The notes below the pieces were generated by a model, which was not told the DNA's origin, made no database searches, and saw only the letters and a program-made list of their open reading frames with translations. The translations under genes were made by a program, and so were the position numbers. From Ischnura elegans (taxonomy: Eukaryota; Arthropoda; Insecta; Odonata; Coenagrionidae): 64,000 nt of DNA. Positions within the stretch are counted from its first letter, which is position 1. Each line of letters opens with the position of its first letter. The stretch is taken from the NCBI RefSeq assembly GCF_921293095.1, contig NC_060257.1, forward strand, positions 92,989,449 to 93,053,448, read 5' to 3'. Shown here piece by piece: positions 1 through 64,000 of the stretch.

Positions 1-671
1 ATCGTTATCCTCCAGTATTACAAGTTTCTTTTACAACTCGATTTGCCGCCGACGGATAGCAATAATTTGTCTTAACAAATTCCATGAGGGTCGTAGCATC
101 AATTTTTGGTGTCCTAAAAAAAGGCTGGTGTCCTAACACCCCATGCCACACGCCTTTTAGGCGGCTTGCGGGGTATTATGTTGACGTAGATGAATTTCAG
201 GTGTACTATTCGAACGAGTGGCAACGTTATCATCCATTTTTCTGATAACCAAAACACACGAAGTGAAACGCTTGTACTTCATCATCCCGATGCCGCATTA
301 TTAATATCCCAAGAAATAATCTAGGCAAAATAGCAATAGGAAAACTTGCCCAAGAATAACAGAACAAAATAAAGTGACGATGAGCGGCTAAATACTCCCT
401 CAAAACAAATTTTACACCATGCGCTCAGCGTATTTCCCTACTCCCTACGGTTGTTTAGGCACCTATGACGTCACGCCTGGCCTCGGCAACGCTCGGGTGT
501 CTTCGCGCAGTGGTCGGCTCAGAGAAATTTTTCTCGATTTTAAATGCAATTTTTTTATTTCTTTTGATGTTGAATGGAGAAACTGAAGGTATTTTTGCGA
601 CCTAATGTATCCATTTGACTTATTCAAAATAGTTTTTAGGGCAATCTACGACCCATGCAAGTTCCTCATTG
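1..671 (-). mobile_element. Partial copy of a 2-kb inverted-repeat DNA element, cut by the window edge
   Basis: Read on the minus strand this segment matches 39,934-40,603 almost base for base, so it is an inverted copy of the left part of the element at 39,934-41,998. Similarity stops sharply at 671 on CCTCATTG, the same outer boundary as the other copy. Position 1 corresponds to about 40,603, so the rest of this copy lies left of the window. It carries the TGACGTCA palindrome at 466-473. It sits in the intron after DHX16 exon 13. No coding potential is seen. Confidence 0.8.
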
Positions 672-18864
<18,193 letters not shown>

Positions 18865-19013
18865 TTCCAGGCTGCTTAGATGGTAAAGAATTAACCTCTG
18901 AAATCAAACATTAACAGGGACCGAAAAGATTGTTTGTAAACTTTGCTAAGCGCCACCAGACCTGACCAGAGCTACGGGCTCGCACTTGCGGTGGCATTTG
19001 TTTATTGTATTTT
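18865..19013 (-). promoter_or_regulatory. DHX16: DHX16 5' region: acceptor for exon 1 and likely upstream leader
   Basis: A polypyrimidine-like stretch followed by TTTGATTTCAG (reverse strand) at about 18,901 looks like a 3' splice site. The DHX16 transcript therefore probably begins further upstream, with a leader exon. The 3.6-kb element starting at 19,014 either sits in that first intron or in the promoter. No TATA box or start element was recognised. Confidence 0.4.
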
Positions 19014-19354
19014 CCTTAGACCATTTAAGTAAGTAGACGTGCCATTCGGACGGAACGCTGTGGCCAACATCGCACGGCGGGGAAGTGAGTGGGATGAGGG
19101 AGCGTGACGTCACGGTTGGGACTGCAGACGATATTCCGTATGCGCGCTTGAGATATTTTAACGCTCATTCGCTGCAAAGTCGCCGAAAAGTGACGATATT
19201 GGGCACGCAAAATGATTATACACTTAATAAATATATTTTTACGATGAACTAAGGCATTTTATAGCCTTGAATGTGCGCAAAAAGCTAAATAAATCAAGAT
19301 AAAGCTAGAAGCGATCGTATTAAATAAATTGATTAAGAATGTCATATGTAAACA

Positions 19355-19745
19355 TGGGCGTACCCAGCGAAGGCCAGGGGGAGCAGCTGTCCCCCTAGAA
19401 GCAAAAATCGCAAAATTCTTTAAGCAAAATCAGTACTGAATTGGAACGAAAGTATTCAACAAATTTTCTTCAAACCAACGAAAAATGATATGTATTAGTA
19501 TAAGTTAAGTAACTGAAATAAAACTATTTTTTCAAGGAAATGATCTCATAAACTAATAAAGCGCTGTTATAATGTTCTTCATTCATCTTTTCCATGCTAA
19601 AATGTCTCAACTTGGCTTGCCCCCCCCCCCCTCCTAGAACATGGCTTCCCCCCCTAGACCATGGCTTTCCTCCCCCTAGACCATACCTTTTCACCCCCTC
19701 TAGGTAAAAAGAAGGGGTCCCGGCAAGTATCTCGTAATTATTTTC
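19355..19745. repeat. Low-complexity C/G-run dispersed repeat
   Basis: Starts GGGCGTACCCAGCGAAGGCC, then short G and C runs and a C-rich end at about 19,620-19,725 with tandem CCCCTAGACCATGGCTT units. It resembles the GGCGTAGCCAGG-type repeats at 45,776 and 55,003. It is nested in the 3.6-kb element. Confidence 0.45.
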
Positions 19746-20344
19746 CGCAAAAACCAGTTTATTGCGATCTCGGTAATCTTCAATAAAAATAATTAAACAA
19801 ATCGTTTTATTTATAAGCCCAGTACAATGAAGCCTAGATTAACGTATTTACACTGAAAATACGCATTTTGAAAAGTCCTACGTGAGATTAAAAAGAAGGC
19901 GTGGAGCAAAATCCCACGATATTTCACAAAGGGTGAAGGGAGGGGTCCATAAAAAGGCAAAATTATTTTTGAAATATTCCTTATTACTAGTAAATTAACC
20001 TAACGGTGACATTCCTAGAAAATGAATATTAAGACTGTCCCAACGGTCGTGTGTCATTTTTGACCCGTAATTTTAGTAACTTTGCATCGAGCAATATTCA
20101 TAAAAATTGGCACACTTTGTGGGGAAAGGTCCTAAGTTTTGTTGAGTTTAAGGAAAATTTTTACAATTTTGACCTTTTGATCTCGCAATGTGGGTCCAAA
20201 CCAAAAATTTTAATTTGCCTTATGTGGTTTTAATGTAAAAAATCGAGATTGAAAAATGCCTAAATTTCATTGACCAAAAATGTCAATTCTTGAGTTTTCG
20301 GACACAAGAAACCCGAAAAAAAACCCTTAAATTTACGAAAATTC

Positions 20345-20815
20345 AACCGTTGACCCAGTAAGGTCACCGTCAAGGTCATAAGGGTGGCAAAAAGAATAGC
20401 ATACCAACAAAGGTGTCGATCCATGGATTTTATAGGGCACCCAAGTCATTGACATTGTCCAAATACCCGTATTATTCACTAATTGACCTCCAAGGTTAAT
20501 ACGGAGGTCAAAGGCCGTAGAGGTAAACGTCCAGCCATCGTGACACCCAGGTTTCGAACCATATGTTTTCAAGGGTGCCAAAGTCGATTTTTCAGTTAAT
20601 AGATCCGTATTATTGATTTGTTGACCACCGAGGTCTCAATGGGGGTCAAAGGTCATAGAGTTAAATGTCTGGCCATCATGACAACCAACGTGTCAAACCA
20701 TAGGTTTTGAAGGGTCCCAAAGTCGGTTACGCAGTTCATTCATCCGTGCAACAATTTATTTTGACCTCCGAAAGTCATAATGGGGGTCAAAGGTGATAGA
20801 GATTTTAGTCGACCG
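20345..20815. repeat. Minisatellite, about 139-bp unit, roughly 3.4 copies
   Basis: TTGACC(T/A)CC blocks recur at about 20,348, 20,483, 20,621 and 20,761 (spacing 135-140 bp). Each is followed by GGGGGTCAAAGGTCATAGAG-like and later AACCATAGGTTTTGAAGGGT-like sequence. Units are diverged, so the array is old. AGGTCA half-sites are built into each unit. Confidence 0.8.
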
Positions 20816-22638
20816 CTTTGACTTTCTGACCGCTTTTGATTCAGATATTTTAAACTTCATTCGCTACTTCGATTACCAAATTTTATCTCCCTCAATAACT
20901 TCAATAGCATTTAAAAAAAGGTGATTGTTTGTTTTTAAACTCTAGCTAAATTTGAGGATTCTTTTTCAAAACTCTCTTCTACAATTCTAGGACATTAAGC
21001 CTGATATAGAAAGTAGGAATTCATGGTGTGGTATAATTTAAAAATTCTATCTACAGCTGACGAAAGAGGTAACTAGCGCGTTTTACTGTAACCAAGTATT
21101 TTCTTATACATGCGACTTCCGCATTTTCACAAAATTCGTTCAGCATTTGAAGACGCACAGTGTAATGTAGAAATAGAAATATATTTTAATGACAATATTT
21201 TCCACATCTGCGGGCAACAAAACAGCAGCTGTTTGAACGGCCTTATGTATCATGTGCGCTGCAAAACCGATTTGATAACTTGTGATGCACAGACCTTAGA
21301 TCTGAAGGAATGACTATAAAAAATAGAATGGAAATACATCCTTCTGCTAATGCTAGTTTCTTTTCTTCGTTTTCATAAATTGTTTTTACTTAAAATTTCT
21401 GTATTTTGGAGGAAGATAGAGCAGTATTTAAATATCTTTTATGGTCTTGCGTCTCCAAGTGCTTCGAAATATCATACTGCCGTGAAAAATAGAAATTTAT
21501 CCGTTACATTTCACACATTTGACAGAGTAATCGCGTCTGGATTTTTTTAATAAAATGAGATTCACTTCTTAGATGATCTTTGAATCCACATCCTCTTTTC
21601 TTACGTATTGTGACAAGAATATAAAAAAATTAAAAAATTAAATTATGTCGTAAATTGTTTAAAGAATTTAATTGAAAACTCTGTAAGTACATGCGTACAA
21701 AATTACATAAAAATATTTAATAAGTTATTCAATATATTAAATATAATTGATTGTTATAAAGCAAATTTATTTTTAAAATTATTTTAATCCAATCCTCTCT
21801 TTCTTTCTAATTATAAATATGTTAATAGGTATTATTTATTCCCAGAATTTTCCGTAGCGTGCGTAAATCGTAGGTGTCACTTGCAAAGCCGGCGCTAGAC
21901 CTTTTTCCACCATCGCAAAATATATATAACACGAGAGCTGTCTGCTAAGTAAAAAAATTATGCATTTATGAAATAACTAAATTACTTACCTAAATAATAT
22001 GAATGCTGATTTGTTGACATCCCTTTTTAGTAGCGCTAGCACGCAGCTCAATTTGCATGGCATAATTGACCGTTTAAAAATTACTATATGCGAAGGCGTT
22101 GCCGCGTTACTTCGTGGACGACCGGCAAATTCTTTACACCATGACCCTTTTCCTCTCTAAAATTCCCCCGTTTACAACTTTTGTGCAAGATTTCATGTTT
22201 TTATAACGATGTTCCGAATGATGCTAGATCGCTAACGAGATAAGAAAAAAATCTGCGGAAGTTTACAAAGGGCTTTGTCTTCATTTTACTGCCACAATAT
22301 ATTTTCGTCGCTGCCAATGACGAAAAATGCCACTGTTCATTAATTGTAAATTCACCAATCCAACCATGGCTGAGAGGATACTTCTCGTACATAACGCAAT
22401 ATATATTAGTACTTTTAATTGAAAAATCGCGAAGAAAATGGTCAAAATACCGCAGTGATACAGTGAATCCCCATTCGTTGCCATGCGCTACGACGATGAG
22501 CGTCCCAACCGTTACGTCACGCCCCTTTAAAAGTGGGAGGGGAAGGAAGGGAGCGGAGGGGAGATGTTGGCCACACGGCGAGACATGGGTAGGGGTGGGG
22601 AATGGCGGGTCTAGTTCTTATATGGTCTAAGGTATTTT

Positions 22639-23177
22639 CGTTTTTCATTTGCAAAATTCTTTGTTCCAAACTTTTTATCATAGGTGGTAGCAGCGTACGC
22701 GCCAACTGCCGCCAACTTAAATGTAGTTAAAGCGTTGACCAAGGCGTTGACAATGAAAATCATCAAATACGAGGAGGTAAAAGGCAATAAATGTACCCTG
22801 CACATTAAACTTTACGATTAATGCGCTAAAAATCATTAATTTTGAAATTAATCACCCACAAATGCTCGAACTCTTTTAACTACAATGTATAATTTTCTGT
22901 GAACCACCTAATCACTTCCTGAGGAGAAAGGAGGTTCATTATATCACTCCTTTTCATTTCTGGTGGACCAAAAAGAGCTAGAGACTTCCAACTGATTTCT
23001 GACCTGATTAGCATCAGTGCCTCTGAACATCATCCACTCACTATAACCATCTTTTAAAAATAAATTAAACTTTAATTTAAAATTTAAAGGAAAATCCTTA
23101 TCCAACAAATCAACGCGTACTGTGACTCAATAATCTTCGGGATGAGGCCAAGGAACACACACATTAGATAAATTTAT
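22639..23177. other. Intergenic, nothing recognised
   Basis: AT-rich sequence between two mobile elements. No open frame with a motif and no repeat partner were noticed. Confidence 0.4.
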
Positions 23178-23500
23178 AATAGGGTGGTTTCCTGTTATTT
23201 TTCATCGCCTAAATCGAAAGATTATTACTCCTGTGGTACGTATTTCACGCTTTTAGATTTTTAAATGACGATATCTATTTTTCGCGATTAAATGAAAAGT
23301 GAAAAATTTCAAGCGCGCGAAAACGCGACGGGTAAGTATGGATGCCGGGAAAACTCCCGTGTGACATCGTTCTGGTTCCCGCTGCCGCAAGTGAGGTGAC
23401 CTTGGGGCGAGGCTCTGAGCGCTGATACGACGCAGGATGCTAGCAGGTAGCAGAGTACCATGCTAGCTGGTAGCGCTTGGCTTAAATAAGGATTAATTAA

Positions 23501-24684
23501 CAGTGGCGCCGACTCCATGGGGCCTGAGGGGGCCCGAGCCCCCTCACAAATTCGTTATGGGTGTGAGGAAAAAATGTGCCAGGCTTGTCGATTTTCCCCG
23601 GAGTGTTCAGATCTCGATATTCTAGTTAAGCCCGTATGACACTTGCCAATTTATTGGCCAATATATTGGCCAATAACTTGGCCCAATATTGGTAAAAATA
23701 TTGGGCTTTACGCATCGTATGACACGTACCAATATTTACACCAATATTGGCCGTTATAGTGTTCTAATACCCCACTAGAGAACGCCACATAACACAAAAT
23801 GACAAAAGAGCATCTCAAGACGCAGGTTAATTGCCAATGAGCTACAGAATGGGAGGTGGCATAATAATTGTAAATTTAATAACTATTTCGAGGGGCTGCA
23901 AAGATATTCTCGAATTGCTCGAAATTTCATTCGGGTGAGTTCCTTGAATGATGAGAGATAGGCAATATGGTGATCTCATAGGTGAGCCAAGATAACGTAG
24001 CGGCTCGTTTTGGCTGGAATATGTTCATCGAATAAACAGAGATTGTGTCATCAATTGGGACTTTCACCCGAAACTTTAGCGCTCAAATCATGAAAAATAG
24101 TTTAATAATTGTAAAATAAACAAAATATAGACGCTATCGAGGAGAAACACGACGTTTTTATTCATTAAATATCCGAAATGTTATTTCCGAATTACCCACT
24201 TTAGACAGTTGATGTTTGTGAATTTATATTCTCTCAAAGTACACATTAATTATTTGAGCTATTTCATGGGTTGCTATGCTTGTAAAGTTTTTATATATGA
24301 TATTAAAATTCCGAGGTGAAATGTTTTGCAAAGAGCTTCTAGTTTTGGCCACTAGGAGTCGACAAGACTGAGTTCTGATTGGAGATTGGCCTCGAGAAAA
24401 TAGAACCTGTTCTAAATTGTAGATTGGCCAAGAAATTGTGCCCAATATTGTGAAACTGAGATTGGGCTAGAAATTGGCGTGTGTCAGTGGGTACACAATC
24501 CAATATCCAATGGATTGGCCAATAAATTGGCAAGTGTCATACGGGCTTTAACAGGGTTCTAACGTTGATCATATGACTCTTCTAAAATGCTTAAAATAAA
24601 CTTAAAACTCACTAATTATAAAATTTCCCGGGGCTAGATCACCTGTTTGGGCCCCCCAATATTTTTTGTAAGTTGGCGTTCCTG
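23501..24684. mobile_element. Middle element of the nest, hAT-like termini
   Basis: Begins CAGTGGCGCCGACTCC and ends GGAGTTGGCG-like sequence (AGTTGGCGTTCCTG), i.e. imperfect CAG...CTG inverted termini. The flanks TTAATTAA and ATTATTAA match at 6 of 8 bases, compatible with an eroded hAT duplication. G/C-run segments near both ends resemble other CAGTGGCG elements. It is absent from the sister copy at 59,439. Confidence 0.5.
23626..24550. mobile_element. Inner element of the nest, Harbinger-like MITE with TTA duplication
   Basis: The element 23,629-24,547 (919 bp) has terminal inverted repeats of about 40 bp, AGCCCGTATGACACTTGCCA continuing AATTTATTGGCCAAT, nearly identical at both ends. It is flanked by TTA. 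The 3-bp TTA duplication suggests PIF/Harbinger; a TTAA-type piggyBac origin is the alternative. The subterminal parts are rich in the palindrome CCAATATTGG and its variants. No transposase. Confidence 0.8.
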
Positions 24685-25218
24685 ATTATTAATACCTTAT
24701 CAAACGAGGAAAACTTTCCGGCTTTAGCCAGTTTTAATAGGTGATTATTAAGACATGTTTCCCTGAGCTATGTGCCCCATGCATGCATTGGTAATCTCAG
24801 ACGATGTAAAACTCCTATCTACTCGTATAGAATCTAGTTCCCTGTGACGCCACGTGGAGTGGCATCACATGGGCGCCAATCTGGCCTTTTTCAAATGAGG
24901 ATAAAATTGACTCTTGCCATTCGTCTAAACCGGTATTTCTAAAACTAAATAATTTGTTTATTATGAATACACTAATGGTGGGTAATGAATCGCAATCAAT
25001 GCCTTTCGTTTTCTTTGACGAAGGAAACTACCCTATTCCTGAGCATCCATTATTAACATGCTTAAATACCTTCGGAAACCACTAGGAATCACAACTCGAT
25101 CTCTCCTGAGGAGAAAGCCTTCACAAATGCTTAAGGCATGTCTAATTTAAAAAATAGCATCAAATGCACTGATTTGATATTTTTCTGATCAACTGTTAAG
25201 AGTAATCTCCACAACTGC

Positions 25219-25690
25219 CTACAACCATTGGTCCTTGGCAGTTTCGTTAGCAACCACTGCATAATGAGGGGAATCTTTATCCAAAACGTTGCAAAAATTT
25301 ATGAACTCATTTACCTTGGATGGTACGGGAAAACGGGAGAACACATCTGCTGCACCAGTGGACACTGGCTTCTGAAACTCTGTAATATAGGTAAAGGCTG
25401 AAAACAGTAAGGCCCAAAGTTGCACCCTCATTGCTGCTATCACCAGCAGGGGCTAAAATGTGCTTTAAAATTATCAATATGAATTTGTCACCATGCACAT
25501 TATTATCCAACCTTTCTACTATACTCCCAATAGCTAAAGCCTCACTTTCAATTTGGCTGTATTTTTGCTGAAAGGGAGTCACTGTTGAAGAAGCAAATGC
25601 TATGGGCCCCTTACCGCTACCTATTTCATGGTCAAAACAGCTGAAATTCCATAAGTGGAAGCATCAGTATCACAATAAGATGCTTTGGGT
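25219..25690 (-). pseudogene. Degenerate Ty3/gypsy-like RNase H fragment
   Basis: Minus-strand peptides in three frames line up in the order expected for a retrotransposon RNase H domain. First DTDASTYGISAVL (the D-A-S...GISAVL start). Then QQKYSQIESEALAI, the QxYSxxExEALAI block. Then QLWALLFSAFTYITEF followed by GAADVFSRFPVP, the WALLLSxYxYxIEF and NADALSRLP blocks. Several frameshifts and at least one stop separate them, so it is dead. No LTRs, integrase or protease were recognised nearby. Confidence 0.8.
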
Positions 25691-27117
25691 TGTAATGGGA
25701 AACCCACCTATTTTGTAACAGCAACTTCTTCCTTTTAAGAAACTCAAACCTCAAACCAAAAGAACTAAACCTCCACTTTCAGCCTTGTTGGAAGTGCTTT
25801 TCTTTATCCATCAGCACACTGAAGAGGGCTATCTTCTTCCATGGGGCTACCTCTTAGCCAATATACTTATACGTCTGCTTCCTCGTCCCCTTGCCGATCC
25901 TTAACCACGCTCTCTTTGGACCTATTTTCTACCGGAAGTGTGAAGCCACCTGTGAGTGAGTGAATGTGTGTGTGACTGGTTACTGAGTGCATGTATATCC
26001 ACAAACCACTGGTCATCCTCAGCAGGCTCTTCCTGTGAAGATTCCTGGCTTTTTGTGGAACAAGAAGCCTTAGTCGAGGTCCCTACAGACCTCACAAAGG
26101 ATCTAGTTTTGATTGTTTTTCTGCGTGAATGTGTGTTTTTGGGCTATTCCATTTGCGAGGCTGGTGTTTGGTCCTTACGGTGAATTTCTCCCCCTTCCCG
26201 CACACCAACACAGTGCCAATTTTTACTTGCAAGGTGTACGAGCCGTGGAAGAATTTATACGGCCGTTTGAGTATCTCCCTTTCCTACATCTTTGAAGTCG
26301 TAGAGCTCAATCCCCCTGTTTCGCAACTTGATCATTATTTTCCAGCGTAATTTCACAGGAACCACAGCTGCAGAAGCAGGCGCCATATTACCTATGTTTA
26401 CCACTTCTCTCTTAAATTCATAATTTTACCTACTCACTTTCATTCCATCCATAAATCCAATCTCTTCCTTCCCCTCCCTTACTTACCTATAATTCTGCCA
26501 TCTAACACTGTTTTCAAATTTTAACATTCCCTCCCCGCTAAGTACTCGCTCCATGCTAGCCTATGTATCTTCCGCATCTCATTGAGAAGCTTCCTCTCCT
26601 CACCCATAAGTGGTGTTCTGAAAATCGCAGCCATCAAGGAATACACAGGGTACCTTGAGTTGCTTTTCATAAACCGTGTCAGAACTGGTGGGATACAAAT
26701 TATTTCTCTGGAAAATTGTCAGCCTCTCATGTTTATGGGCCAGAAAGTTTTTAAAGGACCTAGGCCAGGGGTTGCAAACCTTTTGGTAATTGAATGGGCA
26801 CCATAATTATTGTAATATGGGCTTACTGATTCGACTTGTGCGCAAACCCTTGTGTACGCTAAAATAATTGCTTCATGAGCCACTCACAGCACAAATGTCA
26901 TACAGCCACCACTCCCAGCAGTGTCCTACTAACTGTTCCCTTCCTGGGTGGCCAGATAAAGCCTTTGGGCATCTAAGGTGCATCACCATGCAGTATATTC
27001 GTATGTGCAGTATATTATATGCATATTCGTGATGAAAAAGTTTCATCGCATCCCATATAAGACAGCCTAGCTTCACACACAATAAAGGTAATAACTACGG
27101 TTTAGAAGCATTAATAA
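25691..27117. other. Intergenic, mostly unassigned
   Basis: Contains short open frames without motifs. CAGGGGTTGCAAACCTTTTG at about 26,766 looks like a hAT-type left terminus, but no matching right end was found. The rest shows nothing recognisable. Confidence 0.35.
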
Positions 27118-27123
27118 TTTATT
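27118..27123 (-). terminator. Candidate polyadenylation signal of brainiac
   Basis: AATAAA on the minus strand, 324 nt after the brainiac stop codon. This is a plausible 3' UTR length. It was chosen by position and hexamer only. Confidence 0.4.
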
Positions 27124-27446
27124 GGATGCATATCATTATATACATCATCATAGATAGAAACACACAATATCACATAATTAATGACTTAAAAAGCCACTAT
27201 CACGATTATTCACCAATTGTGGAATGGTAAAAATGGGACGTATTTTTTATGTGAATAATAGAGAAGTTCACATAAAAGCTGCCATCTAAAAATGACACAT
27301 CATAATCTAAAATACCATAAGGCTGTATTTACAGAAAAACTAGAACGTTTTCAGCGATGATTGGGAGATCAGCCACTTCTCTAAATTCACTCAAATTTAG
27401 ACATCATACGAATAGAACAGGGAAATATGTTTCACCACACAAGATC

Positions 27447-28739
27447 TCAAGCATTCCCAGCACTTCTCTGCTCGTTCCACACGTCCAACAATTCTTTGGG
27501 GTTACCATATCCATGCGACGCTACAACGTACCGGTATCCAGAAACACTGTAGTCTTTGGGATAAAAGTGAAAATCGTCACTATGAAAGGGTTCAAGTCCA
27601 ACCTTGGCAGCAGCTAGACCGAGGAAAATATCATCAAACCTGAAATGCTTGGTGTACATTGATGCAAAGTAGAGGAGGCGAAATGCATTTTGCGACAAAA
27701 CGAATGCTCCTGCCGTGACGTAGGGAGGCCAGCGATCGTAAGGATATTCGGACAGAGAAACATACCACCGGCTGGACTTGTGGCGATGGGGAGAAGAGTA
27801 AAACACGTAACCTGCCCACAGCAGGGCATCATCAGGAAGATCAAAATCAACCACCTGGAGAGGCCTCCTGCTCACACTCGAAATGGTGGAATTAATAAGT
27901 TCATGCAATGAGTTACTCGGGATGCTTTTGAGGGAATCCAATTCACTTTGATTCCACACCTTCAGATAGGATGCTGCTTCCGTCTTCAGAGATGGCGCAT
28001 AATTTTCAGACAAAACTGAACTAGAACCAGGGCTCGTATTGGATTCCTCAACACTGCGCTTTCTCCGATTTTGATCCAAGCTAATGATAGGGCTTTCTAA
28101 ATAATGGGGATAATGAGTGGGATTACGGATAAACCTAAGTACATTTTTTGTGGAAATATACATGTCATCATCAGAAAAGAAGTACACCCTGGCGTTTGGG
28201 CAATATTCCATTGCCCACTTAAAACCCATCATGGTTTTAATAGTATTGTTGTAGTAAGCATCCACGAAGTTGGCTTGCACTATGTCTCTGTACTTAAGAT
28301 GTTCCTTGAGTATTCGCTTTTGAATTTCAGCGTCATTTTTAGAAACTCCTAGTACAAACACCCTCCTTGTTATCACGTCAGAAAACCGTCCTTCGAAACC
28401 CCAAGAATTGCGAATAGCTTGTCTTCGATGGAAATTATCTAATGCAGATTTCACTAAATAAACAAGACGAGGAGAGCTGGCCTCCAATTTACATTTGTGA
28501 TCACAGTTTAGCAAGAAGGTGTAATTGTAAATGTTTATTGGTGCAACATCGGGCTTTTCACCCCGTTCCAACTGGTCAACGAAATGATTGATGTCACCAT
28601 CGTAGGGGTACCGAAAAGATGATGAAAATTCCTTCTCGAATATATGTTTTAGGGGGCCTAAGAAATCCACAACAAATATTATAAGTACAGCTAAAATTAT
28701 TGTTTTGCACGTAACACGTTTAAACATTCGGAGGTACAT
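27447..28739 (-). CDS. brn: Brainiac-type beta-1,3-N-acetylglucosaminyltransferase (GT31)
   Basis: Golgi type II membrane enzyme. Fly brainiac adds beta-1,3-GlcNAc to mannosyl-glucosylceramide in arthro-series glycosphingolipids and acts in epithelial signalling (known for the family). Seen here: a cytoplasmic tail; one membrane segment (about 10-28); FEGRFSDV and RRVFVLG; DAYYNNTIKTMMG; the metal-binding FSDDDMYIS (DDD at 190-192); WAGYVFYSSPHRH; EYPYDRWPPYVTAGAF (331-346); and FRFDDIFLG, ending WNEQRSAGNA like fly brainiac. It has 430 residues versus about 325 in Drosophila; most of the excess is one insertion (about 206-305) between the DDD block and WAGYVF. Single coding exon, intact. Other GT31 members (generic beta-3-GalT) fit less well because the C-terminal half is brainiac-specific. 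Confidence 0.95.
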   Translation of the reverse strand: MYLRMFKRVTCKTIILAVLIIFVVDFLGPLKHIFEKEFSSSFRYPYDGDINHFVDQLERGEKPDVAPINIYNYTFLLNCDHKCKLEASSPRLVYLVKSALDNFHRRQAIRNSWGFEGRFSDVITRRVFVLGVSKNDAEIQKRILKEHLKYRDIVQANFVDAYYNNTIKTMMGFKWAMEYCPNARVYFFSDDDMYISTKNVLRFIRNPTHYPHYLESPIISLDQNRRKRSVEESNTSPGSSSVLSENYAPSLKTEAASYLKVWNQSELDSLKSIPSNSLHELINSTISSVSRRPLQVVDFDLPDDALLWAGYVFYSSPHRHKSSRWYVSLSEYPYDRWPPYVTAGAFVLSQNAFRLLYFASMYTKHFRFDDIFLGLAAAKVGLEPFHSDDFHFYPKDYSVSGYRYVVASHGYGNPKELLDVWNEQRSAGNA

Positions 28740-28860
28740 TCTGCGGCGAACATAGGTCCCTGAAAGAAAAGGAAGAACGATAGATAATACATTGTTATCA
28801 TGGGAAAGTTAACTATGATAAAATTTGAATGAATTGACGTACCTTGAACTAATCAACGGC
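28740..28860 (-). other. brn: Brainiac 5' leader with an 83-nt intron
   Basis: Upstream of the ATG, reading the minus strand, acceptor TTTCTTTCAG|GGACC (exon base 28,759) and donor TTCAAG|GTACGT (exon base 28,843) define an intron of 28,760-28,842. The leader portion of the coding exon contains an upstream ATG (ATGTTCGCC) in another frame. It opens an 18-codon frame that overlaps the brainiac start and could damp translation. Confidence 0.6.
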
Positions 28861-29213
28861 GTTTAAGAGTCGTCTCACCGAATGTGAAAGTACTAATACT
28901 TTAACCGCACATTATAAACATTGCTCCACTCGTGCATTGGGCGCGGCCATGTTTTGAATGAAGTCAAATGAACAACAGCTGTTATAATCAATTAATTTTA
29001 GCAAATAGATAAGTAGTCACACTTCAATAATGATAAAATAAGCATTAATGATGCAATTAATTCCAATTATATATCTTATATTTACTATACAAAGGTCAAC
29101 GACCTCAAAGTAGCTCACCGAGATCCGGCCATGTTTGGTGTATTTCAGCAACGGGGCCGATATTAGGGAATTTATATAACTTATCAGTTATTTCGGCTTC
29201 AGGGGCATAGACT
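28861..29213. promoter_or_regulatory. Probable promoter region of brainiac, possibly bidirectional
   Basis: Lies between the brainiac leader (minus) and an ATG-plus-donor segment on the plus strand (29,214). It includes a locally GC-rich GGGCGCGGCCATGTTTTG at about 28,940-28,957 and a similar CCGGCCATGTTTGG at about 29,126. Repeated GGCCATGTTT motifs near both starts suggest shared control. No TATA box was recognised. Confidence 0.35.
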
Positions 29214-29250
29214 ATGGATATTAAAAGCGTGGTGGATGGTCGGGAAAGAG
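29214..29250 (+). CDS. Possible first coding exon of an unidentified divergent gene
   Basis: ATG followed by 12 codons (MDIKSVVDGRER), then a strong donor G|GTAAGC. It sits about 370 bp from the brainiac leader on the opposite strand, as expected for a bidirectional promoter. No following exon was recognised; the next 7 kb is repeat-rich, so a large intron would be needed. Product unknown. It could also be chance. Confidence 0.3.
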
Positions 29251-30213
29251 GTAAGCACAAATTTACATACTTTTTATACACGTGCTTTCTCTGGTAGCAA
29301 TCCAAGTAAATTTTCACATCTTGGTTCACTGACCGCCGTATTATTATTAGAGATATTTGGGGGTTTTGAAATTTATCGTCACTTGTATCTGGTCGTAAGT
29401 AGCTCTAAACGTTGTATCAATGCATGCGGAGTATTCTCCATCGGAAACTTCGTAGTGGTGTTCTCTTGTTGATAATCATAGTACGTCTGTCATGTAAATC
29501 ATTGCTTGTTTTTGTTCCTCCGTCTTGCTACTTAATCTTTGTGCTTATCTATTATGTTATTTATCATCAATTATATTTTTTGTGTATACTCGAGTTATTT
29601 TTTGTTCGTAAGTCGAATAATAGGCGAACATTGGTTTGATCCTATTACCTTTAATGAAGGTAAAATAATATTCATTTTGCGAAAAATTGTATATTACCAA
29701 CGTCTATAGATATACCTACCTCTGTGGGTTGGAAAGGTCTTATCGATAGCTTCTATGGAGTTTCGTTTCGTTGGTAATACGCAATATTTTATCATTATAA
29801 CTCCAAGGAAGGAATCACCCTAGTGTCCAGTAATTTAAAATACTGTTTTTCGCTTGATATTGTACGCCTTCCCAGTTTCTGCTTACGTTTTCCCAGGATC
29901 GCATTCTATTGGTTATTTGTTATGATTTGGATAAATAAATTTCTTCTTCGGAAGTACTAGTAATTCACTTTTTACTTCTTAAAGCGACGTTACACATGAA
30001 ATACAAACTTCAGTACATAGGTGGATACTAGGCTAACAAGCTACAATGCGTACCCAGTTACTAAAATAAATTATGAAATATGATCACTTATTTTGAATTA
30101 TAAATGATTCTCCAGTACTCTCTACTCAATTATGATTTTAATACATGTTTAATGAGAAAGCATAACATATTCATAACTTTTTCAGCTTTTAATGTCATCA
30201 CATAATGTCATGT
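29251..30213. other. Unassigned; short repeat at 30,057-30,115
   Basis: AT-rich. The segment 30,057-30,115 (CTAAAATAAATTATGAAATA and following CTTATTTTGAATT) resembles 36,502-36,560 in the same orientation. These two positions flank the broken copia element, so they might be remnants of its LTRs, but the match is only about 60 bp. Confidence 0.35.
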
Positions 30214-30455
30214 TACACCAATATCATGTACATAAACAAATACCATCAGTTCACCACTAAAATCAATGTACACACATCTGTCTTTCATAATTTTAGGAAG
30301 ACCTAACGCAACAATTTTTTTCATCTTGTGCCATTCCATAGCACTCTGCTTTAATCCATAAAGAGTTTTAGTCAGTTTCCACATTTTGTCTTCCCATTAT
30401 GATTTAAAAAACTCTGGCCGTTCTATGTACACAGTTTCTTCCAAAGGAGGATTTA

Positions 30456-31186
30456 GGGTCATTCCATGTCAAATCAACCAATATTTTGACCAAAGGACAC
30501 CCACCGACTCGGATTTTCATGAAACTTGCCAAGGTCATACATTCTGGTATAATTAGAATTTGTGTGCAATTTTAGCCCCCAATTTTCAATTGTTGATGAA
30601 ATATGAGCAATTGAAATTTGGGCGTGACCCATAAAGTGCCGCAACGTGCAACACACGGTGATTTTTATTTTCATCCATAACTCCATTCCTGTGAAATGAA
30701 AAGGCAAGATTTTTTTTTCCAAAGATAAGTGATTCATATTGATCCCACGATTATCATTAAATATTCACTGCATGAAGTAATTCAGCTGCAAAAAAATAAA
30801 GTTTACAAAAAAATCCTGCTTGTACCATTTTCCATTGTCAGCATCCACAGGGAAAGGCCATGCGAATACAGACTCATGGTTCGGTTTAAAGTAATCATTA
30901 ATGTATGAGCAAAGATCCTGATGAAAAAAAATCGTGAGTCCGGCGTTCCTTTGAGTAAAATTAAATACTCATTCATGGTCACGGGAAAAAAAGGCTCTTT
31001 TTCAAGGCACATAGATATTACTCGATTTAGAGGAGATATAACCTTATACTCATGATAAAACAATATTGGAGCATGCATTACCTCACTATAGCGTATGCTA
31101 CTGTCTCTTAGAGTAGGAAACACATAAGCAATCATGTGAATGTACTCTCCAACGTACTGCTAATTTCGTGCTTTCAGGACTATTCC
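30456..31186. repeat. Left terminal inverted repeat of the long-TIR element
   Basis: 731 bp, matching the reverse complement of 34,206-34,928 nearly throughout. It includes an 87-codon minus frame with a plus-strand partner in the other arm, which is only the palindromic image. Similarity ends abruptly after ACTATTC. Confidence 0.9.
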
Positions 31187-31519
31187 TACTAGGCTATCTC
31201 TTCCATGGGTAATGGGCAACTGAATAGTATGGGTATAAAATGTAAAGGCAGAAGAGAGCCATCAGAATGTTTTCTTCAATTACAGTCTAAATGAAGTTAA
31301 TTAATTTCTCAGTCATATGGTGCTGCCTTAGTGATATCCTGGTTGAATTTCAGACTAAGTATCTCATGTTTGTGTGGCTGATAGCCAGGCTTACATTTTA
31401 ACATCTCATTCGTATTGAGGTCTGTCTGGCCATGTCAGAGATACCATTGTGCTGTGATGGCAAATAACTCAGTTCTGAATTTCACAAAAAGAGCTACACA
31501 AACACAGCCCAAACTTTTT

Positions 31520-33700
31520 ATTTCAAAGAACTACCAGAAGTGGACAGAGATTTAATTGCCCTGCAGTGCAATATTCCTATTTCATCATTGTTAACTCTGT
31601 GCTCTCATCATCTTCATTGCTACTTAAAGAAATACGAGTGTTATCAGCTTAATTGCAGTACCCCTTTGCCATTCATAAAGGTCCTGTTAGGAAATTTCTT
31701 AGGACCATACCTCTAAAAAAGTGTAGGTCTGTGAGAGCAGCGGGCATCCTGGTGAAGCCTGGAGGAAAATTTTGCTGTAGGTGTGACAAGATTTCCAAAA
31801 TTTGTAATAGCGAGGTTGTTTCCAATGGCATTGATGAAAGCAATCAAGAACTTACATCAGTTCAGTCTTTGGTGGAAAGCGATAGAAAATAAGAAGAAGC
31901 AAACTGTAGCTCGGAGGCTTTAGACTACTCTCCTTTGAAATAATTTTTTTGTCTTCTCACAGTAGACACTCATATGGATAAGGAAAGATAACACAAGCTA
32001 AGCATCACCTTGTATCTAAAGTGTCTGGTGCATTAAAATTTGTGAATCCATCCCTGGAAAATCTAAGTGGTGATGAAGATGAGAGTGACAGTCAACTCAT
32101 AAAGCATAGGGCAGCTAACTTGGATGACTTGCTGACTAAAATTAAGAATAAATTGCCAACAGATAGCTGGCAGGGTAAACTTCAAATGTTGACCCTGGCC
32201 CCTTTATCTTGGTCTAGGAAAAGGATTATGAGTGAATTTTATGTTTCAGACTACACTGTGAGACAGGCAAAAAAGTTCCTTCATGAGAAGGGAATATCTG
32301 CTATGCCATCACCATGTGCTGGGAAACCACTTCCAAACTCCACAGTAGAGCTGGTGAAAAATTTTTATGAGTTTGACAAAAATTCTAGGCAGATTCCGGG
32401 AGCCAAAGATAAATTTAGTGTGGGTAAGAATGAGTATATGCAGAAGAGGTTATTTTATGTAACCTCAAGGAACTTTATGTGTTATTCGAAGAGCAATATC
32501 CACAAGAAAAAACTGGGTTCTCCAAATTTTGTTCACTTCAGCCAAAATGTTGTGTGATGGCTGGTGCTTCTGGGACTCATTCAGTTTGTGTTTGTGTCAT
32601 ACATCAAAATGTGAAATTTCTAATTAGTGCCTTGCAATTGAAGGAAACATATAATGAGTTGATGGATATCATTATTCCTAAATTTTGTGAATACGACCCC
32701 CTTCTGATACAGTGAAACATAGGCAGTGGGTTTCCACTGATAGAACAGAACTTCAGTTGTTTACATCATCCATTAATGAACTCTTGGACATTCTATGCCT
32801 CAAAATGAATAAACTGATGCCACATTATTACGTCACTAAAGAACAACCCTAAAAAATTTTTCAAAATAAGCAAAGAAACCCTCAGTCATGAAAAGGCTGT
32901 TATCATAATGGATTTTAGTGAAAAGTTTTCATTTTTAATTCAGGATGAAGTTCAAAGTTATCACTGGACCAATCTATCATGCACCATACACCCTTGCTTG
33001 ATTTACCTGAAGAAAGATAGTACTCTCACCACCTCATCTCATTGCTTCATATCTGATGACCTTAGCCATGATGTGGCCTTTGTTATGGAAGTGCAACGCC
33101 ACCTGATTAAATTTTTAAAGAGAAATTACCTTTGACCCAAGAGGTTCAGTGCTTCACAGATGGATGTGCGGGGCAATATAAAAACGGCAAGTCTTTTATA
33201 AATTTTTGCCATCATTATAATGACTATGGAATGAATGCAACCCAGTCTTTTTTTTCCACAAGCCATGGAAAGTCCTCTTGTGATGGTATAGGTGGTACCA
33301 TTGAACGAATGGCGCAGCAAATAACAAACAGCTGCAGGATGTGTGAATTTTGTAGAGATAAAATGAAAAACATCAACATCAACATAACATTTAGTCCAGT
33401 GATGTGGCTTGGTCACCTAGTAAACTTCTTGAAAGATCCACCAAGGCAAAAACAATTCCAGGCACAAGAAACTTCCATCATTTTGTGCCTTTATCGAATA
33501 GAAAAGTCACTGCAAAGTTCACTGGGTTGGATGACGAGTACAGCATTATATTTGATTTTTGTTCGGAAACAGTGGATTTCCCAAATAATTTGGCTGTTGG
33601 TTCATGTGCAGCTTGTATTTACAGCAAGCAGTATGGTACATTGGACCAGTGGAAGCTCTCAATCATGAAGGAGGTGATATTTCAGTTAAATTCATGACAC
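31520..33700 (+). pseudogene. Decayed transposase-like gene of the long-TIR element
   Basis: Several plus-strand frames belong together. At 31,535-31,800 a Cys/His-rich region (TLCSHHLHCYLKKYECYQLN, then VKPGGKFCCRCDKI in another frame) looks like a zinc-binding N-terminus. At 32,021-32,557 a 178-codon frame contains QGKLQMLTLAPLSWSRKRIM and SDYTVRQAKKFLHEKGI. At 33,132-33,400 there is a frame with FTDGCAGQYKNGKSFINFCH then SHGKSSCDGIGGTIERMAQQ, whose D-G and D-G-GG residues suggest an RNase H-fold (DDE-type) catalytic core. Proteins with this pattern are, from memory, common but uncharacterised in invertebrate genomes. Frameshifts and stops mean this copy is inactive. Confidence 0.65.
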
Positions 33701-34205
33701 TTAATGGGCCCTCACCTTCATTCTCTTGGCCTTAGAGATATGATGTTTGCTATGTGCCGCTAGGACACACATTGTGTGTGCTTAATTCTCCTGCAACCAC
33801 GAGCTATGGGAGGTCATACTACTTCTTGAGGAAGTGGCCAACATTCAAAAAAAATATTTAGACTTTGTGAAAAACACATCTTAGAATCTGGTCAGCCAGT
33901 TAAAAAGAGGAGGCTCACTTTCAAACCAAACAGTAGGGTTGTTAATTTAATTTTACTATTTTTACCTAAATTTCCAATGATATAGAATGACCACATGAAA
34001 CATTGATAGGGTGAAGTACCTGAGAAATTTCTCAATTCAAATGATTTGATGACGGTTCCGTTTGACATTTGATTATGTACATTCCTGTGATGTCAATACA
34101 TCTGGATATGAAATGAATCTGGTCTTTGGACACAGATTAAAATGAATGTAGGATGTAATAGTGTACCATGGATCATGCAGTTTTTTAAAATTAAAACTCC
34201 CTCTG

Positions 34206-34928
34206 CTCGAATAGTTCAGATAGCACGAAATTAGCAGTACGAGGGGGAGTACATTCACATGATTGCTTATGTGTTTCCTACTGTAAGAGCCAGTAGCATA
34301 CGCTATAGTGAGGTAATGCATGCTCCCATATTGTTTAATCCTGAGTATAAGGTTATATCTCCTCTAAATCGAGTAATATCTATGTGCATTGAAAAAGAGC
34401 CTTTTTTCCCGTGACCATGAATGAGTATTTTATTTTACTAAAAGGAACGCCGGACTCACGATTTTTTTTCATCAGGACCTTTGCTCATACATTAATGATT
34501 ACTTTAAACCGAACCATGAGTCTGTATTCGCATGGCCTTTCCCTGTGGATGCTGACAATGAAAAATGGTACAAGCAGGATTTTTTTGTAAACTTTATTTT
34601 TTTGCAGCTAAATTACTTCATGCAGTGAATATTTAATGATAATCGTGGGATCATTATGAATCACTTATATTTAGAAAAAAAAATCTTGCCTTTTCATCTC
34701 ACAGGAATGGAGTTATGGATGAAAATAAAAATCACCGTGTGTTGCACGTTGCGGCACTTTAGGGGTCACGCCCAAATTTCAATTGCTCATATTTCATCAA
34801 CAATTGAAAATTTGGGGCTAAAATTGCACACAATTTTTAATTATACCAGAATGTATGACCTTGGCAAGTTTCATGAAAATCCGAGTCGGTGGGTGTCATG
34901 GCCTGGTTGATTTGAAATGGAATGACCC
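34206..34928. repeat. Right terminal inverted repeat of the long-TIR element
   Basis: 723 bp, the inverted partner of 30,456-31,186. The two arms differ by scattered substitutions and small indels, giving an approximate age for the copy. Confidence 0.9.
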
Positions 34929-34983
34929 TTTATGTAACCAGTATGAACATCTAAGTGGTAAATTTCCCATCCTTTTAACACTG

Positions 34984-35463
34984 CTACTGCACAGTGGCAT
35001 GACTAGGAATATGCTTTGGGGGGAGGGGGAATAGGATGGCCTGAAGTGGTCCCGGTCTCCCCCCCAGGAGTTAACCACATTTTTTCATGGAGACAAAATT
35101 GTTAAGTCGCTGCATTGTTAAGACTCAAAATATAAATAGCAACCATCGTATTGCGAAGCCCAGCACCTGCTGTTCTCAGAAGGTGAGCACAATTTTGAAA
35201 AAAATTTAACGCTTTCCTGGCGAATGATGTGGGAACCAGGAAAGGGGGGGAGACCGGGAAAATTTTTGAAAAATGACATGCCTGAAATACATTTTACATC
35301 ATTTTGACACTTAAAATTTAACTTAAAGCAGATGGAATTATTATCAGTCAAAACTAGACAATATCTTAAAATATTTTTTTTTTGTTTCTCTGAGGCTTTG
35401 GGGGGGCGGGGGGGATATATCCCCCTCATCCCTTCCCCCCATAGTTATGCCACTGTTACTGCA
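34984..35463. mobile_element. hAT-type MITE (CAGTGGCAT family) inserted in the copia element
   Basis: The element 34,992-35,455 (464 bp) begins CAGTGGCATGACTAGGAATA and ends TAGTTATGCCACTG. The flanks CTACTGCA and TTACTGCA match at 7 of 8 bases, a hAT-size duplication. Copia coding sequence resumes on both sides. The interior piece 35,063-35,230 is an inverted copy of 37,795-37,970, and the ends match the element at 17,676. Confidence 0.85.
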
Positions 35464-35680
35464 CATAAAAATTGTACTGTTTTCTTTTTGACTACAGGAA
35501 AAAAAGTTTTGTCAAAATGAACTCCTGTTACTTGAGCAAAGCCACTAGCAACAATTCTAACTTTGCAGCATTCAATTTTTCCACATTGATCCTGTTTAAT
35601 TTTTAATACTCATTTCTTACCTAACACAGTTTCATTCTTTGGCCTGTCAACTACAGTAAATACCTTCTTACATAGATTTC

Positions 35681-36284
35681 CGCGGCGTTGTCTTGATGAT
35701 GTCTCCATGTTTCTGGGTTTCACCACGTTTATTTTCTTTGCGACGACAGTTTCTCCGGTATTGCAACCGGCGTCTTGAGGTCGATGTCAGGATTCAATTT
35801 TTGTTGACTTATATAGTGCATTCTTGGCGCCAATTTTCCACGCTGGAGGCTGATTGGTCCACCTTTTTTCTCGTATGACCCTCTTCCACGAGTTGTGGAG
35901 AGGGTAGCCGTCTTCTCTCTTCATGTTTTCAGGTGTCTTGAATATTTCAATAGCCTCCTTTATTAGCCTGGGATAATATCTATTTTCTTTTGCAACAACT
36001 GTTGCTTCATCAAACAGTATCTGGTGTCCGGGTTCCCTCCAAGGGTGCTCCGCAATGGTGGAGAGCTGAAATTGCTTATTTCTCGTGGCTCTTCTGTGTT
36101 TCTGGATGCAAACTTTCATTGATCTACACATCTCTCCTATGTAGTCTTTGCCACATGAACATGGCACCTTATAGATACTGTCATAATCATGAACAGTTAA
36201 CTCCCTACCTTTCCGAAACAACGACGAAGGAATTTGGAAATTAATTGACCTTGACGGACACAAGTTTTTAACTCAATACTTACA
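35681..36284 (-). pseudogene. Penelope-like element 3' part: GIY-YIG endonuclease and tail
   Basis: A 158-codon minus frame (36,263-35,787) carries IYKVPCSCGKDYIGEMCRSM, the GIY-YIG start (usual YIGxT is here YIGEM). It continues with KHRRATRN and WREPGHQILFDEATVVAKEN, the H-x-GHxxxF-x-A/EN blocks of Penelope endonucleases, and a C-terminal tail. The downstream sequence to 35,681 is a typical Penelope 3' tail. The reverse transcriptase is missing. It was inserted into the copia element between its integrase and reverse transcriptase. Confidence 0.85.
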
Positions 36285-36501
36285 TATAATTCATAGCTTC
36301 AGCCCATAATGTAAACCAGGCAAACGAGGTTGAACGAACCTGCACCCCACACCATTTGCTTATGTCAAATTTACCCTGAGCTCTACAACACTATTTTGCT
36401 GGGGTGAATATTTTACCATTCTTCTTTTAGCAATACCATTCCCTCTCAAGCAATCATGGAATCCTTAGCTCACATACTCTCCTGTACTACTCTCACGCAC
36501 T

Positions 36502-36560
36502 AAAATAAATGATGAAAGATAATGACTTATTTTGAATTTTAGTTGTTTCTCCAACACATG
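36502..36560. repeat. Short repeat matching 30,057-30,115
   Basis: ACTAAAATAAATGATGAAAG and following CTTATTTTGAATTTTAG resemble 30,057-30,115. A possible LTR remnant of the copia element because the two copies flank it in direct orientation. Confidence 0.35.
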
Positions 36561-36842
36561 GTGTTATCATTTTATAATATAATTTGCATTATTAAAGAGC
36601 TCATAACAAAGCTGCACAATATCTCACACAGCACAGGGACATCTTTAGGACGTCCAGTGACTGTCCGCTAAGTGGTCTACAGACATCCATAGGTCGTCCG
36701 CATTTATGCCAGAGGATGTCCGCATATCAGTAAAAACGACTGCCTACGGACGTATAGGTTAGGACTGAATTTTGTTCGTTACCAATAAATACTAGGTCCG
36801 GACAAGAATTAGAATAAATAAGGCATCAATTTCATGTACGAT

Positions 36843-36848
36843 ATTTAT
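36843..36848 (-). terminator. Candidate polyadenylation signal
   Basis: AATAAA on the minus strand, about 45 nt downstream of the TAA of the possible terminal exon at 36,891-37,003. Confidence 0.35.
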
Positions 36849-36890
36849 TAGCCTTCTTTAGTACAAGAAGCTAACAGAAGAAATTACGTA

Positions 36891-37003
36891 TTACTTATTT
36901 TTCTTCTTCCGCTGCAAGTGCTCCTCGGCGTGCCTAATCCAATTTCTCTCGGTCACCTCCTCTGCATCTTTTCCAGGGGCTGTCTTGCTCTCTTGCACAG
37001 CTG
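36891..37003 (-). CDS. Possible terminal exon of a gene inside the 36.6-kb element
   Basis: On the minus strand, acceptor CGTCATTTCAG leads to a frame encoding AAVQESKTAPGKDAEEVTER then NWIRHAEEHLQRKKKNK and a TAA stop. An AATAAA lies about 45 nt after the stop. The Lys-rich basic tail could be a nuclear localisation signal. No upstream exon was recognised; a transposon-encoded protein is the likely source. Confidence 0.35.
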
Positions 37004-37794
37004 CTGAAATGACGAATAATAATGTAATGATTGAATTGTAGCAGGGTATCATCTCTTGTAGATAAAGAACGGATGACATAAGACAAGGAAGCTTTAGCCT
37101 CATTACTTTTAGGCTTAACATACTTATAGTAGGCCCCGAACAATTTTGAAACTTTTCTTTAAGAAAAATGTGTTACCTCATTGATCTTGTTATAAAGTAA
37201 ACGTTTGGAAACCATGGATGAAAAGATACTTTTTCCATGAAGAGGCTGGACAACTATGATAAAAAGCCAATAGGAATGTACCTACTTACGGATAACAATC
37301 CGCGCCAATCTAAGGCCCGTGAAGGATCGCTTGCTGCCATCACCAGCTTAGCTAAATTCTGTGGCGGTATCATCTCTGATCACCCTTCTCGTAATTCACC
37401 AGGTGGCATCTGAGGCAGTGTTTCCTCCTATTATCCTCAAGTAGACCTCCTGTTTAACATGATTGGTAGCTTAGAACATTGTGTATATAGCCAACATAAC
37501 ATTTGATACATTGAAATATGAATTTAAAATATTTTAAAATTACATTTCCTTATCAGCAAAGGTTCATTTTTTAAGTGCTCCTCCAAGGTCCATAACTCAG
37601 CCTCTGTGGATATATTTAAGAATACTCAATGAGTTAAAATTCTATTGTGGATTAGTATTCTCTTGGGATTCCCACATAGTTAGAAACTCCATTTCTGCCG
37701 ACGTTAAAAAGCTCCAACTAAGGGCACGGAACGTCACGATGCCGACGTGTCGGTGGAAATGGAACTCATAATTCGGCAGGAAACCCAGGAGAAG

Positions 37795-37970
37795 TTAACC
37801 CACATCATTCGCCAGGAAAGCGTTAAATTTTTTTCAAAATTGTGCTCACCTTCTGAGAACAGCAGGTGCTGGGCTTCGCAATACGATGGTTGCTATTTAT
37901 ATTTTGAGTCTTAACAATGCAGCGACTTAACAATTTTGTCTCCATGAAAAAATGTGGTTAACTCGCTGAC
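37795..37970 (-). repeat. Inverted copy of 35,063-35,230
   Basis: Shares GTTAACCxxxTxATTCGCCAGGAAAGCG-type sequence, AGCAGGTGCTGGGCTTCGCA, and TTGTCTCCATGAAAAAATGT with the reverse complement of the MITE interior at 35,063-35,230. The copies are about 2.6 kb apart in opposite orientation. Confidence 0.85.
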
Positions 37971-38091
37971 ACTTTTGTGCAATGACTTTTTACGACTTTC
38001 AGCGTGAATTTTCAGGATGTCCAGAATATTTGTATTAAATATCTCTCTTTAAGGCATTATACTTTGTTTGATGATCATATAACAAGCACGA

Positions 38092-38215
38092 TGTAAATTC
38101 CATACGTAAGAAAGGGTATATTAGCAATTGTATTTGGATTTGTGTAATATTTCAAATCCTGCCGAGTGAACGGTGGTGAATTATTCATGAATTGCCATGA
38201 GAAAAAATTCATGCA
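38092..38215 (-). mobile_element. SINE fragment, inverted relative to 38,300
   Basis: On the minus strand it contains GAATTTTTTCTCATGGCAAT followed by TCATGAAT, identical to the sequence downstream of the tRNA-like head at 38,300. It is therefore the body of the same SINE family without the head. Confidence 0.55.
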
Positions 38216-38299
38216 GGACTTCGAAGATGGACTTGGTGGACCGCGAGGGCCCAACATCTAGTACCATGAGCCTCGGTACAATGCCATGGGGATTAAGGA

Positions 38300-38420
38300 A
38301 CCTGGATAGCATAGTGGTGTGGGCATTGGCCCAGAAAGCCAAAGGTCTGTGGTTCGATTCCCGGTCGAGGGGAATTTTTTCTCATGGCAATTCATGAATG
38401 TATTTGGATTTCTCAATTTT
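38300..38420 (+). mobile_element. tRNA-derived SINE
   Basis: Has an A-box-like TAGCATAGTGGTGTGGGC (38,307-38,324) and a canonical B box GGTTCGATTCC (38,351-38,361), spaced as in a tRNA gene. It is followed by TTTTTTCTCATGGCAATTCA, shared with the inverted fragment at 38,092. It is not a functional tRNA: no clean acceptor stem is seen. Confidence 0.65.
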
Positions 38421-38694
38421 CATTCTTTTGCGCCTAAGTGTGTGACCTTAAGAAAATTTTTCAAAGGAACTGTCTGCATTAGTTTTGGTCCTGTAGGACT
38501 TCACAAGTGTGGTCAAAACTTTCGTACAGACTGGACACTGATTGGATGTCCGCTGGACGTCTGAGATCGGACAGTGTGCGGGCAGATGGAAAGGACGGCA
38601 GTCGGTCATCCTCTGTCTGTCCTGAAAATATGCAGACAGTGGGTGGATGCACCGGATGCGCAGCGGGCGTCCTTTGGCAACAATGTGCTGTGTG

Positions 38695-39574
38695 GGATCT
38701 GCAAGCATGAAACAGTCGATCCTCTTGGTAATTGTGACATTTTGAAAGCCCATTTAGAGAAATAGTTCATTTTATTTAGTGTTTTGCTAGCTGGACAGAT
38801 TTATCTGAATTGAAAACTGATAATACCATCCACAAGCGTTTATTTTTTGCTGTTTATTGATCAATTAAGCTAATATATGATTTTTATGTTAACCGAGGAT
38901 GAAACATGAAGGAAGAAAGACCATTATGCATTTGCTCTGCTTTAGTTCATCATGGGGAATGTGCCAATTGATGCAAGAGGTAGTACATATATATACATTT
39001 CCTACAAAAGAAAGTTCATTAGTCTTCAAACTCCAATTCTTGTAATTTTTTCGTGTTGACTCCAGTAAAACAGTTTTCTAATTCCTTTATTTGCGCTTGT
39101 TTCAGTTTTTAAGTACCTTTGCTTTGTTTAGAGTATTCTTCAGTCAATTCATTCTGGTGTATGGTGTCCCTCCGCATTCCTAATACCCCTGAAAATTCTC
39201 CTTCACGCACCACTCGTCCATTATTCCCTTCCCCTTCCTCTCTGTTTTTGGATGTTAGAGTCTCAACTTCAAATGTATTCATCCTGTTTGTGGTAGGAAT
39301 GATGCAATTGTCATCAAAACTAGTCAGCAGCAGTGAATATTTATTGGAACAGTACTGTAGTATTTACTTTGAGTCGTGCCAGGTTAGCAAAATTGTTTTC
39401 CATCATTTTTCATTGATTTATTTTATTTTATTGAAAACGCCCCCAATAAGAAGCAAACAGTGTCCCAATAACAAGCAAATATATAAAATATAATATGAAA
39501 CAAATATATGAAATGTAATGAGAATCGGCCTTTCCTTTGGGCTACTACTGAGTCGTGGTGGAAAGCCTTGCTCG
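38695..39574. other. Unassigned
   Basis: AT-rich sequence with a 124-codon open frame (39,119-39,493) lacking any motif. Nothing recognised. Confidence 0.35.
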
Positions 39575-39604
39575 TTCGTATGATCCCTAGAGGGATCATA
39601 CGAA
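39575..39604. repeat. 30-bp near-perfect palindrome
   Basis: TTCGTATGATCCCT and AGGGATCATACGAA are exact complements around AG. It lies just outside the inverted Penelope end at 39,642. Confidence 0.9.
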
Positions 39605-39641
39605 TGATGGGATTAATTCTAAATTACTCCTTGTAGTATTA

Positions 39642-39797
39642 TTAAAATTAGACATTGCAATATTTCCTCTGAGTTTTATTATTACACAACGCGTTTCGTC
39701 GTTACAAACAACATTATCGAGTGTAACAAGTCTTAAAGAGTTCCTCCTTGTATATATCTTGGTGCTTGAAGGGAGGGGGTAAGATCTTGAACCGGAA
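39642..39797 (-). mobile_element. Inverted copy of the Penelope-like 3' end
   Basis: The reverse complement matches 43,740-43,897 (CTTCAAGCACCAAGATATAT through GACGAAACG and GTAATAATAAAACTCAG). Penelope-like elements often carry such an inverted terminal copy, so this is taken as the upstream boundary of the element at 42,000-43,897. Confidence 0.85.
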
Positions 39798-39933
39798 AGA
39801 CTACATCAGTTAGTAGCAAGACTTTCTAGCCCAAAACAAGTGTGAAATTCTCCCGAAAGACCCTACGCCTGCATTTAACACCCGAGTAAAGAATATGGTA
39901 AAATCTTGCACTTCACTCTTTAAAATCAACGAA

Positions 39934-41998
39934 CAATGAGGAACTTGCATGGGTCGTAGATTGCTCTAAAAACTATTTTGAATAAGTCAAATGGATACAT
40001 TAGCTCGCAATAATACCTTCAGTTTCTCCATTCAACATCAAAAGAAATAAAAAAATTGCATTTAAAATCGAGAAAAATTTCTCTGAGCCGACCACTGCGC
40101 GAAGACACCCGAGCGTTGCCGAGGCCAGGCGTGACGTCATAGGTGCCTAACAACCTTGGGGAGTAGGGAAATACGCTGAGCGCTTGGTGTAAAATTTGTT
40201 TTGAGGGAGTATTTAGCCGCTCATCGTCACTTTATTTTGTTCTGTTATTCTTGGGCAAGTTTTCCTATTGCTATTGTGCCTAGATTATTACTTGGGATAT
40301 TAATAATGCGGCATCGGGATGATGAAGTACAAGCGTTTCACTTCGTGTGTTTTAGTTATCAGAAAAATGGATGATAACGTTGCCACTCGTTCGAATAGTA
40401 CACCTGAAATTCATCTACGTCTACATAATACACCGCAAGCCGCCTATAAGGCGTGTGGCATGGGATGTTAGGACACCAGCCTTTTTTTAGGACACCAAAA
40501 ATTGATGCCATGACCCTTATGGAACTTGTTAAGACAAATTTTTGCTATACGTTGGCGGCAAATCGAGTTGTAAAAGAAAATTGCAATACTGGAGGATAAC
40601 GATCGTAAGCTGTGCTGTTGAATTTGGCAACGCCGGATTAGCGGAGAAGGTAGTCCTATCCGTCCTACGGTACGAATTCACAGCAAAACAGTCTGCACAC
40701 AATCCACATGTGAGGTCGCGATCGGTTCCGCTGCCAACACACACACAAGCTACAACCTATTTCAATAATATAGGTAAATCCATAAAAAATATACTAGCAT
40801 ATACCATAAAAATATAGCGGGAAATAGGCAAATACTCTTATCAAAAACTGGATGTCACTGTCACATTCTTATATTCATCACGTACAACTTACAATAACAG
40901 AACTCGTTATGATGAATACAACTATTTATTCACAGATTTAAACCCTTAAATTAGCCCACACAAGTGACACAGGTGACATTTCTCACTACTATTCGTTGAA
41001 ATAATGGAATAACAAACTTCACACACAGTTTTTATTTCAATAGCGTGATCGTGAAATGTCATATCTACGGTGAACAACGGAGATTAGCACGCCACTGACA
41101 ATTTTTACACTACTGTTAGACATTTATCGATAGCGTAATAGCACTTTTCACAATTCAATCACGATGGAACACTGATAACTCTTGGCCGATATTTTTCAAC
41201 CTTGTCAAACTTTGTGCATTACAACCACTGGCACTGTGATTATTAGCAGTAGCTTAACGGGAGACGTCACGTTGAAAATAACACTATTTTGGCACAAAAA
41301 TGTTCCTAGATGCCTCCAATCAGCGAGCAAAAGTTTCATTGACTGGAATTCACCCCATAATACAAGCACAGACAGTCCTAAACGACGAATTCTCCGATAC
41401 CTACGAATAAACGGATGAAGTTATTGTATATAAAAGCTAAGCGGACATCAGTAAACATCAAAATCGTTCTAATTGCATACATATATGAATGATATGCCGT
41501 CGATAACATCAAATTACAATTAACGTATCCCCCTTCCAATGGCCGTGGCTCAGACTCCTACAACGATGTTATTTAGGTATTATATAATTTTTGGTTTAAC
41601 TGCTCCAGTTTTATATTTTATGCCCGTACTCAGATATTAATATTATAAATAATGCAAAATATGAGGGCTTCCAAGCCTCTATCGTCGAATATTTATCTTT
41701 AAATATAAAATAATCAACACGTCTAACAAACGAAGCTCTCACAACTGCTGGCAACTATTACAAACAATCACAACAATAGCTTCGCGTGATGTTTAGGCAC
41801 CTTTGACGTCATCGAGGCTTCGTCGGCAGTGGCTTGGGGGGTGAGGTAGTTTTTCCCGCGCTTTAAAATTCGTAATATTTATCATTAAATATCTCGCGAA
41901 GGAAAACTCAGATAAACATGCGGTTTTCTTTATTGCATTCAGAAAATAAGTTTCTGTCCGCCTGTGAAATAAAAAAAATTCATGCAAGTTCCCCATTC
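39934..41998. mobile_element. 2.06-kb inverted-repeat element inserted in the Penelope-like element
   Basis: The left end CAATGAGGAACTTGCATG is mirrored by CATGCAAGTTCCCCATTC at the right. Imperfect similarity of the ends extends about 210 bp, to GTTTAGGCACCTxTGACGTCA near both. The left third is also present as the copy at 1-671. TGACGTCA palindromes lie at 40,132-40,139 and 41,804-41,811. The interior is non-coding. No target duplication was resolved. The superfamily is unknown. Confidence 0.7.
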
Positions 41999-41999
41999 G

Positions 42000-43304
42000 G
42001 AGTAATTTCAATGAACCCGGAGGCACCAAAACAATACGGAGTTCCTAAACTGCTCAAACCCAATGTTCCGATTAGACCTGTTGTATCAAGTCGAAACTCA
42101 CCCACACATAAGCTTGCCTTTGAGCTGAACCATATCTTCAGAGAAATCACTAATTTTAAAGCTAAATATGCAATAGACAATTCAATCACATTAGCGAATG
42201 AACTTAAAAATCAAGTACATAATACCTACTAATGCCAAACTAGTATCTTTTGATGTCACAAATCTTTTCACTTCCATCCCCGCACTGGAAGCAATGCACT
42301 TGGCGAAAGAAATTCTACACAACACTCCTACACCAAATGAGCTAATTCAACACATTTATGTGCTCATGAACCTTTGCGTAGAGCAAAATTATTTCAGGTT
42401 TGATAACCAAGTTTTTAAACTTCGGGAAGGGCTTGCTATGGGTTCTCCTTTATCTCCCCTCTTAGCTGAGATTTTCATGGATAACTTGGAGAAGAAAATC
42501 TTAAGCTCAAACCAAACCATGACAAATAACATAATGTACTGATATAGATATGTAGACGACATTCTTTGCTGCTGGGGAGGAACTGAAAGACAACTAAGCA
42601 TCTTCTCTACCTTCCTGAACTCCTTACTCAGTAACATCAACTTCACCATTGAATTGGAGAAGGACAATAGTATCAATTTTCTAGATTTAACAATCAAAAG
42701 GGTGGGGAAGAAACATTGTTTCTCTATGTACAGAAAGCCCGCATGTACCGACATAGTGATTCCCGCAGACTCTCATCATCCCACAACACACAAACTTTCC
42801 AGCTTCATATGCATGGTACACAGACTTGTGAATATTCCTCTCACAGAATAAAATAACCGCTTAGCAAAATTCATTCTGCAAGAAAAATACATAGTGTCGT
42901 TCTATACACCGATTAACATAGGTGGAATTCTGTCGAATACAATAGAAAAAACGGAAATATTTTAAAGAAGTGGGGTGTACAAAGTTTCATGTGGTTCATG
43001 CGATGCGGCATATGTGGGACAAACGGGCCGTAGTTTCACCATCAGGGGTAAAGAACATGAACGAGCTTCCAGGAAAGGGGATCAGCAATCTATGATGGCC
43101 AAGCATCTTTTGGAAACGGGTCATAATTGTAACTTCGATTTAGAAATACTCCACACTGAAACAAAAGGGAAAAAATTATACTCCCTTGAAATTTTAGAAA
43201 TTCAAAAACTAAAGCATATGAACACTCCCTTGATGAATGAAAATCTTTTTCATTCTCCCTCCAGCCATTACTGGCTGTACAATTTCAGGAACATAGACAC
43301 ATAG
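42000..43304 (+). pseudogene. Penelope-like element: reverse transcriptase and GIY-YIG endonuclease, broken
   Basis: Reverse transcriptase motifs: PKQYGVPKLLKPNVPIRPVV (the pre-RT/RT1 block), SFDVTNLFTSIP, FKLREGLAMGSPLSPLLAEI, and YVDDI at about 42,549. A TGA stop two codons before that YVDD box ends the first frame at 42,542. The second frame runs 42,549-42,850 and is cut by a stop. After a further break, the endonuclease at 42,975-43,304 shows YKVSCGSCDAAYVGQTGRSF, HERASRKGD and LLETGHNCNFDLEIL, the GIY-YIG layout. The N-terminal third is missing, replaced by the inverted-repeat element at 39,934. Not functional. Confidence 0.9.
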
Positions 43305-43739
43305 AAATTCTTCCATGAAGTGTTAAAAGCCATTCTCAGCCACCTCCCCCCTTTCTCGACACATCTGAGTTTGGACACTAGATATCCAACCATCCCAGTT
43401 GACCCCAAAAGAATTCGTTAGTATCCAAAGGTTTTTTAAATTTTGTACCATTGGCACAATGTACCAACCCTTTTTACACAACCTCACTCAAACACGGTAC
43501 CTCCCCCATTCACACCATAGAAGAGCAGTAGAAGGACACGGGGTCAACTACCCAGGAGAAGAAGATCATCTGGACGAGGACTCCATCCCGACGACCACAA
43601 TGCAAAAGAAGACAGTGAAGGTGTGCGTGGTACCCTCATCCATCGTGGAACCTTTCTTTACTCCCCCCCCACCCTGCTCCACTTCCAAAACCCTAAAAAA
43701 CGATCCTTCTCCACCACAGCCTTCAATATCCTTACTTCT
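43305..43739. other. Downstream region of the Penelope-like element
   Basis: Lies between the endonuclease stop and the repeated 3' end. A Pro-rich 133-codon frame (43,399-43,800) runs through it without any motif. I read it as untranslated tail. Confidence 0.5.
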
Positions 43740-43897
43740 CGTCACCCAAGCCCCATCCTCCACCTTACCCCCTCCCTTCAAGCACCAAGATATATATTAG
43801 GAGGAACTCTTTAAGACTTGTTACACTCGATAATGTTGTTTGTAACGACGAAACGTGTTGTGTAATAATAAAACTCAGTGGAAATATTGCAATGTCT
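43740..43897 (+). mobile_element. Penelope-like 3' end with degenerate hammerhead-like motif
   Basis: Present in inverted form at 39,642-39,797. It contains TCGATAATGTTGTTTGTAAC followed by GACGAAACGTGTTG, i.e. a short stem-loop between a CTGATGA-like box and GAAAC, as in the hammerhead ribozymes reported in Penelope-like termini. The first box is degenerate here, so activity is doubtful. Confidence 0.6.
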
Positions 43898-44094
43898 TAT
43901 TTTAATGATATTAAGAACTTCCACCATATCGTGCCCTACATCATACAAGATACTCCTTGTAGGGCCACCCATGCCAGATAGGTAGAAGGGTAGCAGCATT
44001 AGTGATGTTGTAATGTAAAAAACACTGTTTGAATGGAAGTGGGAAACCATACTAACTGTCTCTTCCCTGAAAACATGGAGTACAACCAAATGAG
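43898..44094. other. Unassigned spacer
   Basis: About 200 bp between the Penelope end and non-LTR-like sequence. Nothing recognised. Confidence 0.35.
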
Positions 44095-44680
44095 CCTTAG
44101 AAACTCATCGAATGGGACCCATCTGCAAAGGGTGGGTGTCGTTCATGGCAGCGAGGTCGGCAAGGTCCTCGGGGTCGTCAGCATGCAAAATCCTAGCAGA
44201 GACTTATCATCATCATCAGTGGCGGATCTATAGGGGGGCTAAGGGGACTATAACCCCCTAGTTTACCCCCCCCCCTGTCCCTATCCTGGATCCACTACTG
44301 ATCATCATCATCAGGAGCAATCAAGAAAGAAGTAAAGAAAACCAAGAAGATGGCAGCAATAAATGTAGGGACATGGAATGTGAGGACAATAATGAGGGCG
44401 GGGAAGCTGGAAAATAACGAAAGGGAAATGCAGAAAGGGAGGATAGATATTTTAGGATTATGCGAGGTGAGGTGGAGGGATGGACTATAGGAGTGATGGG
44501 TATTGGGTTAGATATAATGGCGGGGAGGAAAGTCAGCGAGGGTTAGCTTCAGTATTAAACTGGAGGATGGGTAAGCGTGTGGTAGATATAGACCAGGGAG
44601 GCGATTTTGGTGGTAGAAATTGAGGCACGACCCACCAACCTTGTGGTGGTTCAAGTTTACATGCCCACTAGTAATTTTAG
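44095..44680 (+). pseudogene. Non-LTR retrotransposon AP-endonuclease fragment
   Basis: After an upstream piece (44,095-44,216), the frame from 44,346 reads MAAINVGTWNVRTIMRAGKL, then DILGLCEVRWRD. After a shift come SDGYWVRYNGGEESQRGLAS and VVQVYMPT-type blocks. The order GTWNVRT, ILGLxExRW, YxGGEExxxG is that of the N-terminal endonuclease of RTE/CR1-like LINEs. Several frameshifts. The reverse transcriptase is absent. A short hAT MITE interrupts it. Confidence 0.85.
44209..44308. mobile_element. 84-bp hAT-type MITE (CAGTGGCGGATC) with ATCATCAT flanks
   Basis: The element 44,217-44,300 starts CAGTGGCGGATCTATAGG and ends CCTGGATCCACTACTG. Both sides read ATCATCAT. The flank is itself an ATC repeat, so the duplication is suggestive rather than proof. 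It is inserted in the LINE fragment. Confidence 0.7.
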
Positions 44681-45775
44681 GAAGGCAGAGGGAAATCAGA
44701 GAAAGGAATAGAATTAGATTTTTAGATAGAATGAAAGGGAGGAGGCCTTATACTGAATTGAAGAGGGAAGTGCTTGAAGAATGGGGATTTTCCCGAAATG
44801 CCTCTCAAGTGCTCCATGGAACCTTAATCAGTAGAATACGAAAATAATAATAAATGAGAATTGGTTTCAATTAATATGACAAGATTCTAGTACATAAAAT
44901 GTAACAAAATTCAAATCCTTCAAATACCAAAAACTAGGACTTAAGCGTAGAGAGAAGCGGAACAGTCTGATAAGGAAATGTATAAAAAGTGATGCTATTG
45001 ATGATCAGATGGGTGAGATAGAGCCAAGTTTGTAAAGACGTTGAGGGATAGGGAAAAGGGATCAATGCTTGGAGGAATTGGGAAGTGAGGGGCAGCAGAA
45101 AAAAAGTGAGTGTTGGATGAGTGATGATAGCGATCTGGGCACTACTGATTTCATGTTGCATGGAGTGGGTGTGCATGGGGCAGGAGGATTCGCTGAAATT
45201 AAGAGAAGAAAGGAGTTCAGCACAGTCTGTGATAGAGTTGAGGATATTGTAGATTGATTTAAGGCCACTCTTAAGGCGTAGAAAAGGAAGATCGTGAATG
45301 GAGAGAGAAGGTAGGTTAGAAGAATGTGCTGGCGGGCATATTGTGCATGTGAGGGTCTCAATGTTTTTCTAAACTTGTGAAGTCGTTGGTGAAAGATTTA
45401 AAGTGGAGAGATTTGATGGAACTGACTTTTCCCAAATAGGAGAACAATGGGTTATCATACCATGGACAATTGTTGAAAAATAACAAAAAGAGCTTGTGGA
45501 TCTTTAATTTATGAGTATCTGTATAGCAGGCGTAAAAGGATTTAGATTTGACTCTTTGGATTTGCTTAGAGAAATTTAGTTTAGTATCAATTGGTACAGG
45601 ATAGTGTATAAAATATTTACAAAAAATGGTAATTTCTCACTATAATAATACATGACTCCACTGCGGACCATGCTTTTGACACATTTGTCACTTGCAAGGT
45701 GATGAAACAGGCACTCTCTCATGTATTAATACCCAGGGCCAAGAAGGGAGGAGGGGTATATGCAGTGGGGTAGCC
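44681..45775. other. Unassigned, G/A-rich on the plus strand
   Basis: Purine-rich plus strand. A frame at 44,620-44,847 may be a further decayed piece of the LINE, but no motif confirms it. The remainder has no recognisable content. Confidence 0.35.
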
Positions 45776-45985
45776 AGGAATTTTTTTTTGGGGGGGAGGT
45801 CCAAAACCAGGGGGAAATTTTTTGAAAAACAGCGAACTAAGGAGAGGGTTTTAAACTAATTTTAACTCTTATCATAATCGAAAAACTTAATTTGTCAAAG
45901 AAATCTTTTAAAAATTCATGATTTTTCAATATTTTGTTTTCTTTTACAAAGGAAAGTAATTGTGTTTTTATATTTCCGGAGAGGG
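45776..45985 (+). repeat. GGGTAGCCAGGAATT dispersed repeat, copy 1
   Basis: Aligns in the same orientation with 55,003-55,245. Shared blocks are GTAGCC(A/G)GGAATTT, GGTTTTAAACTAATT, ATTCATGATTTTTCAATATT and TTGTTTTCTTTTA. This is a common type of arthropod repeat with a G-run head. Non-coding. Confidence 0.8.
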
Positions 45986-48259
45986 GGAGCTACAAATATT
46001 TTCTCGTGGCTATGAAAAATATTTTACGCAATAAACTTGGATTTTTAAAATGTATATATGTAGTACCTTATTCAGTTACTGTAGGCGTTAATATTTATTA
46101 TCTTGGATTGATCTTGATTGTTATCGTTCCATTTGACCGTGATATTTAGAATCAAATACTGTATAGCGCACATTTTAAGTGGTTGAGTTTATTTGTAATT
46201 ATAGTGATATGTTGAATATGGTACTGTAGGTAAATTATTTATCGTGTGGTATCATTAATGTATTACTATGTTTATTTCAGTTTGATTATGAATTTCAATC
46301 TCTTAAGAACGTGCGGTCCTGGGACAATATAGCTATTCTATTCTATGGAAGTCTGCTTTGTCATTGGTATAAAATCGAGGAAATTTGAGATCATTGGGAC
46401 TGGAGATGGGGTAATTAAAATGGAAAGTGGGTATATACATGTGGTACTTGCAAAATTAAAAAAAAGTCTGTTCACCTACCTGTGTGGATGGCTTTGCACA
46501 CGGCCGTGCGCTGCCCCCGCTGTCGCGTCGCAGCTTCGCACGTGGTCCTCGGCCTCTCTCTCACTCCCTCCGCACGCGGAAATCTCCCGTCCCCGTGACC
46601 TTGACCTTCATGGGCGTCGTCTAATTCTAGAACACCACCAGCAGCGTGTGCGCGGAGAACACCTTTAGGACTCCACTCGACTACAGGAAATCAACCACGC
46701 GGGCTTATCACGTAACTTTCCGATCCGATGGTCGGATAGACTTTCTAAGTATCGCGGAATGCCCTCCCCGAGTGAATCCTAGACATTGCGCTTCTGGCCA
46801 TCTTGAGAAGGACCTCCATAATTGCGCTCTAGTCAAAGAAATGGGAAATCGCACAGCTTTGCATTTTTTCCAGCGCGTTCATAACGGATGAGGTTGCAAC
46901 TTGGAAGATAAATTAATTGGAATCTCAAATCTCAGACAAGAGTTTATTCCCCTCGTAAAGGCACGCACTATTGTTTCAATCGAATTCAGCGCTTTTTTCC
47001 AATTAGAAATGCATTGTTGATGGAAGGCCATGTAATGTTTGGGTGGTCGGAACGGACTGCAACTACTGCTGCAACCATTCTCATCGTGCATGCCGACTTT
47101 CCGTGTTCGTAAGCTGTCGGAACCCTATCGGACCTGTGCTCTCACCAGGATCTGTATTTCTGCCTGCGAACGCTTTAGAATGGTTGTTACATATGATAAT
47201 TTGAGAAATATGATAAAACCACTATCGTGGCCCACCGACGCGTGGTGTTGAAAGTGGGAACTGATGAAGATGATAGCTGTCATTATCATTGGTTAGGAAA
47301 TACTTAATTAACACGTTAATGCAGCACCAAGTTGCCTACAATATGCCTGTTAAGATTAACATTATTAATTATCAACCTGAGTTGCGTAAATGGTGCAAAA
47401 TGACGAATCGCCTTATAGCTTTCCGTCGTCTGCAGTTTTCAGGACACCAACACTCTTTACAGCCAAATTTAATGTTATCGACTAATGGAGTCAATATCTT
47501 CTATTTTTGACTGCCTGCGTTAAAGTTAAAATACGACAAAGCCATTCGATAGTGCTGTTTTCGCATAAATATTCGTCCCACAAAATATGACCTGTCTCCG
47601 GTTTGGATTCCGACAGCTTGTATCCGACCATGATCATGATACCCAGGTTGTAAAAATATTCCAAGATGCATCATTATTTCTCCATATTGCACCCCAACGC
47701 ATCATAGTGAAGCATTATAGTTCTGTAGCGAGGAAGCAATAACTTGATATAATGGTGGGTGGTAGTGCTCCTAATTCTTCGAAAAAGACGGAAAACGGTA
47801 GTTCATTCCGAATATCCCCTGTTAGAGATTATTTGGCCGAAAATTTACGCGAAATATGCGTTTGATCATGCGGAGGTGCAATGCATCTTCTTCCGATCTC
47901 GATTTACACTTCGTCGCATTCCAGGTGTTTCCAGGTCGCATTGGTTTACTCTTGGGCGGAATCGAAGCTCTCGCTCGCCTCTTCTCTTCGTTTTCCTTTT
48001 CTAATTTATCTTAGCCAGAAGTAATCGAGTCACCTTTCTTTTTGTGCTTTTTAAATATGAAATTATATTGTTTTTTGTGGAAAAGTTTTACCGCCGAGAA
48101 ACAACTGGAAAAATACCTTTGAATACAGAAGGAATGAACGTCCGTTCCGTATTCCGTTCCATTCGTCCGCGTTGATTCCATGATCAGAGTTAAGTAATCC
48201 ACAACCGAAGTTTTAATGTAGTAATATCATTTTTATGGCATACACACCTGTGTGATGCC
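45986..48259. other. Unassigned region with a GC-rich island
   Basis: Mostly AT-rich; 46,490-46,690 is clearly GC-rich and holds a nuclear-receptor-like site at 46,596-46,610. Several open frames (for example 46,345-46,668 and 47,759-48,004) lack motifs. No gene is claimed. Confidence 0.35.
46596..46610 (-). promoter_or_regulatory. Candidate nuclear-receptor site: two AGGTCA half-sites in direct repeat
   Basis: On the minus strand, TGAAGGTCAAGGTCA contains two AGGTCA half-sites with no spacer. The second is in the extended TCAAGGTCA form bound by NR5A/FTZ-F1 and ERR-type monomers. It lies in the local GC-rich island 46,490-46,690. Sequence match only. Confidence 0.4.
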
Positions 48260-48499
48260 TTAAGGCCGTTTTACACGGTAAACGGAATTGCGCAGGTTAG
48301 AGCTGCATTCATTTCTAAAATGGCGTGTAATTGCGCGAATGCATGAACGAAATTAGAACATGGGCTATTTTGCCGTCTCGCGTCCACGCCTTCTCGCATG
48401 TGTTCTAGCAATTCACCGCTTTACACGACGTAATTTTGATTACGCCTTCGCACCTACGTCAGATTGCGCAATTCCGTGTACCGTGTCAAACGGCCTTTA
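48260..48499. mobile_element. 234-bp Harbinger-like MITE with TTA duplication
   Basis: The element 48,263-48,496 starts AGGCCGTTTTACACGGTAAA and its right end, reverse complemented, starts AGGCCGTTTGACACGGTACA. Further inside, GGAATTGCGCA is mirrored at both ends. TTA flanks both sides (48,260-48,262 and 48,497-48,499). The same 3-bp target and AGxCCGT start are seen in the inner element at 23,629. Confidence 0.85.
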
Positions 48500-48919
48500 G
48501 AACATTACTGAGGCCGATGCCTGGAAAGCGTGCGTCGTTTTGGGTGGCGGAGGTACATTCGAAATTAATTGGTTTCCAAACCAAGGACCAGAGAACTAAA
48601 TCCAACCATTATCGAGCGTAAATGTGTAAAAAACCATATTTCTGTAAGTAGAGTTCTGTTTATGGATTACTTCGGAGAACATGCCTGGATCCATGTGATA
48701 CATTTGACGAAGAAAGCGGGCGGCGTTTTTGGTGGCAGAGGTCAATTTAAAGATTTCCTAGATTTGAACCGAGGGTCGTAGATCCAAGGTCCTTCCAGTT
48801 TCGTGCGTAGATGAGAATGAAGTGCTATTTTGAAAAGTTCCGATACCGTGCTTGTAATTATTTCGAAGAAATGTGAGGATTATTGAATCTATGTCCCCCG
48901 TAAGAAAGCATAAAAATTC

Positions 48920-49135
48920 TCGTTGCTGCTTACACTCTTTTGAGCGATTCCTTACTTCAAAGAAAGGTTCTCCCAAAACGAGTTAATGAACCAGAACTGT
49001 AATGACGTCATATACTCCGTAAAAGGGAGCGGAGCATTCATCTTTATTTTAAACTCACGAGAGAATAGCTGTTCAGGAAGATTTATTTTCGTCGTAATTT
49101 ATCTTTCCCTTCCATATCCTTCGAACTATTTCAAT
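48920..49135 (+). repeat. Local duplicated module, copy A
   Basis: Block 1 (CTTACACTCTTTTGAGCGATTCC, 48,930-48,952) and block 2 (CACGAGAGAATAG...CGTCGTAATTTATCTTTCCC, 49,058-49,112) recur in the same order in copy B. Block 1 also recurs in copies C and D. Divergence is roughly a quarter of positions by eye. Confidence 0.55.
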
Positions 49136-50404
49136 GACCCCGTTGATTTGCTGCTCTTAGTAAAGGTGCGTGATCTTGCTCTAGTTTTTATTTTTTATTT
49201 TCATTATGTCATTTGGGAAGGTGCTGGAAATGAGACACAATTTCATGAACTTGCGTTTAGTGTCTGTTGTCAGAAATTCTGCTCGTGATGTCCATGAAAA
49301 TCCAGCTGAGTCCACATGACGTCGCAGCCGAGGCAAAGGTTTTAATTGGAGCAATTTCTGTCATTCATGTAGAGTAACCCAAGTGTGTTTTATACATCCA
49401 TAGTTCTTGAAATTGTCTGTTAGGAATGCACCCTTGGGAGTGCCATCGTTTCTCATTCTCTTCTAGTATAGTTAACGCTTCTTTATTGCGTGAGCGTGAG
49501 TGGACACTTCGTGAGCACATCTCCGCTCGAGACACACAGTTGTGTTAGGCACCTTTCAAACATTTGGTTGGTAGCTACGCCATGCTTTCGAAATAAAACA
49601 ACTGTGGTAATTACTTAATTTCCGTTCTTTTACTTGATTATACGTGAGTTTGCAGCGCGACAGAAGTATCACCCGAGAGTGAACGACTTTTACGTATCGC
49701 ATGTTTTCTTGTACAAGGTTTTCATACTTATATAGAATCCAATAAAGTTAAGGCCGGGTTATATAGAAAAATAGCATTAAATATGAATTGAGATTAACGA
49801 AAATAGTATATTCACTGGGGCAGCCTTCAAGGGGACGTTAGTGTATTGCATAATCACTCCTTGTTGAGGGAGACCGAGACTCTTGGGGTTCGGCTAATGC
49901 TTATTTTTGCGTACATTTGGGAGGCAGGGAGTTCAAAGGCGTCCAAAAATGAATGTGGACAAGCTCCAAATAGAATGTGGACATTACAACGCTTAAATAT
50001 TTGAATGAATAGATACGTTTTTGTATTAATGAGACATCCTCAGCACTATCTTCAAGTTACTGACGTGTTTTGACGTCGAAATTGTTCCTCCCATCAACTG
50101 TGTAATGTTCTGCGTTTTTAAATGAAATAAGTCCTATTGTAATTCTTCCCATCCCTCGCTTACCCAGCATTCTTCCTTCGAACACTGATTTTAGCATCAT
50201 ATCTCCGCTCAGTACATGTTCACTATTGAGATATATTCATGCTGTGATCAGCCACTTGCTGATTACGACTTGAAAATCCTTTGAGTGAATTCTTTGCCTA
50301 CTTCTCGAGCAGTTAGTGATGAAAATTCGCTGGCCTACACACTGTGGCAGATAAATTGATGACGACATATACTCTTACCGTCCTATCCAACTATTCCTAA
50401 TACT
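49136..50404. other. Unassigned
   Basis: Non-repetitive by eye, no coding motif. It contains ATGTGGACA-type short direct repeats at about 49,952-49,983. Confidence 0.3.
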
Positions 50405-50640
50405 CGCGCATCGCGTGGTTCGTTGTGGTTTACGCTGTTCGTTTGCGCTTCCTTCCATCAGTTTAAGGTTCTCGCTGAACTGCAACTCGGATGGCGCCAT
50501 CAACTCTTCTCACGTGGGCGTTCCGCGTTTTCTTATTTCTTATGTAGATTTTAAACTTACAAGAGAGTGGCTGAACGGGAATTCTTTTTCACCATAACTT
50601 ATCTTTCCCGTCGATCGACTTGCGAATCCTTTTCATAAAA
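50405..50640 (+). repeat. Local duplicated module, copy B
   Basis: Block 1 includes CGCGTGGTTCGTTGTGGTTT (as in copy C). Block 2 includes ACAAGAGAGTGGCTGAACGG and ATAACTTATCTTTCCCGTC (as in copy A). Confidence 0.55.
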
Positions 50641-53589
50641 TACGTTTTCGGGCCTGAGCGAAAGAAACCCTTCACAGCAATGAAATGGGAATGAACAATT
50701 CTCGTGACCGGGCAGCGCTCATTGGTTGATCACTTTGACGTCATTGTTGTGATTGAACCATTAGATCACTACTTCGACTTGACTCATATTCAACTTATTA
50801 CTCGCGAAGGAGACTTATCACGCTTTGTATTGAGTAGGTATATTCTAAGCTCTTACTTTACTTTTTCCAAATTACAAGTGGCATTTTTCTTGTCAAATGA
50901 CGTTAGTTCCAGCGCAAGGCTCTCAGCATTCGCCTACTGCGGAGTCACCTCGACCGTTCCGTTCATAGGTAATCTCGGTTTATGTTTGAATCAGCCATAA
51001 ATTAATCACTGTGAGCTCTCAGCGTGAGATTTCAGCCCCCATGCATCAAGGGCACTTTTCATGTTTAAAAAATAGTACGGAACCTGTGTACATGAGCGCG
51101 GACCTCGGATGATTCTGAATGAACGGGAGAATCAGCATGAAACTTAGAACCTGCTTTGTCTGAAGGCCGGTTTATTAGCAAAGTAGCGAAAAATAATGAT
51201 AATAATTAACGGTAAATGGCTTCATAGCTTCGTAGTGCTCTTAGAAAAAAATATTGGGTAGACTGGACGCCAACAGCTGCAGAACTTCAGCAGCAAACAG
51301 CCGCACATAACGTATTGAAATTGAGGGGAGTCGTTTCTTAGCCACATCGATTTCTTTTCTGGAGTTCACTTCCCAATTACATTTTATGTCCACGTAATTT
51401 TTCATTCCACGGTGTCTTCTTCCACGATTCATGGTTATAGAACTAACGAAAAATAGTTGCAACGCACTTAAAACAATTGAAACGTCACCGTGCGTGCATA
51501 AGTTTCACGCTAATATTTTCAATAAATGCCGTCATTGACGTACAAGTACTGGAATCTCACGCTTACTACTTCTTACGGATAATTACTTCTATTTTTTCTA
51601 TTATCCGGCCTCTACGCTGAGGTTGTATGATGAAGCATGTACGCGGGATAGCGATTCGTGTCCAAAGTGCGGTTGGCTTTGCATCATCTGCCACTTGCCT
51701 GTGAGGCAGTGCGTGGAACATACTTTTTATGCGGATGCAAGGGAGTCTCGCGTCACTTTTGTGTGTGTTTTGTTTTTGGCTGACAACGAAAGATTGTTTC
51801 TTGCTGGTTGCAGTTTCGAAAGGGGAATTCGACCTGGCTGAGTGTATACGTTAACAGGTGCTTGGACTGGGTTTCTCGTCCCTCTCGTGTAGTGCTGCAG
51901 CTGCATTGGGAAAGATAATATTCTAAGTAGGACGAAACTTATGAATAAATTCTCCCATCAGTCCCAGTCGTGGAAGTATGACCAACTGCAACTCACCAAC
52001 TGTCGCCTCATAAAATGGTAGAACGCTGAATTTTAAGCATTTGTATGAAATCCTGCCGAAGCTACATAGGGTCTTGTATTATACTCTTTTACTCATTGTT
52101 TATTCGACTACAGCAGTGAATCATTAAACATTGTTTAAACGTAAAAGTTGATCTTCTACAGTCGAAAGAGTGAGTAGCACGCGACAAACTATGAGAACAG
52201 CGAAACGGTCGTCTCCTTCATCTCGTCATAAAAAATGTTTGATTGGTGAATTTTATTGTATTTTTTAACGGAGAGAACGACGTTTTCGCATTACAAAGGC
52301 CTTTTAAAATTATCTACCCATTTTTTTGAGTTTTAAATGGCCGAAAGGTATATTTTAATTTCCGAGGTGTTATACTTGAATATTACTTGAATATTGAATG
52401 TACGTATGCTATTTGGAAAATAATTCCGTACTCTTCTTGTAAGGAAATTTTGATGTTGTCCTTCGTACATAAAATAAACCACAAAGACGAAAATCGCCAT
52501 TATGGTATTATGAATTGCCGTAGGGTAAGTGACATCAAAACTACGTTTATTGCTAGTCTTAATTTGACGTAGTCTCATTGTCGTAAAGCTTTGTATTGAA
52601 TTGCTAAAATTGGAGATCAAAACTGAGGCAGTGTTAATGGGATGCAGTGTGCGTGTGTCGGAGCGAAGAAGCCCGCAGCTGGATTCGCACCCGCGCGCGC
52701 CGCAGTGGAGCGAGCCAGCGTGCCTGTCCTTCGTGGAATGCGATTACATCCATTGTGGCTCCCTCTCCTCTCGTTGGGAATGTGAAGAGGACACTACACT
52801 GCTAGCATGTAGCATCATCCTGCTGCTACTGCAGCGACTTTACTATGCTACATATTGCGAGGTCCAGTAAACGCTCACGTAAAATTTGAACATCCGGAAG
52901 AAATTCCATTTGCGAGGGAGTGTTCGTGATCTGGGAATGAGGAGCTTATGAGAGGTTCGTTGCGTAAGAGTTTGAATAAAAGGCAGTGGAGGCGGCTGAT
53001 CTGGAGTGTGTGTAGGAATCACCTTACGGTGCGCCACATGTATGGCTGCTTTTCTCTGCTGCACTTTCTCCGATTTTATTTCCTGTTGTTTCATGTTTGG
53101 GTCCCATGCAAGAGAAGCGTACCTTAATTAAGATAGGGCCAACCCATGATTTATTATGGGCCTTGCTGCTACCTTAGACTTTTTTTTCTTTCATGAAAAT
53201 CGAGAAACCTGGTGGAGGAAAAACTAATACCATTCAATTCTGTACGATCTTTGATTGTTTTTCATAGCGGTCGTCAATCATAAATTACGTCAACAGATTC
53301 GTTCTCGTGTATGTTGTGTTTTCCTAGCATAACCAAGACAAATGACGTCACACTATTTACGTGTTCACATGAAGAGCCAAATCATCTCTTTCTTTTTTTT
53401 GCGCAACACGACTTATGCGGCGCTGACGATCCAGAGAAAGCTTCTCATGACGAAGTTTTGGTGCTGGGACCGATGCTATGCCTTAGAAACGCTTTCCCTG
53501 TAAACATTATCGAAGAAACGCTTCCATTCTTTCGCGCGGAAAATGTTTTACTTCCCAACAAATTTGGAACTGGCTCAAAATATCAGGTG
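50641..53589. other. Unassigned region
   Basis: Two TGACGTCA palindromes (50,736 and 53,343). A GC-rich frame at 52,637-52,870 (MGCSVRVSERRSPQLDSHPR onward) has some coding-like character but no recognised family and no donor signal that I trust. Otherwise nothing is recognised. Confidence 0.3.
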
Positions 53590-53725
53590 ATCGGATTTGT
53601 GGTAGTTTGTTGGCTTCTCACCCCGCGGGTGCGGATTCGAACCCTGGCGGTGACGGAGATTTCGATCGGAAACTGCCCGACCCCCACTTAGTGCTTTGTG
53701 GAGGGCACTTCAAGCGCAGTGGGAC
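53590..53725 (+). mobile_element. tRNA-type SINE fragment
   Basis: Contains TTGGCTTCTCACCCCGCGGG and a B-box-like GGATTCGAACCCTGG, followed by CGGTGACGGAGATTTCGATC and ACTTAGTGCTTTGTGGAGGG. This is the head-and-body layout of tRNA-derived SINEs. A functional tRNA fold is not evident. Confidence 0.5.
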
Positions 53726-54689
53726 GATGACGTCTTCCGTTCCGACAGCAGCGCAGTGCCCACGCCGGGTTTCCCTCAACACTTGCTTCCTTCGCGCTTG
53801 AGACGACGCACGTCGGAATGTGTTTCTTCCTCCGAATATCGGCATTAGCCCCGAGTGTCGCGTGATGGTCCTTCCCTGCCTTCTAGGTCTTCTCATGAAA
53901 ATGCTATACGCCTTTGAATATATGCGGCTATTTAAGGGTTGCGCACAAAGGCTCGATTTAATGATGCTTGAATCGGTTTTCAAAACTCCGCATCGCGGCG
54001 ACGTGTGCTGTGCGATCCATTGATTCCTAATATCTGCTCTAGATTGGCACTCGTTTCGAATAGCATTGAAAAGAAATGAACATCATCGATTATGATAAAG
54101 GACATAAACTGCGAATTTTACTCGCTAAGAAAATTTATTGCTGCCCGGGTTTCAACACATTGTATTAAGTACAATCAACCCGATGATAACATCGTGATGT
54201 AAATCCTGATGAATTTACCCTGTCGCATTAAATTTACTTTCGAGTGAAATTCGCAAATTTTCTCCCCTTTCCATCACGGAGAAATTTCGCAAAATAAACC
54301 CTGAAACCGTTCGTTTTGTTCATTGATTATTTCCGTAAGCGTGGATCGTTTCTTGCGTCCCTATTGCTCCGGGGCCGAAAAAGTGATCGCTCATTGACTC
54401 GTCACTTTTTCTGAATCACACGCTCACTCCGCCGTCCGTTTTTCCTTCGCATCCTCCGTCGCGTTCATTATTCACCGTTGTCATTCCGCTTTTAGGCAAA
54501 CGCGGCGTTTCAATCGCTGATTGGCGGAACGACGGTGAGCGACGTGGAAAGGGGCGTGGCGAGTGATGGAAAAGGGATGGGATTCCCGTCCCTGGAGCCA
54601 TCGCGGAGAATGATCGCGTGGAACGAATCATTCGATTAGCTATCGCTCGAAAGACGCGGTAAAACTTATTGCGTGATTCAGGTGTTTTG
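53726..54689. other. Unassigned
   Basis: CpG-rich stretches (53,720-53,830 and 54,410-54,620) alternate with AT-rich sequence. The 112-121-codon minus frames here are probably chance in GC-rich DNA. Confidence 0.3.
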
Positions 54690-54800
54690 GACGTAAATTT
54701 TCTGTTTAGAGCCCGCATAAGTAGTAGCTCATTTCCCCGTGAAATTTGGATCACTCTGTCATCGGCGCGGGCGTCGTGTGTGGCGACTTATTTCAGGTGG
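54690..54800 (+). repeat. Distal copy of the 60,735-60,957 repeat unit
   Basis: Shares AGCTCATxTCCxCG, ATTxGGxxCxCTCTGTCATC and GGCGCGGGCGTC-type blocks, in the same order, with the two units at 60,735-60,957. Confidence 0.5.
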
Positions 54801-55002
54801 TTTGGTCGACAAGAGGAAGGCATGTCGTCGTATTTTCAGCGCATATTGAACTTTAGTTCTTCTATCAAGTAAAGTATACATAATTACATCAGCCCACACT
54901 ACTTTGGCATATTGCGTTTGGGATTAGTCGTGGGAATCGCCATGAAAGTTAAAAATTTCATCGTATCATGTCAATCTTGAGGAAACTGATGTATGATGCC
55001 AA

Positions 55003-55245
55003 TGGCGTAGCCGGGAATTTCGTTACGGTCCAAAAGTAGGGAAGAAAATTTTAGAAAAACAGGGTACTTTCGGGGTTTTAAACTAATTCTAACACTTTTC
55101 ATAATTGAAAAAAACTTCATTTGTTAAATAAATATTTTATAAATTCATGATTTTTCAATATTTTGTTTTCTTTTATGAAGAAAAATAATTGTGCTTTTAT
55201 ATTTCGAGGGGGGATCCGGACCCCCCGAACCCCTCCGCTACTGTA
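55003..55245 (+). repeat. GGGTAGCCAGGAATT dispersed repeat, copy 2
   Basis: Starts GGCGTAGCCGGGAATTTC and aligns with 45,776-45,985 in the same orientation. It ends in a G/C-run segment (GGGGGGATCCGGACCCCCCG). Confidence 0.8.
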
Positions 55246-57359
55246 TGATGCGCTGTATCACCTCAAGTTAAATAAACCAAAGATATACCTCAATCCATCT
55301 TTTTCGAGATATTAACCAATTTCTGCGCTTATTTAAGAAGAAATGCAGTTACTTGGCTCAAAGTGGAGCTGCAGTCGATTTTAGATTCGGTAAGCCTCCC
55401 TTTTTCATATTTCTATCGATGCATGTTGTATTTGATTGATTTAAGTGAATAGCGATCTACTGTTTTGTTTTTTCAAGAAGACTGCACACGCTGTTGACAC
55501 AGCACAACGTGCGCAATCTATAACAACGAATGTAATCATGGAATGATGGCTACGGAAATAATTTATTATTGTTATGCTGCCAAATTGTTTGCCGTAAACT
55601 AATTTGATTATAGACTATGACTGTCTAGCCTCTAGTGACTAGACCGGTGAATCCTATTGGTATTGTAATATTCGTGGTGGCGCGTTATTCGCTCGTCAAC
55701 CGCGGGGCGCGAATAATTGGGGCGAAGAATCCATGTTGATGATTTCCGCAGTCGCCTGGAGACCGAGTTGGAGGGAGGTGGTGGTCACGTGATCACTCCT
55801 CCTCCCCCTTTCACTTTCAACGCCACCGCTGTCTGCCGTGGGCGGAAGGCGCGCACAATCGTGAGTCTTCGGCGAAGGCATGCTGAGGAACATAAATAAT
55901 TAATCATTGCACATTAAATCGGCGGGGGAAAATGGGCCACCCAAATAATGTGGACAATCAGAACGTGCTTTTCTTGTCACGTTATGATGAAAGGGACAGT
56001 TCGCTCAAGGGTTGTACATTCCTTGTTGAAGTACTATGGGGAAATATTTTAGCACAAAATAAAATTAAATTGTTTTATATAAAACAATATGAGAAGGATA
56101 AGTCGGGGGCGGAATACCCGTAGCTTGTCTGTCAAGATGGTGGTCAGTGGTCACCCGGACAGTGTTTCATACATTTAACGCTTCAAATTTAACTCTATTG
56201 CCGAAAATTCTCAATTTTATTCCTCTCCCCATGTGTTCCTTGATACCGTCATGCAGAGAATATTCTCCACCCACCTCTGCTATCATTGATCTTTCAACGA
56301 GACGACTAATTTAAAATTATGTCTTTCACCTCCACCCGAAAAATGTATTGAAAGAATTCGTTTGGTGTAAGGGAAGAATGACTACCGGCGAAAAATAATC
56401 TTCATCACTTAGCCGTTCCTTAGAAAGTTAAAAATAAAAAAAACGCTAATGTCGCCACGCAAATTTCATGAGTTGATGGCGTCACGAGGGTTCTTTCTCC
56501 TCTTTTTGATTTCCTCGTTCAGAGTGTACTTTTCACCGAGGGAAAATAACGCTTCCTACAGAGGCAACGACATGAATTACGCGAAGCCCAAACACGAGGA
56601 GTAGCTGAGATTCCCCCTTCACCCGCTCGTGACGTCATCAACTTATGTGCTACAGGGTTATCGCCGTCGATTTTTCGTCGCAATGGCAATGTAGAAGTGT
56701 GCGACGGATTGAAAAAAAGAAAAGTAAAAGTCGGGTTTCTTTATTTTTAAACACTCACGATCGAAATGAAAATAGAATTGTTGAAGGAGGTCATTGTGTC
56801 CCCATGATGGTGTTTCTTGCCAACCCCGTTAATGTCCTTCTCACGTCGTCTTTTGATTTTACACTTCTTTGATTGACACTTTGACGCTATTTATACGGCT
56901 CGGAGGCGAAATCGGAAAGCGCCACACTTTTGATCTCAAACTACATAAACGGAAGCCGCGTCTGAATTGCGTGCTTCGTGGAGTTAGCATGCTTAAGCCG
57001 TGCGCGCGAGACCGTTCAATTGTTTTCGAATGCCCGTCACCGAATATCGAAGTCATCAGGCCAAACATCTAGCTTTCAGCCTAAGCACGTAGCAACCATC
57101 GCAGCAGGCTTTACGAGTGGCTGGATTGGGCGAAATCTGAATTATCCGCCAAAAACGAGATATGTACAGTTAAATACGATAAATGTATGTATGGACAGTG
57201 GAGTAATTTTGCTATATTTAATTTTTTATTTAATATTTTAACTGTAATTTCTTTATTAAACATTTAATGAAACAGAGGCGGTAATATGACCTTTAGCAAA
57301 CACTTGATTAAGACGAAATTTTATTTACAAGATAATTTGATGCGGGTGCTGTAAATTCT
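55246..57359. other. Unassigned region
   Basis: Contains TCACGTGATC (about 55,786) and TGACGTCA (56,630-56,637). Short frames on both strands show no motif. Nothing else is recognised. Confidence 0.3.
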
Positions 57360-57590
57360 TCAAAATATTCAATGGAAATATTTCAATTATACTGGTACAA
57401 CGTTGTTCTCAAAACTCACTGCTAATAATTGACTTAAACTCTGTGCATATGGCTTAAAGTTATATACTGACCTCTACATATTTAGCTAATTAACCAGTTG
57501 TAAAGTTGTTGCCACTTCAGCTAAGATGTTCAGAAACTCAATCACTCAAGTCATTGAAGAATTCTTCCAGAATGCTCAATGTTACGTAAC
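57360..57590 (+). repeat. Dispersed repeat, partner of 10,215-10,450
   Basis: See the inverted partner in DHX16 intron 7. Shared blocks include GTTCTCAAAAC, CTGTGCATATG and ACTCAATCACTCAAGTCATT. Confidence 0.65.
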
Positions 57591-58032
57591 GCGCAAGCAT
57601 ACCAAGCAATTCGGACTCAGCGCTTCCTGGGCTTCGCAGGTGGACTGATGTGAGGCGGTCGCACGTTTCCACGTTGTGAGCCCGTTTATCACTTGGTTTT
57701 CATCTCGTCGTTTGGGGTTGCGGCTGGACTCGGGGAGTAGTGTGACGACTGTGGTCCAGAGATAGATAGCTCCCCATGAACACGTTTTGATGTTGGAAAA
57801 ATAAAAATTACGTGCAATTTTCCAAAAATAGTTTGCTCTCATGACCAGTTTCATTATATTTCACGAAGTATTAGCCAGAAGAAAATGCAAAAATATTTTG
57901 GAACCGGTTATTCGAGAAAACTATTTGATATAGTAAATAGACAGTAGTTTTTATTTTAAATATGTTAAAATGCCACGAGATGAGCCTCAAAACACTCCCC
58001 ATGTACAAACGCGAAGGCTCTTGCGATAGTGT

Positions 58033-58175
58033 CGATGGTTTCCGGGCTTCCACCGCGTTGTTTGGAGACTGATGACGACAGTTTCGTGGGCGATTCCGCA
58101 ATCATCTTATGACCTCCGTCAGAAGCGGATTTGGGTGCAAAGTGGAGACAAGCAACGCGGTTGAATCCCAGAAAC
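58033..58175. repeat. Inverted repeat made of Penelope-like tail sequence
   Basis: The left arm GGTTTCCGGGCTTCCACCGC, continuing GTTGTTTGGAGACTGATGACG, is mirrored by the right arm: reverse complement GGTTTCTGGGATTCAACCGC then GTTGCTTGTCTCC. Each arm resembles the tail at 35,690-35,760 (TTCTGGGTTTCACCACG, CGACGACAGTTTC). This looks like two tails joined in opposite orientation. Confidence 0.6.
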
Positions 58176-58254
58176 CATTACCTCAAATCCTAAATTTCCT
58201 TTTGGGCGCAACATTTTGCCCATTCGACTGACGTTAAAATAGGGAGACAAAAAC

Positions 58255-58745
58255 TAGGAGAGGTGAATGAATTTGGTTATTGGAGAAGCAGGATGACTAG
58301 CGAAGGGAGAAGCAACAAAGGGATTATTACTAGAGTATTGCAGGAGAAGAGAGTATTCCAACCATAGATAGATGTACTTGAAATGGGAAGTTTGAACAGA
58401 AGTTTGAAAACAATTGATCAGCAATTGCATTTGGAGTATGCTTCTGTACGGGAGAGAGGCATGGACAATGACGGCAGCGGGGAACGCAAGAGTGGGGCCT
58501 TTCGAAATGTGTTGGGACGGAGCTAGTAGTGAGGAAGGCCTTAAGAGAGTAGGAGAGAAGAAGTCTTGGGAAAAGCATGATAAGAAGACATCCAAATTTT
58601 GAGACAACATGCCCTGATGAAGACAGTTGATGGCAAAGAAAGGAGAAGGAAGATCTCGAATAAATATGGTACAGGTGAAGAAGGTTGTAAAAGAGAGGAA
58701 TAATGTTGGTGTGAAAAGATAATCTGCTGGGAGGATCTTACATAT
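58255..58745 (+). pseudogene. Non-LTR retrotransposon reverse-transcriptase C-terminal fragment
   Basis: One frame gives CIWSMLLYGREAWTM then FEMCWDGA and RVGEKKSW. This matches the conserved tail of CR1/RTE/Jockey-type ORF2 (WSxxLYGxExWTL, FExWCWRR, RVGExRSL). A shift leads to RQHALMKTV-like and basic KERRRKISN-like stretches. The catalytic core is absent and frames are broken. Confidence 0.75.
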
Positions 58746-59438
58746 TATGTAGTGACTCACTCACTCTATTAAGGGGCATCGAATCGATTGCGTAGTCGTA
58801 ATTAATTGGAGTTCTCTTCGCAGATATTGTCATTGTGCTGCACTTGTCAAAATTAAACTTCAGAGGCTGCATTTCTCTGTGGTTTTCATTAAGCATCCTG
58901 TTGAAGTTTAAATCTATGAGATTATCTGCTCAAATAAATCTTTTTTCATTCATTTCCGCAGTAATGAGAAAAAAATATGAAGGAATAGTATAAGTAAACA
59001 AAAAATGTTTTGATAGGATTTTAAAATTAAATACAAAAATTTACATTATTGTAATGAGACTCTGCACTATTTAATGAGAAATTTGCGTGTTTCGTCATAA
59101 CATTCGGAAGTTATTTTTGCTAAAATTATTTGTGTGACAGTTATCCTCGACGAGGGAGAATATCTATGCGTAACTCAGGTTGGGAGAAAGAATTTTGGGG
59201 CTCTGTTAGAAAGGGGGCGCTCGCTGCTAAATTTTCGTGTGAGCTCGGCCGCCACCTTCGTAGGAGTACTCGTCAGTCAATCATGAGTATTTTCTCTGCG
59301 TACAATTATTGATGCGTATAAAGAGTGATTACAAGTATGAATCGGTCCACAAGGCATGTTAGAGAGGTTGTTTTTTTAGCGCGCACGGTCCAGCCCACCC
59401 CAATCCTTCGCTCTTGAGATTGACTCCCGAGTATTACT
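58746..59438. other. Unassigned
   Basis: No repeat partner or motif was noticed. Confidence 0.3.
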
Positions 59439-60047
59439 AATAGGGTGGTTTCCTATTATTTTTTTATTGCCTAAATCGAAAAATTGTTACTCCTGGAGTG
59501 CGCATTTCACGCTCTTAGATTTTCGAATGACGATATCTATTTTTCGCGATTAAATGAAAAGTGAAAAATTTCAAGCGCGCGAAAACGCGACGGCTAAGTT
59601 TGAATGCTGGAAAAAGTCCGTGTGACGTATTTCTGGTTCCAGCTGTCGCCGTGTGAGGTGACCTTGGGGCGAAGCTTTGAGCGCTGATACGACGCAGGAT
59701 GCTAGCAGGTAGCAGAGTACCATGCTTCCGACCATAGTCAGTTTTAATAGGTGATTATTAAGAGATGTTTCCCTTAGCTCTGTGCCTCATGCATGCATTG
59801 GTAATTTCAGACAATGTAAAACACCTATCTACTCGTATAAAAACTAGGTCCCTGTGACGTTACGTGGAGTGGCATCGCATGGGCGCCAATCTGGCCTTTT
59901 TCAAATGAGGTTAAAATTGACCATTGCTATTCGTCTAAACTGGGATTTCTAAAACCAAAAAAATTGTATATTATGAATGCACTAATGGTGGGTAACGAAT
60001 CGCAGTCAATGCATTTCGTTTTCTTTGATGAAGGAAACTACCCTATT
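59439..60047. mobile_element. AATAGGGTGGTTTCC element, copy 2 (uninterrupted)
   Basis: 609-bp copy of the outer element at 23,178-25,037, same orientation, without the nested insertions. The termini AATAGGGTGGTTTCCTAT and AAGGAAACTACCCTATT are inverted repeats. A flanking TA is possible (ATAGGG...CCCTAT). Non-coding. Confidence 0.85.
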
Positions 60048-60734
60048 ATGAATCTGTAGTGATAATAATGGCATTGCTAGTAACAATCAACTATGAGTCG
60101 TAACGATAGGAGAGAAAGTGTAAAGAAAGAGGGTGGGTGGTGGTGGTTGCACTGACCTGGTCAATGGTTAATGAGTGTGGTTGGCAGCGAGTCCTCTCTC
60201 TCTCTTTTCTGCTCAATTCTCCCTCCCTCCCTCCCCTCCGCGGCGGCCACACCCCTTCTCTCCCCCACCCCCCGTCACCCGCTGCATCTCCCCTCCCGCC
60301 CCTCTCTCGCCACTCAAGTGCAAGGTGAAACTTTGCCAAGGCCGACCGGGTGGGCGGATATCAAGGGGGGGGGGAGATTCTCTCTCTTTTTTCTGCGCGC
60401 TTTAGGGGGGGTGAAGGGGGTGGTTGGGGGGGGGGGGGCAGCCCTAGTGTGTGCTGAGCAGCGCAGTGTGTCCTTCGAGTCGTCGTCGCGGAGGAGGCGC
60501 GCAAAGGAGTAGTCTCGGTCCGATCCGTCCTTCTCATCCGTTCTTCCTCGTCCGCGACCAAGGGCAGCCGCGCGCACAGACTAGCACCCCCCCCCCCCCC
60601 CCAATCCGTCCTTGACAATTCCTCTCGTGCGTGGTTTTCAAAAATGTCTGCAGTGCGATCCCTTTATTTGCAATAAGAGTGCTTTCGGTCGCGAGATATT
60701 GCATTTTAAAAGCCATGCATTTGGTGGCTAACAT

Positions 60735-60957
60735 CGTCGTCTCGAGTATAAACTTCTGCTTTCAGCCCCATTTATAGCTCATATCCGCGCGATATTCGGG
60801 AACCTCTGTCATCAGCGTGCATTCGCCAGGAATGCCTTTGCGGCTTCATTGAACACATCTTCTCGAGTGTAGATTTCTGTCATCGGCCTTGATTGTACTT
60901 CAATTGTCCGCAAAATTCGGGTCGCTCTGCCCGTGAGCGACGCGGGTGTCTCCTTTG
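60735..60957 (+). repeat. Two tandem units of about 115-118 bp
   Basis: Unit 1 begins CGTCTCGAGTATAAACTTCTG and unit 2 CTTCTCGAGTGTAGATTTCTG. Both continue to ATTCGGG and CTCTG blocks and a GxGTGCATT/GCGACGCGGG end. A third, diverged copy lies at 54,690-54,800. Confidence 0.55.
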
Positions 60958-61027
60958 GTGAACAACCCGTTTAAATGCGCGGTGTCTGAGACGAGAATCC
61001 TTTCCGCTTTGGTGACACTTGGGAAGA

Positions 61028-61103
61028 ATGCTGAAGAAGGAGAAGCCGACGATGTCCGTGACGGCCATCATCATGGGCGCGCAGCGGCACTGGGACACCA
61101 CAG
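61028..61103 (+). CDS. Possible first coding exon of an unidentified gene
   Basis: ATG at 61,028 opens MLKKEKPTMSVTAIIMGAQR then HWDTT, and meets a donor ACAG|GTGGGA at 61,104. Of the 25 codons from the ATG, all but one end in G or C, very unlike the surrounding genome and like a highly expressed or developmental insect gene in a GC-rich promoter. Without splicing the frame runs into a CT repeat, so an exon end here is sensible. No family recognised; no downstream exon seen. Confidence 0.4.
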
Positions 61104-61151
61104 GTGGGACACCACACCGCACCACTTGGATCATCGTCCACATCCACCTCC

Positions 61152-61175
61152 TCTCTCTCTCTCTCTCTCTCTTTA
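61152..61175 (+). repeat. CT dinucleotide microsatellite
   Basis: An uninterrupted run of CT repeats, 47-50 nt after the possible donor at 61,104. Confidence 0.85.
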
Positions 61176-61500
61176 TCTCCATCGACAGTGTCTGTGATCG
61201 AGTGCTTGTGTTCGGCATTGCCGTGTTCTCTCTCCCTGTACACCGCCGAGTGCTTAACAAACCCTCCCCTATTCCTTAAAACTGTCACAAGTGAATAGGA
61301 GAAGTGGAGGTTGCCTCTGTAGCACCACGCAGTGCCAATTAGTGTAGTAGGCAGACTAATTTCGCCCCATTTCCTCGCAACGTGCGTGTGTGAGTAAGTG
61401 TTGTAACTCTGGTTGTTTTCTCATGGAAATGAGTTCTACTTTCCGTGTAAAATGATGATGCTGTGTAGCGGCGCCGTTTCCTCCCCTCCGTTACATCAAC

Positions 61501-61854
61501 CCTCCCCCCCCCTTACTCCCTCTCTCCCCCTCCCTCCACCCCCCACCCTCCTCGAAGATGTCCGTTTGTTGGCATTCGCAGAAAGCGCCGGCCGTTCCCA
61601 CTCTCGCGTTGAGCGCATTCTCTGCAAAACTCCGCGGCTTGTCTGTGGGAGGGACGGCGTTCGTTCAGTTGGCTGTCGTTGCATTTTGGAGCGAGGCGCG
61701 TGGAGGGACGGTGGAATTTCCCGTCATCTTCACTGCTCACCAATTGTCCTGGTTCGCTAATTTTTATTGGCCAACGAGTTTAAAAAAATGAAAGGGTCCT
61801 TATTTATATTTGTTCGATTCCTTGCATTCTTGTGAAGTCATTAGCGTAGAGAAA
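61501..61854. other. Unassigned, GC-rich to mixed
   Basis: Begins with a C-rich tract (61,502-61,555). Open frames on both strands are compositional. Nothing recognised. Confidence 0.3.
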
Positions 61855-62115
61855 TCGATGATAAGCCTCATCCCTTCCGTCATTATTCACGCCCAGCAAA
61901 ACAACGCTGCCACTCGGCCTTGCGCTTGGGCCTCGCGTGGTTCGTTGTCGTTCACACTCTTGTAAGCGATTGCTTCCATCGACGAAAGCTTCTCTCGGAA
62001 AGTTTTTATCCGACAGAACTATTGGCGTCGCCAACTCTTGATAATTACACGGCAACTTTCGCCTTTTCGTTATTGTGAATTTATGATTCTCTTTCCTCGC
62101 ACGCGCAGTTTCATT
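61855..62115 (+). repeat. Local duplicated module, copy C
   Basis: Contains CGCGTGGTTCGTTGTCGTTC (shared with copy B) and CACTCTTGTAAGCGATTGCT (shared with copies A and D). It continues with CGCCTTTTCGTTATTGTGAA, shared with copy D. Confidence 0.6.
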
Positions 62116-62149
62116 CGGTCCAGCACGCATTCGATTCTTTTTTGGTGCG

Positions 62150-62460
62150 AAAGTGGCGCAGAAGGGGGGCGGTTTGGGGATTAAACCCCCCCTCCCCCAG
62201 AGCTCGGAGAATTTTTAAAGTTTAATCGATTTTACTTAATTGGACTAGTATTACTTATAGAATAATGTAAGGATTATAAAAATATCCCTCAGAAGGCCGT
62301 AAAACTTACCATTTTGAACCATTTATCTTAATTTTTTCTGGGGTAGGGCCCCTGCACCTCCCGCTTCCCTTGGTAGGTATTCCATACCCCACAACTCCCC
62401 AGTGTTAGTTGTGCCTGAACCCCCCCCAGCTTCAATTCCTAGCTGCGCCCCTGCTGTGCG
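62150..62460 (-). repeat. GGCGCAGCTAGGAATT dispersed repeat
   Basis: On the minus strand it starts CAGCAGGGGCGCAGCTAGGA, runs through G-rich sequence, and ends near a C/G-run segment at 62,160-62,200. It is the same general type as the repeats at 45,776 and 55,003 (G-run head, AT-rich body) but a different subfamily, inverted. Confidence 0.55.
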
Positions 62461-63024
62461 ATGTATGTAAACCGATGTATACGCCTTGTGTTCGGTACCT
62501 AATAGACATCGCATATCCCCATGGCACCAATCGTTGTCATACGATGTCTGAATTCGTGTATATGGCGCACAATGGAAGCGTGTGTGAATCACACATCCAT
62601 CCACACGCTCAGTTTCATTCGTTGTCTGAGGCACACCCATTTCTAATCATAGGTGAAATCAACTCTGGTTGATTTTTCAATGAAAACATTCATTGAATAT
62701 TACATTTCTTAAAGTAACTGCTTACATAAGAATCATTAAAATATTTTCCTGGGACCTAAACCATATCACAAGGTAATGTCTCCATAAACACTGGTACATA
62801 ATAAACACAGTCATAGACACAATAAATTACGATAACATTGTCTTGTAACTGGAAAATGTAGCAATAAATAAATTAAATTGCTAAATATTTTTTGAATCTA
62901 TCGTAGCTAATACAAATCTGATGTAAAATACGTGCGCGTAAAGAGGTTCATTCGTTTTCGACGGCCTCCAGTGCGAGTCGGAAGCCCTTTCGCGAACCTC
63001 AACCCTTTCGCAAATTAGCTGATG
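62461..63024. other. Unassigned
   Basis: AT-rich; no repeat partner or motif was noticed. Confidence 0.3.
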
Positions 63025-63480
63025 ATGCTCCGAGTTCATGTCCAGCAGAACTCCGCTTCACAGCTACTCCTCGGCATCTTGTGCTTGGTTCTCACTCTTA
63101 TTGTGAGCGATTGCTTCCCTCAACGAAAACTAATCCCAGAAGGAGTAAATGAGCCGGGGCTCACCAACTTTAATGACAAATGGGCAGTGGCAACTCTCGC
63201 CTGTTCGTTATTTTGAACTTATGATTTGATTTCTTTCTTTTAACTGGCCCAGATGAGGCCACAATTCGGCCCCCTCTTCCTCTGGACCAGGGCTCTCTTT
63301 ACAAGGTTATAGATACGGAAATTAAGGAATACAGTCATCAGTAAAAAAATTAATATGATGATAGATAATTTATATTATTATGTAGCTAGGCCTCTTTGCA
63401 TTTTTTGCCAGCTATCGGATCAGAGAGAATGTTTCCTCTCGATGTAACTTATCTTACCCTCTCATTTTTCCTGTGAATTG
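63025..63480 (+). repeat. Local duplicated module, copy D
   Basis: CTCACTCTTATTGTGAGCGA then TTGCTTCC, and CGCCTGTTCGTTATTTTGAA followed by TTATGATTTGAT, match copy C. GTAACTTATCTTACCCTCTC at about 63,443 resembles block 2 of copies A and B. Confidence 0.55.
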
Positions 63481-64000
63481 CATTGAAGGGTGGACGAATC
63501 GAAGCAACGTCGTTCCCTCACTTTGGCTCCGAGAGCTGTTTTCGAGGGCACCGCGGAGAGTAGGCTGCAGCACGTGTCCTGGAATATTCTTTGATCTGCA
63601 GTTCGTATATTGGGCGCATTTTAATCCGCTTCAAAAAAATGTCGACGAGTGCGGATGTTCGCAATGTTTCCAGCGTAGTATTTTCAACCGTAAGGAATAA
63701 CAATGATAAGTGGATTAATGGATTTTATGGAGCACGCCATCACGACTGTAAATTTGGTAATTCAGCAGTTCAGGTAATTATGGCTTATTTCCCAATTTAA
63801 TTGGGATCCCTGTGATTGTCAGCGATGGCGAAAATTGAAGTGCGCGGAGGCTGACAGCACATCTTCAATCGACCGGAGAAGCTCATTTTGTGTTGTTCGT
63901 GACATTTTTGTGGGCGGAGAAATTGATAGTATTGATGGACGTAGGTAATGCAAGTTAGGTATTTTAGTGACCGTTGTACATGAAAGCTTGCTTTCCACCT
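63481..64000. other. Unassigned right edge of window
   Basis: Mixed composition. Short open frames on both strands, no motif. A continuation of the possible gene starting at 61,028 was looked for and not found. Confidence 0.3.

Follow-up and report, generated by a model that had tools for sequence, protein, structure and literature searches.

The element in the window

The window, a stretch of 64,000 nucleotides of Ischnura elegans (C12:92989449-93053448, genome of 1.72 Gb in 110 contigs), contains a DNA transposon of 4,473 bp at 30456-34928 with the outer ends GGGTCATTCC and GGAATGACCC. Its terminal inverted repeats (TIRs) are 94.8% identical, and the very long arms given for this place in the preliminary description were recovered (Table 1). 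When the element and one TTTA are removed, the flanks join as a continuous minus-strand frame, DVHTGYINPPLEETVYIERPEFF (read by eye), presumably the reverse-transcriptase block of a copia-like remnant. The restored frame upholds the earlier reading of TTTA as target site duplication (TSD). The element, a cut-and-paste DNA transposon inserted in an older copia-like retrotransposon, is broken and dead. A 464-bp element (34992-35455) lies in the same remnant; its ends are of CAGTGGCATAACTA type, its 8-bp duplication (CTACTGCA/TTACTGCA) contains one mismatch, and we take it to be a non-autonomous element of hAT type.

Table 1 Features of the transposon; positions refer to the window
Feature	Position	Strand	Basis and remarks
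Left TSD, TTTA	30452..30455	.	flank reading, TSD tally
Left (5') TIR, 730 bp, tip type A (GGGTCATTCCATGTC...)	30456..31185	+	arm alignment; coding signal none seen
Transposase N-terminal Cys/His block, remnant	31438..31889	+	31438-31668 aligns to L069 residues 11-87
Cys/His block beyond 31668	to 31889	+	reading frame, alignment of sister copy L009
Transposase remnant, helix-turn-helix-like segment (roughly 32168-32300)	31982..32557	+	frame, L069 alignment
Transposase remnant, GTHSVCVC..HQN block	32434..32715	+	frame, L069 alignment
Transposase remnant, first candidate catalytic Asp (codon 32911-32913, MDFSEK)	32818..33135	+	frame, L069 alignment
Transposase remnant, candidate Asp 2 (33159-33161, FTDG) and Asp 3 (33282-33284, CDGIGG)	33111..33668	+	frame, L069 alignment
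C-terminal transposase remnant, two frames	33419..33834	+	protein alignment
Right (3') TIR, 720 bp, tip type B (GGGTCATTCCATTTC..., read inward)	34209..34928	-	arm alignment
Right TSD, TTTA	34929..34932	.	flank reading, TSD tally

Open frames in the arms were considered as genes and rejected. In a comparison of 28 arms from 14 elements (without L012, which duplicates L011), stops interrupt the 118-aa frame of the window's left arm by residue 38-86 in all 27 other arms. Synonymous changes made up 421 of 1,513 single changes between subfamilies in the arm frame, a share not above that of all other five frames. Minor letters per column amounted to 1.47, 0.96 and 1.45 for codon positions 1, 2 and 3, position 2 being the lower one, against 1.30 outside the frame.

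Remnants of a transposase gene and intact relatives

Open reading frames and their translations revealed no single surviving frame for the gene. The remnant is collinear with L069, an unbroken 874-aa frame elsewhere in the genome: five ordered pieces aligned with an E-value of 4e-114, plus an N-terminal piece. The decayed transposase-like gene reported earlier is confirmed by this collinearity, together with its Cys/His cluster, which aligns with the N-terminal part of the intact protein, and its block with FTDGCAGQYKN and SHGKSSCDGIGG, both located inside the frame of the second and third Asp.

A protein search with a 303-aa piece of copy L027 gave 153 genome matches, 130 of 1527 candidates being scored; identity to this piece ran from 100% to 41% among the matches listed. 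The 874-aa frame of L069 is intact at two further places with about 100% identity (three in all, C1:39110742, C2:964603 and C2:115685621), and further stop-free frames comprise 878 aa (two places, 58% identical to L069), 887 aa (44%) and 638 aa (48%). On G000:C19:1276243-1281906, two equal-scoring stop-free 878-aa relatives face opposite ways, separated by about 0.5 kb. Families with unbroken frames share 43-47% identity with the 303-aa piece of the window family (L069 43%), and a whole gene was not found among the fetched copies of the window family. The intact copies expected elsewhere thus exist in related families, but not among the fetched members of the family itself. In the 4 kb fetched around the L069 gene, no long inverted repeat was found as its own ends.

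A more distant relative, L071, encodes 705 aa and aligns with L069 over 589 aa at 26% identity (E 5e-52). Both proteins are collinear with the window gene and have the same three Asp and the same SHGK..DGxGG block. L071 is located on a 4-kb contig (JAAEPJ010000558.1, G+C 0.345) of a metagenome-assembled genome (MAG) binned as bacterial; one match was found in this MAG, and we infer that the contig is a eukaryotic contaminant of the bacterial bin. The sequence GGGCAATTCCAT at 288-299, two mismatches from the first 12 bases of the window element, is present as complement at 3812-3823, inverted around the gene. These repeats may, as a guess, be the ends of the L071 element; they are flanked by AGAA and ATTT and show no TSD. 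Repeated GGTGT(C/T)GGAC(A/G)TACA motifs occur on both sides of the gene. Searches found no relatives in viral contigs, where 7 pattern matches looked chance-like on translation. None of 69 prokaryote-genome stretches matching the protein pattern was confirmed as a relative, and of three stretches with the DNA motif, L071 is a true relative while L070 and L072 look like chance.

Candidate catalytic residues are spaced D528-84-D613-40-D654 in L069 and D380-79-D460-40-D501 in L071, which gives the common pattern Asp-(79-84)-Asp-(40)-Asp (FSDG..SHGK..DGxGG). Forty residues likewise separate the second and third Asp in the window and in L027; the window has the first Asp as well. L069, L071 and L027 agree at further acids, among them D578, D579 and E685; one of these could be catalytic in place of D528, D613 or D654, and the triad chosen is therefore provisional. 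The order and spacing of the residues agree with a predicted RNase H fold and DDD chemistry. The RNase H-type core proposed at the outset is thus consistent with the residues, whereas the structure predicted for the catalytic region of L071 with two window pieces (pLDDT 33.7) was uninformative on the fold. Above threshold, Pfam, NCBIfam, PHROGs and PDB sequences yielded no named family and no transposase or RNase H profile. Sub-threshold hits of the helix-turn-helix-like segment of L069 were HTH_11 of Pfam (E 0.0016, 18.7 bits, cutoff 25), MRP-L20 (E 0.0005, 20.7 bits, cutoff 30.4), phrog_38247 (E 0.00069) and a DnaD-like phrog (E 0.0015). As the profile libraries used gave no match above threshold, routine annotation may leave such genes without a name. 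Literature searches with peptide motifs gave no paper, and the papers listed for the end sequences were unrelated by their titles; the element may belong to a poorly described family, as supposed at the outset.

Family members and their target sites

The arm search of the whole genome gave 878 first-look candidates, of which 40 were scored. Together with the window, 33 loci fetched around scored arms made up 34 records (8 shorter overlapping loci were omitted), 16 with two ends and 18 with a single end. A 22-base end pattern had 248 exact matches in the genome, the reversed control none. About 100 of the 248 matches were listed, and among these were 22 facing pairs within about 10 kb: ten pairs span 4.0-4.5 kb and five 0.76-1.25 kb, thus short derivatives exist.

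Direct 4-bp duplications border 13 of the 16 two-ended copies, at a chance of about 1 in 256 each; in L028 the duplication reads 6 bp owing to ATATAT. L011 and L012 share their flanks, hence 12 of 15 independent sites have a TSD (TTTA, TAGC, AGTG, ACAC, TTAA, AGTA, TACC, AAAT, ATAT, AATA, ATAG, ATAT). The family target is constant in its length of 4 bp and varied in sequence, with no preference for TTTA. Duplications of 4 bp across the family were correctly foreseen, whereas TTTA as common target has to be abandoned: the copies share the length, the letters differ. The two-ended copies without TSD are L009, L033 (left end truncated) and L038. The flanks of L009 are inverted copies of each other over at least 120 bp.

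L009 (G000:C1:125174900-125180100) sits in a palindrome and its arms are 99.6% identical; the palindrome is either a true inversion event or an assembly artefact. Contig C14 (18.8 Mb, 1.1% of the genome) holds at least 62 of the listed matches to the 303-aa piece, some of which recur every about 4.87 kb, which suggests a tandem amplification of the element. On contig C15, three arms lie about 4,835 bp apart, and a 4.9-kb stretch is 99.9% alike one step on.

Gene decay and probable movement in trans

Over the 303-aa stretch, L027 and the window differ at 22/285, 21/285 and 26/283 sites of codon positions 1, 2 and 3. Since the three positions differ almost equally, the gene of the window family has been little maintained. 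A slight third-position excess in several copies, e.g. 0.069, 0.073 and 0.100 in L010, leaves room for some past constraint.

Six copies (L025, L027, L028, L029, L035 and L038) are alike, with left arms of 95.6-99.7% identity. Nothing in them matches element positions 973-2565, a stretch replaced by about 1.3 kb of different sequence. They lack the first Asp, as the protein match starts at residue 568. In L022 and L030, which together with L023 are mutually 98.2-98.9% alike, protein residues 516-701 are missing and with them all three Asp. Both gene-deficient groups occupy different sites with TSDs, L038 excepted. Uninterrupted frames of 305-319 aa with 97-100% identity to L027 occur at 8 places. 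Lacking catalytic blocks, yet present at different sites with TSDs, the two multiplied subfamilies appear to have moved in trans. The enzyme driving the window family was probably supplied by a relative whose gene is intact; L069-type enzymes may recognise these ends.

Two tips and inverted interiors

Fourteen two-ended elements were oriented by their gene (L012, the duplicate of L011, and the truncated L033 were dropped). The two ends are unequal in their outermost 40 bp. At position 13, tip A carries G (A in L038) and tip B carries T; in columns 25-37, tip A has additional letters and tip B differs from it. One tip of each type was present in 13 of the 14 elements, L009 having two alike. Tip A lies 5' of the gene in eight (window, L010, L011, L015, L027, L028, L029, L038) and 3' of it in five (L022, L023, L025, L030, L035). 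In these five, the arm identity to L027 as well as to the window is higher crossed than same-side. The interior is therefore inverted relative to the tips in 5 of 14 copies, a new observation.

Fifteen diagnostic columns, worth about three independent features, were picked on L027, L028 and L029. L025 and L035, which differ from L027 in the gene at 8/912 and 7/911 positions, have swapped tips and an unswapped innermost diagnostic column, a pattern that recombination inside the arms would produce. L025 (TSD TACC) and L035 (ATAT) reside at different sites, so the flipped form also seems able to transpose.

A proposed history of the family

The protein encoded by the ancestral gene would have measured about 870 aa and combined Cys/His blocks with a helix-turn-helix-like segment and a predicted DDD core; it may have bound the conserved end GGGTCATTCCATNTCAAATCAA. 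This enzyme would excise the element and join it to a 4-bp staggered target without fixed sequence. The window family would no longer keep its own gene; copies, contributing the ends only, would travel in trans, driven by an enzyme from another source, probably a related family. The long arms would recombine homologously and so flip the interior, leaving the gene to face either way relative to two slightly unequal tips. As a whole, a dead cut-and-paste element of a trans-mobilised family, with arm recombination inverting the interior, is the best explanation, and we hold it with good confidence.

The link between a decayed insertion and unbroken relatives in the same genome means that the transposase could be tested directly. 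Flipped interiors between fixed unequal tips present a natural experiment on the role of long inverted arms: these seem to permit inversion of an element's central part while it stays mobile, a point relevant to the question why arms reach hundreds of bases in some transposons.

Affiliation and comparison with known elements

The nearest known kind, as suggested earlier, is the Sola superfamily, reportedly treated by Bao et al. in 2009; the 4-bp duplications and long arms are compatible with it, as are the DDD-like residues. Judged against descriptions of Sola rather than Sola proteins, membership of the window element has roughly an even chance. Long arms are found outside Sola too, e.g. in Galileo of the P superfamily, and one of the other described superfamilies (P, hAT, MuDR, Kolobok, Dada, CMC, Ginger, Academ) might be considered, which we regard as quite improbable. 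CMC elements (CACTA/Chapaev) have CAC-type termini, unlike the GGGTCATTCC ends of the window family, and piggyBac is set apart by TTAA, seen in one of the 12 independent TSDs here. TSDs of 4 bp with free sequence and the lack of a Pfam match above threshold likewise argue against these superfamilies. For P, hAT, MuDR, Kolobok and Dada, PMC9587614 gives a C/DxxH motif between the second and the last acid; CHHH in L069 alone fits, but the motif is not conserved (CHHY in L027, YPWQ in L071). Kolobok shares TIRs, a DDD/E transposase and a 4-bp TSD with our element, yet is TTAA-specific and has C/DxxH according to the same source (PMC9587614). P elements differ by TSDs of 7-8 bp (PMC5199201) and by C/DxxH (PMC9587614).

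A practically negligible probability is assigned to a large inverted duplication around a gene, with arms that are not transposon ends and a TTTA match by chance. L009 does lie in a palindrome with inverted flanks, but direct repeats of 4 bp flank 13 of the 16 two-ended copies, a single end sequence recurs at 248 places and the element is inserted inside a copia-like frame, all of which speaks against it. A DDD/DDE superfamily of its own, with only the 4-bp duplication and the long arms in common with Sola, is possible though rather unlikely. It would accord with the absence of library matches above threshold and with TSDs that are not mainly the AT-rich AWWT targets described for Sola2 elements in PMC3627910: 3 of the 12 independent TSDs fit (AAAT, ATAT, ATAT), a comparison that concerns Sola2 only. 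Against it, the DDD-like residues, TSD, size and TIR length all fall within the Sola description in PMC10741241. More doubtful still is the fuller version in which the lineage of L069, L071 and the window is a superfamily of its own, with two unequal tips on otherwise alike arms, a recombination-flipped interior and both arrangements transposing.

We return to the affiliation with Sola, whose elements have a DDD transposase, a 4-bp TSD, a size of 2-9 kb and TIRs of 11-1124 bp (PMC10741241); the superfamily is also described in PMC4455052. Duplications of 4 bp at 13 of 16 two-ended copies agree with this, TIRs of 730/720 bp and a size of 4,473 bp lie inside the ranges, and the candidate residues D528/D613/D654 of L069, matching D380/D460/D501 of L071, may represent the DDD. 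The window element is an ordinary Sola-like mobile element, dead here, with one uncommon feature, the invertible interior. Galileo likewise has long arms. It shows inversions by ectopic recombination too, but chromosomal ones that arise between copies (PMC4168063).

Follow-up and report, generated by a model that had tools for sequence, protein, structure and literature searches.

A defunct long-armed DNA transposon, probably of the Sola superfamily, inserted in a copia-type fragment of Ischnura elegans

The window, a 64,000-nucleotide stretch of Ischnura elegans DNA, contains what is most likely a long-armed DNA transposon, here in a dead, non-autonomous copy, that likely belongs to the Sola superfamily and would have moved by cut-and-paste through a predicted RNase H-fold DDD transposase; we assign this reading a probability of roughly 0.78. 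The element spans 4473 bp (window positions 30456–34928), is flanked on both sides by TTTA, and carries the terminus GGGTCATTCCATG at 30456 and, inverted, at 34928. The 19-base terminal pattern has two matches within the window, as compared to 0.05 expected by chance. The initial annotation had placed the start at 30452; the end structure that it described is real, but 30452 belongs to the duplication and the element proper begins at 30456. The features are as follows, with the transposase remnants numbered according to the relative P0001.

30208–30396, minus strand: interrupted host sequence, a copia-type reverse transcriptase fragment and the insertion target (Pfam RVT_2)
30452–30455, no strand: left target-site duplication TTTA, also obtained from the empty-site join
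30456–34928, plus strand: whole transposon, lineage A copy, 4473 bp
30456–31185, plus strand: left arm of 730 bp with the long spacer, its inner conserved block starting ~40 bp from the terminus
31450–31668, plus strand: transposase remnant, N-terminal Cys/His region, P0001 residues 9–81 (tblastn, alignment)
31934–32455, plus strand: transposase remnant, helical and helix-turn-helix region, P0001 177–348 (tblastn)
32449–32676, plus strand: transposase remnant, first part of the Cys/His insert, P0001 347–422 (tblastn, alignment)
32700–32846, plus strand: transposase remnant, P0001 457–505 (tblastn)
32854–33129, plus strand: transposase remnant, start of the predicted RNase H fold, P0001 507–600
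33114–33374, plus strand: transposase remnant, catalytic core, P0001 596–693
33422–33834, plus strand: transposase remnant, beta-rich C-terminal part split over two frames, P0001 709–846 (tblastn)
34209–34928, minus strand: right arm of 720 bp with the short spacer, its inner block starting ~31 bp from the terminus
34929–34932, no strand: right target-site duplication TTTA

In agreement with the near-identical arms of ~725 bp noted at the outset, the two arms (730 and 720 bp) are ~95% alike, with 34 mismatches over 725 aligned columns, and form three inverted-repeat blocks that are 94–97% complementary. Such long arms may have been kept similar through conversion or recombination between them. 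The TTTA duplication, first proposed from the continuity of the copia coding sequence, also held: when the flanks are joined through a single TTTA, the minus-strand frame reads HLDVHTGYIN followed by PPLEETVYIERPE, which we take to be the copia reverse-transcriptase region, and the copia reading frame is restored. The fragment at 30208–30396 matches Pfam RVT_2 with an E-value of 1.7e-7 and 31.5 bits, 0.1 below the curated cut-off.

The terminal pattern matched the host genome (1.72 Gb) at 681 places. The complete copies (n=21) are 4.0–5.05 kb long, with arms of ~0.5–1.0 kb in self-alignments, and there were 40 single ends, one of which was removed as a duplicate. L020 and L025, which have no clean second end, and the loci for which the extracted sequence contained only one end were left out before duplications were counted. 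Exact 4-bp duplications were found at 37 of the 41 copies examined, and in the mismatched-flank controls at 6 of 380 and 4 of 420. Flanks matched exactly at 4 bp in 18/20 and 19/21 cases and at 3 bp in 1/20 and 0/21; Zator elements, which make 3-bp duplications, do not fit these counts. Thus, of the common TTTA/4-bp target that had been envisaged, the length stands and the sequence does not: a fixed TTTA was rejected, as 29 different 4-mers occur among 36 distinct insertions. Target choice probably favours a weak palindrome of 12 bp, TNRN-NNNN-NYNA. Locus L009 was set aside as counter-evidence to the 4-bp duplication; its flanks repeat each other exactly, in inverted orientation, over 443 bp, so that a rearrangement following insertion, or a misassembly, is probable.

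Between the arms, the decayed transposase-like gene of the initial annotation was confirmed as a set of broken transposase remnants, and the plus-strand frame 33111–33665 contains both FTDGCAGQYKN and SHGKSSCDGIGG, as had been reported. The catalytic Asp codons lie at 32911–32913 (the Asp of DFSEK/DFxENY), 33159–33161 and 33282–33284; the earlier proposal that DG...DGxGG marks an RNase H core captured the second and third acids but missed the first. The transposase has 788 database relatives. All three Asp residues are invariant in the 20 relatives aligned, the same three are kept in the five host lineages aligned, and an AlphaFold model of moderate confidence puts them on an RNase H-like fold. 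From alignment and model, the core is predicted to be a DDD triad on such a fold.

A Foldseek search with the model retrieved nothing at E <= 0.001 from the PDB and viral models; the first PDB row was a herpesvirus terminase nuclease (E 0.0084), a protein with an RNase H-like fold, and most other rows, such as kinesins, seem unrelated. A second-look structure aligner aligned the predicted catalytic core (residues ~507–694) with Mos1 transposase and retroviral integrases; this aligner alone puts transposases and integrases on top, with Argonaute domains nearly as high. The PDB sequence search gave one chance-level match (E 4) and no solved relative. In the Pfam scan of seven window frames and six relatives, no family reached its cut-off, the HTH_23 match of P0001 being weak and below threshold. 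Among the matches listed, one of 120 relatives has a precomputed domain (helix-turn-helix), and they are publicly named 'hypothetical' or 'uncharacterized', apart from stray labels such as Cc8L18.2-like and ARL14 effector. Cc8L18.2 was mentioned in none of the papers searched, and the matches listed in a literature search with terminal DNA words and protein words were unrelated by title. Outside animals, the viral contigs scanned did not contain the terminal pattern, a 20-relative profile yielded 31 pattern stretches in viral contigs and 96 in bacterial and archaeal genomes, none of which was confirmed by tblastn, and plasmid records did not match the one window piece compared.

The window copy belongs to lineage A and bears an 83-bp deletion near 31595, in the N-terminal Cys/His region, and an 81-bp deletion near 32662, which removes the CMxRxCxxCP cluster. 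The N-terminal Cys/His cluster noted at first is partly present, but interrupted by deletion. Both deletions are common to all seven lineage-A copies aligned. The former is not a multiple of three, while the latter keeps the frame (27 codons); the Cys cluster lost with it is retained in the 20 relatives and five host lineages aligned. Lineage-A copies also bear private lesions. Among 150 places scored (761 candidates), matches with at least 56% identity have open frames of at most 356 aa, and long uninterrupted frames were found only in other lineages, which are at most 49% identical over the piece compared and have similar terminal 21 bp. For this lineage, the expectation that intact copies should exist elsewhere was not supported, given these frame lengths and the shared deletions.

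Lineage A thus probably spread after damage to its own gene and was carried in trans, likely moved by transposase that intact relatives within the host genome supplied. That it was instead autonomous while spreading, the shared deletions being alignment effects or tolerated and the copies decaying singly later, is quite unlikely: the surviving catalytic Asp codons of the window copy, the in-frame 81-bp deletion and the private lesions would suit such a history, but the out-of-frame 83-bp deletion in all seven aligned loci, the missing Cys cluster and the short frames in every scored match of at least 56% identity argue against it. Across the host genome, lineages are found at different stages, comprising near-identical copies with long frames, damaged yet amplified lineages and short derivatives; trans-mobilisation and arm conversion are therefore open to study in a single genome.

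The spacing at the two ends differs by 9–10 bp, roughly a helical turn, in 17 of the 21 complete copies. A strict one-long-one-short rule is not supported: the three copies of lineage B have short spacers at both ends, and this lineage has still spread recently, and in L009 both ends are long. The transposase of an intact sister lineage would recognise the ~21-bp terminus together with the inner block at a distance of 31 or 40 bp, would usually bring a short-spacer and a long-spacer end together, and would then excise the element and join its ends to both target strands 4 bp apart. Among the copies is a palindrome of 7.6 kb in which two transposase frames are uninterrupted. An improbable extension is that end pairing by one helical turn resembles the 12/23 rule known from V(D)J recombination, every element having its inner block at ~31 bp on one side and at ~40–41 bp on the other and the transposase preferring such a mixed pair, and that the long arms are by-products of repair copying arm onto arm, the palindrome with its two genes being the extreme. 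If true, 12/23-like end discrimination would have had an independent origin in a DDD transposon that does not belong to the RAG/Transib line. The offset, kept across several lineages, is itself a testable statement on end choice by such transposases. Animals very commonly carry this transposase group, without a Pfam family above cut-off in the members scanned, and this, together with the public names, makes its genes easily mistaken for genes of the host; they can be recognised by the ends, target and catalytic core described above.

The section of PMC10741241 on Sola describes 4-bp duplications, a DDD core, elements mostly of 2–9 kb and terminal inverted repeats of 11–1124 bp. The present elements share the duplication length and the DDD core, are 4–5 kb long with ~0.5–1 kb arms, and occur in animals; their ends carry GGGTCATTCC and the 9–10 bp offset, Sola being compared by description only. 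The group therefore probably belongs to Sola, an assignment that follows from the agreement of element size, arms, duplication length and catalytic core with the published description rather than from sequence comparison with named Sola proteins. The initial idea that this may be a poorly described family probably gives way to this placement. Amoebozoan Sola2 families, in the relevant part of PMC3627910, have AWWT duplications, which are not the rule here (AAAT and ATAT only, 2/36 distinct insertions).

This target difference, the Pfam result in both window frames and relatives, the single precomputed domain among 120 listed relatives, the lack of a solved relative by sequence and the public names would all be in line with a distinct, undescribed superfamily that converged on the DDD core, 4-bp duplication and long arms of Sola. 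We consider this unlikely, given that the structural traits reviewed for Sola are all present and that curated repeat libraries very probably include a group so common in animals (788 matches). Moreover, no Pfam family is known to us that covers Sola, so absence from Pfam carries little weight. The curation guide PMC8969392 makes no mention of Sola.

A Kolobok or piggyBac element, with 4-bp duplications of a fixed TTAA, is scarcely credible. In its treatment of Kolobok, PMC9587614 gives TTAA-specific 4-bp duplications, a DDD/E transposase and 5'-RR..YY-3' termini; the duplication length, the transposase type and the GG..CC termini here agree, but TTAA occurs in only 1 of 36 distinct insertions, which rules out Kolobok or piggyBac members with that target. 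KolobokP, in the same account, has terminal repeats resembling LTRs (LTDRs), of which solo copies are left behind, whereas the repeats here are inverted. The piggyBac elements, described with TTAA-specific duplications and CC..GG termini, differ in target and in the GGG..CCC termini found here. Academ (AcademX) is described with 3–4 bp duplications and an associated nuclease, and a 4-bp duplication would by itself agree with this. Pfam gave no nuclease family at E <= 1 in the six relatives and seven window frames scanned. For Ginger, the pertinent part of PMC2836005 describes a gypsy-type integrase domain, and no integrase matched at E <= 1 in the same proteins.

As compared to Mos1 mariner and retroviral integrases, the predicted core (residues ~507–694) is alignable but has no detectable sequence similarity, and the Cys/His insert and C-terminal beta region set the present transposase apart. 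The Mos1 triad also ends in Asp, and the duplication described for mariner is TA. The ends of RAG, ProtoRAG and Transib follow 12/23 spacing; their termini and duplication length are different, but in both systems the conserved blocks of the two ends differ by about one helical turn, here 9–10 bp.

The window transposon is a DNA insertion within an older retrotransposon fragment. It is directly flanked by TTTA on both sides, starting with GGGTCATTCCATG and finishing with the reverse complement of GGGTCATTCCATT. When the element and one TTTA are removed, the minus-strand flanks form a continuous copia-type reverse transcriptase, reading HLDVHTGYIN and then, across the junction, PPLEETVYIERPE; the Pfam RVT_2 match of this interrupted flank lies slightly below the cut-off. 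The two arms (terminal inverted repeats) align over 725 columns with 11 transitions and 23 transversions, corresponding to a K2P distance of 0.048.

Features of the window
30456-34928: whole transposon, 4473 bp
30456-31185 and 34209-34928: arms of the transposon
27450-28808, minus strand: host gene brn, beta-1,3-galactosyltransferase, open frame
38300-38372, plus strand: tRNA-like sequence, 34.9 bits against a gathering score of 29

The neighbouring brn shares 76% identity with its counterpart in the damselfly Hetaerina americana and 64% with the one in the dragonfly Ladona fulva, which puts the host probably among the odonates, likely the damselflies.

A left-arm search of the host genome (1.72 Gb, 110 contigs) returned 870 candidate places, with 91-100% identity in the 40 that were scored, among them both arms of the window element. 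For the 21-base terminal pattern there are 350 + 331 occurrences, and for its reversed control 0. We examined 21 complete copies (11 from the window's group and 10 from others; loci L020 and L025, which have no clean second end, were excluded) and 20 inward-facing pattern pairs, picked among the first 100 pattern places listed. Exact 4-bp duplications surround 19 of the complete copies and 18 of the pairs, as compared to agreement in 4/420 and 6/380 controls with flanks mismatched between loci. The exceptions are L009, L034 (TCTA/TATA) and two pattern pairs. L012 and L013 represent a single insertion within a duplicated stretch; counting them once leaves 36 distinct insertions with a duplication, comprising 29 different 4-mers, with TTAA occurring once.

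Outside the duplication, a T stands 8 bp from the element end on 50 of 72 sides of these 36 insertions and a purine 6 bp from it on 54 of 72, at positions chosen from the same data as the counts. The T and its mirrored A occur jointly in 18/36 insertions, against about 3 expected. In a separate set of 39 unpaired ends (40 fetched, one removed as a duplicate), this preference is less marked (T in 22, purine in 27), and position -13 is T-rich too (21). The target preference is probably, though not provenly, a 12-bp palindrome, TNRN-NNNN-NYNA, symmetrical outside the duplication.

With 52 of 2284 candidates scored, a protein search in the host yielded 62 matches. Among them are uninterrupted transposase frames, measured from one stop to the next: three of 874 aa, two of 878 aa, one of 887 aa, eight of 808 aa and one of 805 aa, besides others.

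Lineages of similar elements in the host genome (names coined for the present analysis)
A: window element
A2: L022-L024
A3: L026, L028
B: L029-L031; arms 909 bp; copies 99.7-99.96% alike
C: L034; broken
D: L037-L039; copies 98.7-98.9% alike
E: L032/L033 uninterrupted; L040 and L041 broken, 99.9% alike
F: L042; 771 aa
G: L035; ends outside the fetched stretch

Between lineages B, D, E, F and G, the frames show 34-57% pairwise identity; in D and F, the long frame does not include the first Cys/His residues. In a tree built with other animals' proteins, the host lineages are scattered over different positions, pointing to several old lineages within one host. When 20 ends from 10 copies were compared without gaps, between-lineage identity averages 95% over the first 10 bp, 80% over the next 11 bp and about 40% over the remainder. 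Given its uninterrupted frame, nearly identical copies and exact duplications (TAAT, CAAC and CACT), lineage B seems to have been active recently. On several contigs, copies of lineage E carry one to three in-frame stops, with three in both L040 and L041; this second damaged lineage also seems to have been amplified. The A2 locus L023 additionally holds a 521-aa open frame on the reverse strand (713-2275), which by eye presumably resembles a pogo/Tigger-type transposase.

Lineage A was aligned at seven loci (window, L009, L010, L012, L013, L014 and L025) together with two A3 copies, leaving out A2. All seven share two deletions that the A3 copies lack: one of 83 bp in the N-terminal part, and one of 81 bp, which takes out the conserved CMxRxCxxCP cluster. 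In a host search with a 155-aa window piece (150 of 761 candidates scored), no match of at least 56% identity has an open frame exceeding 356 aa, and longer frames appear only at 49% identity or less, in other lineages. Given the shared deletions and the lack of a long lineage-A frame among the scored matches, the spread of lineage A would be most simply explained by a foreign transposase. Contig C14 seems rich in lineage-A remnants, several of them apparently mutual duplicates. At L016 and L017 (C15:6206316-6216717), three arms in direct order, spaced by about 4835 bp, have the same flank, probably reflecting a tandem duplication that took in one element end.

Further inward than the terminal 21-25 bp, both arms have another block in common, which starts about 31 bp from one end (short) and about 40-41 bp from the other (long). 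The two distances differ by 9 or 10 bp in 17 of the 21 complete copies, covering lineages A, A2, A3, C, D, E and F, and by 0 in the three lineage-B copies (short/short) and L009 (long/long). With up to 2 mismatches, the host genome has 181 long and 212 short lineage-A ends. Among 46 inward-facing neighbours within 15 kb, drawn from the 100 + 100 of these places that were listed, 39 are long/short, 5 long/long and 2 short/short, some C14 copies probably being non-independent duplicates; label shuffling reached 39 in 0 of 100000 trials. A separate count from the same places gives 34/40 long/short among pairs up to 6.1 kb apart. Against the pairing as a strict rule stands lineage B, whose recent spread was with two short ends. 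On which side of the gene the long end lies varies: 5' in A and A2, 3' in A3, C, D, E and F. Such variation would be expected if arm-arm recombination can flip the inner parts.

Two loci are palindromic in the assembly. The lineage-E element at L032/L033 (C19:1275295-1282863; 7.57 kb) has ordinary unequal termini and the duplication GACT on both sides. Its interior consists of two perfectly inverted arms of about 3.7 kb, separated by a 26-bp spacer, and an uninterrupted 878-aa transposase frame lies in each of them. The other locus (L009, L123 and L124; C1:125175237-125179687) is a lineage-A copy that has long ends on both sides, lacks a duplication and is flanked by host DNA that forms exact inverted copies over 443 bp. 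Both the palindrome and the L009 flanks could be explained by misassembly, or by repair that used one side as template for the other.

The AWWT target described for amoebozoan Sola2 is not the pattern among the 36 distinct insertions. Each of Kolobok, piggyBac, Zator and Ginger has a feature that this element does not share. For Academ, a 4-bp duplication would fit by itself; among 6 relatives and 7 window frames scanned with Pfam, no nuclease family came up at E <= 1. As described in PMC10741241, Sola elements have a DDD transposase, 4-bp duplications, a size of mostly 2-9 kb and arms of 11-1124 bp, and that description matched on every feature tested. Placed by this description, the window element is likely Sola-type, a further member of a known group.
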